A DNA stretch of 64,000 bases. Source: Psychrosphaera sp. B3R10. GTDB lineage: Bacteria > Pseudomonadota > Gammaproteobacteria > Enterobacterales > Alteromonadaceae. The position numbers and the translations under genes are program-made. The stretch is from the NCBI RefSeq assembly GCF_018861025.1, contig NZ_JAHKQH010000041.1:42553-106552 (forward strand). Direction: 5' to 3'. Positions 1 to 64,000 of the stretch are shown piece after piece. The notes beneath the pieces were generated by a model that did no database searches, was not told the origin of the DNA, and was given only the letters and a program-made list of their open reading frames with translations. Each line of letters opens with the position of its first letter. Positions within the stretch are counted from its first letter, which is position 1.

Positions 1-1
1 T

Positions 2-928
2 GCCGCACCGTTGTCGTTTAGCCAAGTATTTGATTCAGTGTTTGGGCTATCGAATGATCAGTCTAGCTATATTAGTAGCATTGTATGGGACTTACGGATG
101 CCACGCAGCTTATTGGCATTTGTCGCTGGATGTGGTTTGGCTTTAGCGGGTTTGATATTACAAAAAGTGACGAGAAATCCACTTGCAGATCCCTATTTAT
201 TTGGCATTTCCTCAGGCGCATCTTTAGGTGTTGTTGCCCTTATGTCTGTTACGTCGTTGGGATTTGGTTTTTATTTGTCGATAGGCGCATTTGTCGGTAG
301 CTTGCTTGCCGTTGTGATGTTGTTAGTTATTGCAGGGCATTATGGCCCTAGACAAGTTGAAAATATGCTGTTGGCTGGCGTGGCGTTATCGTTTTTATTT
401 AGCGCTTTTACCAGTTTAATGCTGTATTGGAGTGATCCACAAGCGGTCACCTCGATTATGTTTTGGACCTTAGGTAGTTTTGCCCGAGCGGATTGGCAAA
501 CCCTATGGATCCCCACCACAGTGGTTTCCATCTGTTTAGTTTTTATGTTTTTACATCAACGCCAACTCACCGCGTTGTTATTAGGCGATGAAAGCGCCAC
601 CACATTAGGGATTAATGTATCGCGACTACGTATCAATATGTTGCTGTTGAGTTCGTTATTGACGGCATCGATAGTTGCCCTATGCGGCGGGATAGGTTTT
701 GTGGGGTTAATGATCCCGCATATTGTTCGTTATTTTGTGACTAACGGCAGTCGGTTTAGCTTTTTTGTCACCGCCTTTGTTGGCGGGATTTTTATGCTGT
801 GGGTAGACATAGGCTCACGAATAATCTTGACCAATCAAGAACTACCTATTGGAATTATTACCTCAGCCATTGGCAGCGTATTTTTTCTGTCTCTCCTTTA
901 TTTACGAAAACGTAAGGCGCTTGATTAA
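2..928 (+). CDS. btuC: Vitamin B12 ABC transporter permease, BtuC/FecCD family (5' partial)
   Basis: Inner-membrane permease of a cobalamin-type ABC importer. The frame is open to the left edge of the window, and the visible protein (about 308 residues) lacks the first membrane segment of the usual 330-350, so the true start lies upstream. The family signature is visible: an RMPRSLLAF stretch, then RNPLADPYLFGISSGASLG, and near the C-terminus GGIGFVGLMIPHIVR, the loop that contacts the ATPase. Seven or more hydrophobic helices follow. The gene is followed one base later by cobT and ends a B12 operon with btuF, which makes B12 more likely than iron-siderophore as substrate. The ATPase (btuD) is not in the window and may lie upstream. 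Confidence 0.85.
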   Translation, partial: AAPLSFSQVFDSVFGLSNDQSSYISSIVWDLRMPRSLLAFVAGCGLALAGLILQKVTRNPLADPYLFGISSGASLGVVALMSVTSLGFGFYLSIGAFVGSLLAVVMLLVIAGHYGPRQVENMLLAGVALSFLFSAFTSLMLYWSDPQAVTSIMFWTLGSFARADWQTLWIPTTVVSICLVFMFLHQRQLTALLLGDESATTLGINVSRLRINMLLLSSLLTASIVALCGGIGFVGLMIPHIVRYFVTNGSRFSFFVTAFVGGIFMLWVDIGSRIILTNQELPIGIITSAIGSVFFLSLLYLRKRKALD

Positions 929-929
929 T

Positions 930-2000
930 ATGTTTGAAATAGCCCCATTGTCGACTTCTTTTAGCGCTTTAATTACCAATAAAATTAACAATAAAACGAA
1001 ACCACTTGGTGCCCTCGGTAAGCTTGAATTTCTTGCTGTAACATTGGCTGAAATTTATTCAGACAACGCAGGCGCATGGCAACAAACCTTAGAAATTACT
1101 CAGCCTAACCTAATTGTGTTTGCCGCTGATCACGGTATCGCAGCGCATGGGGTATCCATAGCGCCCAGTGAAGTGACGCAACAAATGGTGATGAATTTTG
1201 CCAACGGCGGAGCGGCCATTAACGTGTTTACTCGTCAGTGCCATTGGCAACTCACCGTCGTTGACGCGGGTATACTTGTTCCTGTTGCTGAATCCCTTGG
1301 TGTTTTAAACCAAAGATTAGGCGCGGGGACACAGGCCATTCATTTGCAAGATGCGATGACAACGGCGGAAGTTATCAAAGGTTTTGAGCTGGCTAAATCT
1401 CTTGTCGCTGAGAAACATCAACAAGGCTGTAACTTAATTGCATTTGGTGAAATGGGCATAGGCAATACGAGCAGTGCGTCGGCTTTGATGGCGGTTATAT
1501 TAAATTTATCGGCGGCCGACGCCGTAGGTCGAGGTACCGGCATTAGCGATAATGTATTTAAGCATAAAATCAAACTAGTCCAACAGGCTGTCGACAGAAT
1601 AAAGGTGTCACAATCGACTCCTAATGAGCCAATCACATTGTTAGCCCAATTAGGGGGCTTCGAAATTGTGCAAATTTGCGGTGCTATGTTAGCGGCGGCA
1701 GAGTTAAAAATACCCATTGTGGTCGATGGCTTTATTTGCAGCGCCGCGGCCATGGTAGCGAAACTCATCAATACACATGTCAGTGATTACTTAATTTTCT
1801 CCCATGCGTCCGGCGAGCAGGGTCATGCGGCTATGTTAGATTGGTTTGACGCGGAGCCACTACTGGATCTTGATTTGCGGTTAGGCGAAGGTACTGGCGC
1901 AGCATTAAGTTTGCCGCTCATTATGGCCGCTTGTGGCTTTTATAATGACATGGCCAGTTTTGAGTCAGCGCAGGTTGACGATGTTGTGACGAACCAATGA
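930..2000 (+). CDS. cobT: Nicotinate-nucleotide--dimethylbenzimidazole phosphoribosyltransferase
   Basis: Transfers phosphoribose from nicotinate mononucleotide to a lower-ligand base such as dimethylbenzimidazole, giving alpha-ribazole phosphate for the nucleotide loop of cobalamin. The protein is 356 residues, the normal family length. It shows FAADHGIAAHGVS near residue 65, GEMGIGNTSSASA in the middle, and GEGTGAALSLPLI near the end, whose Glu (about 320) matches the catalytic glutamate of the family. The frame is open further upstream, but ATG at 930 follows the btuC stop by one base and gives the expected N-terminus. It overlaps the cobS start by four bases, so the two are probably translationally coupled. 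Confidence 0.95.
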   Translation: MFEIAPLSTSFSALITNKINNKTKPLGALGKLEFLAVTLAEIYSDNAGAWQQTLEITQPNLIVFAADHGIAAHGVSIAPSEVTQQMVMNFANGGAAINVFTRQCHWQLTVVDAGILVPVAESLGVLNQRLGAGTQAIHLQDAMTTAEVIKGFELAKSLVAEKHQQGCNLIAFGEMGIGNTSSASALMAVILNLSAADAVGRGTGISDNVFKHKIKLVQQAVDRIKVSQSTPNEPITLLAQLGGFEIVQICGAMLAAAELKIPIVVDGFICSAAAMVAKLINTHVSDYLIFSHASGEQGHAAMLDWFDAEPLLDLDLRLGEGTGAALSLPLIMAACGFYNDMASFESAQVDDVVTNQ

Positions 2001-2824
2001 ATTCAACTTCAAACTCACAAATGAGCAAGCGACAAAACCTTCAACAACATTGGTTTTATTTCCGTTTGGCACTGGTGTTTTTAACTCGTATTCCTATCGT
2101 GATCAAAGAGCAGGTCAATGACAGTGACATAAACCACACATCCGCTTATTTTGGATTTGTCGGTTTTGTTCTTGCCGCGATTTTAGCCATTGTTAGTTGG
2201 CCACTGTTATTGATACTTCCTCCGGAAATTGTTGTCGCGCTAAGTATGGCCGTTAGCTTAATGTTAACCGGTGCTTTTCACGAAGATGGTTTGGCTGATA
2301 CCGCCGATGGTCTCGGTGGTGGTTGGACTCAAGAACAAAAGCTCAACATTATGAAGGATAGTCGTATTGGAACGTATGGCAGTTCGGCGTTGATTATTGT
2401 TTTGTTATTAAAATACCAACTGCTTGTTAGTCTTATTAATGTCGGCTTTATTGAGTTTGTTGTCGCTTTGTTCACAAGTCATAGCGTGAGTCGAGTTATC
2501 GCGGTGAGCCTAATTGGTGCGTTGCCCTACGTGCAACTTGATCAACAAAGCAAAACCAAGCCGATTGCACAGGAGTTACCTAGCGGCGCATGGCGATTAT
2601 TAATGTGCTCTTTAGCTATTGTTGGCTTGATATTGTTATTCGTATTGGAGGTTGCCATAACCCATGTTTTATTGAGTATTGGCGTTATATTGGCATTACG
2701 GTTGGTATTTAAGAAATACATGAAATCACAACTTGGCGGGTACACCGGCGATATATTAGGCGCCACACAACAAGTGTTTGAAATACTGGTTTACGTCCTC
2801 TTAGTTGTTTGGCTGGTGGGATAA
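1997..2824 (+). CDS. cobS: Adenosylcobinamide-GDP ribazoletransferase (cobalamin synthase)
   Basis: Membrane enzyme that joins adenosylcobinamide-GDP to alpha-ribazole (phosphate), the last assembly step of adenosylcobalamin. The 275-residue protein has several hydrophobic helices and the characteristic acidic signature GAFHEDGLADTADGLGGG (about residues 92-109), followed by KDSRIGTYG, both thought to bind Mg2+ and substrate. Length is normal (245-275). The start overlaps the cobT stop in an ATGA arrangement and the stop overlaps the cobU start in TAATG, so it sits in the middle of a coupled operon. Confidence 0.95.
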   Translation: MNSTSNSQMSKRQNLQQHWFYFRLALVFLTRIPIVIKEQVNDSDINHTSAYFGFVGFVLAAILAIVSWPLLLILPPEIVVALSMAVSLMLTGAFHEDGLADTADGLGGGWTQEQKLNIMKDSRIGTYGSSALIIVLLLKYQLLVSLINVGFIEFVVALFTSHSVSRVIAVSLIGALPYVQLDQQSKTKPIAQELPSGAWRLLMCSLAIVGLILLFVLEVAITHVLLSIGVILALRLVFKKYMKSQLGGYTGDILGATQQVFEILVYVLLVVWLVG

Positions 2825-3375
2825 TGATGGGACCCAACAGCATTCACTTTATTTTAGGGGGCGCACGGTCTGGCAAAAGCCGTTTTGCCGAAAACGCTGC
2901 TGCAAGATCAGGAAAAAACGTCATTTACATTGCGACTGCCGAAGGTCTCGATGATGAAATGATTGATCGCATCGCACATCATAAAAACCATCGCCCAGCA
3001 AGTTGGGCAGTAATAGAATCGCCACTTCAGTTAGCCGATACGATAGAGCAAAATGCAACTGAACACACCTGCATTATTGTTGATTGTTTAACTCTGTATT
3101 TAACTAATTGGCTTTGTAAAGACAATGACGCGGCGTGGCAAAATGAAAAGCAGCGGCTGCTCAGCGTGCTGGAAAACGCGGCACACAATAAATTTCTGGT
3201 TGTATTGGTCAGTAACGAAGTGGGTCAGGGCATAGTCCCTTTGGGTGAATTGTCTCGTACTTTTGTCGACCAAGCTGGGTGGCTACATCAGGATATCGCA
3301 AGACTTGCTGGTAAGGTTGATTTTATTGTCGCCGGTTTAAATATGAGGCTAAAACCGCAAAAGGGCGAACAATGA
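2824..3375 (+). CDS. cobU: Adenosylcobinamide kinase / adenosylcobinamide-phosphate guanylyltransferase
   Basis: Bifunctional cytosolic enzyme that phosphorylates adenosylcobinamide and transfers GMP to it, supplying the substrate of CobS. The P-loop GGARSGKS lies at residues 12-19. The motif [10 protein letters not shown] (about 49-58) contains the His expected to carry GMP, and LTNWL and [10 protein letters not shown] are family blocks. At 183 residues it has normal size. I prefer ATG at 2824, which overlaps the cobS stop by one base; a second ATG follows directly at 2827 and a longer frame from a TTG is unlikely. The stop overlaps the next gene by four bases. Confidence 0.94.
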
Positions 3376-4865
3376 AAGTATTAATGGTGCAGGGTACTAC
3401 GTCCGATGCAGGAAAAAGCACGTTAGTCGCTGGACTGTGTCGAGTCTTCTCAGATTTAAACGTAAAAACAGCCCCGTTTAAACCACAAAATATGGCACTT
3501 AATAGTGCCGTTACCGACGATGGTGGTGAAATTGGCCGGGCCCAAGCACTACAAGCCGTTGCGGCAAGACAAAAAACGCGAGTCGATTTTAATCCCATTT
3601 TATTAAAGCCAAACTCAGATACAGGCGCGCAGGTCATTATTCATGGAAAAGCCTTGAGTAACATGGAAGCGGATACTTACCACGACTACAAAAAAGTGGC
3701 GATGGACGCGGTACTGGTTTCGCATCAACGATTAGCCACTGAGTTTGACCTATTGTTAGTGGAAGGGGCGGGCAGTCCTGCTGAGATTAACCTTAGGGAA
3801 AATGATATTGCAAATATGGGGTATGCCGAAGCTGTCGACTGCCCGGTTATTATTATTGCCGATATCGATAAAGGTGGTGTATTCGCGCACCTAGTCGGTA
3901 CATTGGCGCTGCTATCTGAAACAGAGCAGGCGCGGGTAAAAGGGTTTGTGATAAATCGGTTCCGTGGCGATATTGCATTATTACAATCGGGACTTGATTG
4001 GCTGGAAGATAAAACAAATAAGCCGGTTTTGGGGGTTTTGCCTTATATTCACGATTTAGCGTTAGATGCTGAAGATGCGATAAGCATTGAAAATAAGACC
4101 GGAACTGTGCAATTAAAAATTGCCGTAATTGTGCTTCCGCACATTAGCAATCATACGGACTTTGACGCACTTCGGTTACACCCAAATGTTGATTTACAAT
4201 ATGTTGGTATATTTGAATCTTTGCCTAATTGTGATCTGGTTATTTTACCCGGCAGTAAAAATGTCATTGGCGATTTGACTCACTTAAAAGACAACAAATG
4301 GCCGGCGCAAATTAATCGGCATTTGCGTTATGGCGGCAAATTACTGGGTATTTGTGGCGGATTTCAGATGTTAGGCCATACCATTTTTGATCCTAATGGT
4401 GTTGAGTCCAGTACGCCTAAAACCAAAGGGTTAGCATTAGCTGACTTTGAAACTGAGTTAACAGAATCGAAGATCTTAACTCAAATTTCTGGTACGAGTG
4501 CTCTGCACGCTGTTTCGTTTAACGGTTATGAAATTCATTGTGGCCATTCCACAGGAGCCGCATTACGTCAGCCAGCTTTTTATATTGACGACTATGATAA
4601 AGACAAGGGCATTGTGAAAAAACCTGACGGTTTTGTTTCAGACGATAATCAAATTATGGGAACTTACATCCACGGATTATTTGATAGCCCACAGATAAGC
4701 CATTTATTGTTTGACTGGATAAACCCTGCACACGGTATTAAAGCAGGATTTGACTTAAACCGTCATAGAGAAGAACAACTGGATCAATTAGCCAATTCAT
4801 TACGCGCTAATTTAGATATGCAAAAAATACAACAAATAATAGGAATGACTCATGAGTCAAGATGA
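3372..4865 (+). CDS. cobQ: Cobyric acid synthase
   Basis: Glutamine-dependent amidotransferase that amidates four side chains of adenosylcobyrinic acid diamide to give adenosylcobyric acid (also called CbiP). The N-terminal synthetase domain begins with [13 protein letters not shown], a dethiobiotin-synthetase-like P-loop, and contains [11 protein letters not shown]. The C-terminal GATase domain has [14 protein letters not shown] with the nucleophilic Cys and GTYIHGLFD with the paired His. The 497-residue length is typical. Its presence without corrin-ring genes in this window suggests salvage of incomplete corrinoids, or that the ring genes lie elsewhere. It overlaps cobU by 4 bases and cobO by 14. 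Confidence 0.95.
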
Positions 4866-5466
4866 ACTAAAAGCCCGCCGCGACGAGAAACACGCAGAAC
4901 GTCAAAAACGGATAAAAAAAGAAGTCGACGAACGAGTCGCTAAAGCACAAACCGAACAAGGTGTATTCCAAGTGATAACCGGAAACGGTAAAGGAAAATC
5001 TACGTCTGGTTTTGGCACTGTTGCGCGTTGTGTTGGGCACGGTATGAGTGCCGCAGTGGTGCAATTCATTAAAGGCGGCTGGGAGTGTGGTGAACGCAAT
5101 TTATTGCAAAAAGTTGGTGTTCCATTTACGTTTATGGAAACCGGCTTTACCTGGGAAACGCAAAATCGTGACTCAGATACGGCCGCAGCTCAGGAAGCTT
5201 GGGTTGTCGCTAAGCAGTACTTGGCAGATGAGAGTATCGATTTGGTTTTACTCGACGAATTAACGTATATGATCACCTACGATTACATCGAACTTGGAGA
5301 TGTGCTCGAAGCGATAAAAAATAGACCAAAAATGCAATCAGTGATCTTAACCGGTCGCGGCGCGCACCGTGAATTAACTGAATTGGCCGACACGGTTAGT
5401 GAAGTTAGAAACGTCAAACACGCCTTTGATTCGGGTGTGAAAGCACAAAAAGGATTTGATTTCTAA
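4852..5466 (+). CDS. cobO: Cob(I)yrinic acid a,c-diamide adenosyltransferase (CobA/CobO/BtuR type)
   Basis: Transfers the adenosyl group from ATP to the cobalt of corrinoids, making the coenzyme form. The 204-residue protein starts with a highly charged, lysine/arginine/glutamate-rich helix, then the P-loop GNGKGKST (44-51), then [16 protein letters not shown] and [10 protein letters not shown], all standard for the CobA/CobO family. The last block, [20 protein letters not shown], is also diagnostic. Its start lies inside the end of cobQ (14-base overlap), so translation is likely coupled. The stop is followed after three bases by btuF. Confidence 0.95.
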
Positions 5467-5469
5467 CCC

Positions 5470-6330
5470 ATGAAAAATCTGATAACCGCGAGTATTTTAA
5501 CGTGTCTAATTAGCTTCGGCCTAACGCTTTCGAGCTCTGGCATGGCTGCGTCCAAAGTGAACATAAAACCAGCGACGCGAATTATTGCGCTCGCACCGCA
5601 TATCGTTGAGTCGTTATTTGATATTGGTGCGGGTGATAAAATTGTCGCCACCGTCGATTATGCCGACTACCCCGTGGAAGCGTTAGATATTCCAAGGGTT
5701 GGAGGCTATTACGGCATTCAAATGGAAAAGATTTTGGCCCTTAAACCTGATCTCATCATTGTCTGGAAAGGCGGGAATCAAGATGCTGATATTGCTCAAT
5801 TAGAAAAGTTGGGGTTACCTGTGATTTACAGCGAGCCTACTTCATTGAGTGGCGTTGCGGCGGAACTTAGAATGTTTGGCGAGTTAACCGGCTTATCACA
5901 TAATGCAGAGGTACTCGCGGATCAGTTTGAAGATGACTTGGAGATTATTCAACGACGTTACGGTAATCGCCATCCTGTTGACGTGTTTTATCAATTGTGG
6001 TCGGAACCGATGATGACAGTAAATAAAAATACATGGATCAATCAACTTATTGAAACGTGTGGTGGGGTCAATGTTTTTGCCAACAACCCAACTGAGTATC
6101 CCCAGATCAGTATTGAGAATGTCATTGTCGCTCAGCCTTCAATTATTATTATGCCGCAGGAAAAGTCAGATAAGCCTCAACCTAAAATCGATTGGCAAAA
6201 ATGGACTGTTGTACCGGCGGTTAAAAACAATCAATTTATGGAAGTAGATGCTGATCTTATTCATCGCTTTAGTCGTCGAATGCTTATTGGCCTAGGTGAC
6301 ATGTGTAAAAAGATAGATGGGTTTCGTTAA
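5470..6330 (+). CDS. btuF: Cobalamin-binding periplasmic protein, BtuF-like
   Basis: Periplasmic receptor of the B12 ABC importer. The 286-residue protein has a signal peptide (about 1-26, ending GMAAS) and the two-lobed Peripla_BP_2 fold pattern: RIIALAPHIVESLFDIGAGDKIVATVDYADYP at the front, then LALKPDLIIVWKGG and later FYQLWSEPMMTVNKNTWINQLIETCGG. The final gene of the operon, it is followed by a strong terminator. Position beside the btuC-like permease and cobalamin synthesis genes supports B12 over iron complexes as ligand. Confidence 0.9.
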   Translation: MKNLITASILTCLISFGLTLSSSGMAASKVNIKPATRIIALAPHIVESLFDIGAGDKIVATVDYADYPVEALDIPRVGGYYGIQMEKILALKPDLIIVWKGGNQDADIAQLEKLGLPVIYSEPTSLSGVAAELRMFGELTGLSHNAEVLADQFEDDLEIIQRRYGNRHPVDVFYQLWSEPMMTVNKNTWINQLIETCGGVNVFANNPTEYPQISIENVIVAQPSIIIMPQEKSDKPQPKIDWQKWTVVPAVKNNQFMEVDADLIHRFSRRMLIGLGDMCKKIDGFR

Positions 6331-6413
6331 TTATTATTTGACGCTTTGAGAGGGGCAAGTGCTTAGCAAAGGGTTAACTATCAACGAACGCACAAATAAA
6401 AAGATAGGCAATA

Positions 6414-6449
6414 AAAAAGGGCGTTTTAACTATCCGCCCTTTTTAAATT
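6414..6449. terminator. Bidirectional terminator between btuF and the lipoprotein gene
   Basis: Perfect 10-bp stem, AAAAAGGGCG at 6414-6423 and CGCCCTTTTT at 6435-6444, with an 11-base loop. A/T tracts flank both sides, so it can act on the plus strand (btuF) and on the minus strand (the convergent lipoprotein gene). Confidence 0.85.
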
Positions 6450-6505
6450 TTGAAAACTAAACGTTTATAGTTTCTCGAACGCGCTCATTCAAGCGCATTA
6501 AAAAC

Positions 6506-7723
6506 CTAATCTTCTAAGATTGCGATAACCGCAGGGTTTAAGTCTGTAAGTAATCGCTCACCATATAATTCGCCAGTTTCTAAGTCGAGAATGTCTAAAC
6601 CTGGCGTGGTGTTTGAGCCTACTGCAATCCAAAGATATCCATTGGCATCATAAGCAATAGCATTGATTGCTTCTTCTCCAGAACCCGCAACAGTTTGATC
6701 GTTAATTTCACCGGTTGTTGGGTTAAATTGGTATACAGCAGAAACTTCGTGGTATGACGGTTCATAAACACTTTGGCTTACGTAGAAAAACCCAGTGTCA
6801 GCGTCAACAACCACTGAAGCTTTGATATTAGCCGCTGTATTGTCCGTAATATCCGAAGCGGTTAATACTTCACGTAATGCAAACGTGTCTGTATCAATTG
6901 CTTCAATCATGCTGCCACTTAAGTCAAAGCTAGAGTAGCTATCGCGTGATGTAATAAATACTTCATCACCAAATGCAACTAAGCTATTTTCAAGCGGATT
7001 AACGCCGTTAACTGGAATACCCATAACGCTATCGGTTGACGATGCATTGGTTTCAATTTCAGCGTCAGTTGCAGTATCAAACACGGCAACATAAGCTGAT
7101 TGAGCGTTCCAACTATCGTCTATACGTTGCATGGCGATAAATAACTTTCCATCGGTGATCACTGCAGATGAAGGTGATGGGGTTTGAGCACTGTTATTTT
7201 CAGCATAAGCACTTAGGTCCAATTCACCAATTTTAAAGTCTTCAGCTTGAGTTGCTTGTGGATTAACAATCCAAACCGTTGGTGAGCCATAACGCAATAA
7301 ATACGCTTTTTGATCAGAAGCAAATGCAATGGCATAAGGGTTACGAGATGTCGTGTCTAAGTCATCTTGAGTAGAGTAAGACCAAGTCGCCACATCGAGA
7401 TTGTCAGAGGCAAACTTTTCAATAGTATCAATCCCAAAACGACCAATATGGAACACTTCGTTGTTATAGGCAGATACCGTAAAGTCTGACTTGTCTTTGA
7501 CTTGATAACCTGTGCTGACTTGCGCGTCGTCGCCGGTAACCATAACTAATTCTGATGATGTATAGTCAGGTGCAATCGTTTGAACAACGGCATTGCTAGG
7601 TGTGGTTTCAACAATGATTTCGACATCAGTGTTGTCATCTTTAATGTCGTCATCGCTACTACAGGCAGAGATAAAAGTGACGGCGAATAGGGCCGCGAGA
7701 GTAAGTTTGTACTGTTGTTTCAT
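6506..7723 (-). CDS. Secreted lipoprotein with beta-propeller-like repeats, partner of the B12 receptor (BtuG-like candidate)
   Basis: A 405-residue protein with a lipoprotein signal: hydrophobic helix then ISAC with the lipid Cys at 21, followed by Ser-Ser and an acidic run; Ser at +2 predicts outer-membrane sorting. The body has repeated segments of the type AIAFASDQKAYLLRYG, VITDGKLFIAMQR, VVDADTGFFYVSQSVY and AIAYDANGYLWIAVGS, the strand-rich pattern of YncE-like seven-bladed propellers. Its start overlaps the stop of the TonB receptor gene by one base, so both are made from one riboswitch-controlled mRNA. In Bacteroides a propeller lipoprotein, BtuG, caps BtuB and binds B12; the same role here is an inference from architecture and context only. 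Confidence 0.7.
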   Translation of the reverse strand: MKQQYKLTLAALFAVTFISACSSDDDIKDDNTDVEIIVETTPSNAVVQTIAPDYTSSELVMVTGDDAQVSTGYQVKDKSDFTVSAYNNEVFHIGRFGIDTIEKFASDNLDVATWSYSTQDDLDTTSRNPYAIAFASDQKAYLLRYGSPTVWIVNPQATQAEDFKIGELDLSAYAENNSAQTPSPSSAVITDGKLFIAMQRIDDSWNAQSAYVAVFDTATDAEIETNASSTDSVMGIPVNGVNPLENSLVAFGDEVFITSRDSYSSFDLSGSMIEAIDTDTFALREVLTASDITDNTAANIKASVVVDADTGFFYVSQSVYEPSYHEVSAVYQFNPTTGEINDQTVAGSGEEAINAIAYDANGYLWIAVGSNTTPGLDILDLETGELYGERLLTDLNPAVIAILED

Positions 7724-9720
7724 TAGAACTCCTTCAAAGTAAATTTAAAATTGATGTTGCGACCGGCCGCTGGCCGATTGGCTAAGTCGTAATAGGATTG
7801 GTTAAAAATGTTGTTTATCGCCAACGAGGCACTGTACTTGGCGTGATGCCAAGACAATTGCAGCTGCGTGGTATTGTTGTCCGTTGGAAAACCAGAATGA
7901 GACGAGACTTTATTTGCTCGGTCAAAGTACAAGTCGTTTTCGATTCGAGTTTGGAGGCTTAGATACCAAGTTTGGTTAAACGAATATTGGGCCTGAACTT
8001 GATATTGTTGGTGGTAAATACCAGGCAGCTTTTTATTATCAAACACATGAATGTCAGATTGTGTATTTGAGTCAATGAGGTCGATGGTTGCGATAAGTTT
8101 AAAATTCGGCGTTACGGTGATATCCAATTGCGTCGATAGACCAAATAACGTTGATGACGCGACATTGGTGTAACTACCGATGCCACTTGAATTAAATATA
8201 GCGACGATTGAATTATCAATTTGTTGGGCATACAGCGTATTTTGAATATTGATATTTTGCCAACGGGCGAGCCAGTTAAGTGAAATTGAATTGGCAAGTT
8301 CAGCCTTTAAGTCTTCATTTCCTTTGAAAGAACCTCGGTCACCAAATAATTCGCTTAGCGTTGGGGTTCTTATCCCTTTAGCGATATGGGCTGAAATGCG
8401 ATGATGGTTAAACCGATAACTCACATCAAATTCAGCTGAGTGGTGAGAATAACTGCTGTTTAAGCTCTTTGTATCTGGCTGGTAACGGGCGTCATTGGTG
8501 TTTTTAGCGTTCAAAAAATTCCACAGTAATGAATACTGTATAGCCGACTTTCCTGGCCAATTCAGTCGCGAGCCGAGGTTCATTAAACGTTGAGTTGCCT
8601 CAACATCACAGCTTTGAAAATTATTGCAAGCTGGGCGCTGTTGATTAACCCAACTATCTGAAACAAATGTTTGGTTATTGATATTAATGTAGGGCGTTAC
8701 TTTTAGGGTGTTGAATTTTGTCGGAGCCGAAAACTGCACATAAAATTGATCTGTATCGTATTGGTAAATGTCGTTTTTACTTGCCTTTGGTCGGTCTGTA
8801 TATGTTTCTTGTTGATTAAACCAATAGGCTTCCAAATTAACAGCGTAGTCGAGTTGCCACAAATCAAATGGTTGTATAGTCGCGTGTTCAAAACCAACTC
8901 TGTAGTTGGTATTTTCTAGCGTTGATGCCATTTCTGGAGAGTTATTTTGATAATTAGGAATGGCTTTGAGTTGCTCGTTATATTGAGCATTGATTGACGT
9001 TGTTGTGTTACTTGATGAAAACTCGTCACTTAAAAAATAAGTAGTTTTTCTAAAGTGGTTATTCCGCAGAGGTTCGGTTATTGACTCTTGACTATTGTTA
9101 AAGCTTTGCGGTACTAAGTACTCATAATCATTGTCTGTTTGCTGGTGGTTTACACTCATCGACAACTGATGCTGTTTATAAAGCAAATTCCCTTTCAAGT
9201 TAATTTCTTGGGTTTGCCAACTGCCTAACGTGGCAGACAAACTTGCATTGCTGCCATCGCCTTTGATTGTATTAATTCGAATTTCGCCACCAATAGGTGT
9301 GACTCCTGTAGATGTCGATTGATATTGACTGACTTCAATTGACTCTATTAGTGCCAACGGGATCTGGTCTAAATCGAACCCGCCAAATTGACCGGTATTA
9401 ATGAGTTGACCATCGATGCGTAGATTAACTTGTTGACTGGTTGAACCTCGGATTGAAATTGCAATTGGGTTACCCAACCCTGCCACCTGTCGTATTTGCA
9501 CCGAAGGTAAGCTGGCTAAAACAGAAGATAAGCTATTGGCTGTTTCTAATAAGGCTTGTTGGTCAATTAAATAGGTATTAAGTGAGGTATCCTCGCTATT
9601 ATTTAGGACTTCTATTCGCTCTATTTTTTCTACAGTCTGATCTGATTTTTCACCGACGTCAGCAAATGCCTGCGTTGCAGTGATTAAAAAGAAGTAAGCT
9701 GTAAATAAGAACTGTTTCAT
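7723..9720 (-). CDS. btuB: TonB-dependent outer-membrane receptor, BtuB-like
   Basis: Outer-membrane 22-strand barrel receptor that brings cobalamin into the periplasm with TonB energy. The 665-residue protein has a signal peptide (about 1-20), a region VEKIERIEVLNN that can serve as TonB box, and a plug domain with IRQVAGLGNPIAISIRG, NLRIDGQLINTGQFGG and ESIEVSQYQSTS. The barrel ends with the aromatic C-terminal strand ...FKFTLKEF, the usual assembly signal. It is somewhat longer than E. coli BtuB (614). The cobalamin riboswitch directly upstream on the same strand is the best evidence for its substrate. It is followed by the lipoprotein gene with a one-base overlap. Confidence 0.9.
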   Translation of the reverse strand: MKQFLFTAYFFLITATQAFADVGEKSDQTVEKIERIEVLNNSEDTSLNTYLIDQQALLETANSLSSVLASLPSVQIRQVAGLGNPIAISIRGSTSQQVNLRIDGQLINTGQFGGFDLDQIPLALIESIEVSQYQSTSTGVTPIGGEIRINTIKGDGSNASLSATLGSWQTQEINLKGNLLYKQHQLSMSVNHQQTDNDYEYLVPQSFNNSQESITEPLRNNHFRKTTYFLSDEFSSSNTTTSINAQYNEQLKAIPNYQNNSPEMASTLENTNYRVGFEHATIQPFDLWQLDYAVNLEAYWFNQQETYTDRPKASKNDIYQYDTDQFYVQFSAPTKFNTLKVTPYININNQTFVSDSWVNQQRPACNNFQSCDVEATQRLMNLGSRLNWPGKSAIQYSLLWNFLNAKNTNDARYQPDTKSLNSSYSHHSAEFDVSYRFNHHRISAHIAKGIRTPTLSELFGDRGSFKGNEDLKAELANSISLNWLARWQNINIQNTLYAQQIDNSIVAIFNSSGIGSYTNVASSTLFGLSTQLDITVTPNFKLIATIDLIDSNTQSDIHVFDNKKLPGIYHQQYQVQAQYSFNQTWYLSLQTRIENDLYFDRANKVSSHSGFPTDNNTTQLQLSWHHAKYSASLAINNIFNQSYYDLANRPAAGRNINFKFTLKEF

Positions 9721-9831
9721 GTCATCTCGTAGTTGAGCTTATATAAGCTCGATGAGACGAAAAGGGCACACAAGGTCGCGACGAATAGGCGAAGTTGGAT
9801 GCCGTATTCGCCCACCGCAAATCGGTTATTT
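9721..9831 (-). promoter_or_regulatory. Expression platform between riboswitch and receptor start
   Basis: There is no U-run, so control is probably at translation start. Two exclusive pairings exist on the minus strand: GGCGAA with TTCGCC (plus-strand 9807-9812 and 9788-9793) or the overlapping CGAATA with TATTCG (9805-9810 and 9782-9787). Just before the ATG is a perfect 16-bp palindrome GAGCTTATATAAGCTC (9735-9750), and TCATC beyond it can pair with GATGA at 9722-9726 next to the weak ribosome site. The switching scheme is inferred. Confidence 0.55.
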
Positions 9832-9937
9832 ATCTTAGGTCGGTATCGGGCTTATTTTTTCAAAATAACCGTTGCGGGGGCAGCGTTGGATTTTCACCAA
9901 TCTTCCCAGTTACCCTACAGAGTAGGCACCTAAAATA
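9832..9937 (-). ncRNA. Cobalamin riboswitch aptamer
   Basis: Read on the minus strand, the element contains the conserved core CTGGGAAGATTGGTG, then AAATCCAACGCTGCCCCCGC, and the 3' block AAGCCCGATACCGACC, which match the B12-box consensus (GGGAA..GGTG..AA.CC...GCTGCCCCCGC and the ACC.GCC-like end). P1 can form between TTAGGT (plus-strand 9928-9933) and ACCTAA (9835-9840). The aptamer is short because the peripheral arm after the B12 box is only a small A/T hairpin, as in compact class II forms. It precedes the TonB receptor gene by about 110 bases. Confidence 0.93.
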
Positions 9938-9950
9938 ATGTAGTAAATAT

Positions 9951-9966
9951 CGTGTTGTAAAACACG
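9951..9966. promoter_or_regulatory. Inverted repeat upstream of riboswitch
   Basis: Perfect 6-4-6 inverted repeat CGTGTT-GTAA-AACACG, located just upstream of the riboswitch where the receptor promoter must lie. It could be an operator for an extra regulator; no known consensus is recognised. Confidence 0.35.
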
Positions 9967-10136
9967 ACATCAGAATTTGGCGCGATAATAACAGGAAGCA
10001 AGGTGTGACGAAAGTTCTTGTTGGCTATATCGTATGTCGTTATTACAAATGGTTTAGATAGATAGTTACAATTGATAACGATATTGTAGTAGATTCATGG
10101 TTATACTAAGTAAAACTAAAATAAGTAAGGGGTATT

Positions 10137-10640
10137 ATGTTTAAGCTCATTTTATCAATAATTGTCGCTGGGTTTATATTGGTTGGTTGCGCCTCAAATA
10201 ATACGCTCACGAAAGAAGAACGGACTGCCGCCTATGAACAGTTTGTGGTGGATAACAACCTTGAACGTACTGATAAAATCCCTGGATTCAAATTTGATCA
10301 GTGGTCCTCTTTAGGGGCGAAACACCTTATTTTATACCGTAATTTTCGCTCACCTTATTTAGTGACATTGCAACGGAACTGTTTTGATCTCGACTTTGCT
10401 CATCAATTAGCTATAGAACATCAAGGTGGGTCTTTGCGGGCTAAATTTGATTATGTGTTAGTGCCGAATACTATTCCTGTGAAATGTTTTATTTCGGCAA
10501 TTCATAAGATCACGCCGGAGCAGAAGAAACAGCTAATGGCGATTGGAGAAGATCCTAAAACGTCCTCGCCAGATGATGCCGAGGATAATGATCAAGAAGC
10601 CGACGGTGAAGCGTCAGACAGTGACTTGGAGTCGGTATAA
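10137..10640 (+). CDS. Small lipoprotein, DUF6491-like
   Basis: A 167-residue protein with a lipoprotein signal peptide: a hydrophobic stretch ending LVGCASNN, lipid Cys at about 18. The mature part has KIPGFKFDQWSSLGAKHLILYRNFRSPYLVTLQRNC and a later VPVKCFISAIHKI-like block; two cysteines could form a disulfide in the envelope. This arrangement resembles the uncharacterised DUF6491 lipoproteins of gammaproteobacteria (from memory, not searched). The C-terminal 30 residues are very acidic (Asp/Glu-rich) and probably disordered. A ribosome site (AAGGGG) precedes the ATG. It is a single gene followed by its own terminator; no function can be assigned. Confidence 0.75.
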   Translation: MFKLILSIIVAGFILVGCASNNTLTKEERTAAYEQFVVDNNLERTDKIPGFKFDQWSSLGAKHLILYRNFRSPYLVTLQRNCFDLDFAHQLAIEHQGGSLRAKFDYVLVPNTIPVKCFISAIHKITPEQKKQLMAIGEDPKTSSPDDAEDNDQEADGEASDSDLESV

Positions 10641-10701
10641 CTCGACGATGTTATCGGAGCATAGGTCCGTAATAATTAGTGACTGACGCAATATTAAATC
10701 A

Positions 10702-10728
10702 AGGTGCTACGACGTAGTGCCTTTTTTT
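10702..10728 (+). terminator. Terminator after the small lipoprotein gene
   Basis: Stem AGGTGCTACG / CGTAGTGCCT (two G-U pairs) at 10702-10721 or so, followed by seven T at 10722-10728. Classic intrinsic terminator in plus orientation. Confidence 0.75.
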
Positions 10729-10874
10729 ATGTAATTTACATATGGATTTGCGTCCATCCTCGATAAATACGATGAACAACAGGAACTTCGATATAAAAAC
10801 CGATATTTGTTTAGGAAACTCTGCTTTAATAAGCAAAGGTATTAATAAGAAAAAACAAAAGTGGAAGGTAACAT

Positions 10875-12143
10875 ATGCGTTTGGTCCCGGTAGCAGCTTT
10901 ATTGAGTATTTTATTCTGTTCCTCAAATTTACTAGCACAACAAACCCTCATTAACGCCGACGCCTATGTCGATGTGGAAAGTGGCGAAACGATTAATTAC
11001 GTGTCGGTTTTAGTTGAAGATAACGTGATTATAGAGGTTGGCCGACAGGGCAAAGTCTCCGCTGATGCAGGCGCTGACATTATTAACCTACAGGGGAAAA
11101 CCTTATTACCAGGCTTAATGGATATGCATGTTCATTTAACTGGTGATGCGGAAGAGAACTTTTTGGCATCAAAAGGAAACTCGGTTCCTAGGATGACGGT
11201 AAAAGCGGTAAAAAATGCTAAAAAAACTTTGATGGCTGGATTCACTACAGTTCGTAACTTGGGTGCAAAGGGTTACTCAGTCATTGGTGTACGAGACGGC
11301 ATTAACGCTGGTGAAGTTGTCGGGCCTCGAATTTGGGCCGCAGGCCATTCTGTTAGTATTACAGGCGGTCATTGTGATGATAATTTCTCACCACCAGAAG
11401 CAGAAAGTATCAGTGGTGGTGTCGCAGATGGTCCGTGGGCGGTGCGAACTAAGGTGCGTGAAAACATCAAGTATGGCGCAAACACAATAAAAGTGTGTGC
11501 AACAGGTGGTGTGTTTTCAAAGGGCACTAAAGTTGGCATACAACAATTAACGGAAGAAGAAATCCGCTCGGCAGTCGAAGAAGCTCATATGCGCGGTCTA
11601 ATTGCTGCGGCACATGCGCACGGGACTGAAGGTATTAAAGCCGCTATCCGTGCTGGTATCGACAGTGTTGAACACTGTAGCTTTATGGACCAAGAAGCAA
11701 TCGATTTGGCACTAGAGCACGGTACATACTTGTCGTGTGATATTTATAATACGGAGTATACGTTGGCGTTTGGTGAAGCAAATGGTGTCCCAGAAGAAAA
11801 CATCAACAAAGAAAAACTCGTATCAAAAGCACAACGTGATAGCTTTAGAATGGCCGTCGAAGCTGGTGTGAAAATGGTATTTGGCTCAGACGCGGCAATT
11901 TATCCACATGGCGATAACGGCAAACAGTTTTCTCGTATGGTACGGTTTGGGATGACACCTATGCAAGCGATTCAGGCGGCAACATTAAATAGTGCTGATC
12001 TTTTGCAACAGGATAACATTGGACAAATTAAAGCGGGTTATTTAGCGGATATCGTCGCTGTTGATGGCAATCCAATTAGCAATATTGATCTTATGGAAAA
12101 TGTAACTTTTGTAATGAAAGACGGTGTTGTTTATAAGCAATAA
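10875..12143 (+). CDS. Secreted metal-dependent amidohydrolase (imidazolonepropionase/prolidase-like)
   Basis: A 422-residue member of the amidohydrolase superfamily with a cleavable signal peptide (about 1-22, ending LLAQQ), so it acts in the periplasm or outside. Metal ligands of the subtype are visible: HVH at 85-87 in LPGLMDMHVHL, a Lys in NTIKVCATGG that should be carboxylated, His in AAHAHGTEG, His in SVEHCSFMD, and Asp in VFGSDAAIYPHG. The C-terminus returns to the N-terminal beta-sandwich (LADIVAVDGNPISNI, VMKDGVVYK). Relatives include secreted Xaa-Pro and Xaa-Arg dipeptidases; the substrate cannot be named. GGAAGG lies six bases before the ATG. It appears monocistronic. Confidence 0.88.
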   Translation: MRLVPVAALLSILFCSSNLLAQQTLINADAYVDVESGETINYVSVLVEDNVIIEVGRQGKVSADAGADIINLQGKTLLPGLMDMHVHLTGDAEENFLASKGNSVPRMTVKAVKNAKKTLMAGFTTVRNLGAKGYSVIGVRDGINAGEVVGPRIWAAGHSVSITGGHCDDNFSPPEAESISGGVADGPWAVRTKVRENIKYGANTIKVCATGGVFSKGTKVGIQQLTEEEIRSAVEEAHMRGLIAAAHAHGTEGIKAAIRAGIDSVEHCSFMDQEAIDLALEHGTYLSCDIYNTEYTLAFGEANGVPEENINKEKLVSKAQRDSFRMAVEAGVKMVFGSDAAIYPHGDNGKQFSRMVRFGMTPMQAIQAATLNSADLLQQDNIGQIKAGYLADIVAVDGNPISNIDLMENVTFVMKDGVVYKQ

Positions 12144-12162
12144 GCCGCTATGAAAACCGTGT

Positions 12163-12196
12163 CTTGATATACGCCAATGCTGTTGCGTATTTCAAG
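12163..12196. terminator. Possible hairpin terminator between convergent genes
   Basis: CTTGATATACGC (12163-12174) pairs with GCGTATTTCAAG (12185-12196) with one mismatch. Only a short T tract (CTTTTAA) follows, so termination is plausible but weak. Confidence 0.4.
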
Positions 12197-12266
12197 GCAC
12201 TTTTAATAGCAGATCGACAGTAAAACGATATCGCTATCGACTTCACAGCTTTAGATGAATTTAAAA

Positions 12267-13400
12267 CTAGCCTGTGATGTTTTGAGTATGTTCGACCTGA
12301 TCCGTCATGATGCAATTTCTGCCTGCATCTTTGGCTTGATAAAGTAAATTGTCAGCGCGGGCAAGGAGCAGAATGTCAGTGTCTTTGGGTTTAATTTGAG
12401 TTAATCCAAAACTTGCTGTTAGCGGCCAAGAAATTCCTTCAAATTGATTTTTCTCGATATTTTCCTTCATTCTTTCAATCACGGTAAGTGCAGCCGAAAT
12501 TTTAGTACGTGGCATAACAATAACAAATTCTTCACCGCCAAATCGGATCAAAATATCCGTAGCTCGGCTACTTTGTTTTAATACTTCCGCGATTGCTATA
12601 AGGGCTTGGTCACCAGTTAAGTGACCTAATGTGTCATTAATTTTTTTGAAGTGATCTAAATCACATACAGCAATGCAAAAAGACTCATTTGAGCGTGCAA
12701 ATTCTTTAATTTCGCGCTGTAAGAAGTCCGTTAAATAACGTCTGTTGTACAATTTTGTTAATGGATCTTGAATGGATTCTTCTTTGAGTTTTTCGTTGGT
12801 CTTTTTTAAGTCCATGGACAGTTTTAACATCAGTCTGCGGTTGCTCTCTAGCGAGTTGGCAATTAAAAATGAAACGACACAAATCGCAATGATGGGAAAC
12901 AAAAATAGGACGCTAAAAGGCTGATCATAAAAATGGAAATAAACCACAGAGAATTGGGTTGTGGCAATTGCCATAATGATGACATATTTAAGAGAACAGG
13001 CTCGGTAGGCGGTTACTGTGCCTAAAATAGCAAAAGAGAATGCGGTGAAATTTGGCGTTAATAAGGACTGTAAAGCGGTAATAGACGCCGCAATAATACA
13101 TACGATTACGGCGTAACTCATCATCAAGAAGTCCATGTTCTTAATGTTGTTATAGGCTTTCGCTGTAGGTAAAACAAAACGGAAAACGGCTGAGCTTAAA
13201 AATAAGCCAAACCAAATTATTAGGTATGGGCTACTGTATTCTCCATTAATGTCGTTGACTTGATGGTAAATGTTGCGGCAACAAAATAGCAATGCAATGA
13301 TGCCTAACACGTAGGTCGCTACGACAAATCGAGAATAGTTGTCTTCGACCTGAGATTCTAAATATTTGATAGCAAAACTACATTGTTCAGCTTGAGCCAT
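12267..13400 (-). CDS. Membrane diguanylate cyclase (GGDEF)
   Basis: A 377-residue inner-membrane enzyme that makes cyclic di-GMP from two GTP. The first 200 residues hold about six hydrophobic helices with no recognisable extracytoplasmic sensor; a helix (LKKTNEKLKEESIQDPLTKLYNRR) links to a complete GGDEF domain. The active-site motif is RFGGEEF and an inhibitory RxxD site (RATD) sits five residues before it, so product feedback is likely. DxLTGL-like sequence is DPLTKLYNRRYL and DHFKKINDTLGH is present, which suggests activity is intact. Single minus-strand gene; the signal sensed is unknown. Confidence 0.9.
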   Translation of the reverse strand: MAQAEQCSFAIKYLESQVEDNYSRFVVATYVLGIIALLFCCRNIYHQVNDINGEYSSPYLIIWFGLFLSSAVFRFVLPTAKAYNNIKNMDFLMMSYAVIVCIIAASITALQSLLTPNFTAFSFAILGTVTAYRACSLKYVIIMAIATTQFSVVYFHFYDQPFSVLFLFPIIAICVVSFLIANSLESNRRLMLKLSMDLKKTNEKLKEESIQDPLTKLYNRRYLTDFLQREIKEFARSNESFCIAVCDLDHFKKINDTLGHLTGDQALIAIAEVLKQSSRATDILIRFGGEEFVIVMPRTKISAALTVIERMKENIEKNQFEGISWPLTASFGLTQIKPKDTDILLLARADNLLYQAKDAGRNCIMTDQVEHTQNITG

Positions 13401-13594
13401 TTTTATTTTTCTTAATTAGCTTAATTACGGCACTGCTCTTAAATCACATTGCTCATTTGCTATACAGAATAAAGGTTGCGCTTTTTCTGTGCAACACTTT
13501 GTTACATTTTGGGTGAAATTTAAGCTTATGCGGTTGGTAAGTACTAACAAAATAGGCCTATCTAAACTAATTGTTTGAAAAGTCATCAAATCGA

Positions 13595-13622
13595 TTGAGC
13601 CAAATCAAAAAGTAGGTATAAT
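13595..13622 (+). promoter_or_regulatory. Sigma70 promoter of the rpsF operon
   Basis: TTGAGC (13595-13600), 16-base spacer, TATAAT (13617-13622), followed by a G/C-rich start region. It lies about 97 bases before rpsF. The rest of the 318-base gap 13401-13718 holds only A/T-rich sequence and the leader. Confidence 0.75.
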
Positions 13623-13718
13623 TGCGCCCCCAAATCAGCTATCAATTTTTGTTCCTTGCCTTTGTACAAGTTTGGCTGAGCTTGAGTTTAAGGCTACTAA
13701 TCCAAAAGGAATCTAACG

Positions 13719-14054
13719 ATGCGTCATTACGAAATCGTTTTTATGGTTCACCCTGACCAGAGTGAACAAGTAACTGGTATGATTGAACGTTATACTGGTT
13801 CTATTACTGAAGCCAATGGCCAAGTACACCGTCTTGAAGACTGGGGTCGCCGTCAATTAGCTTATCCAATTGAGAAATTACACAAAGCACACTACGTTCT
13901 TATGAATGTTGAAGCGCCGAGTGAAGTAATTGCTGAATTAGAAGAAACATTCCGCTACAACGATGCGGTATTGCGTTCTCTAACTATCCGTAAGGACCAT
14001 GCAGTTACTGAACCTTCTCCTCTGGCTAAAGAAGAGAAGAAAGAAGCTGCTTAA
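13719..14054 (+). CDS. rpsF: 30S ribosomal protein bS6
   Basis: Component of the platform of the small subunit, binding 16S rRNA together with bS18. The 111-residue protein begins [18 protein letters not shown] and has the conserved block [24 protein letters not shown]; the C-terminus is a charged Glu/Lys tail of the kind that RimK can extend. First gene of the operon rpsF-priB-rpsR-rplI. AAAGGAATC precedes the ATG as ribosome site. Confidence 0.98.
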
Positions 14055-14069
14055 TTGAGGATAGCTTAG

Positions 14070-14375
14070 GTGTTTAATCAGGTGGTCTTAACGGGCCAAA
14101 TTTGCAAATCACCCAAGTTTTCTGAAAGTCCTGCAGGCGTAGTTCATGGTCAATTTTCAATTGAACATCGTTCTATTCAACAGGAAGACGAGTTTAGCCG
14201 AAACGCTTATATTCGAATTCATGTTGTAACCTGTGGTGAACAACAAAGGCAGTTAATACAAAATTTTGTTGTAGGTGATGAAGTTAATGTGAGTGGTTTT
14301 TTAAACCGTCACGAAAGTAAAAATGGTCAACCCATTCTTGCACTTCACGCTCAACACATTGAAAAACTCAATTAG
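14070..14375 (+). CDS. priB: Primosomal replication protein N
   Basis: Single-stranded-DNA-binding OB-fold protein that acts with PriA and DnaT to reload the replicative helicase at stalled forks. The 101-residue protein starts at GTG (14070; a stop-free ATG alternative is absent) with FNQVVLTGQICKSPKFSESPAGV and has QFSIEHRS and VGDEVNVSGFLNRHESKNGQPILALHAQHIE, all typical of PriB. Its place between rpsF and rpsR is the usual one in enteric-type gammaproteobacteria. Confidence 0.95.
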   Translation: MFNQVVLTGQICKSPKFSESPAGVVHGQFSIEHRSIQQEDEFSRNAYIRIHVVTCGEQQRQLIQNFVVGDEVNVSGFLNRHESKNGQPILALHAQHIEKLN

Positions 14376-14384
14376 GAGACTCTA

Positions 14385-14612
14385 ATGGCACGTTATTTTA
14401 GACGTCGTAAAGTTTGCCGTTTCAAAGCAGATGGCATCAAAGAGATAGATTATAAAGATCTAGCAACTCTACGTAACTATGTTACAGAAAGTGGAAAAAT
14501 CGTACCTAGCCGTATCACAGGTACAAGTGCAAAGTATCAACGCCAACTAGCTCGTGCAATCAAACGCTCACGCTTTTTAGCATTGTTGCCTTATACAGAT
14601 TTACATCAATAA
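14385..14612 (+). CDS. rpsR: 30S ribosomal protein bS18
   Basis: Small-subunit platform protein that pairs with bS6. The 75-residue protein has [29 protein letters not shown] and [25 protein letters not shown], matching bS18 throughout. GGAGACT lies directly before the ATG. Third gene of the rpsF operon. Confidence 0.98.
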
Positions 14613-14639
14613 GACTGGTAATTAAGAGGTTTAATACAT

Positions 14640-15092
14640 ATGAACGTAATCCTTTTAGATAAAGTTGCCAACTTAGGTTCACTTGGTGACAACGTAGTCG
14701 TTAAATCTGGCTACGCGCGTAACTACTTATTCCCACAGGGAAAAGCAGTTCCAGCGACTAAAGGCAATTTAGAGCAATTCGAAGCTCGTCGTGCAGAATT
14801 AGAAGCAAAAGTTGCTGAAGAATTAGCTGCCGCTGAAGCTCGCGCTGCTCAAGTTACTGAGCTTGCAGAAGTGACTATCGCTTCTAAAGCTGGTGACGAA
14901 GGTAAACTATTTGGTTCTATCGGAACTCGTGACATCGCTGACGTTATTTCAGAAGCTGGTGTTGCAGTCGTTAAAGCTGAAGTTAAAATGCCTGAAGGCG
15001 CAATCCGTGAAACTGGAGAGTTTGATATCGCTATCCAACTTCACCCAGAAGTAACTGCGTCTATCAAAATTAACGTTATTGCTGAAGCATAA
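14640..15092 (+). CDS. rplI: 50S ribosomal protein bL9
   Basis: Large-subunit protein that reaches from the L1 stalk region toward neighbouring ribosomes and supports reading-frame accuracy. The 150-residue protein has the N-terminal domain [36 protein letters not shown], a long connecting helix rich in Ala/Glu, and the C-terminal domain with [16 protein letters not shown]. Last gene of its operon, followed by a strong terminator. Confidence 0.98.
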
Positions 15093-15114
15093 TTAGTTAG
15101 TTTTAAAAGTATGA

Positions 15115-15142
15115 ATGCCAGTGACTTGTCACTGGCATTTTT
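15115..15142 (+). terminator. Terminator of the rpsF-rplI operon
   Basis: Perfect 11-bp stem AATGCCAGTGA(C) at 15115-15125 with its complement at 15128-15138, two-base loop core, then TTTT. It can also serve the convergent minus-strand gene. Confidence 0.88.
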
Positions 15143-15150
15143 GTATCTGG

Positions 15151-15924
15151 CTATTGATCTTGCTTTAGCTGCGACTCAGTTGAAAGGTAATACAAACCTA
15201 GTACCTCTTCTAATTCCCCTGATTTTTTCATCACCTCGAGTGTGTTGTTTAATTCTTTAACAAAACTGTCCACCCGCGGATTTACAATACATTCAAAATA
15301 GTCAAAAGATTGTAATAATGGACTCAGCTCTTCGTAGTTTAATTTGGACATTTGTTTTTTTGTTAAAATAAAACGAAGGTCGGGTAAATAATCAATTAAT
15401 GCCGCCGCTCTCTTTTTTTGCAACATGCCAATTGCGGCCTGCTGACTTACAACGGGAAAAAAATTGATGTGTTTTTGTTCCGTAATATAGTCCCCAAACA
15501 AATATCCTCTTTGATGCACAACAAGTTTGTTGTGGAGCTGACTGAGTTTTGTGTACCTTTCTGGGCCGATAGTGAAGATATACGCAGAAATACTATTAAC
15601 TTTTGAGCTTAATTGCGTTGGAATGCTGCGGCTTGCCGTTGGGATGGTCGGGAATATGCAGTCAACAGATCTGTCTTGCAGCTTTTTATTAGAGCGCGAG
15701 CTGGGCATATAATTAAGTTCTAAATCGAAATCAATTTTTTTAACGAGATGTTTTACTAGTAAATTATAGGGGGCTTTGTCGTTGTTATATTCCATTACAT
15801 TTGGAATATGAGTTAATGCAATAGAGATTTTTTCCTGCGCATTACTCGCGGCACTAAAACAACTAGGTAATATTAAAAGCGTTACGAATAATAACTTCAA
15901 ACTAAACCACCAAATCCAAGGCAA
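15151..15924 (-). CDS. Periplasmic solute-binding-like protein (SBP_bac_3-like)
   Basis: A 257-residue protein with an N-terminal signal (LLFVTLLILPSCFSAASNA) and the two-lobe layout of amino-acid-type binding proteins: KISIALTHIPNVM at the first strand, SVDCIFPTI in the middle, KLVVHQRGYLFGDYI opening the second lobe, and a C-terminal helix EVMKKSGELEEVLGLYY. Such stand-alone proteins are common in Alteromonadales; no transporter genes are adjacent. The frame opens at a TTG (15924) with an in-frame stop just before it; a second TTG at 15900, preceded by GGTGG six bases upstream and giving a cleaner signal peptide, may be the real start. Ligand unknown. Confidence 0.72.
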   Translation of the reverse strand: MPWIWWFSLKLLFVTLLILPSCFSAASNAQEKISIALTHIPNVMEYNNDKAPYNLLVKHLVKKIDFDLELNYMPSSRSNKKLQDRSVDCIFPTIPTASRSIPTQLSSKVNSISAYIFTIGPERYTKLSQLHNKLVVHQRGYLFGDYITEQKHINFFPVVSQQAAIGMLQKKRAAALIDYLPDLRFILTKKQMSKLNYEELSPLLQSFDYFECIVNPRVDSFVKELNNTLEVMKKSGELEEVLGLYYLSTESQLKQDQ

Positions 15925-15973
15925 CCTTAGTCAGTTTAGTTCAGTTCGAAAACTTTGCGCGTCTTAATGTGAA

Positions 15974-16005
15974 TAAAAAGCCCCATCTCAAAGTTGTTCA
16001 GGGGC
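15974..16005 (-). terminator. Terminator after the conserved unknown gene
   Basis: On the minus strand GCCCC (16005-16001) pairs with GGGGC (15984-15980) across a 16-base loop, followed by TTTTTATT. It terminates the gene at 16015-17136. Confidence 0.75.
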
Positions 16006-16014
16006 ATATAAATA

Positions 16015-17136
16015 TTACACTTGTTGCATGATATGTTGGTGAACACGAATGATAATATCGTCGTTATCTTTTTTCCAATTCACATCGTCAGCAAACTTAG
16101 TTACGGTTTGCATCACTTGATTAACAAACTTCCCGTAGTTGTTATTATTTTCATCTGACTCGTCAGCGAAAAAGACAAAACGTATTGTGTCTGCTAATTT
16201 ATCACCGCTCCAATGTACACAGAAACGGCTTTTGTTATTGCTTGGATCCACACCAATAGATATTAACTCACCTTGTACTTCTGCTGTTTCTGACTCGTCA
16301 TAACGAACAAACGGTGACAGGCCATTGGCAATTAGTGCCGCTTGGTCAATATTGTTTTCACTACATGCGTCTTTAAATATGCTTTCTACTTTTTCATACA
16401 ATTTAGTGAAAGGCGTATCACAGTTGTAATCAATGTCAGTGCCTTTTAATAAACGTCGAGCCATTGGTACACTGGCAATCGCGTAAGTAATTGAGGTGTG
16501 TTCACCAATCTTTTGACCTTGGCTTTGATAGCGATCAGCAATTTCACGGAAACTATGAGTGATAGTTTCTTTATGACCTTTTTCTTTCGTGAATAAATCA
16601 AAAGTAAGATGTTGATGGTCGCGTAATTTTATTGCGTTAGGTGCTAAGCCTATTTTAGCTGAAATGTCTTTAACCGCTTTAAACACGGCATTATGGAACT
16701 TGCCAGAATTAAGGCGTAACTCGTCACCGGTTGCTAAAAATAATATTTTTACTTTTCGAGCTCTAATTGCGTTGTCGTAATAGCTTTTAAATGTGCTGTT
16801 ATGTTCTGGGCAGTAAAAGAAAAAAGACTGCTGATTACTATGCAGCACTTGTTGCTCGCCACTGTAACGTACACGAACAAGTTTGTTATTCGCAACAAAA
16901 TTAACGTGTGTCAGGCCGTGTTGTTCAACTACTTCAAAAATTTGATGAGACAATTTTTGGTAAAACTTTTGATATGGCTGGTCTGCATTGGTGTCGATTG
17001 TGCCGACAATGGATTCAATTAACTCGTCTGTTAATTGGATTTCAGCCAAAATATACTGGTTATCGCGTGAGTCACTAGGAATGTAAACTCGGTCACCTGC
17101 GCGGTGTTTTCTTAAAATTGATGATGCTCTTCTCAT
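16015..17136 (-). CDS. Conserved protein of unknown function (possibly DUF3083)
   Basis: A 373-residue soluble protein with no signal peptide, no membrane helix and no catalytic motif I recognise. It begins RRASSILRKHRAGDRVYIPSDSRDNQYILAEIQLTDEL and contains KVKILFLATGDELRLNSGKFH, SITYAIASVPMARRLLKGTDIDYNCD and FCVHWSGDKLADTIRFVFFADESDENNNNYGKF. This is like the DUF3083 proteins of Shewanella and relatives (recalled, not searched). AGAGGGA precedes the ATG at good spacing. It stands alone, divergent from a YitT-type gene, and its own terminator follows. Confidence 0.75.
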   Translation of the reverse strand: MRRASSILRKHRAGDRVYIPSDSRDNQYILAEIQLTDELIESIVGTIDTNADQPYQKFYQKLSHQIFEVVEQHGLTHVNFVANNKLVRVRYSGEQQVLHSNQQSFFFYCPEHNSTFKSYYDNAIRARKVKILFLATGDELRLNSGKFHNAVFKAVKDISAKIGLAPNAIKLRDHQHLTFDLFTKEKGHKETITHSFREIADRYQSQGQKIGEHTSITYAIASVPMARRLLKGTDIDYNCDTPFTKLYEKVESIFKDACSENNIDQAALIANGLSPFVRYDESETAEVQGELISIGVDPSNNKSRFCVHWSGDKLADTIRFVFFADESDENNNNYGKFVNQVMQTVTKFADDVNWKKDNDDIIIRVHQHIMQQV

Positions 17137-17525
17137 AATTCCCTCTCTGCTTCTAGGACCAATTGGTTTGAGAAACTAATTTATTTTTATTGTTATAACA
17201 TGGCGTTAATACGTAAACATCAATTCATTTGACAATTTGCCTGTTGTTTTTAGACTGAGTTGGAATTGATTAGTTGAACTAGTTTCTACTCTATTATTGT
17301 GACATATATGTGTTATTCAAGTTTTATTAACGGTGGAAATCCCAATATTAGTGCATCTTGGCTTGAGAGTCAGGTACTGTTTGGTTTAGCCGTCTTTTGC
17401 ACTATTTAAGCGTAAATATCTCTTGCCGATTTTGGGCAATGTTTGAATGGATAAATAGAGCTATTACTCAGTAATGATAGAGTTAATAGGTTAAAATAGT
17501 GCCGTCGAATTTACGCAGAGTTGTC
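17137..17525. other. Divergent intergenic region
   Basis: This 389-base stretch separates two divergent genes. It is A/T-rich, has no convincing reading frame or RNA, and must contain promoters for both. The only structured element seen is the inverted repeat ATTACT-C-AGTAAT at 17463-17475 before the YitT-type gene. Confidence 0.5.
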
Positions 17526-18182
17526 ATGAAAAAAATAGCATTTGAATGGTACGCAATAGTTGAAGGCTGCTTCTTAGTCGCCCTTGGATTATTCTTTTTA
17601 CAATCGAGTCATATGATCGTTGGTGGCACTGCAGGTCTTGCCGCACTCGCAACTAAAAGTTGGGGGTTGTCGATGGGGTTATGGTTCTTCATTGTAAATG
17701 CGCCGTTTTTTGTTATCGCTTACCGTCAAATGGGAAAAACGTTTACGTTAAAAAGTGTGTTTGGCATTGTGTTGGTTTCTATTCTTGCAGATACGATGCA
17801 ATTGCTCATCTCTTTAAATTCAATCCCTATGTGGCTAGCCTCGTTTATCGGCGGCGGTTTAATAGGTGTTGGATTATTGCTGATATTCAAAAATAATGCG
17901 TCACTTGGTGGGGTCAATATCCTTGCACTTTTTATTGAGAAAAAATACGGCATCCATAGTGGCAAAGTTATTTTATCAATTGATTTGTTAGTCGTGTTAT
18001 TAGCTCTGACAAGTTATACCGTAGAACAATTGCTGTATTCGACACTTGGCTTTTTTGTTTTGACTTCGGTTTTAGGCCGTTATCATAAAAAAGCGCCACT
18101 GACTCAAAATCACAAAGTGAAGACATCCTCCGTTGCTAATACCGCGGGTACTGACGTTGATTCCCACGTAAGTCCTGCATAG
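17526..18182 (+). CDS. YitT-family (DUF161) membrane protein
   Basis: A 218-residue inner-membrane protein with about five hydrophobic helices. The family block SSHMIVGGTAGLAALATKSWG near residue 30 and the Gly-rich FIGGGLIGVGLLLIFKNNASLGGVNILAL mark YitT-type proteins, whose transported substrate is not established. Here the cytosolic C-terminal domain seen in some YitT relatives is missing, leaving only a short polar tail, so this is the short form. I chose ATG at 17526 with GAGTT upstream; a GTG at 17499 would add nine residues. Single gene ahead of the acetate regulators. Confidence 0.82.
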   Translation: MKKIAFEWYAIVEGCFLVALGLFFLQSSHMIVGGTAGLAALATKSWGLSMGLWFFIVNAPFFVIAYRQMGKTFTLKSVFGIVLVSILADTMQLLISLNSIPMWLASFIGGGLIGVGLLLIFKNNASLGGVNILALFIEKKYGIHSGKVILSIDLLVVLLALTSYTVEQLLYSTLGFFVLTSVLGRYHKKAPLTQNHKVKTSSVANTAGTDVDSHVSPA

Positions 18183-18251
18183 AATTGTATCGTTCGTTCA
18201 TACTAGGTTAAAAAAGCGGCTTTTGTTGATCTGCATTAGGTTTAGGTGCGA

Positions 18252-18267
18252 ATAGACAAAAGTCTAA
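18252..18267. promoter_or_regulatory. Candidate CrbR operator upstream of crbR
   Basis: ATAGAC-AAAA-GTCTAA, an inverted repeat with four-base spacer, 66 bases before the crbR start. It matches sites before acs and in the actP/DUF294 divergent region. A second inverted repeat TTAAC-TATTT-GTTAA (18268-18282) and extra half-sites AGACTAGACT (18287-18296) follow. Confidence 0.55.
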
Positions 18268-18332
18268 TTAACTATTTGTTAATTTCAGACTAGACTGACG
18301 CTGGGATAATTTAACAAAAGCGATATAACCAT

Positions 18333-19004
18333 ATGCAGCCAGAAAAAATTATTGTTGCGGATGATCATCCATTATTTCGGCAGGCTCTATTAGAAACCTT
18401 AAGGTCAAAGTTAACGCATACACAATGGCTTGAAGCCGAAAATGTTAATGAGTTAAATACACTTCTGGCCGAAAATACTGATGCGGATTTGTTGTTATTA
18501 GATCTCAATATTCCTGGTGCTCATGGCTTTAATACGTTAATCCATGTGAGGCGTCATTTTCCTCAAATACCAGTTGTTGTTGTTTCTGCATATGATGATG
18601 TGGATACTATCTCCTCTGCGATGGAGCATGGTTCGTCGGGTTTTGTTCCTAAATCAACTCCGGTAGAAACCATCTTTTTGGCTATTAATGAAGTGTTTTC
18701 AGGCAATATTTGGACCCCACCTAATTTTTCTGCTCAAACCGCACAATCAGGAAAATCCGATATTGCAGAACGAATCGCAAGCTTGACGCCACAGCAGTAT
18801 AAAATTTTGATGATGTTTGCCGAAGGGCTGTTAAACAAACAAATTGCCTACGATTTACATGTGTCAGAGGCCACGATTAAAGCCCATGCAACTGCTATCT
18901 TTAAAAAGTTAAACGTACGAAATCGTACACAGGCGGTTATTACGCTTAATGAACTTGATTTATCAGGCACGGCATTTGAAACGGAATTATCTACGTCAAA
19001 ATAG
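18333..19004 (+). CDS. crbR: LuxR-type response regulator CrbR (acetate switch)
   Basis: Transcription regulator with an N-terminal receiver and a C-terminal LuxR helix-turn-helix. The phosphoacceptor is Asp57 in LLLLDLNIPGAHG, with acidic pair ADDH at 9-12; the DNA-binding part (about 150-210) reads LTPQQYKILMMFAEGLLNKQIAYDL then SEATIKAHATAIFKKLNV. It faces the hybrid kinase gene crbS convergently and lies in the same block as actP and acs. In Vibrio cholerae the CrbS/CrbR pair drives acs expression, the so-called acetate switch; the assignment here is by architecture and neighbourhood. Confidence 0.85.
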   Translation: MQPEKIIVADDHPLFRQALLETLRSKLTHTQWLEAENVNELNTLLAENTDADLLLLDLNIPGAHGFNTLIHVRRHFPQIPVVVVSAYDDVDTISSAMEHGSSGFVPKSTPVETIFLAINEVFSGNIWTPPNFSAQTAQSGKSDIAERIASLTPQQYKILMMFAEGLLNKQIAYDLHVSEATIKAHATAIFKKLNVRNRTQAVITLNELDLSGTAFETELSTSK

Positions 19005-19039
19005 TAAGCCTCTAGTATCTTGAATTTGTTGGCAATGGA

Positions 19040-22000
19040 TCAGTCGACAAATTGTTTACGAAGCCTTTCAGCTAGTTTGGCATTGATTAGCGCACGAAGT
19101 GCTGCTGGCTTAACTAACTTCCTCATAAACCCTAAATCTGCATTCGCGGCTTTATGCTCTATACCAACCTCGGTTGTCGCAGTTATCAATATTGCCGGTA
19201 GATAACGTTCTGAGGTGCTTCTTAGTTCTTCAATTAACTTGATACCTGTTCGGTCGTTTTCAAGCTGATAATCCACCAAAGCAATGGCTATATCGTCTTT
19301 TTGTTGCTGATACTTTTCTTTAGCTTCCGTCGTGGAGGCGGCGCTAATTACGTTGCATTGCCAACTTTTAAGTAATTCTACCATCCCATTGAGAACCGCA
19401 GGGTCATTATCGATACATAACACAGTTACACCTTGCAAGCTTACACTCTGCGCAGTAGCGGAGCGTTTTGGCGTTGGTGTAGCAACAGGTGAAGTGAATT
19501 GAGGGACCGCTTGCGGGATGGTAATACTAAAATTACAGCCATGACCACTTCGAGAGGTTAGTGTTAGAGGGTGGTTGAGGAGTTCAGCTAAACTTTTTGT
19601 AATACTCAGCCCCAACCCTAAGCCTTTAGCACCGGATTGCTTGTTGGTATTCAATTGGGTGAATTGTTCAAAAACTAGCTGTTGCTTATCCAGTGGAATA
19701 CCATCGCCATTATCAAGCACTTGAACGACTACATTGTTGCCAGAGCGTCGAACACCAAGCAGTACTTTGCCAGGCGCAGTATATCGAATCGCATTACCAA
19801 GTAAATTTTGCAAGATGCGGCGCAATAAGTGGCGGTCGGATTTAACCCAAACTTCGGTTTTTACAAATCGTACCTCGACCTGCTGTTTGTCAATGACCGC
19901 AGAGAAATCTCGTTTAAGTTCCTCAAATAAGGCTGTTAATGAAAAGCTGTCGAATTGAGGGTGAATATTACCGCTTTCTATACGGGCGATTTCACCAAGG
20001 TTGGCCAACAGGTCGTTAGCCACCTTTAACGAGTCGTTGATATTGTTAACCTGCACCAGTTGTTCGTCGGTTAACTCTGGTTGACTCGCCAAAGCAGATG
20101 TAAACAAACGGGCAGCTTCAAGGGGCTGCATTAGGTCATGACTTACGGCATTTAGATATTGACTCTTTTTGATATGAGCGGTTTCTGATCTTTCCCGCGC
20201 GACTTCAAGCTCCCGATTGGTTTCTTCTAGCTTTTGCGTGCGCTCGATAACTCGGCTTTCGAGATCTAGATTAGCTTCTTTAAGGTATCGTTCGGCTTGA
20301 CGGTACGTTGTGATGTCAGTGAACAACATCACAAAACCACCGTCAGGCAGAGGGTTACCTTGGATACTAATGACCTTGCCATTGTTATGTTGGCGCTCTG
20401 AATTATGGGGACTACCCTGCTTTAAGAAATTGACTCGGCGAGCGACTTGTTTGTCAACGTCGCCCGGGCCTGTAAGGCCTTTTTCAACGTTAAAGCGGAT
20501 AAGGGGTTCGATAGGGCATCCGACATAAAGTAGCTCTTTTGGGTATTCAAACAATTCGACATATCGTTTATTCCAAGCCACAAGGTTTAAGTCACCGTCG
20601 ACAATGGAGATACCCTCACTGGCGTTTTCAATCGCACTTTGCAGTAAATTTTTACTAAATTCCAAGCGTTGTGCAGATGCGTCTTCAACTAACAAAGCGA
20701 GTTCATTGAGTGCAATATCCCGACCTTCGAGTGCTGAATGCAACACAAGGCGGGCAGAGGATGACCCCATTACACTGGCAAGCGTTTGTTCAGTGTGTTC
20801 AATGAGTTTTTGAATATAAACCTGTTTACTAAGATGTTTTTTATTATTGTATTGGTTAAATTTTTCAAATTTACTGCGTGCTGACGATTCACCTACAAAC
20901 CGCGCCATTAAAGCGACTAGCTCGGCTTCATTTAACTGACGGTATTTGGGGGAGCTAACCACGAGCTTAGTGGATTGTTCGAAAAACAAGGCGCTTTGCA
21001 CGCGCTCTTGCACGCTAGGGCGGGTGAATTGCGACACCAGCCACATGACAAAAATATTAGAGGTTAGACTGAGTAAGGTAATTATAGTGTAACTCGGAAC
21101 TGGTGCCTCTTGGAAAGGATGAGCATAAAGCCCAAGTTCTGGTAGAAAGTTTAGTGCGAGCCACATACTAAAGCCCACCACAATACCGCTATAAACCCCT
21201 TTTAGGGTGACACTCCGAGAGTAAAAAGCGGTGATTAGTGCTGGGGTGAGTTGACCAATTGCGCCAAAGGCAATTTCACCTAGTGCCGAAAGAGTATCTG
21301 GTGAAGCAAAATAGAATGCGCCATAGCCCAGCATGATCACGACAAAGACGAGCACCTTACGAACGTTAAGAAGTCGCACTCTAAATGTATCAAAATCGGT
21401 ATCCGACTTACCTGTAGATTTAAATAAAATTGGGAATACAATCTCATTGCTGATCATAGTACTCAGTGCGATTGCTGTAATAATGACCATCGAACTTGCT
21501 GCGGATATCGCACCAATAAAGGTCAGTAGTGTTAACCACGAGTTGTTGGTTAACTGTGGTAAAAATAATACGTAGGCGTCGCTGGGGACGGTGTCCCCAA
21601 GTAACATATATCCTGCGAGCCCAAGAGGGATCGCAAATAAGGCAAATACCATTAAATAAAGAGGGAACAAACGGCGGCTTAACCAGGTGTCTTTTTCAAA
21701 TTTAAGCTCGACGACCATAACTTGGAATTGGCGCGGTAAGGCTAAAAACGCAGCCATGACAACAATAAGCAAACCAAACATAGATGTTAAGTTAGGTAGA
21801 GAAAATTGTTGCGTTAGGTTTATTTTTTGCTGGGCCTGCTGCCAGATATCTACAGGGGAATCGAACAGGAAAAAGCTGGCAAATATACCAACCGCGGCAA
21901 ACGCAATGAGCTTCATTAACGATTCAAACGCGATGGCTAACATAACCCCAGGGTGGCGCTCTGTAACCTCTATTGAGCGAATACCAAAGATGACAGTGAA

Positions 22001-22498
22001 CCACACCAATACCAAACTTACGCCTAGACCAAGTTGCCAATGTTCAAACCCTGGCGCAAATTGAAGCTGTTGGAATGTATAGACAATTGCTTTTAATTGC
22101 AGTGCAAGATAAGGCAATGTGCCGACGAGGGCGACGGTTGTAACGAGTCGGGCGAGGTGTTTTGATTTTCCGTAACGTGATGCAATAAGGTCGGCAATAG
22201 ACGTAATGTTTAGCTTTAAGCTGACATTAATCATGCGTTGAATAAATGGCCATGCAAATACAAAGAGTAAAATCGGGCCAAGAAATATGGGAATATGTGA
22301 CAACACATTACTAGCGGCCTGGCCACTCGTGCCAAGAAAGCTCCAGGACGTGCAATACACCCCTAAAGTAAGAGCATAAATAATAGGCTGATAAGTTTGT
22401 TTAATTCGGTGGCGGTAACGGTCACCTAAATAAGCAATGAGAAACAGCAGCATTATGTAACTAATGCTGATGCTTATCAGTTGCCAGTTTGCGAACAT
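19040..22498 (-). CDS. crbS: Hybrid sensor kinase fused to a sodium/solute symporter domain (CrbS)
   Basis: A 1152-residue protein. Residues 1 to about 490 form an SLC5/SSS symporter domain of 12-14 helices. A linker follows, then a PAS domain (about 620-735, IVDGDLNLVAWNKRYVELFEY), a HisKA with phospho-His in NAVSHDLMQPLEAAR, a HATPase with NLLGNAIRYT, DNGDGIP and GLGLGLSI, and a C-terminal receiver (from about 1024, Asp near 1076 in ALVDYQL). The symporter part may sense acetate or ion flux, but this is not shown. The start abuts the stop of the small gene upstream (TAAATG), so both are coupled. It converges on crbR with only 35 bases between. Confidence 0.92.
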   Translation of the reverse strand: MFANWQLISISISYIMLLFLIAYLGDRYRHRIKQTYQPIIYALTLGVYCTSWSFLGTSGQAASNVLSHIPIFLGPILLFVFAWPFIQRMINVSLKLNITSIADLIASRYGKSKHLARLVTTVALVGTLPYLALQLKAIVYTFQQLQFAPGFEHWQLGLGVSLVLVWFTVIFGIRSIEVTERHPGVMLAIAFESLMKLIAFAAVGIFASFFLFDSPVDIWQQAQQKINLTQQFSLPNLTSMFGLLIVVMAAFLALPRQFQVMVVELKFEKDTWLSRRLFPLYLMVFALFAIPLGLAGYMLLGDTVPSDAYVLFLPQLTNNSWLTLLTFIGAISAASSMVIITAIALSTMISNEIVFPILFKSTGKSDTDFDTFRVRLLNVRKVLVFVVIMLGYGAFYFASPDTLSALGEIAFGAIGQLTPALITAFYSRSVTLKGVYSGIVVGFSMWLALNFLPELGLYAHPFQEAPVPSYTIITLLSLTSNIFVMWLVSQFTRPSVQERVQSALFFEQSTKLVVSSPKYRQLNEAELVALMARFVGESSARSKFEKFNQYNNKKHLSKQVYIQKLIEHTEQTLASVMGSSSARLVLHSALEGRDIALNELALLVEDASAQRLEFSKNLLQSAIENASEGISIVDGDLNLVAWNKRYVELFEYPKELLYVGCPIEPLIRFNVEKGLTGPGDVDKQVARRVNFLKQGSPHNSERQHNNGKVISIQGNPLPDGGFVMLFTDITTYRQAERYLKEANLDLESRVIERTQKLEETNRELEVARERSETAHIKKSQYLNAVSHDLMQPLEAARLFTSALASQPELTDEQLVQVNNINDSLKVANDLLANLGEIARIESGNIHPQFDSFSLTALFEELKRDFSAVIDKQQVEVRFVKTEVWVKSDRHLLRRILQNLLGNAIRYTAPGKVLLGVRRSGNNVVVQVLDNGDGIPLDKQQLVFEQFTQLNTNKQSGAKGLGLGLSITKSLAELLNHPLTLTSRSGHGCNFSITIPQAVPQFTSPVATPTPKRSATAQSVSLQGVTVLCIDNDPAVLNGMVELLKSWQCNVISAASTTEAKEKYQQQKDDIAIALVDYQLENDRTGIKLIEELRSTSERYLPAILITATTEVGIEHKAANADLGFMRKLVKPAALRALINAKLAERLRKQFVD

Positions 22499-22981
22499 TT
22501 AGTCTTCTTTAGCAGGCAATTGAGTGCTCTGCGTTGTACTAGTAAATTCACCTGCGTATTGATTGCCTTTGATTGTGGCAATAACGCGGAAAACTTGTTT
22601 GCTTCCCTTGGCGGCATTCAGTTTGGCAAAAGGCGTATGTTCGTACCAATAGTATGGTGTTTGAAGTAGAGCCATTCGAAAAGGTGTAGCCGTACCTTGG
22701 TTGTCGACTAAAAAGAGCGTGGCGTCGTCTAACGGATAAGTTGAATTGATGACTGTTCTATCTTTGTCTTCACCATCCGTTGCAGTGTATAGACTAAGTT
22801 TAATATCACCGGAACGAAGAATGCACTGTTTTGCTATAACATCACAATAGTCATTTTCAGTGGTTAGCTTAAAAAATTGGTTTTCAGGTTTTTCGAGTTC
22901 CAGCCAAAGATCGGATCCAATCCAGCCGAGGACAGCCAGAAACGGGGCGATGATAAATGCGAGTCGAGTATGTTTATTCAT
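22499..22981 (-). CDS. Small membrane-anchored protein upstream of crbS
   Basis: A 160-residue protein with one N-terminal hydrophobic helix (about 7-27, RLAFIIAPFLAVLGWIGSDLW) and a periplasmic domain of about 130 residues with two cysteines (DYCDVIAKQCIL) that could pair. No family is recognised with certainty. It ends exactly where the crbS start codon begins, so the two proteins are probably made together, and it may serve as an extracytoplasmic accessory of the transporter-fused kinase. That role is inferred from position only. AAAAGAAAT before the ATG is a weak ribosome site. Confidence 0.75.
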   Translation of the reverse strand: MNKHTRLAFIIAPFLAVLGWIGSDLWLELEKPENQFFKLTTENDYCDVIAKQCILRSGDIKLSLYTATDGEDKDRTVINSTYPLDDATLFLVDNQGTATPFRMALLQTPYYWYEHTPFAKLNAAKGSKQVFRVIATIKGNQYAGEFTSTTQSTQLPAKED

Positions 22982-23045
22982 ATTTCTTTTTTATAGTTTC
23001 CAATGAGTTAATGCAACTAATTTTTACCTGTAACAGTAAAAAGAA

Positions 23046-23071
23046 AAGACTCCCGAGGGAGTCTTATTTTA
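23046..23071. terminator. Terminator after actP
   Basis: Perfect stem AAGACTCCC (23046-23054) / GGGAGTCTT (23057-23065), flanked on the minus-strand downstream side by TTTTCTTTTT. It ends the DUF4212-actP transcript and may partly separate it from the next minus-strand genes. Confidence 0.85.
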
Positions 23072-23087
23072 TCGAGTTTTATTAATT

Positions 23088-24827
23088 CTAGTGGTCGTGC
23101 GCAGCGGCAACTTTACCATGTGGTGTACGGAAGTTTTCAACCATATCTTGTATGTGTTGAGGAGCTTCAGAAGTCGCTTTAAGAATTATAAAGGCAACAG
23201 TAAAGTTAACTAACGCACCAACAGCGCCAAACGCATTTGGTGAAATTCCAAAGAACCAGTTAGGCTCTAAACCACCAAGGAACTCAGTACCACTGATGAA
23301 CATGATGCCCTTGTGTTGGAATACATACAACATAGTCACACCGATACCTGAACACATTCCCCATACTGCAGCTGGGCCTGACATCTTCTTAGAGAATATA
23401 CCCATCATTAGTGCTGGGAATATCGAAGATGCAGCGAGTCCAAATGCTAGGGCAACTGTTCCTGCGGCAAAGCCAGGCGGATTGAGCCCCAGATAGCCGG
23501 CGACAATGATTGAAATTGTCATTACCACCCTGCCTGCAAATAACTCGTTTTTCTCTGAAATATCAGGGGTAAGTACGCCTTTCATTAAGTCATGGGATAC
23601 CGATGACGAAATGGCGAGCAACAAACCGGCGGCTGTGGATAACGCGGCGGCAATACCACCTGCGGCTACCAGTGCAATGACCCAATTTGGCAAGTTAGCA
23701 ATAGCTGGATTTGCTAGAACCATAATGTCACGGTCAACTTTCACCATTTCATTAGTTTCAGCATTTGCAGTGTATTGTATTTTACCGTCGTTGTTTTTGT
23801 CTTGATATTGCAACAACCCGGTTTTTTCCCAATCTTTAAACCACTGAGGACGTTCTGCGTACTCTAGGTTTTGACCAGCAACAGGTTCAATCGTATTCAT
23901 TAGGTTAAGTCGAGCCATCGCGCCTACTGCAGGAGCTACTGTGTATAACAAAGCGATGAATACTAATGCGTAACCAGCAGACATACGAGCCGCTTTAACC
24001 GATGGTACAGTGAAGAAGCGCATGATGACGTGTGGTAAACCAGCAGTACCAATCATCAGTGACAATGTATAAGCAAACATATTTAACGTGCCGCCCATGT
24101 TGTCAGTTGTGTATTCTTTAAAGCCTAAATCCGTTACAACCATGTCGAGTTTATCTAATAGATAAACACCGCTGCCGTCTGCTAATGTACTGCCTAAGCC
24201 AAGTTGTGGGATTGGGTTACCGGTAAGTTGCAATGAGATAAATACAGCAGGGATAGTATAAGCAAAGATAAGGACACAGTACTGAGCAATCTGAGTGTAA
24301 GTAATCCCTTTCATACCACCAAGAACCGCGTAAACCCAAACAACGGCCATACCAATATATAGACCAAGATCATAATCAACTTCTAGGAATCGAGAAAACG
24401 CGACGCCAACGCCTTTCATTTGACCGATAATGTAAGTAAGAGACGCTATGATTAAACAGATAACCGCAACAACACGTGCTGTTTTAGAATAGTATCTATC
24501 TGCGATAAACTCAGGAACCGTAAACTTACCGTGTTTTCGCATGTAAGGGGCGAGTAGCATTGCCAAGAGGACATAACCACCGGTCCAACCCATTAAAAAT
24601 ACTGAGCCACCGTAGCCTAAAAAAGCAATCAGACCTGCCATCGAGATAAATGACGCGGCACTCATCCAATCGGCACCAATCGCCATACCATTTTGCAGTG
24701 GTGTTATACCACCGCCAGCAACATAAAAGTCACTTGTAGATCCCGCACGTGCCCACCAAGCTATACCAAAATAGACAGCAAATGAACCGAAGACGGCAAT
24801 GTAAGTATAAAGTTTTAACTCTTCCAT
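23088..24827 (-). CDS. actP: Cation/acetate symporter, ActP-like
   Basis: A 579-residue inner-membrane sodium:solute symporter with about 13-14 helices. It has the family blocks YVAGGGITPLQNGMAIGADWMSAASFI near the front, GGSVFLMGWTGGYV, SLMIGTAGLPHVIMRFFTVP in the middle, and SSSVSHDLMKGVLTP later. An unusual soluble insert of some 60 residues (NLEYAERPQWFKDWEKTGLLQ to VDRDIMVLANPA) contains DKNNDGKIQY, an EF-hand-like calcium loop, a feature of the DUF4212-associated subfamily. It starts one base inside the stop of the DUF4212 gene. Acetate or a related short acid is the likely substrate given crbS/crbR and acs nearby. Confidence 0.9.
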   Translation of the reverse strand: MEELKLYTYIAVFGSFAVYFGIAWWARAGSTSDFYVAGGGITPLQNGMAIGADWMSAASFISMAGLIAFLGYGGSVFLMGWTGGYVLLAMLLAPYMRKHGKFTVPEFIADRYYSKTARVVAVICLIIASLTYIIGQMKGVGVAFSRFLEVDYDLGLYIGMAVVWVYAVLGGMKGITYTQIAQYCVLIFAYTIPAVFISLQLTGNPIPQLGLGSTLADGSGVYLLDKLDMVVTDLGFKEYTTDNMGGTLNMFAYTLSLMIGTAGLPHVIMRFFTVPSVKAARMSAGYALVFIALLYTVAPAVGAMARLNLMNTIEPVAGQNLEYAERPQWFKDWEKTGLLQYQDKNNDGKIQYTANAETNEMVKVDRDIMVLANPAIANLPNWVIALVAAGGIAAALSTAAGLLLAISSSVSHDLMKGVLTPDISEKNELFAGRVVMTISIIVAGYLGLNPPGFAAGTVALAFGLAASSIFPALMMGIFSKKMSGPAAVWGMCSGIGVTMLYVFQHKGIMFISGTEFLGGLEPNWFFGISPNAFGAVGALVNFTVAFIILKATSEAPQHIQDMVENFRTPHGKVAAAHDH

Positions 24828-25078
24828 TATTCTTCCTCGACATTATATTTTTTGTCTAAGTCGTTCATCTTTTTGGTATACCAAAAAATGAGACCTAAAA
24901 AGGTATAAATTGAGCCTTGTTGCGCAAACCAGAAGCCTAATTTGTAGCCGCCTAAGCGGAATTCATTGAGTTGTTCGACAAGTAAAATGCCAAACCCAAA
25001 TGAAACAACAAACCAAATGGCTAGGCAGATAAATATTAGACGAAGGTTTTCCCGCCAATATGAGCTTTGATTCTCCAC
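24827..25078 (-). CDS. DUF4212 small membrane subunit, ActP partner
   Basis: An 83-residue protein with two hydrophobic helices (LIFICLAIWFVVSFGFGILLV and WFAQQGSIYTFLGLIFWY) and polar ends. The length, the N-terminal YWRENLRLI block, the inter-helix NEFRLGGYKLGFWFAQQ and the position directly before an SSS-family symporter are typical of DUF4212, thought to be a small subunit of such carriers. First gene of the actP transcript; GGAGAGGAT precedes the ATG. Confidence 0.88.
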   Translation of the reverse strand: MENQSSYWRENLRLIFICLAIWFVVSFGFGILLVEQLNEFRLGGYKLGFWFAQQGSIYTFLGLIFWYTKKMNDLDKKYNVEEE

Positions 25079-25220
25079 GATCCTCTCCTAGATTTTTAAA
25101 ATTGTTTAAACACTGTTGAAGTGATGGCCTGTTATCTTATTTTTGGTATAAATTTGTTCTCTAGCCCATCGCCATAGTTAAGCTAACAACAATTTTCAAC
25201 TAGCGGTATTAAACTTTAGT

Positions 25221-25236
25221 CTAGAATGTAGTCTAA
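25221..25236. promoter_or_regulatory. Candidate CrbR operator in the actP/DUF294 divergent region
   Basis: CTAGAA-TGTA-GTCTAA, agreeing with the TAGAC-N4-GTCTA pattern in all but one position of the core, and overlapped by a direct repeat TAGTCTA (25217-25223 and 25229-25235). It lies about 143 bases from the DUF4212 start and 92 from the DUF294 gene start, so it could serve either transcript. Confidence 0.5.
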
Positions 25237-25327
25237 GCGGTTGACCCATTTTCTTAACTGCTCTAAAACTCTAACAGTCTGTTTTAATGTGCAATCCTGA
25301 TATAAAGCGGTTAATAGGTGGAGAAAT

Positions 25328-27172
25328 ATGTCTAACGATTTATCTGAAGTACACGATTTTATTCGGGTTATTCCGCCATTTGATACTTTGTCAGAGGAGC
25401 AAATTTCTCGATTAACCCGAAATATATATATTCAATATGTGGCGTCTAATTCCAGCCTGCCTCCCGAGGGGGATCAAAAAGCTGTTTTGTATTTTATTCG
25501 CAAAGGGGCACTGGCCTATTTTGGCAATGACAACGAATTATTAAGTAAGTACGGTGAAGGTGATCTTTGTTCGGTTTTTTTACTGCCGGATGAAAATGTT
25601 AAAATTTCTGTTGTGACCGAGGAAGACACCTTACTTTATTGCATTGATCGGGAAGCGCTACTCGAGGTCATTACTGAAAGTGAAGAAGCCGAAGCGTTTT
25701 TTGCTCAAACCGCAGCGCAGCGTCTTAAAAAACGAATGGAAAAATTTAGTGATGATGCCGTTGTATCATCCACTTTAATGAACACCCAAGTTGAACATGT
25801 GTACCATACGCCTGCTGCGACGATAGATATGAAACTCAATATTCAACAAACCGCTCAGCAAATGACAGAGCAAGGTTATTCTTGTTTAGTCGTGACCAGG
25901 CAAGGTGAGATGGTTGGCATTGTGACGGACAAAGATATCCGTACGCGTTGCGTCGGAGAAGGGTTAGACCCTTTAATGCCGGTATCCGATATCATGAGTC
26001 GTGATGTATTGACGTTAGATACCAATGACAGTGCATACGACGCCTTGATAGTCATGACGAGTCGGAATATTCATCATTTACCAGTAACCTCCAATGGCCG
26101 ATTAGCTGGTATGGTTACAGTAACAGATTTGATGAACCATGAAGGTAACAACGCCGTTAATATTTCTAGTTTAGTTGCCAAAGCGAATAAAATTAGTGAG
26201 CTAACTGAAATAAGTAAGATGTTACCAAAGTTGCAAATTAGAATGTCAAAACTTGGGACAACCTCTGATCATGTAGGCAAAAGCATTAGTGCGATTACCA
26301 TGGCGTTTACGGTTCGACTGATCACAATGGCGGAAAACTTATTAGGGCCAGCCCCGGTACCGTATGCCTGGCTTGCGGCGGGATCTCAGGCCAGACTTGA
26401 GCAGTTTGCGCACTCTGATCAAGACAATGCGATGATTATTTCTGACAAGCTACAGCCCCAGGATGCCTATTGGTATCAAGACCTTGCCACTTTTGTTTGC
26501 GATGGTTTAGCGGCGTGTGGGTTTATTTATTGCCCCGGTGACATAATGGCAACTAACTCCAAATGGCGACAAACGCAATCGGTTTGGCACAAATATTTTC
26601 ATAAATGGGTGGTGAACCCAAGTCCCCAAGCACTGCTAAATTCCAGTGTCTTTTTTGATCTTACTACCGTACACGGTGATGCGTCTCTATTAAACGAAGT
26701 AAGAGACAAAATGTTAGAAAAAACTAAAAACAATTCTTTGTTTATCGCCCATTTGTCACGAAATGCGCTTGCTCATCGACCACCTCTGGGTTTTTTCCGA
26801 GGTTTTGTGTTGGTGGAAAATGGCGATAACGAAAAGGTCTTGGATTTAAAACACAATGGCATTGCGCCAATTGTCGATCTTGCCCGAATTTATGCCTTAC
26901 AAGAAGGTGTTGCAGCTGTGAATACGTTAGCAAGACTACAGGCTGTGGCCGGAACGCCATCGCTAACTAAGTCGATGGCCAGAAGCCTAATTGATGCGTT
27001 TGAATTTTTAGGCTATTTACGTCTAAGTCATCAGGCGCGATTATTATCAGCAGGAAAAAAACCAGACAATTACTTACCGCCCAAAACTATTTCTAGATTG
27101 GAACAAGAACATCTAAAAGATGTTTTTAAGGTGATTAAAACGTTGCAAAATAACCGCCAGGTTGCTTACTAA
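25328..27172 (+). CDS. cNMP-binding / CBS / DUF294 nucleotidyltransferase-like protein
   Basis: A 614-residue cytosolic protein. It has a cyclic-nucleotide-binding-like barrel (about 15-130), a pair of CBS domains (about 155-275: CLVVTRQGEMVGIVTDKDIRTR and HHLPVTSNGRLAGMVTVTDL), and a DUF294 nucleotidyltransferase-like domain with GSQARLEQ (352-359) and SDQDNAMI, the GlnD-type metal-binding signature. A DUF294 C-terminal helical domain ends it. This protein regularly accompanies actP, acs and a DnaQ-type gene in gammaproteobacteria; a nucleotide-transfer or energy-sensing role in acetate metabolism is inferred, and no substrate is known. It overlaps the next gene by one base (TAATG). Confidence 0.88.
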   Translation: MSNDLSEVHDFIRVIPPFDTLSEEQISRLTRNIYIQYVASNSSLPPEGDQKAVLYFIRKGALAYFGNDNELLSKYGEGDLCSVFLLPDENVKISVVTEEDTLLYCIDREALLEVITESEEAEAFFAQTAAQRLKKRMEKFSDDAVVSSTLMNTQVEHVYHTPAATIDMKLNIQQTAQQMTEQGYSCLVVTRQGEMVGIVTDKDIRTRCVGEGLDPLMPVSDIMSRDVLTLDTNDSAYDALIVMTSRNIHHLPVTSNGRLAGMVTVTDLMNHEGNNAVNISSLVAKANKISELTEISKMLPKLQIRMSKLGTTSDHVGKSISAITMAFTVRLITMAENLLGPAPVPYAWLAAGSQARLEQFAHSDQDNAMIISDKLQPQDAYWYQDLATFVCDGLAACGFIYCPGDIMATNSKWRQTQSVWHKYFHKWVVNPSPQALLNSSVFFDLTTVHGDASLLNEVRDKMLEKTKNNSLFIAHLSRNALAHRPPLGFFRGFVLVENGDNEKVLDLKHNGIAPIVDLARIYALQEGVAAVNTLARLQAVAGTPSLTKSMARSLIDAFEFLGYLRLSHQARLLSAGKKPDNYLPPKTISRLEQEHLKDVFKVIKTLQNNRQVAY

Positions 27173-27873
27173 TGTGGCCTTTTTTTGAGTCTTTTCTATC
27201 GGCTGAACAACAGCGAAAGCGGGCGCTTAGGCGTGTGCCAGAGGGGGCCTTAAAAGAATATTTGTCGGTACCTTTTCCAGACAAAAATGCAACTATTAGT
27301 GAACTGACTTTACTGTCGGTAGATTTTGAGACAACGGGTTTAAATGCAATGACGCACCAATTGCTTAGTATCGGTTCAATTGAAATTGATGGTGGCAAAA
27401 TAAAATTGGCGAGTAGCTGTCACAATATAATAAAAACCAAAGGCAAATTAGAAGCGAATAATGTTGTTGTCCATCAGATCACGGATTCAGAAAAAGAGCA
27501 GGGCATTGAATTAAAAACCGCTGTTGATCAGCTACTACTGGCGTTAGCTGGGAAAGTCATGTTGGTCCATTATGCCAAGATAGAACGTCAATTTTTACGG
27601 CAAGTTTGTTTTGAACTTTACGGAGTGCGCCCTCCATTGATGATGATAGATACGTTATTGTTGGCAAAAAAACGACTCGATATTGGCGGTCAACATTACG
27701 ACCCTTCAATATTTCGGCTGGAAAGCTTGCGCCAGAGCTTTCAACTTCCAAGCTACCATGCTCACAATGCCTTAAATGATGCAATTGCTACCTCAGAACT
27801 GTTTTTGGCTGAAATTAATAAATATAAACAAGGGGTTAAGACAAAAATACGACAGTTACTCTGTTCCGTATAA
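27172..27873 (+). CDS. DnaQ-like 3'-5' exonuclease
   Basis: A 233-residue DEDDh-type exonuclease. Exo I is VDFETTGLN with the acidic pair, Exo II is HYAKIERQFL, and Exo III is HNALNDAIATSEL with the catalytic His and Asp. It is related to the epsilon proofreading subunit but lacks its polymerase-binding tail, and the N-terminal 40 residues are basic. It is coupled to the DUF294 gene by a one-base overlap, a pairing seen beside acs in related bacteria. Whether it acts on DNA, RNA or a nucleotide signal is not shown. Confidence 0.88.
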   Translation: MWPFFESFLSAEQQRKRALRRVPEGALKEYLSVPFPDKNATISELTLLSVDFETTGLNAMTHQLLSIGSIEIDGGKIKLASSCHNIIKTKGKLEANNVVVHQITDSEKEQGIELKTAVDQLLLALAGKVMLVHYAKIERQFLRQVCFELYGVRPPLMMIDTLLLAKKRLDIGGQHYDPSIFRLESLRQSFQLPSYHAHNALNDAIATSELFLAEINKYKQGVKTKIRQLLCSV

Positions 27874-27903
27874 GACTAAAGTATTAGCCAAATTAGGCTT
27901 ATT

Positions 27904-27919
27904 TTAGACTTAGGTCTAA
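27904..27919. promoter_or_regulatory. Candidate CrbR operator upstream of acs
   Basis: TTAGAC-TTAG-GTCTAA, a perfect 6-4-6 inverted repeat 108 bases before the acs start. It is the best copy of the motif also found before crbR and in the actP/DUF294 region. Confidence 0.6.
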
Positions 27920-28026
27920 TGTTCGATTCGCCAAACACTCCTTACTCTAAGTGCAATCAATTTGAATTTGGTTAAACAGGTTTGCTGTTGACCATTTAAA
28001 TGCATAAAAGAGCAGAAGGACGCACA

Positions 28027-29922
28027 ATGAGTGACTCAAACCAATCTGAATTTATTTACCCTTCACAAGCTGTAATAGATCAAGCCAATGTCAGCGATTA
28101 TGAAGCGCTTTATAATTATTCTGTAACCGACAGAGAAGGTTTCTGGGCAGAACAAGCAGATACACTCTCGTGGTATAAAAAATGGGATAGCGTTTTAGAC
28201 GAATCCAATGCGCCATTTTACAAGTGGTTTGACGGTGGTTCGATTAACATCGTTGATAATGCCATCGACCGTCATTTAAAAAATGCCAATCGAAATAAAA
28301 TGGCGATTATCTGGGAAGGCGAAAACGGTCAGGTTCGTAATTTCTCTTACAACGGATTAAATCGTGAAGTCTGCCAGTTTGCTAACGTTCTAAAAAGCAT
28401 GGGCGTAGTAAAAGGCGATATCGTTACGATTTATATGCCACAAATACCAGAATTGGTGTTTGCTATGTTAGCGTGCGCTAAAATTGGTGCAATTCACTCT
28501 GTCGTTTATGGTGGCTTTAGTACCGAAGCGTTAGCTTCACGAATTGACGATGCGCATTCTAGAGTATTGATCACTGCCGATGGTGGCTGGCGCCGTGGTA
28601 AACAAATCGATCTTAAATCAATAGCTAATGATGCAATGAGTCGCTCGCCGAGTGTTGAAGTGTGTATCTGCGTTAAAAACAATGAACTTGACGTTGAGAT
28701 GGAACCGTCACGTGATTTTTGGTTGCATGATTTAAAAGCCTTGCCAATTGCTAGTCCAAAATGTGAAACCGAACAAACCAGTTCAGAAGACCCACTTTTT
28801 ATTTTATATACCTCTGGCACCACCGGCTCGCCAAAAGGTATGGTCCATACACATGGCGGTTATGCTGTGTACACCTCTACGACTCACCGGATGGCATTTG
28901 ATATTAAGCCTGAAGATCGCTGGTGGTGCGCCGCGGATCCTGGTTGGATTACTGGTCACAGTTACATTGTTTACGGACCATTGATTAACGGCGCGACGAT
29001 TATGTTATACGAAGGTGCGCCAAACTATCCTTACCCAAATCGCTGGTGGCAGATAGTCGAAAAATACGGCATCAATATTCTTTACACTTCTCCAACTGCA
29101 ATTCGTGGCTTGATGCGCTTTGGTGAGCGTTGGCCACAAAAGCACGATCTCACAAGCTTACGCTTATTGGGAAGTGTCGGTGAACCAATCAATCCAGAAG
29201 CCTGGAAGTGGTACCACAAAGTTATTGGTCAAGAACGTTGCCCGATCATCGATACTTGGTGGCAAACCGAAACCGGTGGTTTCATGATTTGTCCATTACC
29301 GATTACACCGTTGAAACCTGGTTCAGCGACCAAGCCATTTTTTGGCAATGAAATCACAATTGTCGATGACGACGGTGAAGAAGTTGGCGCAGGCGAAGAA
29401 GGTAAGTTGATTATCAATAACCCTTGGCCGGGGATGGCACGTACTGTCTTTAAAGATGACCAACGTTATCAAGACTTATATTGGTCGAAAGTTGGCGACA
29501 AATGGCGTTATTTAGCGGGCGACAGTGCCAAAAAAGACAGCGATGGCTACATTTGGGTTATTGGTCGAATGGATGAAGTATTAAAAGTAAGTGGTTACCG
29601 ACTTGGTACTGCTGAAATTGAAAGTGCTTTAATCAGCCACCCAGCAGTGAATGAAGCTGCAGCTATTGGTCTGCCACACGAACTTAAAGGCAACGCTATC
29701 CATACTTATGTGATTTTAAAGCAGGGAATGGTTGGAGATCAAAAGCTAGCTGCTGAGTTACGAGCACATGTTGGTCATGAAATGGGCAAAATCGCGACAC
29801 CAGAGTCGGTCGAATTTGTTGAGTCATTACCAAAAACTCGTTCAGGGAAAATCATGCGCCGAGTGCTTAAAGCGAGAGCTTTAGGACAAGATGAAGGCGA
29901 CTTGTCAACATTGGAAGAATAA
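28027..29922 (+). CDS. acs: Acetyl-CoA synthetase
   Basis: Activates acetate with ATP and CoA to acetyl-CoA through an acetyl-adenylate, the high-affinity route of acetate use. The 631-residue protein carries the AMP-forming signature YTSGTTGSPKGMVHTHGG, WWCAADPGWITGHSYI, DTWWQTETGG, and near the end LPKTRSGKIMRR whose Lys is the site of regulatory acetylation. ATG at 28027 is preceded by AGAAGGA; a frame from 28000 would add nine residues without a ribosome site. The operator-like palindrome and neighbouring crbR/crbS, actP genes point to acetate-switch control. Confidence 0.97.
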   Translation: MSDSNQSEFIYPSQAVIDQANVSDYEALYNYSVTDREGFWAEQADTLSWYKKWDSVLDESNAPFYKWFDGGSINIVDNAIDRHLKNANRNKMAIIWEGENGQVRNFSYNGLNREVCQFANVLKSMGVVKGDIVTIYMPQIPELVFAMLACAKIGAIHSVVYGGFSTEALASRIDDAHSRVLITADGGWRRGKQIDLKSIANDAMSRSPSVEVCICVKNNELDVEMEPSRDFWLHDLKALPIASPKCETEQTSSEDPLFILYTSGTTGSPKGMVHTHGGYAVYTSTTHRMAFDIKPEDRWWCAADPGWITGHSYIVYGPLINGATIMLYEGAPNYPYPNRWWQIVEKYGINILYTSPTAIRGLMRFGERWPQKHDLTSLRLLGSVGEPINPEAWKWYHKVIGQERCPIIDTWWQTETGGFMICPLPITPLKPGSATKPFFGNEITIVDDDGEEVGAGEEGKLIINNPWPGMARTVFKDDQRYQDLYWSKVGDKWRYLAGDSAKKDSDGYIWVIGRMDEVLKVSGYRLGTAEIESALISHPAVNEAAAIGLPHELKGNAIHTYVILKQGMVGDQKLAAELRAHVGHEMGKIATPESVEFVESLPKTRSGKIMRRVLKARALGQDEGDLSTLEE

Positions 29923-29990
29923 CCACCCTTTAATTTTAACTTATAAAAACAATCAACAGATAGGCGTCACACTAACGTGTGGCGCCGCCC

Positions 29991-30080
29991 AAAAATAAAA
30001 AATAAAAAATAAAAAATAGAAACACAAAATAAAAACACAAGAACACAAAAAACAGAAAACACACACAAATAATAAAGCAC
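29991..30080 (+). repeat. A-rich leader with AAAAAAT heptamer repeats
   Basis: About 3.9 copies of AAAAAAT (29991-30017), then an A/C-rich stretch with almost no G or T to about 30080. It lies in the putative 5' leader of the porin gene and would be unstructured RNA, suited to Hfq or to translation enhancement. The repeat could vary in copy number by slippage. Confidence 0.75.
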
Positions 30081-30132
30081 ACAGTTGGCTTGTCGTATTT
30101 TGGCCTATCGCTGTGTTAACGAGGAACAGGTC

Positions 30133-31194
30133 ATGAAACTTAAGAGCACACGCAATACATTATTGGTTTTGGGGTTATCAGCTGCTTCATCGGCGAACGC
30201 CGGGTATACTTTTGAACTTTCTGAAGAAGACAAACTGACATTTGGCGGCTTTATAGCTGCAGATGCCCGTTATATAGATGGTAACGCCAGTTCCAGTTTA
30301 GTGAACGACGACTTTTGGATTGGTCATGCGATAAAAGACGATATTTCGAGTTTGCGTATGCATGTCAATTCATCTCGGATCAATACAAAATACGAACATG
30401 GTGACATTACAGGCTTTATTGAATTTGACTTGTTTGGCGGCGGTGGTAATGAAAAACTAACAAATTCTCGTCATCCACGACTTCGCCACGCGTTTATTCG
30501 CAAGGGAAATTGGACAGTAGGCCAAACGTGGTCAACATTTGTTAATACTGGTGCGCTGGCTGAAGCGGTTGATTTTGCTGGACCGTTAGTGGCCTCTGGT
30601 TTTATTCGACAAACTCAGATCCGTTATACCAATGGCAATTTTCAGTTTGCGTTAGAAAACCCAGAATCTTACGGTGGTTATGAAGGTGCAACGGGTTATG
30701 GCGCTAAAGATGTTTTACCGGATGTGATTGCTAAATACACAGTGTCTGGTGATTGGGGTTCTGTTGCCTTTGCGGGGGTTGTTAAACAGCTTACAACCAC
30801 AATGGATGAGTCTAAATCAGCTATTGGTTATGGCATCTCAGGTAAGATTAAAGTGGGTGCTAAAGATGATTTCCGATTCCAATTACATGGTGGTAATACT
30901 GGCCGTTATGTAGGTGCCGCTGCAGCGACAGATTTAGTGGGTGAAGAAGTTGAGGAGTCCACTGCAATTATGGTGGCGTATCGTCATTTTTGGAATGATA
31001 CGTACCGTTCAAATGTCTTTTATGGCAATCATACAACGGCCGAAAGTGATCGAGACCGTTCTCATTGGGGCGTTAACCTCTTTAAATCCATTAACAAAAA
31101 TTTAACATATGGTTTTGAATTCGGGAATTTCGAAATGGCGGAAGCCGATGCAGATTCCAATTACATTCAGGTGAATGCCAAATATTCACTGTAG
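30133..31194 (+). CDS. DcaP-like outer-membrane porin
   Basis: A 353-residue outer-membrane barrel protein with a signal peptide (about 1-23, ending SSANA). The N-terminal GYTFELSEEDKLTFGGFIAADARY and the block LRHAFIRKGNWTVGQTWSTFVN are typical of DcaP-like trimeric porins, which pass small acids. The C-terminus ends in an alternating strand with aromatic/hydrophobic final residues (YIQVNAKYSL). ATG at 30133 follows GAGGAACAG; an earlier in-frame start at 30085 lacks a signal peptide. It follows acs in the same direction, so entry of acetate or other carboxylates is an attractive but unproven role. Confidence 0.82.
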   Translation: MKLKSTRNTLLVLGLSAASSANAGYTFELSEEDKLTFGGFIAADARYIDGNASSSLVNDDFWIGHAIKDDISSLRMHVNSSRINTKYEHGDITGFIEFDLFGGGGNEKLTNSRHPRLRHAFIRKGNWTVGQTWSTFVNTGALAEAVDFAGPLVASGFIRQTQIRYTNGNFQFALENPESYGGYEGATGYGAKDVLPDVIAKYTVSGDWGSVAFAGVVKQLTTTMDESKSAIGYGISGKIKVGAKDDFRFQLHGGNTGRYVGAAAATDLVGEEVEESTAIMVAYRHFWNDTYRSNVFYGNHTTAESDRDRSHWGVNLFKSINKNLTYGFEFGNFEMAEADADSNYIQVNAKYSL

Positions 31195-31252
31195 TCATTT
31201 AAATTGAGGTAGTGTGAATGACGCTACCTCAATATCAGTTTTTACACCTCTT

Positions 31253-31274
31253 GGGCTGGCGACAGCCCTTTTTT
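31253..31274 (+). terminator. Terminator after the porin gene
   Basis: GGGCTG-GCGA-CAGCCC (31253-31268) followed by six T. A second, longer hairpin ATTGAGGTAG / CTACCTCAAT lies just upstream at 31203-31233. Confidence 0.88.
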
Positions 31275-31347
31275 ATGCTTCCTAACTGCCTAATTACAGT
31301 TGCGGTTAAACGTCGCTTTGAAGTTAAGGTGAGGCCCTAAAATACGA

Positions 31348-32733
31348 CTATCTAATGCGCCACACTCGGAAGTTACGACCTTTCAACTTACCGTTTTCAA
31401 GCTTTTTCAGTGCAAAACCTGCAGAGACTTTTTTCACTGCAACATAGGCGCAGTAATCAGTAACATTGATCTTGCCGACATCGCTACCAGGAATGCCATC
31501 TTTCCCCGTTAAGGCACCTAAAATATCACCAGGACGAACTTTTTGTTTTTTACCGCCGTCAATTCTGAGGGTTGCCATTTGTGGCCCATACACTTCCGCG
31601 TTTAAGACGTCAGCGTCGGGTAGATCGGATTCGCTAATTGTAATTTTTTGGTAATCTTCAATGTCTACTAACTTACTTGAATCACGATTGACATAAAGGC
31701 TGCAAGCAAGTCCTTGCTCACCAGCACGACCAGTACGGCCGATTCGGTGTACGTGTGTGTCGGCGTCATGGGCGAGTTCGTAGTTGATCACGGCGTCAAG
31801 CTTGTCGATGTCTAATCCACGAGCCGCAACGTCGGTGGCAACTAAAATAGAGATGCTTTTATTAGCAAAACGAATAAGCGTTTGGTCACGTTCTTTTTGT
31901 TCCAAATCACCATTTAAAACAGCTACACTAAAACCTCGAGCGGCTAAGTAGTCGGTAACATCAAACGTCGCTTGTTTGGTATTACAAAATACTACGCATG
32001 ATTCAGGTTTATGCTGCATTAACAATAAATGCAATGCCTCTTTGCGCTGCTCTTTGTCTTGAACAAGGAAAAATTGCTGTTCAATGGTGCTGTCGCTTTG
32101 CTCTGATTCGACTTTTACATTGACTGGGTTACGCAGTAATTTACCGGCGATCCAGTTAATTTGCTCAGGGAATGTTGCGCTAAATAGTAAGCTTTGACGC
32201 TCGACAGGTGCCGCTTCAATAATGGCATCAATAGAGTCTTGAAAACCCATTTCCAACATCTTGTCAGCTTCGTCTAAAACAAAGGTATTCATTTCATCTA
32301 GATTGATGCGACCTTTATCTAAGTGATCCAAAATTCGACCAGGCGTGCCAACAATAATGTGCGCGCCGTGCTCAAGAGAACCTATTTGCGGCCCCATTGG
32401 TGTACCACCACATAAAGTTAATACTTTTATGTTGTGAATACCGCGAGCCAGCTTACGAATTTCAATCGCAACTTGGTCGGCCAATTCACGGGTGGGGCAT
32501 AACACCATGGCTTGAATGCGAAAACGTTTTACGTCTAGATTTTGCAGTAAACCCAAACCAAATGCCGCGGTTTTACCTGAGCCAGTTTTGGCTTGCGCGA
32601 TAATATCTTTACCTTCCAAAATAACCGGTAAGCTTTGAGCTTGTATCGGTGTCATTTGGTCATAACCTAATGTTGTTAGGTTGTCGGTAAGTTCAGGTTT
32701 TAGTGAAAGTGTAGAAAAACAGTGTGCAGACAA
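31348..32733 (-). CDS. dbpA: ATP-dependent RNA helicase DbpA
   Basis: DEAD-box helicase that remodels 23S rRNA hairpin 92 during large-subunit assembly. The 461-residue protein shows the Q motif (GYDQMTPIQAQSLP), AKTGSGKTAAFG, PTRELADQV, VLDEADKML, SATFP, VATDVAARGLDI and HRIGRTGRAG. The C-terminal 75 residues (LRIDGGKKQKVRPGDILGALTGKDG) form the DbpA-specific RNA-binding domain, which distinguishes it from other DEAD-box proteins. Monocistronic. Confidence 0.95.
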   Translation of the reverse strand: MSAHCFSTLSLKPELTDNLTTLGYDQMTPIQAQSLPVILEGKDIIAQAKTGSGKTAAFGLGLLQNLDVKRFRIQAMVLCPTRELADQVAIEIRKLARGIHNIKVLTLCGGTPMGPQIGSLEHGAHIIVGTPGRILDHLDKGRINLDEMNTFVLDEADKMLEMGFQDSIDAIIEAAPVERQSLLFSATFPEQINWIAGKLLRNPVNVKVESEQSDSTIEQQFFLVQDKEQRKEALHLLLMQHKPESCVVFCNTKQATFDVTDYLAARGFSVAVLNGDLEQKERDQTLIRFANKSISILVATDVAARGLDIDKLDAVINYELAHDADTHVHRIGRTGRAGEQGLACSLYVNRDSSKLVDIEDYQKITISESDLPDADVLNAEVYGPQMATLRIDGGKKQKVRPGDILGALTGKDGIPGSDVGKINVTDYCAYVAVKKVSAGFALKKLENGKLKGRNFRVWRIR

Positions 32734-32825
32734 AACAGGTGACCTTGATGGGTAATTGTAAGGTCGTAAGTATAGCAGTCTATTGGATGAATAAGTATTT
32801 GTGTTGCTGAATTTGTTTTATCGCG

Positions 32826-32860
32826 TAACGAGTTGGCTATAGGTAACAGCCAACTCGTTA
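32826..32860. repeat. Long hairpin between two minus-strand genes
   Basis: Perfect 13-bp stem TAACGAGTTGGCT / AGCCAACTCGTTA with a nine-base loop, located 23 bases after the stop of the small outer-membrane protein gene. There is no U tract on the minus strand, so it may be a 3'-end stabiliser or Rho-associated end rather than a classic terminator. Confidence 0.55.
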
Positions 32861-32882
32861 TAAAGCATTAGAAAAATTGCGG

Positions 32883-33458
32883 TTAGAACATTAAACCAAT
32901 TTTAAGAAATTCGATGTCGAACATCACTGCTTTGTCTTCTAACGTATCAAAACTGTTTAACGAAGACGTGTCGTATTTGTCGTTGTCGCCAAAGTAGCGG
33001 CCAAGCAAAATGCTGCTGCCCCAATATAAACCTGAGTTAAACATCTTACGGTAACCAAAACCAAAACCAAGTCCCAGCTTAGTTGTATCAGAGTTGATTG
33101 TGGTTAAGCGTGTTGCACCAGAAAAATAATACCCTTCGATGCCCTTATTTAAAAACTTACGGTAGTGGGCACTGATGTTTAATGCCGTAAATTGGTCTTC
33201 GCCGTTTTGAATGTTTTTGTAGTCGATTGGAAACGCAATTTCAGTGCTGTTATTACGATTAAAAATAGACACACCAGCATTAAAATATACCCGGGAGTCA
33301 GTGCTGGCAATAAAGGTCAGAGGGTTGATTTCAGCCCCGATGGTAAGTTGTTTACTCTTTAAACCTTCAGTGAAAGTGTTGGCAGAAATAACGGTAGAAA
33401 ACAGGGTCAGTACTAAGCCTAAACTTAACAGCGCACTTACACGAATGATGCGTAACAT
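32883..33458 (-). CDS. Predicted small outer-membrane beta-barrel protein
   Basis: A 191-residue protein with a signal peptide (about 1-26, ending ISANT). The rest alternates hydrophobic and polar residues in strand-like blocks (LTFIASTDSRVYFNAGVSIF, LGLGFGFGYRKMFNSGLYWGSSILLG), and ends with a hydrophobic strand IEFLKIGLMF, as in eight-stranded outer-membrane barrels. No named family is recognised. ATG at 33458 has AAGGA at good spacing; the longer frame from 33494 would spoil the signal peptide. It stands alone and no function is proposed. Confidence 0.72.
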   Translation of the reverse strand: MLRIIRVSALLSLGLVLTLFSTVISANTFTEGLKSKQLTIGAEINPLTFIASTDSRVYFNAGVSIFNRNNSTEIAFPIDYKNIQNGEDQFTALNISAHYRKFLNKGIEGYYFSGATRLTTINSDTTKLGLGFGFGYRKMFNSGLYWGSSILLGRYFGDNDKYDTSSLNSFDTLEDKAVMFDIEFLKIGLMF

Positions 33459-33698
33459 TTTGATTCCTTTTAGAACACGGACTAAGCACGACAAGATCTC
33501 CCTCGGCGTGCATTTTTAAAGGCGCGCAGTAAACTACGTTACAGCCTAAAAATCAACATATATACATTATAAGCAAGATCCATATTAAAAGAGCATTATT
33601 ACCAATATTACGTTCTAGTTAACTATTTTCTTATATAAATCATTTAATAAAGTACAGAAATCGGGTTTGTAACATTTCTTTATTGGCATAATTATTAA

Positions 33699-33725
33699 CT
33701 GTATATATACTGTTTTTATATACAG
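33699..33725. promoter_or_regulatory. LexA (SOS) box with overlapping second copy
   Basis: CTGT-TTTTATAT-ACAG at 33710-33725 is a perfect CTGT-N8-ACAG LexA site. An overlapping, 11-base offset, half-conserved copy starts at 33699 (CTGTATATATACTG). The site lies 25 bases before imuA, where it would cover the promoter. Confidence 0.85.
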
Positions 33726-33750
33726 TATTGTACGCGGTGCGAGTAACATT

Positions 33751-34443
33751 ATGTTAGAAATTGATAAATATCAGAACCGAGGCCTTATTTGGTTCGGCAA
33801 TAAAAATGATCAACTTGTTGGTCGGGTAAAAACCGGATTTGTGACTTTAGATAATGCGCTTTCAGGAGGATTACCGCCACAGGGGGTGATGGAAATTAAA
33901 ACCCCAATGGGCATTGGTGAGCTTCGCCTTATGTTGCCTTATTTGAAGCAAAAACAGACGTTGGGTTTACTCGTATTTATTGGACCGCCGGCGATGCTCG
34001 ACGCTGAGTTTTTAGCGGCTAATGATATTGACCTTAGCAAGGTTTTAGTGATCTCAGAATATGAATCAGAACGCATGTTATGGGTTGCTGAACAATGCTT
34101 AAAAAGCGGCAGTTGTGGTGCCGTGTTATTGTGGCAAAAAACATTGTCGATAAAGCAGTCTCGTAGATTGTTATTGGCCAGTGAACAAGGTGAAAGCAGT
34201 TTGTTGCTTTATCGAATTATGACGCATCAGCAGGAACAAACTGGGGTATTTTCTATTCCGTCTAATGTCAGCATGACCCTCGCCCCCGCACCAGAGGGCA
34301 TAACCGTGAATATCGACAAGCAACGAGGCGGTCGCAGCTTCAAAGGCTTGTCGGTAGACATGCGGGACATATGGCCAGACTTAACAACGTCGCCTATCTC
34401 AACCACAAATGTTGTGGCATTTCCGAAAGTTGCAGTTCACTAG
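33751..34443 (+). CDS. imuA: SOS mutagenesis factor ImuA
   Basis: A 230-residue RecA/SulA-like protein that links RecA to the ImuB-DnaE2 translesion machinery. It has the typical entry TGFVTLDNALSGGLPPQGVMEIKTPMGIGELRLMLP, a degenerate RecA P-loop region, and CGAVLLWQKTLSIKQSRRLLLASEQG in the core. Length is close to the family norm. First gene of an SOS operon with a LexA box in front, followed by imuB and dnaE2. Confidence 0.9.
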   Translation: MLEIDKYQNRGLIWFGNKNDQLVGRVKTGFVTLDNALSGGLPPQGVMEIKTPMGIGELRLMLPYLKQKQTLGLLVFIGPPAMLDAEFLAANDIDLSKVLVISEYESERMLWVAEQCLKSGSCGAVLLWQKTLSIKQSRRLLLASEQGESSLLLYRIMTHQQEQTGVFSIPSNVSMTLAPAPEGITVNIDKQRGGRSFKGLSVDMRDIWPDLTTSPISTTNVVAFPKVAVH

Positions 34444-34451
34444 GTTCGCTT

Positions 34452-35915
34452 ATGTTGTGGTTATATCTCGACTTTCATTCTTTGCAACTTGACGCTCTCG
34501 ACAGCTCAAGAGAAACCTTGCGAACAGAGCTGACTCCAGCACCAGAGGTTGTGATTATTGTCGACGCTAAAAAGAATGAAGTTGTGCAGCTTAACGCGAT
34601 GGCAAAAAGCCAAGGCATAACACAAGGCATGGGATTGGCAACCGCCTTGTCTTTGCACCAGCATATACAGGTAATGGAGTACAAACCGGATATTGAATTT
34701 AGGACATTGCAGCAACTGGCACAGTTGTTATATGAATTTACAGCGGATATTGCCTTAGCCTTTCCCCACGGCATGTATTTACGTATCGACAATATGTTGT
34801 GCTTATATAAGGGGCTGCTGTCTTATTGGCAGCAAATTGAATATGTGCTTAAACCAATAGGATACCAATACGATTATGCAACAGGTACGACGCCCGCAAT
34901 GGCTAAGGTATTGGCGCAAGCTAAGCTAAACACTTTGCTGGATGATCCTAAAAAGCTAAAACAGGCTTTGTATGGTTTGGCGATTGAACAGCTTGAACTC
35001 GAGCCTAAAGCCCTTAATGCATTGCATCGGGTTGGTGTGAAACAAACTAAACAGTTGTTGGCGCTGTCTTTAAAAGAAATGGCAAAACGCTTTGATATTC
35101 ATCTACTCAATTATATTGGCAAGTTGATGGGGGAGTTTAAACATGGTCTTATTTTTTATCGCCCACCTGCGGAATTTAATGTTGATATTGAGTTGTTATT
35201 TGAGATTGAAAACAGCCAAATATTACAACACCCAATTAAACGATTATTAATCCAACTCGAACAATTTTTAAGTATACGTGGTTTAGTCACTCAACAATTA
35301 ACCCTACATCTACGCTATCGTTACTTGGAATTTATCGAACTGAGCATTAACCGGGCTCAGGGAGAATACAAAATGGAAAAGTGGTTGTCCCTCGTACGGT
35401 TAAAATTAGAGAGTGTAAAGCTCGCTGAGCCAGTGGTGGCCATCCGATTGTTAGCTCGGCAGTTACGGCCGTTAACTGCTGACAGTGGTGACTTATTTAG
35501 TCAAAAGTCGCCCCAAGTTTCGGTGGATGAACTTGTGGCGGTAATACAAGCTAAGCTCGGGGATAATAAAGTCAAAGGGGTATGTTTAATTGATCAACAT
35601 CACCCACAGTTAGCCACTCAGTATAGCGAAGGACTTGCTATCGAGAATACTATAGAAAATACCAAAGGGCGGGCAGCTGATCAAAAAACATTTGAGGGGC
35701 GGTACAAGTTGCGGCCAAGCTTAATGACGGCTGTGGCGGTGCCATTAAAGGAACATGTCTCTATATTGCATGGGCCAGAGCGAATACAAACCAATTGGTG
35801 GCACGAACATTCAATTCAGCGAGATTACTATATTGCCCGTAGCGACAAGGGGCGACTGTGCTGGGTATATCGTACGCCACAAAAAAATTGGTATTTACAG
35901 GGGTACTTTGCGTAA
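34452..35915 (+). CDS. imuB: Y-family polymerase-like protein ImuB
   Basis: A 487-residue Y-family DNA-polymerase relative that acts as a scaffold for DnaE2 and the beta clamp in induced mutagenesis, itself usually inactive as a polymerase. It begins MLWLYLDFHSLQLDAL, then shows KSQGITQGMGLATALSL, the thumb/little-finger parts, and a C-terminal extension ending QRDYYIARSDKGRLCWVYR, standard for ImuB. A longer frame runs upstream inside imuA, but ATG at 34452 with AGG before it gives the family N-terminus. It starts nine bases after the imuA stop. Confidence 0.9.
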   Translation: MLWLYLDFHSLQLDALDSSRETLRTELTPAPEVVIIVDAKKNEVVQLNAMAKSQGITQGMGLATALSLHQHIQVMEYKPDIEFRTLQQLAQLLYEFTADIALAFPHGMYLRIDNMLCLYKGLLSYWQQIEYVLKPIGYQYDYATGTTPAMAKVLAQAKLNTLLDDPKKLKQALYGLAIEQLELEPKALNALHRVGVKQTKQLLALSLKEMAKRFDIHLLNYIGKLMGEFKHGLIFYRPPAEFNVDIELLFEIENSQILQHPIKRLLIQLEQFLSIRGLVTQQLTLHLRYRYLEFIELSINRAQGEYKMEKWLSLVRLKLESVKLAEPVVAIRLLARQLRPLTADSGDLFSQKSPQVSVDELVAVIQAKLGDNKVKGVCLIDQHHPQLATQYSEGLAIENTIENTKGRAADQKTFEGRYKLRPSLMTAVAVPLKEHVSILHGPERIQTNWWHEHSIQRDYYIARSDKGRLCWVYRTPQKNWYLQGYFA

Positions 35916-35934
35916 CGGCAAGTAAATAACAATC

Positions 35935-38900
35935 ATGAGTTATGCTGAATTATCCTGTTTTAGTAATTTCACCTTTTTGCAAGGCGCATCCCATCCAGAG
36001 GAATTAGTGGTGCAAGCGACCTTGCTAGGTTACAACGCAATAGCCATTACCGATGAATGTTCTGTTGCTGGTGTTGTCCGAGCATATAGTCAGATACGGC
36101 AGGATAACTTGCCTATTAAGCTGATCGTTGGCGCGTATTTTCAATTTCAACAAGACTTAAAAATAACCTTACTGTGCCCTAACCGGCAAGGTTACGCTGA
36201 GCTATGTCGAGTGATAACAAACAGTCGACGGCGCTGCGAAAAAGGGCAATACGAGTTAACCGAGTGGGATCTTAAATCTCTAAAGCATTGTTTAGTTTTG
36301 TGGCACGCCGATGGTGATGCAGAGCTTGATTTACACTGGGGGCGGTTCTTACTTGGGCTCAACAAAAGTATTCAACATAGATTATGGTTAGCCATAACCA
36401 GAACATTAAACGATGAAGAGCAACATTATACTCAGCACTGCGAACAAGTAGCTGTTAGCTTGCACATCCCCATGGTTGCTTGTGGGCAAGTGTTAATGCA
36501 CAACCCCGAGCGTTTGCCGTTGCAACATGTATTACATGCGACACGCCTTGGTACGACTGTTGATAAGCTTGGTCGTCAAGGAATAAGCAATGCAGAGCGT
36601 TGCTTGAGGCCCCTTAAAAAATTGGTCAAGCTGTATAAACACGAATACCTGTTTGAAACGTTACTCATTGCTAACCGTTGTCAGTTTGATATGGGGGAGC
36701 TCAAATATGAATACCCATCAGAGCTGATCCCAAAAGATCAAACTCCCACGACTTATTTACGGATATTAGTAGAAGAGGGTAAAAAACGCCGTTTCCCACA
36801 TGGGTTAAAACCGGAACTCGAAACGCTAATCGAAAAGGAACTCGGGCTGATAAAAGAAATGGAATATGAGCATTTTTTTATCACGATTTACGACATCGTA
36901 CAGTTTGCTAAATCACAGAATATTTTGTATCAAGGACGAGGTTCAGCGGCCAATTCAGTTGTGTGTTATTGCCTTGAAATTACAGCGGTAGACCCGTCCC
37001 AAATAAGTGTATTGTTTGAACGCTTTATTTCAAAAGAACGCAACGAGCCGCCAGACATTGATGTGGATTTTGAACATCAGCGGCGAGAAGAAATTTTCCA
37101 GTATATCTATCAAAAATATGGTCGTAATCACGCAGCAATCGCGGCAACAGTTGTGACCTATAGAATGAAAAGCGCCATTAGGGAAGTGGGCAAAGCTCTA
37201 GGCTTTAATGATGTGCAGTTAGAATTTTTTATTAAAAACATTAATCGCCGAGACCGCGCGACACACTGGATTGACCAAGTCGTTGAACTAGGGCTTAACC
37301 CCAAGTCATTAAAAGCTAGGCAATTTGTTGAGCTGGTGGAGCAAATTAAGGGATTTCCGCGGCATTTATCGCAACACGTCGGAGGCTTTGTGATATCTGC
37401 CGGCCCACTGTATGAGTTAGTACCCGTCGAAAATGCAGCGATGGAAGGGCGAACTGTCATTCAATGGGACAAAGATGACTTAGAAACATTGCAACTGCTC
37501 AAAGTCGATGTACTGGCATTAGGTATGTTAACCGCCATTAGAAAAAGCTTTGACTTGATAAAAACCTACTATCAAAAAACCATTTCGATTGCCGACATAA
37601 CCGCAACCGGTGACGATCCTAATGTGTATAAGATGATCTCAAACGCCGATACGATTGGGGTATTTCAAATTGAGTCACGGGCTCAGATGAGCATGTTGCC
37701 TAGATTAAAGCCCCATTGTTATTACGACTTAGTTATCCAAATTGCTATTGTTCGGCCTGGCCCTATTCAAGGCGGCATGGTGCACCCTTATCTGAAGCGG
37801 CGGATGGGATTAGAAGAGGTCAGTTATCCATCAACGGCGGTCAAGGATGTATTAAGTCGGACAATGGGGGTGCCTATTTTTCAAGAGCAAGTCATTAAAC
37901 TTGCTATGGTCGCCGCGGGTTTTTCCGGCGGGGAAGCCGACCAACTTAGACGGGCAATGGCCAAGTGGAAAAAAAACGGCGAGCTCACTAAGTTTCAAAC
38001 TAAGCTGACCGAGGGCATGTTGGCCCGTGGTTATACGTTGGAATTTGCTGAGCGTATTTTTAAACAAATCTGTGGCTTTGGTGAATATGGTTTCCCTGAA
38101 TCGCATTCGGCCAGTTTTGCGGTATTGGCTTATGTATCGGCGTGGTTAAAATATTATTACCCAGAGGTCTTTTATTGCGCTTTATTAAACAGTCTTCCCA
38201 TGGGGTTTTATTCACCGTCACAGCTTGTTCAAGATGCACAGCGACATCGTATTTATGTTTTGCCTTTGTGCATCAACCACTCAAATTGGGATCATGAATT
38301 GCAAATGGAAGCCGGGCAGTTAGCGCTACGTATCGGATTTAGGCTCGTTAAGGGCCTTCGAAAAATTACCGTGGATAAAATCGTCCAATACCGCATAGGG
38401 TGTCGATTTAGTCATGTTTCGCAACTAAAGCAATTGTCTATTGCACGTAACGAACTCGAAGCGCTGGCCAGCAGCAATGCACTTAAAAGTATTTCTGGAG
38501 ACCGGTTTTCGAGCCGTTGGCAAATGATGGATATGGAACACGATTTACCGCTTTTTTCTCAAGTGAGTGATACGCCCTCAACATATCAAATTGCCCCGAG
38601 CGAATATGAAGAGTTGATTGAAGACTATTCGGCGTTAGGGCTGAGCTTGGACCGACATCCGATTCAATTGTTAAGGCAGTCAGGTCGGCTAGGTCGGTTT
38701 ACCTCAGCGACGGATTTAGTCAATGTTAAACATAAAACGCCCGTTACCGTTGTCGGACTTGTGACCGGAAAACAAAGTCCAGGCACGGCATCTGGGGTGA
38801 CCTTTATTACGCTAGAAGACGATACGGGCAATACCAATGTGGTGGTTTGGGTAGCGACAGCAAGGGCACAAAAGCAAAGTTACCTCACCGCTAAGGTCTT

Positions 38901-39018
38901 AAAAGTAAAAGGGATCTTAGAAAAAGAACAGCAAGTAACCCATGTTATCGCAGGTAAGTTAATTGACCTGACTCCCGAGCTTGAAAACTTGGAGCTAAAA
39001 TCGCGGGAATTTCGATAG
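35935..39018 (+). CDS. dnaE2: Error-prone DNA polymerase DnaE2 (ImuC)
   Basis: A 1027-residue C-family DNA polymerase used for translesion synthesis. The N-terminal PHP domain begins SYAELSCFSNFTFLQGASHPEELVV, with AIAITDECSVAGVVRAY. The catalytic core has YQGRGSAANSVVCYCLEIT and ERNEPPDIDVDFEHQRREE with the active-site aspartates, and PESHSASFAVLAYVSAWLKYYYPEVF. An OB-type domain is near the end. The protein is about 130 residues shorter than replicative DnaE and lacks its C-terminal tau-binding region. Third gene of the SOS operon. Confidence 0.94.
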   Translation: MSYAELSCFSNFTFLQGASHPEELVVQATLLGYNAIAITDECSVAGVVRAYSQIRQDNLPIKLIVGAYFQFQQDLKITLLCPNRQGYAELCRVITNSRRRCEKGQYELTEWDLKSLKHCLVLWHADGDAELDLHWGRFLLGLNKSIQHRLWLAITRTLNDEEQHYTQHCEQVAVSLHIPMVACGQVLMHNPERLPLQHVLHATRLGTTVDKLGRQGISNAERCLRPLKKLVKLYKHEYLFETLLIANRCQFDMGELKYEYPSELIPKDQTPTTYLRILVEEGKKRRFPHGLKPELETLIEKELGLIKEMEYEHFFITIYDIVQFAKSQNILYQGRGSAANSVVCYCLEITAVDPSQISVLFERFISKERNEPPDIDVDFEHQRREEIFQYIYQKYGRNHAAIAATVVTYRMKSAIREVGKALGFNDVQLEFFIKNINRRDRATHWIDQVVELGLNPKSLKARQFVELVEQIKGFPRHLSQHVGGFVISAGPLYELVPVENAAMEGRTVIQWDKDDLETLQLLKVDVLALGMLTAIRKSFDLIKTYYQKTISIADITATGDDPNVYKMISNADTIGVFQIESRAQMSMLPRLKPHCYYDLVIQIAIVRPGPIQGGMVHPYLKRRMGLEEVSYPSTAVKDVLSRTMGVPIFQEQVIKLAMVAAGFSGGEADQLRRAMAKWKKNGELTKFQTKLTEGMLARGYTLEFAERIFKQICGFGEYGFPESHSASFAVLAYVSAWLKYYYPEVFYCALLNSLPMGFYSPSQLVQDAQRHRIYVLPLCINHSNWDHELQMEAGQLALRIGFRLVKGLRKITVDKIVQYRIGCRFSHVSQLKQLSIARNELEALASSNALKSISGDRFSSRWQMMDMEHDLPLFSQVSDTPSTYQIAPSEYEELIEDYSALGLSLDRHPIQLLRQSGRLGRFTSATDLVNVKHKTPVTVVGLVTGKQSPGTASGVTFITLEDDTGNTNVVVWVATARAQKQSYLTAKVLKVKGILEKEQQVTHVIAGKLIDLTPELENLELKSREFR

Positions 39019-39150
39019 TCATCGGCAGTTGTTGAGAAAATAGGTAATTTGGTAGGTTTAGACAACTTAATAATGAGGGAGGGCGTAACCCATCACAACA
39101 ATATGGGCAAACATCCAAACAGAGTCTATCTTTATACGAGAAAGTTAAAA

Positions 39151-39178
39151 AAATTAATTCAAACGTTTGTTTTAATTT
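39151..39178. promoter_or_regulatory. 28-bp palindrome before the acyl-CoA dehydrogenase gene
   Basis: AAATTAA-TT-CAAACGTTTG-TT-TTAATTT, a near-perfect palindrome with a CAAACGTTTG centre, 51 bases before the gene. Its core resembles fatty-acid TetR-type (PsrA-like) operators of gammaproteobacteria; identity is inferred. Confidence 0.5.
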
Positions 39179-39229
39179 TTTACTTAAGTAGTATGACCAG
39201 TTAATAACGATAAATAAAAGAGATAGAAC

Positions 39230-40999
39230 ATGAGTCAATACCAAGCTCCCGTCAACGACATGAACTTCCTGCTATTTGACGTATTTAAAGTCCAAGAATT
39301 TTGGGCCAACAATGACGCGTTAAGTGAAGCAATCGATTTAGACACAGCAAAAGCTATTCTAGAAGAAAGCGCAAAAGTGACTGAACAAGCCATTGCACCT
39401 TTTAGCCGAGAAGCCGATGAAACCGGCGTGAGTTGGGATGACGGCACGGTGACGACACCAACAGCTTATAAAAATGCCTTTAATGTTATCGCTGAGGGGG
39501 GCTGGATTGGCTTAGCTGGAGACCCAGAGTTCGGTGGAATGGGGATGCCAAAAACATTGGCTGGTATGCACGAAGAAATGATGTGTAGTGCTGACTTAGC
39601 ATTTGCTCTTTATCCCGGGTTAACTGCTGGTGCTTGTTTAGCAATCCATGCTCATGCCACAGAAGATCTTAAAAATACTTATCTCCCAAATATGTATGCA
39701 GGCACTTGGGCCGGAAGCATGTGTTTAACCGAAGCCCACGCAGGAACTGACTTAGGTTTAATAAAAACCAAAGCAATTGATAACGGCGATGGCAGTTATG
39801 AAATCACCGGTAGCAAAATATTTATTTCCGGTGGCGAACAAGATTTAACAGACAACATAGTCCATTTAGTATTAGCTAAATTACCGGGGGCACCAGAAGG
39901 GTCTCGCGGTATATCTCTGTTTATTGTTCCTAAATTTAACATTAATGATGACGGCAGCTCAGGTTCAGAAAACAAAGTTACTTGTGGTTCGATTGAGCAC
40001 AAAATGGGTATTCATGGTAGCGCCACCTGTGTCATGAACTTTGATGGTTCAAAGGGCTTTTTAGTTGGTGAGATCAACAAAGGTTTAGCCTGCATGTTCA
40101 CTATGATGAACTATGAACGTTTATTAGTTGGACTTCAGGGACTTGGTGCTGCTGAGCGCTCATATCAAAACGCTCTAGCATACGCTTTAGACCGCGGGCA
40201 GGGCAAAGGTCTACCTCGAATGAAAGAAGGTGCGACTGACCCAATTATTGTCCACCCTGATGTTCGCCGCATGTTGTTAAACATGAAGGCTATGAACGAA
40301 GGTGGTCGTGCATTTACTACTTATGTCTCAACTCAACTCGACGCTGCTAAATATCAGCCCGACCCAGCGCTAGCAAAAATATCAGCGGCAAAAGCGCAGC
40401 TATTAACGCCTATAGCTAAAGCATTTGTTACTGATATCAGTTTAGATATGTGTATCGCGGGGCAACAAGTGTTTGGCGGTCACGGTTATGTGCGCGAGTG
40501 GGGGCAAGAGCAACTGGTTCGCGATACTCGAATAACGCAAATATATGAAGGCACCAATGGCGTTCAAGCACTTGACTTAATGGGCCGAAAAGTTGCGATG
40601 GATGGTGGCGAAACGGCTAAGTTATTTGCCATTGAAATTAAACAATTTATTGCAGAACAAAGCGGTGGTTTTCCAACGGAAATGGCAGCATTGTCAGACG
40701 CGGTGGATGATCTCGTTGCCGTAACAACAACGGTATTAACTAAAGCTGCGACAAATCCAAACGAAATTGGCGCGGCATCTGTTGATTACTTGCACCTTTT
40801 TGGTTATGTCATGTACGGCTATATGTGGGCGAAAATGATGGTGGCCGTGTCTGATGTTGAAGATAAAAAGCTGGCGAGTTCAAAAATAAAAACAGGTCGC
40901 TACTATTTTCAACGATTATTGCCAAAAGTAGCAAGTCTCAAGTTACAAATCGAAGCCGGTGCTGAGATATTATTCAGCCATGATACGGACGATTTTTAA
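39230..40999 (+). CDS. Acyl-CoA dehydrogenase, long C-terminal-extension type
   Basis: A 589-residue FAD enzyme of fatty-acid beta-oxidation. It carries the acyl-CoA dehydrogenase N-terminal and middle domains (MCLTEAHAGTDLGLIKTKA) and the C-terminal domain with IYEGTNGVQALDLMGRK, whose Glu is the catalytic base. An extra C-terminal region of about 120 residues follows, giving the ~590-residue size of the subfamily with an added C-terminal domain. Substrate chain length cannot be set from sequence. The palindrome upstream suggests fatty-acid control. Monocistronic. Confidence 0.92.
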   Translation: MSQYQAPVNDMNFLLFDVFKVQEFWANNDALSEAIDLDTAKAILEESAKVTEQAIAPFSREADETGVSWDDGTVTTPTAYKNAFNVIAEGGWIGLAGDPEFGGMGMPKTLAGMHEEMMCSADLAFALYPGLTAGACLAIHAHATEDLKNTYLPNMYAGTWAGSMCLTEAHAGTDLGLIKTKAIDNGDGSYEITGSKIFISGGEQDLTDNIVHLVLAKLPGAPEGSRGISLFIVPKFNINDDGSSGSENKVTCGSIEHKMGIHGSATCVMNFDGSKGFLVGEINKGLACMFTMMNYERLLVGLQGLGAAERSYQNALAYALDRGQGKGLPRMKEGATDPIIVHPDVRRMLLNMKAMNEGGRAFTTYVSTQLDAAKYQPDPALAKISAAKAQLLTPIAKAFVTDISLDMCIAGQQVFGGHGYVREWGQEQLVRDTRITQIYEGTNGVQALDLMGRKVAMDGGETAKLFAIEIKQFIAEQSGGFPTEMAALSDAVDDLVAVTTTVLTKAATNPNEIGAASVDYLHLFGYVMYGYMWAKMMVAVSDVEDKKLASSKIKTGRYYFQRLLPKVASLKLQIEAGAEILFSHDTDDF

Positions 41000-41013
41000 T
41001 TAAAATCAATAAA

Positions 41014-41051
41014 GGCAAACAATGGGCAATGTAAATTCTGTGTTGTTTGCC
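41014..41051. repeat. Hairpin between convergent genes
   Basis: GGCAAACAA (41014-41022) and TTGTTTGCC (41043-41051) form a perfect 9-bp stem with a 20-base loop, between the acyl-CoA dehydrogenase and the kinase gene. No clear U tract; terminator function is uncertain. Confidence 0.4.
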
Positions 41052-41101
41052 AACTCTCCCTAACATGTTTCAAATACGCCAAGGTAAAGCCCTTGATAAA
41101 T

Positions 41102-42802
41102 CTATTTTGCTAACTGGATAACCAGCAAAATAAACAGTCCAAAACTTATTCCTTGCCAAAACATCACTGGATCTCGCTGAATCAGAGGTGGTTTAGTGCG
41201 TGACACATAGCTGGAACTTGGATGTTTAAGATCATGTATAAATTCAGACAATACTTGATATCGTTGTAGTGGGTCGATTTGCAAAGCTTTATACAAAGCA
41301 TCATCCACCCAAGCGGGTAATTCGGAGTCATCATCAATGAGAGTTTGGTAATTAAGCTTTTTCTGTGCAGAAAAGCTTTTTGCCTGCGCAATTTTGGTCC
41401 CATATGGAAATGAGCCTGAGAGCATTTGGTAAGTTATAACTGCTAAAGAATAGAGATCTGAGCATTGTGTACCGGCTTTCCCTAAGAAATACTCCGGTGC
41501 AGAATATCGCATAGTGCCTCGAATTTCGTTGTCGTATTCACTTACCCCGGCAATGTAGGTTGAACCAAAATCAATGATTTTCACGGTATTGTTACTATCA
41601 ATCATAATATTTTTTGGGCGAATATCCTGATGGATCATTTCTTGTCGGTGGAAGGCTTGTAACCCTTTTGCAATTTGTTCAACTATTGAACGAACTTGAA
41701 TTAACGAGGGTTTTGGGTTGTCTATCATCCATTGCTCAAGAGAAATGCCGTCGATGTATTCAGTCACTAAGTAAAGGTAATTACGTTTACGACTAGAGAG
41801 AACTGCTTTGGCAACGTATGGATTTGTTACACGTTTTGCTATCCACTCCTCTAGCATAAACTGCTCAAGGTAAGCGGTATCTGAGCGCAATTCAGTTGAA
41901 GGCGTTTTAATAACGACTAACTGTTCAGATTCAATATCTTTCGCCAAAAATACATGGCTACGGCTACTTATGTAGATTTCACGAATAATTTCAAAACCGT
42001 CAAATATCATTCGGGCGTTAAGTCTTGGCGGTAAAGGCAAACTCGTAAGTCGGTGAACTTCTTCTAATTCGTAATTCGGGACATGGTCCACTCTAACTAT
42101 TTGAATTGATAAGTTGTCATTACTGCCAGCCTCTAAACAGGCTGCCAAAATGTCGCCCGCCGCGTGTTGTAATGTAATGGAATGGGCAATTATCTTACGC
42201 ATTACTTCATGTTCGATAAATTCATATATGCCATCAGTTGCCAAAATGTATATGTCGCCTTTTTCCAGCGATTGAGTTTGGTAATCGATTTCTAAATTTT
42301 GATCTATCCCTAATCCTCGAGTTAAATAACTAACCTCGGTTGAAACGACCTTTCGGTGGTCTTCTGTCAATTGGTCTAGTTCGCCATTAGCAAGTCGATA
42401 AATTCGAGTATCGCCAGTATGGAGTATATGAGCAGTATTAGACTTTAAAATGAGCGCACTGAAGGTACAAACATACCCTTTGTCTTTATTAAATCGGTGA
42501 GGGCTATTTTGAGTTTGAGCACATAATAATGAATTAATTGACCTTATCACTTTCTGCGCTGATGATTTGACAGACCAAGAGTCAGACGTACAGTAGTAAT
42601 CTTCCAAAAATCCCAGAACGGCTGACTCACTTGCCTCTTGGCTAACATCGCTAGAACTTATGCCGTCAGCCATCGCTAAGACAATGCCTTTGGCGCTCAA
42701 TTGAGGTTCTTTAGGAACAACACTGCCAGCGAAGTCTTGGTTAACGGGTTTTAACCCCTTGTTTGTTGCATAACCAATAGTCACTGCGAGAGGTTGATTC
42801 AT
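41102..42802 (-). CDS. Fused PP2C phosphatase / Ser-Thr protein kinase, membrane anchored
   Basis: A 566-residue protein with a PP2C-type phosphatase domain (about 1-235: NQDFAG, MADGISSS with Asp46-Gly47, LHTGDTRIYRL, ILATDGIYE, DNLSIQIV), a protein-kinase domain (about 265-530), and one C-terminal helix (about 545-563, FWQGISFGLFILLVIQL) that fixes it in the inner membrane with both enzymes in the cytosol. In the kinase, Lys299 (VVIK), the loop HQDIRPKN at 391-398 and DFG at 411-413 are kept. HQD replaces HRD, so it is a non-RD kinase not needing loop phosphorylation. Relatives occur in Pseudomonas nitrate-assimilation operons. It follows the FNT gene after 70 bases and probably shares its mRNA. 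Confidence 0.88.
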   Translation of the reverse strand: MNQPLAVTIGYATNKGLKPVNQDFAGSVVPKEPQLSAKGIVLAMADGISSSDVSQEASESAVLGFLEDYYCTSDSWSVKSSAQKVIRSINSLLCAQTQNSPHRFNKDKGYVCTFSALILKSNTAHILHTGDTRIYRLANGELDQLTEDHRKVVSTEVSYLTRGLGIDQNLEIDYQTQSLEKGDIYILATDGIYEFIEHEVMRKIIAHSITLQHAAGDILAACLEAGSNDNLSIQIVRVDHVPNYELEEVHRLTSLPLPPRLNARMIFDGFEIIREIYISSRSHVFLAKDIESEQLVVIKTPSTELRSDTAYLEQFMLEEWIAKRVTNPYVAKAVLSSRKRNYLYLVTEYIDGISLEQWMIDNPKPSLIQVRSIVEQIAKGLQAFHRQEMIHQDIRPKNIMIDSNNTVKIIDFGSTYIAGVSEYDNEIRGTMRYSAPEYFLGKAGTQCSDLYSLAVITYQMLSGSFPYGTKIAQAKSFSAQKKLNYQTLIDDDSELPAWVDDALYKALQIDPLQRYQVLSEFIHDLKHPSSSYVSRTKPPLIQRDPVMFWQGISFGLFILLVIQLAK

Positions 42803-42872
42803 TGTCGGATTCCTAAAAAAAGACTCCGCTAGCTAGGCAGACGGAGTCGCAAAGATAAATTTTAGAAGCTAA

Positions 42873-43691
42873 TTAGCTCGCTTTCAATTTACGTTCCGGT
42901 GATGTTTTTACATGGGTAAGGTAAAGAGGCAAGCCAACTAACAATAGACCACCTGCAAGGTTACCTAATACCGTTGGAATTTCATTCCAAAGTAGGTAAT
43001 CGTATACGGTGAAGTCGCCACCCATGATCATAGAAAACGGGAACAAGAACATGTTCACGATTGAATGCTCAAAGCCCATAAAGAAGAACAGCATAACTGG
43101 CATCCACATTGCCGCCATTTTACTGCCAGCAGAGGTCGAAATCATCGCACCAACAACACCCATTGAAACCATCCAGTTACATAACATACCGCGGATAAAA
43201 ATTGTAATCCAACCGCCTATGCCATGTTCTTGGTAACCTACGGTTCTTGATTCACCAATTGAAGCGACTTTTGCTGCAATAGCCCCACCATCTGCTGAAT
43301 AGCCGTAAGTTAAAATAAAGGACATCAAAAATGCGGTTGTTAACGCCCCGCCGAAGTTACCGATAAAGACCAGTCCCCAGTTTCGCATTACGCCACCAAA
43401 AGTAACGCCGGGACGTTTATCAAATAAAGCCAGTGGTACTAATGTAAATACACCAGTTAGCAAGTCAAACTTCATTAAATAAAGCATGATGAAACCAACC
43501 GGAAACAGGCAGGCTCCTAAGATAGCGCTACCCGTTTTTGTTGCAACGGTAATTGCAAATATGGCCGCCAAACCTAAAATTGCTCCGGCCATAAAAGCCC
43601 TAATTATTGTGTCCTTCGTCGACATGTAAACTTTTTGTTCACCTGCGTCGACCATCTTTGTGACAAACTCACTTGGTTCGATATACGCCAT
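42873..43691 (-). CDS. Formate/nitrite transporter (FNT) family channel
   Basis: A 272-residue inner-membrane protein with six helices, the pentameric FocA/NirC fold. Visible family blocks are AFMAGAILGLAAIFAITVA, LMKFDLLTGVFTL, NWGLVFIGNFGGAL, ARGMLCNWMVSMG-like (IRGMLCNWMVSMGVVGA) and FFMGFEHSIVNMFLFP with the conserved central His. FNT channels pass small monovalent anions such as formate, nitrite or hydrosulfide. Here the neighbours are cyanase and a kinase-phosphatase, so nitrite, cyanate or bicarbonate are all possible; nothing in the sequence decides. A sigma54-type promoter lies about 60-75 bases upstream. Confidence 0.88.
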   Translation of the reverse strand: MAYIEPSEFVTKMVDAGEQKVYMSTKDTIIRAFMAGAILGLAAIFAITVATKTGSAILGACLFPVGFIMLYLMKFDLLTGVFTLVPLALFDKRPGVTFGGVMRNWGLVFIGNFGGALTTAFLMSFILTYGYSADGGAIAAKVASIGESRTVGYQEHGIGGWITIFIRGMLCNWMVSMGVVGAMISTSAGSKMAAMWMPVMLFFFMGFEHSIVNMFLFPFSMIMGGDFTVYDYLLWNEIPTVLGNLAGGLLLVGLPLYLTHVKTSPERKLKAS

Positions 43692-43750
43692 TATTATTCT
43701 CGCCTATTCTAATTTGAAAATTGTTGTGTATTATTTTTATTAACTTACAG

Positions 43751-43766
43751 AGCATAATGAATGCCA
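43751..43766 (-). promoter_or_regulatory. Sigma54 promoter of the FNT-kinase transcript
   Basis: On the minus strand TGGCA-TTCATTAT-GCT has GG and GC with the required 10-base spacing and keeps the TGGCA and TGC blocks. It lies 60 bases upstream of the FNT start codon. Confidence 0.6.
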
Positions 43767-43883
43767 GTAAGTTAACTTGTTGTAATTATTGTTTTTAAGG
43801 TTTTTTAGACTCGTTTTATTGCACTGTAAAAGAATGTGTTTGTTGTAAATATTGTCCTTCGAATGCAATTGCACCAAAATCGA

Positions 43884-44324
43884 TCACCAGGTTTTATAAG
43901 GTAAAAATTTACCGTTAAGAGTTAGGATCACCCTGTCACCCTTTGGGTTTTCTTCTTTATCTACTTCCATTGAAAAATCGATAGCGCTCATGATGCCATC
44001 GCCGAATTTTTCCTGAATAACTTCTTTTAGTGTGTCGCCATAAACGCCCACAACTTCGTAAAGTCGGTAGATTAAAGGATCTTGAGGAATTGACTTGTCC
44101 CACTCTTTGGTCGGGAAACTCATAAGAGAAGCTTTTGCGTCTTCAGGTAATCCTAAGAACTCTACAAGTTTAGTTGCGGTTTCAGGTGGGCAACTATTCA
44201 TGCCCAAACACGCTGAGGTAGTCCAAACATCTGATTTACCAATTGCATCGGCGATTGCCTGCCAAGTCAGGTCGCGTTCTTTTTTTATGGCAAATATTAA
44301 CTCTGTTACATCGATTCTTTTCAT
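43884..44324 (-). CDS. cynS: Cyanate hydratase (cyanase)
   Basis: Converts cyanate and bicarbonate to carbamate and CO2, releasing ammonia as nitrogen source or detoxifying cyanate. The 146-residue protein has an N-terminal helix-turn-helix-like domain (LTWQAIADAIGKSDVWTTSACLGMN) and the catalytic domain with DPLIYRLYEVVGVYGDTLK and GDGIMSAIDF. The three catalytic residues of E. coli cyanase, Arg96, Glu99 and Ser122, correspond here to Arg87, Glu90 and Ser113 with identical spacing. No CynT-type carbonic anhydrase or CynX is adjacent. A sigma54-type promoter with upstream repeats precedes it. Confidence 0.96.
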   Translation of the reverse strand: MKRIDVTELIFAIKKERDLTWQAIADAIGKSDVWTTSACLGMNSCPPETATKLVEFLGLPEDAKASLMSFPTKEWDKSIPQDPLIYRLYEVVGVYGDTLKEVIQEKFGDGIMSAIDFSMEVDKEENPKGDRVILTLNGKFLPYKTW

Positions 44325-44455
44325 ATTGATACCTTTGTCAGTTTGATTCTATTTGGGCTGAATTGAACCTAGGTGGTGCATTCATTGATCTGCGTAAGTC
44401 TGTTTAAGTCAAATTGCCGCAGAGCTGTTAAATAAATTAGTGCTTGTATCTGTTA

Positions 44456-44472
44456 TTGCTACTTTTGTGCCA
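44456..44472 (-). promoter_or_regulatory. Sigma54 promoter of cynS
   Basis: On the minus strand TGGCACAAAAGTAGCAA has TGGCAC and GCA with exact 10-base GG-GC spacing. The predicted start is near 44447, giving a leader of about 120 bases to cynS. Confidence 0.75.
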
Positions 44473-44539
44473 AACGATAGGTTGTTGTTAAGTTGTTGTA
44501 TATTAATAAGTTATGTTGTTTTTATGGCTCTTTTTTCAA

Positions 44540-44594
44540 CCACGAAATTTCGTTGGTAACGATTTTTCGTGGTTATTTCAACGAAATGTCGTTG
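44540..44594. promoter_or_regulatory. Three tandem activator sites upstream of cynS
   Basis: Three copies of an inverted repeat (C)AACGA-N4-TCGTTG: CCACGA-AATT-TCGTTG (44540-44555), TAACGA-TTTT-TCGTGG (44557-44572) and CAACGA-AATG-TCGTTG (44579-44594). They lie about 100-140 bases upstream of the predicted cynS transcription start, the usual enhancer position for a sigma54 activator, and next to the divergent activator gene. Confidence 0.7.
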
Positions 44595-44659
44595 TTGGCT
44601 TAAAGATTGAAGGTCTAATTACTAAATAGAAGAACACAACGATATCACCTACGTTTCGG

Positions 44660-46555
44660 ATGCGAGGGAATATGCTTTGCATCGAACGCGACTTGAGGTT
44701 TTTAATGCTAAATCACTTATTTCATAAAGCACCTACAGCAATGGTGTTGATAGAACCGCGGGAAAACCGTCTATTACGTGTCAATAAGCAAGCGGAGCTA
44801 ATGTTTGGCATCGATAAGCAGCAACTTGAACTATTAACGGCGACGCAGTTTTTCTCTGAGTGTTTAGATTTGTTTATGGTATTTACACAGCAAATTTTGG
44901 AGCAAGGGCAGGCGTGGTCTGATGAATTGACCATACAGGTAAGCGGCATATCTATCGGGCTTGAGATTAACGCAAACAAGCTTGATGACTGTATCTTATT
45001 GAGTTGTGAGCGACGCGCTGAAAACGATAAAAGACGTTTTATGTCGAAGCTTAATGAAAAATACCAAGCTGGTATGTTTCATTGGAGCCAGGACGAAACC
45101 GTATTTGAAGAAATCGAGCGCCAAAATCAATTGCTTTTAAAGGCTGTAGGTGACGGAATTTATGGTGTCGACACCAAAGGCAACGCAACGTTTGTTAATG
45201 CAGCTGCCGAAGCATTATTGGGCTGGACCAAAGAAGAGTTGATTGGCGTTAATATTCACGAGGCAATACATTATTCACACGCAGACGGTTCTCCTTATCA
45301 CACGCATCAATGTCCTATATTCGCAGCCTTCCATGACGGAGAGGTGCACAGTGTCGACAACGAGGTGTTTTGGTGTAAGTCCGGTCGGGCTATGCCAGTT
45401 GAATACATGAGTACTCCTGTAACTGAAAACGGTATTTTAGTTGGTGCGGTAGTGGTTTTTCGTGATATTACCCAGCGCAAAAAGACCGAGTCTGAACTGC
45501 GCAATGCATTGGAACAAGTGGACTCATTAAAAGCGCGCTTGGAAATGGAAAATGCGTATCTAAAAGAAGAGCTAAATGCAGACTTTAACCATCACCAAAT
45601 CATTGGTAACAGTTCTCAAGTTAAACATATGGTGCATCAAATCGAACTTGTAGGACCGACGGATGCAAATGTACTCATAACCGGTGAGTCAGGTACAGGT
45701 AAAGAGTTAATTGCCCGAGCCATACACGAAGTTAGCCAAAGAAAAGCGAGGCCACTAATCCGGGTTAACTGTGCTGCTATTCCAGCGGAACTGTTTGAAA
45801 GTGAATTTTTTGGGCATGTAAAAGGCGCGTTTTCAGGCGCGGTATCCGATCGATTAGGACGGTTTCAACTAGCCGATGGTGCGACAATTTTTCTAGATGA
45901 AGTTGGTGAAATTCCGCTACAGCTTCAAAGTAAACTATTGCGGGTTTTGCAGGAACAACAATTTGAACGGGTTGGCGAGTCTACCACTCGCAAAGTGGAT
46001 GTACGGGTTATCGCCGCAACAAACAAAGACCTAAAACAGCTTGTTGCTGAAAATAAATTTCGTGAAGATCTGTATTTTCGACTTAACGTATTTCCACTTC
46101 ATTCTCCGCCATTAAGAGAGCGTCGTGGCGATTTGGGATTATTGGTTAAACACTTTGTACGTAAGGCCTGTCGTCGATTTAACAAACCAACATTAAAAGT
46201 TTCACTCGCCCAGATGCAGCACGTTGAACAATATAATTGGCCTGGCAATATTCGTGAGCTTGAAAATATAATAGAGCGGCAGGTGATACTCGCAGTGAGT
46301 GATAAGTTAAATTTTGAATTTTTAAGCCAAGAGCCAACATCAAGAAGCGTAGCTAAAACCGCACTGTCGCTGCCTAACATTGTCAATGCGCTACAGCATA
46401 AGGAAATGGAAAAATTGAATATTGAGAAAGCACTTAGTCAAAGCGCGGGCAAAATATATGGCGATAACGGCGCTGCAGAATTATTAGGTTTAAAACCGAC
46501 GACATTGGCTTCGAAAATGAAGAAATATCAAATAGATCGCCATCTTTATTCATAA
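44660..46555 (+). CDS. Sigma54-dependent transcriptional activator with PAS domains
   Basis: A 631-residue enhancer-binding protein. Two PAS-like modules come first (about 20-120 and 155-275, the second [20 protein letters not shown]), then a short coiled coil, the AAA+ domain with GESGTGKE (342-349), GAFSGA (389-394) and [10 protein letters not shown], and a Fis-type HTH (about 590-627, [19 protein letters not shown]). In the sigma54-contact loop the usual GAFTGA Thr is Ser. No receiver domain is present, so a ligand or redox signal through PAS is likely. It is divergent from cynS, with three repeats between. The start may be at 44672, where GAGGG precedes an ATG closely. Confidence 0.9.
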
Positions 46556-46620
46556 CGACTTATTAGGCGACTCGTGAATATCAATAGTCACCTAAGCTAA
46601 TTAATAACGTTTGAACGCCA

Positions 46621-47703
46621 TTAACGTCCAATTTTAAAATCGAGTTGTACCCTTGAAGTTGCTTCGACAGGCTCGCCGTTTTCAAATTTAGGGGCGTATC
46701 GCCAATTCTCAACTGCGTCGATTGGTGCCCTTTGGAATTTTTTACTGCCGCCATATTCCGTCGAAATAGGGTCTTTTACAAAGCCATTTGCATCTATCAC
46801 AAATTCAACAATAGCGTAGCCGTCTTTACGAGAGCGCACTGCTGACTGAGGGTATTGAGGTTGCGTTCGGTATAGTGGCTTTGGCAACTGGTTATCATCC
46901 CAAGGCGTCATTTGGCCAATTGCTTTACAATGATTAGTCGCCTGATCACTTTCACCAATTTTCTCATATGCTTTAACTAAAACAGCATGGGTGGTAAGTT
47001 CTAAAGGGTGAGTCGGGCCATCTAAATTGTAAAAAACATCTAAGTTTTTTGATAACATTGCTATGGCTTTGTCAGTTTTCCCCGTCGCAATATAGTAGTT
47101 TCCGGTGTAATAATTAGAATATACAAGTTGTCTTTCATTCGCAGGTAAGTGTTTACTCAAATAGTCATTTGCTTCGATAAGGACTCTGCTTTTTGGCGAA
47201 CCTAAAGAGAGTAATTCGGCGCCAATATCCGCTTGAGTCTTTGCAACAAGTAAAGGTTTAGAGTCTTTATGGCTATCCAATAAAGATAGTGCCTTTTGGT
47301 AATACTTTATTTGTTTATTTTTGCTTTTCCGCTGATATGACTTAGCAACTAATATGTAAAGGTCAACGATTGCAAGGCTGTCTTCTTTATACTCTTCTAA
47401 ATAAACATCTATATAAGGAAGCAGAAGTTCATTTGCAAGTTTGAATTCCTTATTATCTATATAGGCGGTTGCCAAATTGGACGCCAAATTTGCAGTATTT
47501 ACACTATTTGAACCAAATAAGCGCTTTCCGGTGTTATAGGCGTTAAGCCCAGTACGAATGGTTAACTCAATATCTTCAGATTCAAGCGCATTTTTAAACG
47601 CATCATAGGCGATATTAAAACTGCGCTTTAACGCGTTATCTTCTGCAGCTAGAGCGCAGGTTGACATTAAAAAGGCGACAAATAAAAATCCAATTCTAGG
47701 CAT
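46621..47703 (-). CDS. TPR protein with C-terminal TonB domain
   Basis: A 360-residue secreted protein: signal peptide (about 1-20, ending CALAA), then some 230 residues of helical repeats in tetratricopeptide style (LASNLATAYIDNKEFKLANELLLPY, YYTGNYYIATGKTDKAIAMLSKNL), then a TonB-C domain (about 265-358) with RTQPQYPQSAVRSRKDGYAIVEFVID and FQRAPIDAVENWRYAP. Classic TonB has an uncleaved anchor and Pro-rich spacer; here neither is seen, so it may not be a true energy transducer. ATG at 47703 follows AGGGA; a longer frame to 47766 lacks a ribosome site. Function unknown; neighbour is a secreted beta-amylase. Confidence 0.8.
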   Translation of the reverse strand: MPRIGFLFVAFLMSTCALAAEDNALKRSFNIAYDAFKNALESEDIELTIRTGLNAYNTGKRLFGSNSVNTANLASNLATAYIDNKEFKLANELLLPYIDVYLEEYKEDSLAIVDLYILVAKSYQRKSKNKQIKYYQKALSLLDSHKDSKPLLVAKTQADIGAELLSLGSPKSRVLIEANDYLSKHLPANERQLVYSNYYTGNYYIATGKTDKAIAMLSKNLDVFYNLDGPTHPLELTTHAVLVKAYEKIGESDQATNHCKAIGQMTPWDDNQLPKPLYRTQPQYPQSAVRSRKDGYAIVEFVIDANGFVKDPISTEYGGSKKFQRAPIDAVENWRYAPKFENGEPVEATSRVQLDFKIGR

Positions 47704-47778
47704 GAACAATCCCTGTAATAAATAGTAGTGTTTCGCCATTATTGACGAAATGGGCAGCGCTCGCAATAATTCACTAAA

Positions 47779-49212
47779 TCAGTCATTCAGCTTATTAATA
47801 AGTTTTGGGTATTGAGTGTTTGCAAGACCGTTTACAACATCGTTTAATCTAAGGATGGTTATTCCGCCATACCCGTCATTCATTAACGCATCGGTAATAT
47901 TGTTCCACCCCGTCTGTGATGATGTGCCTGCAGCCAACGCATTTTCTCCTTTCACCGTGACACCTTGCCTTTTTGCCTCTTTTCCGACCCAGCTAACAAG
48001 CGTCTTGGCCAATGAAAAGGAAGGGGATACTGGGTTGTCAGACATTTCTAAACAGGTGAAGTGCAAAATGACTTGGCGTTCAGTCGTTGAATGTTTTGCA
48101 GCTAGACCAATGGCAGCTTTATAACCATGACCAACACCTTTATTATTTAGTTTGCTTCTAAACTCGGCTGATATAACCCCAGCCGATAATTCAGCAGCTC
48201 GAGCCAAATGTGAAGGGGCAGCCATTAACCAATGGATGCCAGGGACCTTATAACCTAAGTCGATATTTTTAAATGCTTTTGAGAAGCCACGCTGTGCTGC
48301 AGTTATTAATCGGTCGCCGTGTTTCATTAGGGACTGATGATACCAATCCAATATATCCAAGCCGTATGTTGAATTAAGGTGTTGACCGGTCGTAACAAAC
48401 GTATCCATGTGCTTAGGTAACTCAATTTGTTCCAGTGCCGTATACGAGGTCTGCCAAGCTTTATTTATATTAGACAAACTTTGGTATTTACTAAGTATGG
48501 ACTGTTGAAAGTCGCTAATAGCTAACAGACCAAATGACTGAAATGCCCCCCGAGTTGGATAACCGGTATTGGTATCATGGCTATTATATGAAGGGTATCT
48601 AAGTTCACCCGCTGGTCCCATGCTTATATTGAGTTCATCAAAGTTAACAGCCATGTGCGCATAATGTGATTCAAACGCTGACATAAACTCAATGTATTGC
48701 GGAATTACGAGGTTGTCAGCCCAAAGTGAAACATACTCATTTGAATAGTTTCCTTGTTCACTTTTATACATGAGGTCAGTCGGCTTTAAAGCCTGAGCTT
48801 TCAGGTGCTCCGATTGTCCCGTGTTTTCGTTAGTATAATGTTGCCAAATCCAATTAGGGATAGGTACGTCGCAACTGTCACCGACATTTCCGCCACACTG
48901 ATGGAAGGACATAATTGGTATGATCTGCAATCCTGCTGAGGTAATGGCGGAAAAGATGTTGTCATAATAAGACCAGTCGAACATCTGGTCGCCTTCGTTT
49001 TCAACTGCTCCCCACCAAACATCGACGGTGACTGCTTCTATGCCCATCTTTTTAGCAGTTTGAAGGTCATTTTTAAAATCACGCCATTGAGCTTGTGTGT
49101 CTAACCATAAAGGACCCATCACGTTGACGGACGTTGAGAACGCGGGGAGACTCCATAAACCTAACAAGGTAACCAGTAAAAGTGCTTTAAATAATTTAAC
49201 CATAATGACCAT
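47779..49212 (-). CDS. Secreted beta-amylase (GH14)
   Basis: A 477-residue glycoside hydrolase that removes maltose from non-reducing ends of starch. After a signal peptide (about 1-26, LLLVTLLGLWSLPAFS) it shows GH14 landmarks: VTVDVWWGAVENEG, PIMSFHQCGGNVGDSCDVPIPNW, ISMGPAGELRYPSYN with the acid Glu, LHFTCLEM, and VKGENALAAG with the base Glu. Several cysteines fit an extracytoplasmic enzyme. Start is ATG at 49212 or 49203; neither has a strong ribosome site. Beta-amylases are uncommon outside plants and some Bacillota, so the gene may be a transfer; no other starch genes are adjacent. Confidence 0.9.
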   Translation of the reverse strand: MVIMVKLFKALLLVTLLGLWSLPAFSTSVNVMGPLWLDTQAQWRDFKNDLQTAKKMGIEAVTVDVWWGAVENEGDQMFDWSYYDNIFSAITSAGLQIIPIMSFHQCGGNVGDSCDVPIPNWIWQHYTNENTGQSEHLKAQALKPTDLMYKSEQGNYSNEYVSLWADNLVIPQYIEFMSAFESHYAHMAVNFDELNISMGPAGELRYPSYNSHDTNTGYPTRGAFQSFGLLAISDFQQSILSKYQSLSNINKAWQTSYTALEQIELPKHMDTFVTTGQHLNSTYGLDILDWYHQSLMKHGDRLITAAQRGFSKAFKNIDLGYKVPGIHWLMAAPSHLARAAELSAGVISAEFRSKLNNKGVGHGYKAAIGLAAKHSTTERQVILHFTCLEMSDNPVSPSFSLAKTLVSWVGKEAKRQGVTVKGENALAAGTSSQTGWNNITDALMNDGYGGITILRLNDVVNGLANTQYPKLINKLND

Positions 49213-49280
49213 GCGTATGCCGATATAATGTAGATAAGAGTGTCTGAAAAGCTTATTGGATGGAACAGGCATACGTATGC
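49209..49280. promoter_or_regulatory. Pair of CG-centred palindromic motifs before the beta-amylase
   Basis: GCATACGTATGC (49269-49280) is a perfect 12-bp palindrome; a related GCATACGCAT lies at 49211-49220 over the start codon, about 60 bases away. CG-centred palindromes are typical of LacI-family operators, which often control sugar genes. Confidence 0.45.
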
Positions 49281-49502
49281 GTAGTGACTGAATCCCAATA
49301 CGGCAGATAAAATACAATTTATGTAAATAAATTGTTGCATTTATAGTCAGACTCTATAGAATGCGCACTCCCATTTTGTATCTCGGTACAATTAATTTTT
49401 GGGCAAGCTAATAATTTTATATGTTCTTTCATTAGCTTGGTAGGTTAGCAATTGGCTAACCATATACAGGGGCTCCGATATGGAGTCCAATTAATATATA
49501 AA

Positions 49503-49549
49503 GAAAAACGCTTATTTCTCTTATAAGGAGAGGTGATGCGTGTTTTTTT
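49503..49549 (+). promoter_or_regulatory. S10 operon leader hairpin / attenuator candidate
   Basis: In the rpsJ leader, ACGC (49508-49511) pairs with GCGT (49538-49541), flanked by A and T runs and enclosing TCTC...GAGA, and followed by seven T (49543-49549). This resembles the L4-controlled attenuator hairpin of E. coli S10. A second inverted repeat GGTTAGC/GCTAACC lies at 49443-49461. The rest of 49213-49586 has no gene. Confidence 0.45.
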
Positions 49550-49562
49550 ATGCTCTTTCTAA

Positions 49563-49898
<336 letters not shown>

Positions 49899-49912
49899 TC
49901 GGGGGTTTCAAA

Positions 49913-50551
49913 ATGACTATAGGTCTAGTCGGACGTAAAGTGGGCATGACACGTATCTTCACAGAAGATGGCGTATCTGTACCAGTTACGGTAATTGAAG
50001 CAACACCTAATCGTGTTACTCAAATCCGTGACGAAGAAACCGACGGTTACCGTGCTCTTCAGGTAACTGCAGGCGATAAAAAAGCGAGCCGCGTAAACAA
50101 GGCAGATGCTGGTCACTATGCGAAAGCAGGTGTCGAAGCTGGTCGTGGTTTATGGGAATTCCGCTTAGCTGCAGATGAAGGTAACGGTATCGAAGTTGGT
50201 AACGAAATTACTGTAGAAGTATTTAACGACACTAAGTTAGTTGACGTTACAGGCACATCTAAAGGTAAAGGTTTCCAAGGTGGTGTTAAGCGCTGGAATT
50301 TCAGCATGCAAGACGCGACTCATGGTAACTCTCTTTCTCACCGTGCTCCGGGTTCAATTGGTCAAAACCAAACTCCAGGACGTGTATTTAAAGGTAAGAA
50401 GATGGCCGGCCAAATGGGTAACGTACGCACTACAACTCAGAATCTTGAAGTTGTTCGTGTAGACGCAGAGCGTAACTTACTTCTAGTAAAAGGCGCTGTA
50501 CCAGGTGCAATTGGCGGAAACGTCGTAGTTAAACCTGCTGTTAAAGCGTAA
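49913..50551 (+). CDS. rplC: 50S ribosomal protein uL3
   Basis: Early-assembling large-subunit protein near the peptidyl-transferase centre. 212 residues: [17 protein letters not shown] at the front, [14 protein letters not shown], and [20 protein letters not shown], whose Gln is the PrmB methylation site in E. coli. Second gene of the S10 operon, 14 bases after rpsJ. Confidence 0.98.
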
Positions 50552-50565
50552 ACCGGAGATTAGTG

Positions 50566-51171
50566 ATGAAATTAGATTTTGCAGGCGCAAACGGCGCTGT
50601 TGAAGTTTCAGAAGCTACTTTCGGCCGTGAGTTTAATGAAGCATTAGTTCACCAGGTAGTTACTGCATACGCTGCAGGCGCTCGCCAGGGTTCTAGAGCT
50701 CAAAAAACTCGCTCAGAAGTTAGCGGTGGTGGTAAAAAACCATGGCGTCAAAAAGGAACAGGTCGTGCCCGTGCTGGTACTATTCGTTCTCCAATTTGGC
50801 GTTCAGGTGGCGTAACATTCGCAGCCAAACCACAAGATCACTCACAAAAAGTGAACAAGAAAATGTATCGTGGTGCTATTCAAAGCATCCTTTCCGAACT
50901 TGTTCGCCAAGAACGTTTCGTAGTAGTTGACAACTTTGAAGTTGAAACTCCTAAGACTAAAGCACTAGCAGCTAAGTTGAACGAAATGAGCTTAAAAGAT
51001 GTGTTAATCATAACTGAAGAAGTTTCAGAGAACTTGTTCTTGTCAGCACGCAACTTATATAAAGTTGACGTACGTGACGTGGCAACTATCGACCCAGTTA
51101 GTTTAATCGCTTTTGACAAAGTATTGGTAACTGCTGCTGCAGTTAAACAAATTGAGGAGATGCTAGCATGA
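50566..51171 (+). CDS. rplD: 50S ribosomal protein uL4
   Basis: Large-subunit exit-tunnel protein that also represses the S10 operon in enterics. 201 residues with [36 protein letters not shown], the long tunnel loop. ATG at 50566 follows CCGGAGAT; a GTG lies one codon earlier. The stop overlaps the rplW start by four bases. Confidence 0.98.
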
Positions 51172-51473
51172 TAAGCGAAGAACGTTTGTTAAAAGTTTTG
51201 GTAGCTCCACATATCTCTGAAAAGAGTACTTTGGCACAAGAAGCTAACAATACTTTGGTTTTCAAAGTTGCAGTAGATGCGACTAAAGAAGAAATCAAAG
51301 CAGCGGTTGAGAAACTTTTCGAAGTTGAAGTTAAAAAAGTTAACTCTTTAAACGTTAAAGGTAAAGCCAAGCGCACAGGCGCTCGCATGGGCCGTCGTAA
51401 GAATTGGAAAAAAGCTTACGTGACTCTTGTTGAAGGTCAAACTTTAGACGTTGAAGAAGCAGCTGCAGAGTAA
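51168..51473 (+). CDS. rplW: 50S ribosomal protein uL23
   Basis: Protein at the tunnel exit, docking site for trigger factor and SRP. 101 residues: [19 protein letters not shown] and [20 protein letters not shown] are conserved. Overlaps rplD by four bases (ATGA), so coupled. Confidence 0.98.
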
Positions 51474-51488
51474 TTGGAGAATTGAAAA

Positions 51489-52313
51489 ATGGCTTTAGTA
51501 AAATGTAAACCAACTTCTCCAGGTCGTCGTCATGTAACGAAAGTTGTTAACACTGACCTACATAAAGGCGCACCGTACGCACCGCTTTTAGAGAAAAAAT
51601 CTAAATCTGGTGGTCGTAATAACAACGGTCGCATTACTGTACGTCATATCGGTGGTGGTCATAAACAACACTACCGTTTAGTTGACTTCAAACGTAACAA
51701 AGATGGTATCCCTGCTACAGTTGAGCGTTTAGAATACGATCCAAATCGTAGTGCTAACATCGCTTTAGTTCTTTATGCCGATGGTGAACGTAAGTACATC
51801 ATAGCGCCTAAAGGTCTTAAAGCTGGTGACCAGGTAATGTCTGGTATAAACGCACCAATCAAAGCTGGTAACTCTATGCCTATGCGTAATATGCCAGTAG
51901 GTAGCACAGTGCACAATGTTGAGCTTAAGCCTGGTAAAGGCGCTCAAATGGCACGTTCTGCTGGTGCATACGTACAAATCTTGGCTCGTGATGGTCAATA
52001 TGTAACTCTACGTCTTCGTTCAGGCGAAATGCGTAAAGTACTATCTGATTGTCGTGCGACTCTAGGTGAAGTGGGTAACGCTGAACATATGCTTCGTCAG
52101 CTTGGTAAAGCTGGTGCAAGCCGTTGGCGCGGTATCCGTCCGACTGTCCGTGGTGTCGTAATGAACCCGGTAGATCACCCACACGGTGGTGGTGAAGGTC
52201 GTACTTCAGGTGGTCGTCACCCGGTTACTCCATGGGGTAAACCGACTAAAGGTGCTAAGACTCGTAAGAACAAACGCACGGACAAGTATATTGTTCGCCG
52301 TCGTAATAAATAA
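51489..52313 (+). CDS. rplB: 50S ribosomal protein uL2
   Basis: Highly conserved large-subunit protein needed for subunit joining and peptidyl transfer. 274 residues with [21 protein letters not shown] at the N-terminal part and the C-terminal [21 protein letters not shown] containing the essential His. Fifth gene of the S10 operon. Confidence 0.98.
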
Positions 52314-52329
52314 TTAGTGAGGTAATACC

Positions 52330-52608
52330 ATGCCACGCTCTCTCAAGAAAGGTCCTTTTATAGACCTGCACTTGCTGAAGAAGGTCGAAGCAGCTTTGGA
52401 AAGCGGGAACAAGAAGCCTATAAAGACTTGGTCTCGTCGCTCAATGATCATTCCAGATATGATTGGATTGACCATTGCTGTTCATAATGGTCGTCAACAC
52501 GTTCCAGTGTATGTATCTGACGAAATGGTTGGCCATAAACTGGGTGAATTTGCACCGACTCGTACATACCGCGGTCACGCGGCTGACAAGAAAGCTAAGA
52601 AGAAGTAA
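52330..52608 (+). CDS. rpsS: 30S ribosomal protein uS19
   Basis: Small-subunit head protein near the intersubunit bridge. 92 residues beginning [18 protein letters not shown] and containing [22 protein letters not shown] and [13 protein letters not shown], all standard. Ribosome site GAGGTAA-type before the ATG. Confidence 0.98.
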
Positions 52609-52618
52609 GGAGTAAAAA

Positions 52619-52948
52619 ATGGAAGCATTAGCTAAACATCGTTTTGCCCGCACTTCTCCACAGAAGGCTCGCTTGGTAGCTGACCAGATCCGTGGTCTAC
52701 CAGTCGACAAGGCACTCGACGTATTAACTTTCAGCAACAAAAAAGCTGCTGTTTTGGTTAAGAAAGTATTGGAATCAGCGATTGCAAACGCCGAACATAA
52801 TGAAGGCGCAGACATCGACGAACTTAAAGTTGCTAAAATTTTGGTGGACGTAGGTCCAACAATGAAGCGCATTAAGACTCGTGCGAAAGGTCGTGCAGAT
52901 CGCGTTTTAAAACGTTCTTCACACATAACTGTAGTAGTTGCGGACTAG
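52619..52948 (+). CDS. rplV: 50S ribosomal protein uL22
   Basis: Exit-tunnel protein whose loop is a known macrolide-resistance locus. 109 residues: [25 protein letters not shown] at the start, [27 protein letters not shown] as the tunnel hairpin and end. No unusual change is seen in the loop. Confidence 0.98.
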
Positions 52949-52959
52949 GAGATTAACTA

Positions 52960-53664
52960 ATGGGTCAAAAAGTACATCCAACGGGGATTCGCCTAGGTAT
53001 CACTAAACCATGGGTTGCTACCTGGTACGCGAATACGAAAGAATACGCAGGTCAACTAAACGGCGATATTAAAGTACGCCAATACTTGACTAAAGAATTA
53101 AAGAACGCTTCAGTTTCAAAAATCACAATTGAGCGTCCTGCAAAATCGATTAAAGTAACAATTCACACGGCTCGTCCGGGTGTTGTAATCGGTAAGAAAG
53201 GCGCAGATGTTGAGAAGCTACGTAATGTAGTTGCGAAATTGACTGGTGTCCCTGCTCAAATCAACATTGCGGAAATCCGCAAACCTGAGTTAGATGCGCA
53301 GCTTGTAGCTGATAGCATTTCTAGCCAGCTTGAGCGTCGTGTTATGTTCCGTCGTGCTATGAAGCGCGCAGTTCAAAACGCAATGCGTGTTGGAGCAAAG
53401 GGTATCAAAGTTGAAGTAAGCGGTCGTTTAGGCGGAGCAGAAATTGCACGTTCTGAGTGGTATCGTGAAGGTCGTGTTCCACTACACACTTTACGTGCTG
53501 ACATCGACTATGCTACTTCTGAAGCATTAACTACTTACGGCATCATCGGTGTTAAGGTATGGATCTTTAAAGGTGAAGTACTTGGTGGTTTCGGTTCTAT
53601 CTCTCAAGAAGAACCAAAACAACCTAAACCAGCGAAGAAACGTCGTAGCCAGAAAGCTAAGTAG
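52960..53664 (+). CDS. rpsC: 30S ribosomal protein uS3
   Basis: Head protein lining the mRNA entry site with helicase activity. 234 residues: [17 protein letters not shown], a KH domain with [13 protein letters not shown], and the C-terminal [32 protein letters not shown] basic Lys/Pro tail ends it. Eighth gene of the S10 operon. Confidence 0.98.
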
Positions 53665-53674
53665 GGAGTAGACG

Positions 53675-54088
53675 ATGTTACAACCAAAACGTACAAAATT
53701 CCGTAAGCAGCATAAAGGCCGCAACCGCGGACTAGCACTGAACGGTAACAAGGTTAGCTTTGGTACTTTCGGTCTTAAAGCTACTGGTCGTGGTCGTATG
53801 ACTGCTCGCCAAATTGAGGCAGCTCGTCGTGCGATGACTCGTGCCGTGAAACGTCAAGGTCAAATTTGGATCCGCGTTTTCCCTGACAAACCAATAACAG
53901 CTAAGCCGTTAGAAGTTCGTCAAGGTAAAGGTAAGGGTAACGTTGAATATTGGGTTGCAGAAATTCAACCTGGTAAAATGTTATACGAGATGGATGGTGT
54001 AGCCGAAGAGTTAGCGCGTGAAGCATTCCGCCTAGCTGCTCGTAAACTTCCATTCAAAACCACTTTTGTAACTAGAACGGTGATGTAA
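53675..54088 (+). CDS. rplP: 50S ribosomal protein uL16
   Basis: Protein near the A site of the large subunit. 137 residues beginning [19 protein letters not shown]; contains [30 protein letters not shown] with the Arg hydroxylated by YcfD in E. coli further on. Its stop overlaps the rpmC start by one base. Confidence 0.98.
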
Positions 54089-54282
54089 TGAAAGCTAGCG
54101 AACTTAAAGATAAAAGCGTAGAAGAGCTTAAAGCTGAACTACTAGGTTTGTTACGTGAGCAATTCAATTTGCGCATGCAACATTCATCAGGTCAACTAGC
54201 TCAAACTCACTTACTGAAAGAAGTACGTCGCAACATAGCACGTGTGAAAACAGTAATTACACAAACTAAGGCAGGTGCGTAA
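54088..54282 (+). CDS. rpmC: 50S ribosomal protein uL29
   Basis: Small helical protein at the tunnel exit. 64 residues: [30 protein letters not shown] and [16 protein letters not shown], as in all uL29. Overlaps both neighbours by one base, the tightest spacing in the operon. Confidence 0.98.
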
Positions 54283-54539
54283 TGAGCGATATTATCCGTA
54301 CATTACAAGGCCGCGTAGTTAGCAACAAGGCAGAGAAATCTATCGTTGTTTCTATCGAACGTAAGGTTAAACACCCTATCTATGGTAAATTCGTTAAGCG
54401 TACAACTAAGTTGCATGCACATGACGAAACAAACCAGTGTGATATTGGTGACACGGTTACAATCCGTGAATGCGCTCCGATTTCTAAGTTAAAAACTTGG
54501 ACATTAGTAGACGTAATCGTAAAAGCTAAAGAACTTTAA
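54282..54539 (+). CDS. rpsQ: 30S ribosomal protein uS17
   Basis: Early-assembly small-subunit protein with an OB fold. 85 residues: [36 protein letters not shown] and [21 protein letters not shown]. Last gene of the S10 operon, followed 20 bases later by a strong terminator. Confidence 0.98.
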
Positions 54540-54559
54540 TTAATTAAAGCCTTTTGTTT

Positions 54560-54589
54560 AAAAACCGGAGCTTAGGCTCCGGTTTTTTT
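54560..54589 (+). terminator. Terminator between S10 and spc operons
   Basis: AAAAACCGGAGC-TTAG-GCTCCGGTTTTTTT, a perfect 12-bp stem with tetraloop and U tract. It separates the S10 and spc transcripts. The stretch from 54590 to 54832 has no gene and must carry the spc promoter; a likely -35/-10 pair cannot be chosen with certainty. Confidence 0.93.
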
Positions 54590-54832
54590 ATCCCTTTAAT
54601 ATTTTAATCATTTTGCTTCTAAAACTAACTAGAGATATGGCGTGTATTAAGCCTTTAAGACTAATTTGTTTATTCATTGAACATTTTTTAATCTTAGGTT
54701 GTATTCAGTGTCCTGTTCAGTTACACTTGCGCGCCCTTTTAGGGGGTAGATTGTTCTTGTGTATCTTGAACGTCTTGAAAGTAGCTTGTCCGAAAGGGCA
54801 TATGAAGTAAATTTAATAGTGGAGCACTAAAC

Positions 54833-55201
54833 ATGATCCAGATGCAAACTACGTTAGACGTGGCTGATAATTCAGGCGCTCGTCGCGTACAGTGTATTAA
54901 GGTTCTAGGTGGCTCTCACCGACGTTATGCCCGTATAGGCGACATCATTAAAGTTTCTGTGAAGGAAGCAATTCCTCGCGGTAAAGTTAAGAAAGGTGAT
55001 GTCCTAAACGCGGTGGTAGTTCGCACTAAGTCAGCGGTTCGTCGTCCAGATGGTCAAGCCATCCGTTTCGATAGTAATGCAGCTGTTATATTGAACGCCA
55101 ACTTGCAGCCAATTGGTACTCGTATCTTCGGCCCAGTAACTCGTGAATTGCGTAGTGAAAAGTTCATGAAGATTGTATCTTTGGCACCTGAAGTAATTTA
55201 A
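54833..55201 (+). CDS. rplN: 50S ribosomal protein uL14
   Basis: Large-subunit interface protein and RsfS target. 122 residues: [49 protein letters not shown] and FGPVTRELR. First gene of the spc operon, preceded by GTGGAGCAC. Confidence 0.98.
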
Positions 55202-55211
55202 GGAGCTGAAA

Positions 55212-55526
55212 ATGGCAAGCAAAATTCGTCGTGATGATGAAGTCATCGTAATTACTGGCAAAGATAAAGGTAAGACTGGTAAAGTTTTACAAGTTATCGC
55301 TGGTACTGAACGAGTAATCGTTGAAGGAATTAACCTAATCAAGAAGCACACTAAGCCTGTACCACAGTTACAGCAGCCTGGTGGGATCATTGAGAAGGAA
55401 GCTTCTGTAAACGTTTCAAATGTAGCGATTGTTAATCCAGAAACTGGAAAAGCAGATCGTGTAGGTTTTAAATTTGAAGACGGCAAAAAAGTTCGTTTCT
55501 TCAAATCTAATAATAAAACTATCTAA
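55212..55526 (+). CDS. rplX: 50S ribosomal protein uL24
   Basis: Assembly-initiating large-subunit protein with a KOW motif. 104 residues: [38 protein letters not shown] and [19 protein letters not shown]. Second gene of spc. Confidence 0.98.
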
Positions 55527-55540
55527 TCTTGGAGTATAAC

Positions 55541-56080
55541 GTGGCGAAACTGCATGATACTTTTAAAGACAGCGTAGTGCCTGAATTGATGAAACAGTTC
55601 GGCTACACATCTGTCATGCAAGTCCCTCGACTTGAGAAAATTACCTTGAACATGGGTCTGGGTGAAGCTCTAGCGGACAAAAAAGTACTTGAATCAGCAA
55701 CATCTGACATGGAATCTATTGCCGGTCAGAAGGCTGTTGTTACTCGTGCTCGTAAGTCTGTTGCAGGCTTCAAAATCCGTGAAGGATACCCGATCGGTGC
55801 CAAGGTAACTCTACGCGGTGAGCGTATGTGGGACTTTTTAGAGCGCTTAATTACTATCGCTCTACCTCGTGTTCGTGACTTCCGTGGCTTAAATCCTAAG
55901 TCATTTGACGGTCGCGGTAACTATAGCATGGGCGTACGCGAACAAATTATCTTCCCTGAAATCGATTTTGACAAAGTAGACAAGGTACGTGGTTTAGATA
56001 TCACTATTACTACTTCGGCAAAAACGAATGAGGAAGGTCACGCTTTGTTAGCTGCTTTCAACTTCCCATTTAAAGGATAA
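55541..56080 (+). CDS. rplE: 50S ribosomal protein uL5
   Basis: 5S rRNA-binding protein of the central protuberance. 179 residues starting at GTG (55541, TTGGAG six bases upstream): [16 protein letters not shown], then [30 protein letters not shown] and [25 protein letters not shown] four codons earlier coincides with the ribosome site and is not the start. Confidence 0.97.
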
Positions 56081-56091
56081 GGTGTAGAGTA

Positions 56092-56397
56092 ATGGCTAAA
56101 AATTCAATGAAAGCGCGCGACGTAAAACGTGCTAAATTAGTTGAAAAATTTGCGTCTAAACGTTCTGAGCTTAAAGCAATCATCAAAGACGTTAACACGT
56201 CTGATGAAGATCGTTGGGCTGCAGTGCTTAAACTTCAAGAGCTTCCTCGTGATTCAAGCCCTTCGCGCCAACGTAACCGTTGTGCAGTGACTGGCCGTCC
56301 TCATGGCTTTTTACGTAAATTCGGCTTAAGCCGTATTAAATTACGTGAATCAGCTATGCGTGGTGAAGTTCCAGGCCTTAAAAAGGCTTCTTGGTAA
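56092..56397 (+). CDS. rpsN: 30S ribosomal protein uS14
   Basis: Head protein of the small subunit. 101 residues, the long, zinc-free form: [19 protein letters not shown] at the start and [29 protein letters not shown]. Only one Cys of the zinc ribbon remains, normal for gammaproteobacterial uS14. Confidence 0.98.
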
Positions 56398-56417
56398 GAA
56401 TCTGGGAGTATTGAAAG

Positions 56418-56810
56418 ATGAGCATGCAAGATCCTATCGCGGATATGTTCACCCGCGTACGTAACGGCCAAATGTCAAATAAGGTCGACGTAACAATGCC
56501 TTCTTCTAAAGTTAAGACAGCTATTGCTGAGCTTCTTAAGAATGAAGGTTTCATTACTGATTACGAAGTTTCAGGTGACGTTAAGAAAGAATTAAGCGTT
56601 ACTTTGAAATATTTCGAAGGTAAATCTGTAATTGAAACAATTAAACGAGTTAGCCGTCCTGGTCTTCGTATTTATAAGAAGACTGACAACCTACCTAAAG
56701 TTATGGGTGGATTGGGCGTAGCTATCATATCTACATCAAAAGGTTTGATGACTGACCGTGCTGCACGCAAAGCGGGCATTGGCGGAGAAATCATCGGCTA
56801 CGTAGCTTAA
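56418..56810 (+). CDS. rpsH: 30S ribosomal protein uS8
   Basis: Central-domain 16S binder and, in E. coli, repressor of spc translation. 130 residues: [18 protein letters not shown] and [26 protein letters not shown] possible uS8 target in the rplE leader was not recognised by eye. Confidence 0.98.
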
Positions 56811-56824
56811 TAGGAGAGTCTAAT

Positions 56825-57358
56825 ATGTCTCGTGTAGCAAAAGCACCTATTAACGTACCGGCCGGTGTTGAAATTTCTGTTTCAGGTCAGGACGTCAAAG
56901 TTAAAGGTAAAGTAGGCGAGTTAGCAATTAGTGTTAACGCCGCCGTTGAAGTTGTTGTTAACGACAACGTAGTAAGCACTCTACCACGTGAAGGTTTTCC
57001 TGATGCGTGGGCACAAGCTGGTACAGCTCGTGCGAATATCAACAACATGGTTGTTGGTGTTGCTGATGGTTTTGAGAAAAAACTTATTTTAAATGGTGTT
57101 GGTTACCGTGCAGCTGTTAAAGGCAACGTACTTAACTTATCACTTGGTTTTTCTCACCCAGTAAATTTCGAAGTGCCTACAGGCGTTACTGTCGAAGCTC
57201 CTAGCCAAACTGAAATTGTGGTTAAGGGCGCTAGCAAACATCTAGTTGGTCAAGTTGCAGCGAACATTCGCAAATATCGTGAACCAGAGCCGTATAAAGG
57301 CAAAGGTATTCGTTATAGCGATGAGAACGTTCGTCGCAAAGAGGCTAAGAAAAAGTAA
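56825..57358 (+). CDS. rplF: 50S ribosomal protein uL6
   Basis: Large-subunit protein near the sarcin-ricin loop. 177 residues: [47 protein letters not shown], and the C-terminal [25 protein letters not shown]. Standard length and order. Confidence 0.98.
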
Positions 57359-57367
57359 GGTAAGACG

Positions 57368-57718
57368 ATGGATAAGAAATCAGCTCGTTTACGTCGTGCC
57401 AAGCGCGCTCGCAGAACGTATATTGAAAACGGTGTTACTCGTTTAGTAATGCACCGTACGCCTCGTCACGCTTACGCTCAGGTAATTTCTCCTGAAGGTA
57501 AGGTGTTAGCGGCGGCATCCACTGTAGAAAAAGACATCCGCTCTGCGGTTGCTTCTACAGGTAACGTTGAAGCTGCGGCTGCGGTTGGTAAAGCAGTAGC
57601 AGAACGTGCGGTTAAGAATGGTGTAGCGAAAGTTTCATTCGACCGTAGCGGTTTTAAATATCACGGCCGTGTTAAAGCGTTGGCAGACGCTGCTCGCGAA
57701 GCCGGACTTCAGTTCTAG
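57368..57718 (+). CDS. rplR: 50S ribosomal protein uL18
   Basis: 5S rRNA-binding protein of the central protuberance. 116 residues: [44 protein letters not shown] and [25 protein letters not shown]. Confidence 0.98.
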
Positions 57719-57727
57719 GAGTAGCGC

Positions 57728-58234
57728 ATGTCGAATGTAGAAGCAAAACAGACTCAAACTGAATTCGAAGAGAAACTTATTGCGGTTAACCGTGTATCAA
57801 AAGTAGTTAAGGGTGGTCGTATATTCTCGTTCACTGCTTTAACTGTTGTTGGTGATAAAAACGGCCGTGTAGGTTTTGGTTATGGTAAAGCGCGTGAAGT
57901 TCCAGCTGCTATTCAAAAAGCAATGGAAAAAGCGCGTCGTAACATGGTTAGCGTAGATTTGAACAATGGAACATTGCAACACCCTATTAAGGGTCGTCAC
58001 TCTGGTTCTAAAGTTTATATGCAACCAGCTTCAGAAGGTACGGGTATCATCGCAGGTGGTGCAATGCGTGCAGTGCTAGAAGTAGCAGGTGTACAAAACG
58101 TACTTTCTAAATGTTACGGTTCAACCAACCCAATCAACGTTGTTAGAGCTACCGTTGACGCACTTGCAGGAATGAAATCTCCTGAACAAGTTGCGGCAAA
58201 ACGTGGCTTGAACGTTGGTGAGATCTTGGGGTAA
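57728..58234 (+). CDS. rpsE: 30S ribosomal protein uS5
   Basis: Protein at the decoding-site back and mRNA entry. 168 residues: [36 protein letters not shown] and [20 protein letters not shown]. The loop residues linked to spectinomycin resistance (VKGGR) look wild type. Confidence 0.98.
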
Positions 58235-58240
58235 TACACC

Positions 58241-58423
58241 ATGGCTAAGAAAACGATTAAAGTAACACAAACACGTAGCTCTATCGGTCGTCTACCGAAG
58301 CATAAAGCTACATTACGTGGCTTGGGATTACGCCGTATCAATCACACAGTAGAGTTGGAAGACACTGCATGTGTGCGTGGTATGGTAAACCAAGTTCAAT
58401 ACATGGTTAAAGTGGAGGGGTAA
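58241..58423 (+). CDS. rpmD: 50S ribosomal protein uL30
   Basis: Small two-helix protein of the large subunit. 60 residues: [38 protein letters not shown], followed by [15 protein letters not shown]. Six bases after rpsE. Confidence 0.98.
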
Positions 58424-58427
58424 TCTA

Positions 58428-58859
58428 ATGCATTTGAATACTCTATCTCCAGCATCAGGCGCTAAGTCAGATAAGAAACGCGTAGGTCGCGGTATCGGTT
58501 CTGGCACAGGCAAAACTGGTGGTCGTGGACACAAAGGTCAGAAAGCTCGTTCGGGCGGAAGTGTAAGACCAGGTTTTGAAGGCGGTCAAATGCCTTTACA
58601 ACGTAGGTTACCGAAATTCGGTTTCACTTCACGCAAGTCGTTAGTAACTGATGAAGTAACATTGTCAGAAATCGCAAAAGTCGATGGTGATATCGTTTCT
58701 TTAGAAACGTTAAAAGCCGCCGGTCTTGTGAAAAAAGGCATGCTTTACGTTAAAGTTGTTAAATCTGGTGAAATCGCTCGTTCAGTAACTGTAGCTGGTC
58801 TACGTGTTACTAAAGGCGCTGAAGAAGCTATTTTAGCAGCTGGCGGAAAAGTAGAATAA
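58428..58859 (+). CDS. rplO: 50S ribosomal protein uL15
   Basis: Late-assembly large-subunit protein. 143 residues: [38 protein letters not shown] with the Gly/Lys-rich extension, and [17 protein letters not shown]. Four bases after rpmD; next is secY. Confidence 0.98.
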
Positions 58860-58871
58860 GGATAGTATATT

Positions 58872-60230
58872 ATGGCTAAACCAGGATTAGACCTACAAAG
58901 CGGTCAAGGCGGCTTTGCCGAATTGAAACAACGCTTATGGTTTGTATTGGGCGCAATCATTGTTTTCAGATTGGGTTCATTTGTTCCAATTCCTGGGATA
59001 GATGCCGCAGTACTAGCTGATTTATTCGAGCAGCAAAAGGGTACCATCGTAGAAATGTTTAACATGTTCTCCGGTGGTGCGCTTGAGCGAGCTTCGGTAT
59101 TAGCGCTAGGTATTATGCCGTACATAACTGCATCAATTATTATGCAGTTGTTAACGGTAATGCACCCGACTTTAGCTGAGCTAAAGAAAGAAGGTGAGAC
59201 TGGTCGTAAGAAAATCAGTCAATACACGCGCTACTTCACGCTTGTACTGGCGACATTCCAGTCGTTTGGTATTGCTACAAGTTTGCCAAATATGATGTCT
59301 GGCTTGGTGATTAATCCAGGTCCAGGGTTCTATTTTACAGCTGTAGTAAGTTTGGTTACCGGTACCATGTTTTTGATGTGGTTAGGTGAGCAAATAACTG
59401 AACGTGGTATCGGTAATGGTATTTCTATACTTATATTTACAGGTATCGTAGCGGGTTTACCGTCAGCAATTGGACAAACAGCAGAGCAAGCTCGTCAAGG
59501 CGAGATTCACTTAATCTTGTTGTTATTGATTGCACTAATTGTATTTGCAGTAACATACTTTGTTGTGTTCGTAGAACGTGGTCAGCGACGTATCGTTGTT
59601 AACTACGCTAAACGCCAACAGGGACGCCAAGTGTTTCAAGCACAAAGCTCACATTTACCACTTAAGGTAAATATGGCTGGCGTAATACCACCAATATTTG
59701 CTGGTAGTATTATCATGTTTCCTAGTACAATTGCGGCATGGTTTGGTACAGGTGAAGGGGCTGTTGCAGATTTTCTACAACAAGTGTCTTTAACTTTATC
59801 ACCGGGGCAACCCCTATATGTTATGTTGTACGCGGCTGCTATAATATTCTTCTGTTTCTTCTACACAGCGTTGGTTTTTAACCCACGTGAAACAGCTGAT
59901 AACTTAAAGCGCTCAGGTGCATTTATTCCTGGTATTCGTCCGGGAGAACAAACGTCGAGATACGTAGATAAAGTAATGACACGTTTGACTCTTGCAGGTG
60001 CGCTATACATTACGTTTGTATGTTTAGTCCCTGAATTTATGATGATTGCATGGAATGTTCAGTTTTATTTTGGTGGCACATCGTTATTGATTATCGTTGT
60101 TGTTGTCATGGACTTTATGGCTCAGGTTCAAACACTGTTGATGTCTCATCAGTATGAATCTGTTCTTAAAAAGGCGAACCTTGCAGGTAAAGCGATTGAT
60201 AAAGCTAACCTGAAAGGCTATAGCCGTTGA
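58872..60230 (+). CDS. secY: Protein translocase subunit SecY
   Basis: Central channel of the Sec translocon in the inner membrane. 452 residues with ten helices: [13 protein letters not shown] in the first, [18 protein letters not shown] at the lateral gate, and the cytosolic loops [19 protein letters not shown] and [26 protein letters not shown] that bind ribosome and SecA. Its position after rplO is the standard one. Confidence 0.98.
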
Positions 60231-60246
60231 TTGCGGAGTAAAAGCA

Positions 60247-60360
60247 ATGAAAGTACGTGCTTCCGTTAAGAAGATTTGTCGTAACTGTAAAGTAATCAAG
60301 CGTTCAGGTGTTGTTCGCGTGATCTGTACAGACCCTAAGCATAAACAGCGCCAGGGTTAA
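60247..60360 (+). CDS. rpmJ: 50S ribosomal protein bL36
   Basis: A 37-residue zinc-binding large-subunit protein: [20 protein letters not shown] then [16 protein letters not shown]. It keeps the three Cys and one His of the zinc-type (C+) form. It ends the spc operon, 16 bases after secY, with GGAGTAAA as ribosome site. Confidence 0.97.
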
Positions 60361-60399
60361 TACGACATAAAAAAGGCGGGCGGGATTAATAATAGTCTC

Positions 60400-60490
60400 G
60401 CCCACATTTACAAATGGTCATACGTCGAGTATCCTAACGGGCTTTTCGACCGACCCATAAATTAAGGAGATGTGTTAGTGGCCCGTATCG
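60400..60490 (+). promoter_or_regulatory. Alpha-operon leader (S4-binding pseudoknot)
   Basis: The leader before rpsM keeps GAGTATCCTAACGGGCTTTTC, which is one of the most conserved parts of the E. coli S4-repressor pseudoknot, followed by AAGGAGATGTGTTAGTG over the start. A hairpin GGGCGGGA...TCTCGCCC (60376-60401) precedes it. Feedback repression by uS4 is expected by homology. Confidence 0.85.
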
Positions 60491-60834
60491 CTGGCATTAA
60501 CATTTCCGATCGTAAACATTCTGTTATCGCTTTAACAGCGATTTACGGTATCGGCAAGACTCGCGCACAAGCAATTTGCGCAGCTACTGGTATCGCAGAA
60601 GTTACGAAAATCGGAACTTTATCTGAAGCAGATTTAGATAAATTACGTGAAGAAGTTGGCAAGTTTACCGTAGAAGGTGACCTTCGCCGTGAAGTTACAC
60701 TTAACATTAAGCGTTTAATGGATTTGGGTTGTTACCGTGGTTTACGCCACCGTCGCAGTCTTCCTTTACGTGGTCAGCGCACTAAAACAAATGCGCGCAC
60801 CCGTAAAGGTCCACGTAAACCTATTTCGAAATAA
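60478..60834 (+). CDS. rpsM: 30S ribosomal protein uS13
   Basis: Head protein contacting P-site tRNA. 118 residues from GTG at 60478 (AAGGAGATG upstream): [29 protein letters not shown] and [24 protein letters not shown]. An earlier in-frame TTG lies within the S4 leader and is not the start. First gene of the alpha operon. Confidence 0.98.
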
Positions 60835-60850
60835 GGCGAGGTAGCAAGAT

Positions 60851-61240
60851 ATGGCAAAAGCTCCAACTCGTTCACGTAAAAAGGTAAAAAAGCAGGTTGC
60901 TGATGGTATGGCTCATATCCATGCATCTTTCAACAACACAATCGTTACGTTAACTGACCGTCAAGGCAATGCGTTGTCTTGGGCTACGGCAGGTGGTTCA
61001 GGTTTCCGTGGTTCACGTAAATCTACTCCATTCGCTGCTCAGGTAGCTGCAGAACGTGCAGGTGAAGCTGCAAAAGAGTACGGTTTGAAGAATATTGAAG
61101 TATTCGTCAAGGGCCCAGGCCCAGGTCGTGAATCTGCAATCCGCGCATTAAATGCTGTGGGTTATAAGATCACAAACATCACTGACGTTACACCTATTCC
61201 TCATAACGGTTGTCGTCCGCCTAAAAAACGTCGTGTATAA
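60851..61240 (+). CDS. rpsK: 30S ribosomal protein uS11
   Basis: Platform protein near the E site. 129 residues: [43 protein letters not shown] and [16 protein letters not shown]. Confidence 0.98.
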
Positions 61241-61262
61241 CGACGCTTAGTGGAGAAAGATC

Positions 61263-61883
61263 ATGGCAAGATATTTGGGTCCAAAGCTAAAGCTTAGTCG
61301 TCGCGAAGGAACAGATTTGTTCCTTAAAAGCGGTGTACGTGCGATCGAAACTAAATGTAAAATCGATACTGCTCCAGGTCAGCACGGTGCGCGCAAGCCA
61401 CGTTTGTCTGACTACGGTTTGCAGCTTCGTGAGAAACAAAAAGTTCGTCGTATTTATGGAATTCTAGAAAAACAATTCCGTAACTACTACAAAGAAGCGG
61501 CTCGTCTTAAAGGTAATACTGGTGAAAACCTTTTAACACTTTTAGAAAGTCGTTTAGATAACGTTGTTTATCGTATGGGTTACGCAAGTACTCGTGCGGA
61601 AGCTCGTCAGCTAGTTAGCCACAAGTCAATTGTAGTTAACGGTCAAGTAGTGAATGTTCCTTCCTACAAAGTAAATGCTGCTGATGTCGTTGCAATTCGT
61701 GAAAAATCGAAGAAGCAAGGTCGTATAGCTGCAGCATTAGAGTTAGCTGAACAGCGTGAAAAACCGACTTGGATTGACGTAGATAATAAAGAAATGTCTG
61801 GTGTGTATAAATCTCACCCAGAGCGTTCTGATTTGTCTGCCGAGATTAACGAACAGTTAATTGTTGAACTTTACTCTAAGTAA
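61263..61883 (+). CDS. rpsD: 30S ribosomal protein uS4
   Basis: Primary 16S binder, repressor of the alpha operon, and antitermination factor. 206 residues: [26 protein letters not shown], and an S4 RNA-binding domain [31 protein letters not shown]. It is the gammaproteobacterial long form without zinc cysteines. Confidence 0.98.
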
Positions 61884-61907
61884 AGTTGAAAACTAAGAGG
61901 ATATAAA

Positions 61908-62900
61908 ATGCAGGGGTCTGTAACTGAATTCCTTAAGCCAAGGCTTGTAGACATTGAACAAGTAAGTCCAACTCGAGCTAAAGTAACGTTGGAGCCGCTA
62001 GAACGTGGTTTCGGTCATACTTTAGGTAATGCGTTGCGTAGAATCTTGTTGTCATCCATGCCTGGTTGTGCCGTAACCGAAGTAGAAATCGACGGCGTGC
62101 AGCACGAATACAGTGCAAAAGAGGGTGTACAGGAAGATGTGATAGAAATATTGTTAAACCTTAAAGGTTTGGCAGTACGCGTTGAGGGTAAGGACGGTGT
62201 TACTTTGACTTTAAATAAGTCAGGTGTCGGCCCTGTTACAGCTGCTGATTTTCAGCACGATGGTGATATAGAAATCATCAACCCTGAGCACATCATTTGT
62301 AATTTGACGAGTGAAAGCTCCGAAATTTCAATGCGTGTAACAGTTGAGCGTGGCCGTGGCTATGTACCAGCTTCTGCGCGAGTGTCCTCCGACGAAGAAG
62401 ATCGTCCAATCGGTCGTTTGTTATTAGATGCATCTTTTAGCCCTGTGGAGCGTATAGCTTACAATGTTGAGAGTGCACGTGTTGAACAGCGTACAGATTT
62501 AGATAAGTTAATTATCGATATGGAAACGAACGGCACTTTGGATCCTGAAGAGGCAATCCGTCGTTCATCTACTATTCTTGCAGAGCAATTAGAAGCGTTC
62601 GTAGATTTACGTGACGTTACTGAAGTTCAACAAGAAGAAGAGAAGCCGGAATTTGATCCAATTCTACTTCGTCCAGTGGACGACTTAGAACTAACAGTTC
62701 GCTCTGCAAACTGTTTGAAAGCGGAACAAGTTCAATATATCGGTGATTTAGTACAACGCACTGAGGTTGAGTTACTTAAAACACCTAACCTTGGTAAGAA
62801 GTCGCTAACAGAAATCAAAGACGTTTTGGCGTCTCGTGGTTTATCTCTAGGCATGCGCCTAGAAAACTGGCCACCGGCTAGTCTGTTAGATAACGACTAA
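61908..62900 (+). CDS. rpoA: RNA polymerase alpha subunit
   Basis: Assembly platform of RNA polymerase with a C-terminal domain that binds UP elements and activators. 330 residues: N-terminal domain with [26 protein letters not shown]; a flexible linker; alpha-CTD from about 245 with [26 protein letters not shown] and [23 protein letters not shown]. Length matches E. coli (329). Confidence 0.98.
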
Positions 62901-62932
62901 ATCTGTCAACGAATAGTTAGAAGGAAAAGCTC

Positions 62933-63334
62933 ATGCGCCATCGTAAGAGTGGTCGTCAATTAAACCGCAACAGCAGTCATCGTCAAGCGATGTTCCGTAA
63001 TATGGCGGGTTCTTTGGTGAAGCATGAAATCATCAAAACAACTTTGCCTAAAGCTAAAGAGTTACGTCGTGTTATTGAACCATTGATCACAATGGCTAAA
63101 TCAGACAGCGTTTCTAACCGCCGCTTGGCATTCGCAAGAACGCGTGATGCTGAAGTAGTTGGTAAGTTATTTAGTGATTTAGGTCAACGTTACAGTGAAC
63201 GCCCAGGTGGCTATACTCGTATCATTAAGTGCGGCTACCGTACTGGTGATAAAGCACCTATGGCTTACATTGAACTGGTCGGTAGACCAGAACTTGATGA
63301 AAGTGCTGATGTAGTTGAAGCTACTGAAGAATAA
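62933..63334 (+). CDS. rplQ: 50S ribosomal protein bL17
   Basis: Large-subunit exit-region protein. 133 residues: [47 protein letters not shown] and [29 protein letters not shown]. Last gene of the alpha operon, followed by a terminator. Confidence 0.98.
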
Positions 63335-63339
63335 AAACG

Positions 63340-63366
63340 AATGCCGGGTTTACCCGGCATTTTTTT
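63340..63366 (+). terminator. Terminator of the alpha operon
   Basis: AATGCCGGGT-TT-ACCCGGCATT followed by T5 or more. Strong intrinsic terminator just after rplQ. Confidence 0.93.
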
Positions 63367-63640
63367 GTCTGAAGATCCTTATTCTCTTTTATATAAACAT
63401 CTGCTTTTAGAGTTCTTACTCAACCTTTCTATATTAACGCTCATTTTCTACACTTATCTATCTATATATATCGTACTAACTACTGAAATAATTTTAACTT
63501 TCTACTGTTAGATCCTAGATCACTAGCATTATTTAGTGGCAGCTAGAAAATATTAGGATCCAGAAAACCCCATATAACAAGCATCTCAGCGCCGAGTTGG
63601 TTGTTCTTTGTTCGGTTGCGATCTTTTTTGTAAAAAGTAG

Positions 63641-63668
63641 TTGCACCTTTAAAAATGATCTCTATAAT
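63641..63668 (+). promoter_or_regulatory. rRNA operon promoter P1
   Basis: TTGCAC (63641-63646), 16-base spacer, TATAAT (63663-63668), followed by a GC-rich discriminator GCGTCCTCG typical of stringently controlled rRNA promoters. A/T-rich tracts upstream could be an UP element. The stretch 63370-63640 holds no gene. Confidence 0.82.
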
Positions 63669-63784
63669 GCGTCCTCGTTGTCAGGGAGACATCAACCGCT
63701 CAAAACAATATGTTTAGTAGCAGGAATGGCGTCTAAATCGACTAGGAAGTTTGAAAAAACTTTCAAAAAGATTTAAATAAAACG

Positions 63785-63812
63785 TTGACAACAAAAACAG
63801 GAAGCGTATTAT
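63785..63812 (+). promoter_or_regulatory. rRNA operon promoter P2
   Basis: Perfect TTGACA (63785-63790), 16-base spacer, TATTAT (63807-63812), followed by the GC-rich discriminator ACGCCTCCCG and preceded by an A-rich UP-like region. Confidence 0.87.
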
Positions 63813-63861
63813 ACGCCTCCCGGTTGAGACAGAGTCTTAACCCAGAGGAAACCCTCTAAAC

Positions 63862-63873
63862 CGTTCTTTAACA
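63862..63873 (+). promoter_or_regulatory. boxA antitermination element of the rRNA leader
   Basis: CGTTCTTTAACA, nearly the consensus TGCTCTTTAACA, followed by ATCTGTGTGGGCACTCC, usual in gammaproteobacterial 16S leaders. The rest of the window to 64000 is leader; the 16S rRNA gene should start just beyond the end. Confidence 0.87.
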
Positions 63874-64000
63874 ATTTGTAATTAATTATCTGTGTGGGCA
63901 CTCCGTAGAGTAGTGACAACAATATATATGTATAAAGCTACTTATATAGAATGTCTGCACAAATTTATTTGAACAGTATTTTTATTAAGTAGCCGATTAA

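What the first reader, a model, noticed from the sequence alone, without database searches (positions are those of the whole stretch)
44325..44659. Cyanase under a sigma54 promoter with three tandem activator sites
The sequence between cynS and the divergent PAS-AAA+-Fis activator shows TGGCACAAAAGTAGCAA with exact -24/-12 spacing toward cynS, and three inverted repeats of form AACGA-N4-TCGTTG at about -100 to -140. Known cyanase control uses CynR (LysR) in enterics or NtcA in cyanobacteria. Sigma54 control through a dedicated PAS-type activator is not something I know to be described, and it would make cyanate use a directly sensed trait.
Basis: partly seen in the sequence, partly recalled or inferred. 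Interest (0 to 1): 0.75.

Follow-up and report, generated by a model that had tools for sequence, protein, structure and literature searches.

The report
Cyanase switch with three activator sites
In a relative of Alteromonas, the gene for the cyanate-destroying enzyme cyanase faces an activator gene across three evenly built DNA repeats and a sigma-54-type promoter that are conserved in relatives and likely switch cyanate use on; this kind of activator was already known, but the repeats were not described in the papers we searched.

Summary
Three ACGA-N4-TCGT sites (44542-44592) and a -24/-12 element (44458-44472, minus) lie between cynS and a divergent PAS-PAS-AAA+-Fis activator. The novelty claim does not hold: Pseudomonas pseudoalcaligenes CynF is a published sigma54-dependent activator, divergent from cynABDS and required for cyanase (PMC6627978). 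The window's activator is its genome's best match to a P. mendocina CynF-type regulator. New here is the architecture. The triplet (spacers 9-11 and 5) recurs in at least 118 public stretches from many phyla; a related activator was found in 109 and cyn genes lead the target side in 70. A sigma54-like element follows at helically phased distances (about 48, 59, 70, 83 bp; window 69). Among relatives found by cyanase alone, the triplet is present in 4 of 4 loci with the activator and 0 of 10 without. The window has an FNT channel gene where most CynF operons found carry the ABC transporter CynABD; the transporter type changes at least three times on the activator tree. The channel is predicted to carry cyanate; nitrite or bicarbonate is not excluded. 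A terminator precedes the phosphatase/kinase gene. The triplet is not universal: 3 of 9 CynA operons in an independent gammaproteobacterial sample.

The parts
44542..44553 (.). activator site nearest the cynS promoter (proximal), ACGA-N4-TCGT
   Evidence: aligned in 5 loci
44559..44570 (.). middle activator site, 5 bp from the proximal site
44581..44592 (.). distal activator site, 10 bp from the middle site
44458..44472 (-). predicted sigma54 -24/-12 element toward cynS, 69 bp from the triplet
43884..44324 (-). cynS, cyanase
42873..43691 (-). FNT-family anion channel; predicted cyanate uptake
   Evidence: PF01226 214.5 bits; nearest solved relative LCIA; stands where other CynF operons have CynABD
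42815..42848 (-). predicted intrinsic terminator (hairpin and seven T) between the FNT gene and the phosphatase/kinase gene
   Evidence: -15.5 kcal/mol, z -2.67; strong hairpin with T-rich tail in 3 of 3 relatives scanned
41102..42802 (-). PP2C phosphatase / Ser-Thr kinase fusion
   Evidence: beside or near the FNT gene in relatives
44660..46555 (+). CynF-type activator: PAS-PAS-AAA+(sigma54)-Fis HTH
44596..44611 (+). sigma54-like element with degenerate -12, pointing to the activator gene, 3 bp from the distal site; role unknown

Best explanation
The divergent activator, a CynF-type regulator, likely binds the three ACGA-N4-TCGT sites as three dimers, assembles there into a hexamer and opens a predicted sigma54 promoter 69 bp away that would drive cynS and the FNT channel gene when cyanate is present. 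Shown: the genes, the sites and their conserved geometry, the helical phasing of the sigma54-like element, the co-occurrence of sites and activator, the best-in-genome match to a Pseudomonas CynF-type protein, and a terminator-like hairpin after the FNT gene. Inferred: binding by this protein, hexamer loading (by analogy with NorR), sensing through the conserved second PAS domain, and cyanate as the substrate of the FNT channel. The phosphatase/kinase gene is probably reached by read-through or from its own promoter.
For: Triplet: 1 in the window, 0 in 100 shuffles; the only place in the 4.7 Mb assembly with two such sites 4-24 bp apart. Sites and a TGGCA...GC element align in the window and in 4 of 4 relatives that a cynS search found to carry the activator; 7 of 7 other family genomes found by the triplet pattern, including 2 of those 4, also have activator, cynS and FNT. 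With mismatches counted on both strands, the best triplet in 10 cynS loci without the activator has 7-9 of 24 mismatches, against 0-1 in 9 loci with it, 5 of which were found by the pattern itself. In 118 public stretches a sigma54-like element of score 12 or more lies on the proximal side in 109 (background 127 of 1180 random 260-base stretches); within 40-95 bp, 88 distinct elements show a period of about 11.6 bp (0 of 2000 uniform draws as strong). A P. mendocina CynF-type protein hits the window activator at 673 bits, next best 260. CynF is required for cyanase in P. pseudoalcaligenes. rpoN is present. The HTH recognition helix resembles E. coli FhlA's, whose published consensus CATTTCGTACGAAATG is made of TTTCGT and ACGAAA (PMC4987338). 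FNT and ABC alternate on the activator tree with at least three changes.
Against: No expression or binding data for this organism. The promoter element alone is not beyond chance. In an independent sample of 229 class genomes only 3 of 9 CynA operons had a triplet with 5 or fewer of 24 mismatches. In one relative (L019) the middle site has a mismatch and the promoter lies at 79 bp, off the main phases. The FNT-kinase pair also stands near nirB and nirD in L208, so nitrite is possible. The 192-bp gap between cynS and the FNT gene leaves room for a second promoter. My patterns found no FhlA-like paired site in the E. coli hycA-hypA region.
Confidence: 0.77

Rival explanations
1. Same switch, but the FNT protein carries nitrite or bicarbonate, not cyanate: bicarbonate would feed cyanase as co-substrate, nitrite would be a second nitrogen source.
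For: Nearest solved relative is LCIA, a low-CO2-inducible FNT protein. A 71% identical FNT with the kinase stands a few kb from nirB, nirD and a siroheme methyltransferase gene in L208. The window's genome has nirB. A cyanobacterial FNT nitrite transporter was not inhibited by cyanate (PMC4390861, passages). Cyanase is bicarbonate-dependent (PMC11049912, passage).
Against: 14 of 16 cynS genomes but 5 of 82 others have the close FNT type (Fisher 4e-11, not corrected for kinship). FNT and CynABD do not occur together in any of the 118 stretches as held, and the transporter type changes at least three times under one regulator type. In the window's genome nirB lies on another contig, with an ABC system of the nitrate/CynA type beside it and no FNT.
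Confidence: 0.35
2. The triplet mainly serves autoregulation of the activator gene, and cynS is transcribed from a sigma70-type promoter.
For: A sigma54-like element with degenerate -12 points to the activator gene next to the distal site in 27 of 46 gammaproteobacterial loci. Sigma70-like matches exist near cynS.
Against: The sigma54-like element lies on the cyn or target side in 109 of 118 loci; the element toward the activator is absent in 38 of 38 alphaproteobacterial loci; sigma70-like matches in 42700-44760 are little more than in shuffles (7 against mean 4.8, sd 2.1); CynF is required for cyanase in P. pseudoalcaligenes.
Confidence: 0.1

Closest known systems
CynF / cynFABDS of Pseudomonas pseudoalcaligenes CECT5344 (PMC6627978)
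   Same: Fis-type sigma54 activator divergent from the cyn operon; sigma54 site before the first cyn gene; the P. mendocina relative is 51-52% identical to the window activator over nearly its length
   Different: The window operon has an FNT channel gene instead of the ABC transporter genes cynABD, and a phosphatase/kinase gene follows; the paper's main text names no activator sites (its supplement was not readable here)
NorR of E. coli and Salmonella at norVW (PMC4987338, PMC2941729)
   Same: Three enhancer sites, all required, that scaffold the hexamer
   Different: NorR senses NO by a GAF domain and its sites are GT-N7-AC; the NCBIfam NorR cut-off is not met by the window activator
FhlA of E. 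coli
   Same: Recognition helix of the form LKxTTLxS(K/R)M; half-sites TTTCGT/ACGAAA in the published consensus
   Different: Half-sites face the other way in FhlA's consensus; GAF, not PAS, sensor (recalled); the NCBIfam FhlA cut-off is not met (367.7 of 830 bits)
FNT family beside cynS in nitrifiers (PMC10753782, citing Spang 2012)
   Same: Proposal that an FNT protein next to cynS carries cyanate
   Different: There from adjacency; here the FNT gene sits under a CynF-type regulator where related loci have cynABD

Membership tests
CynF-type cyanate regulators | AAA+ sigma54-interaction domain and Fis-type HTH | tested here: met
   Sigma54_activat 242 bits, HTH_8 23.0 bits against cut-off 22
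CynF-type cyanate regulators | best match in the genome to a CynF-type protein over its length | tested here: met
   673 bits over query residues 15-629 of 643, next best 260; query from P. mendocina EF27, not from CECT5344 itself
CynF-type cyanate regulators | divergent from the cyn structural genes with a sigma54 element before the first | tested here: met
CynF-type cyanate regulators | operon includes cynABD | tested here: not met
   FNT instead; best CynA-like hits in the genome 30-35% identical, on the contig with nirB
CynF-type cyanate regulators | required for cyanase expression on cyanate | not testable with these tools
   needs a mutant
NorR-like three-site enhancer | all three sites needed for activation | not testable with these tools
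   three sites present and conserved; need not shown
NorR | meets the NCBIfam NorR equivalog cut-off | tested here: not met
   364.5 of 476 bits
FhlA | meets the NCBIfam FhlA equivalog cut-off | tested here: not met
   367.7 of 830 bits
FNT channels | PF01226 over cut-off | tested here: met
   214.5 against 34.6 bits; FocA and NirC equivalog cut-offs not met (125.7 of 290.1 and 43.4 of 293 bits)

The most novel reading that the evidence does not exclude
The triplet is a portable, phase-locked loading dock for a bEBP hexamer: one DNA-binding module recognises it from Proteobacteria to Planctomycetes, Acidobacteria and Bacteroidota, while sensor domains (PAS, GAF, cNMP) and target genes are exchanged around it. 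Cyanate (cyn) and nitrile/cyanide (nit1C) assimilation share it, and in the window it drives a cyanate channel of the FNT family that has repeatedly replaced the ABC transporter.
Probability: 0.5. Interest if true: 0.66.

Novelty: new variant of a known kind. Interest (0 to 1): 0.52.

Why it matters
CynF was known to be needed for cyanase, but the main text of that paper names no activator sites. The triplet gives a concrete target for binding and a searchable signature that finds cyanate regulons without annotation. Its fixed spacers and helical phasing make it a natural test of how enhancer sites load a bEBP hexamer. The exchange of CynABD and an FNT channel under one regulator type makes the open question of an FNT cyanate transporter directly testable.

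Tried and rejected
Rejected: that sigma54 control of cyanase is new. Rejected: that the promoter hexamers alone are significant. Doubted: that the phosphatase/kinase is simply the third gene of one transcript; a hairpin with a T-rich tail precedes it in the window and in L018, L019 and L168, the 3 relatives scanned. Rejected: a universal triplet in cyn operons. The first null was not clean, because its 60 random stretches came from a pool that held triplet loci (4 had 0 mismatches, 9 had 5 or fewer); I replaced it with dinucleotide shuffles. The loose one-strand pair pattern missed L019; one search repeats the comparison on both strands. No Rfam family reached its threshold in 41000-47000. No FhlA-like paired site was found in the E. 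coli hycA-hypA region with my simple patterns, so the FhlA link rests on the published consensus and the helix.

Papers: PMC6627978, abstract, sections 2.1 and 2.3 and passages; passages only of PMC10753782, PMC4390861, PMC12054182, PMC4987338, PMC12316311, PMC13207237, PMC2941729 and PMC11049912; all others in the search answers as listings or abstract starts. The 2008 paper on the P. pseudoalcaligenes cyanase is not held and is known to me by recall and by citation in PMC6627978. Searches behind the statement that the sites were not described in the papers searched: and inside PMC6627978; its supplement, which shows the promoter, could not be read.

Full report
Observation. Between cynS (43884-44324, minus) and a divergent activator gene (44660-46555, plus) lie three ACGA-N4-TCGT sites at 44542-44553, 44559-44570 and 44581-44592, and a -24/-12 element at 44472-44458 on the minus strand. 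The triplet has no match in 100 dinucleotide shuffles and is the only place in the whole 4.7 Mb assembly with two such sites 4-24 bp apart. The promoter pattern alone is unremarkable (expected 0.55 per window). The activator has two PAS domains, a sigma54-interaction AAA+ domain, its lid and a Fis-type HTH. The genome has one rpoN match.

Conservation near home. A search of 98 relatives, the window's genome included, gave 16 with cyanase. I fetched 14 of the 15 others; the split hit in G074 was left out. In these 14 the FNT gene is near cynS in 13, the phosphatase/kinase in 11, the activator in 4 (in L020 only the 53% hit is counted as the kinase; L025 is a 4.3 kb contig). In all four activator loci the three sites, with spacers 9-11 and 5, and a TGGCA...GC element align with the window; L018 and L019 have one mismatch in one site each. 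A pattern scan of 395 family genomes found the strict triplet in 8, the window included, with no hit of the reversed control in the table; the other seven (L025 and L029 among them) all have activator, cynS and FNT, and 3 of 7 the kinase in the stretch held. Counting mismatches on both strands, the best triplet in the 10 cynS loci without the activator has 7-9 of 24 mismatches, against 0-1 in the nine loci with it; four of those nine were found by cynS, the other five by the pattern itself. Nine of the ten loci without the activator have the FNT gene. The sites follow the activator, not cyanase.

Wider distribution. An activator homologous to the window's is found in 109; of the other nine, eight hold under 400 bases on that side and one (L125) is unexplained. 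The first of the tested genes on the target side is cynA in 58, cynS in 11 and FNT in 1; 38 show none of them although at least 400 bases are held, and 10 are cut shorter than that. Three stretches (L037, L065, L094) repeat family genomes counted above. A sigma54-like element scoring 12 or more of 15.1 lies on the side of the shorter spacer in 109 of 118, against 127 of 1180 random 260-base stretches of the same loci. Its distance from the triplet clusters at about 48, 59, 70 and 83 bp; within 40-95 bp, with each distinct element counted once (88), the best period is 11.6 bp and none of 2000 uniform draws was as periodic (kinship not corrected otherwise).

A less favourable, independent sample. 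In 229 class genomes (250 asked) searched with P. mendocina CynA, nine loci carry a CynA of 56% identity or more. A triplet with 5 or fewer of 24 mismatches lies in the 1.5 kb before cynA in 3 of 9 (L213 with 1, L212 with 4, L216 with 3 on one strand and 5 on the other); none of 60 shuffles of each of the nine reached 5. The 11 NrtA-like loci have 6 or more. A match to the window activator is near in 8 of 9 CynA loci, in three of them (L217, L218, L219) only from the region just before the AAA+ domain onward. The strict triplet is therefore one common state of cyn operons, not a rule.

What the activator is. A P. mendocina protein (L095), which stands divergent from cynA-cynB-cynD-cynS as CynF does in P. 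pseudoalcaligenes, matches the window activator at 673 bits and the next activator of the genome at 260. In P. pseudoalcaligenes CynF is sigma54-type, divergent from cynABDS, and a CynF mutant lacks cyanase and does not grow on cyanate (PMC6627978). cynS expression was reduced in an RpoN study of Bradyrhizobium (PMC13207237, passages), a genus in which the triplet precedes cynA. The HTH helix reads LKPTTLASKM in the window and LKRTTLLSRM in E. coli FhlA, whose published consensus CATTTCGTACGAAATG (PMC4987338) is made of the same half-sites in the opposite order. Three sites that scaffold a hexamer are established for NorR (PMC2941729 and PMC4987338, passages). In 55 cyn-linked activators the second PAS region (146-280) is far more conserved than the first (16-145): 53 against 8 columns at 90% or more, with invariant H200, H204 and C218-P-I. 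The same residues stand in the activator beside the nitrilase cluster (L130), so they are not cyanate-specific. Three cyn-linked activators (L087, L117, L124) show no match to the first PAS domain. I infer that the second PAS domain is the likelier common sensor or relay; direct cyanate binding is untested.

The FNT gene. It is the only FNT gene of the genome, and close FNT proteins (68% identity or more) occur in 14 of 16 cynS genomes and 5 of 82 others (Fisher 4e-11, not corrected for kinship). On a tree of 82 activators plus FhlA (quick method, SH-aLRT support only, with long branches and odd letter make-up flagged for several rows, among them the Alteromonadaceae ones), FNT-bearing loci fall at three places: the ten Alteromonadaceae loci, Vreelandella titanicae inside an ABC-bearing Halomonadaceae group, and Skermanella beside two ABC-bearing Azospirillaceae. 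Left out of the tree: activators whose match was shorter than 330 residues or began after residue 170, the nine loci without one, and L065 as a duplicate of L166; loci with unknown transporter are in the tree but not in the count of changes (three, direction not set). No locus of the 118 shows both transporters, though many stretches are cut. This favours cyanate uptake. Against it: the nearest solved relative is LCIA; in L208 the FNT-kinase pair stands a few kb from nirB (cut by the edge), nirD and a siroheme gene; and a cyanobacterial FNT nitrite transporter ignored cyanate (PMC4390861). That FNT proteins beside cynS carry cyanate had been proposed for nitrifiers (PMC10753782). In P. pseudoalcaligenes a further transporter, perhaps for nitrate/nitrite, is thought to take up cyanate when CynABD is lost.

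Transcript. Between the FNT gene and the phosphatase/kinase gene the window has a GACTCCG...CGGAGTC hairpin followed by seven T (-15.5 kcal/mol, z -2.67); strong hairpins with T-rich tails stand in the same gap in L018, L019 and L168, and none of comparable strength was found between cynS and the FNT gene in six loci. The likely induced transcript is cynS-FNT, with the kinase gene reached by read-through or from its own promoter.

Verdict. A real, conserved sigma54 enhancer-promoter unit of a known regulator type, with a newly described site architecture and a variant operon.

Noticed in passing
44596-44611 (+); same place in relatives: TGGC-N7-TTG element, sigma54-like but with the -12 GC replaced, pointing to the activator gene 3-6 bp from the distal site: 27 of 46 gammaproteobacterial loci and 4 of 5 of the window and relatives, 0 of 38 alphaproteobacterial loci.
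   Followed up: partly
L130 (Stutzerimonas stutzeri 24a75): Triplet and a two-PAS activator before a nit1C-type cluster (MSMEG_0572 family, Nit6803 nitrilase, radical SAM, GNAT, AIR synthase-like): the cyanide/nitrile pathway appears to use the same enhancer.
   Followed up: partly
L057, L126, L085, L040: Planctomycetes, Acidobacteria and others: the triplet beside an activator (GAF-type in L057) and carboxymuconolactone-decarboxylase-like, alpha/beta hydrolase or isochorismatase genes (only L057 and L126 proteins were scanned, the rest read by eye).
   Followed up: partly
L103: In a Flavobacteriia genome the triplet follows a cNMP-binding activator gene and precedes an OsmC-like gene and a pyruvate:ferredoxin oxidoreductase gene.
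   Followed up: partly
L025, L029, L169: The cynS here is only about 50% identical to the window's while FNT is 93-95% and the activator 63-67% identical: cynS seems to have been exchanged inside a kept module.
   Followed up: no
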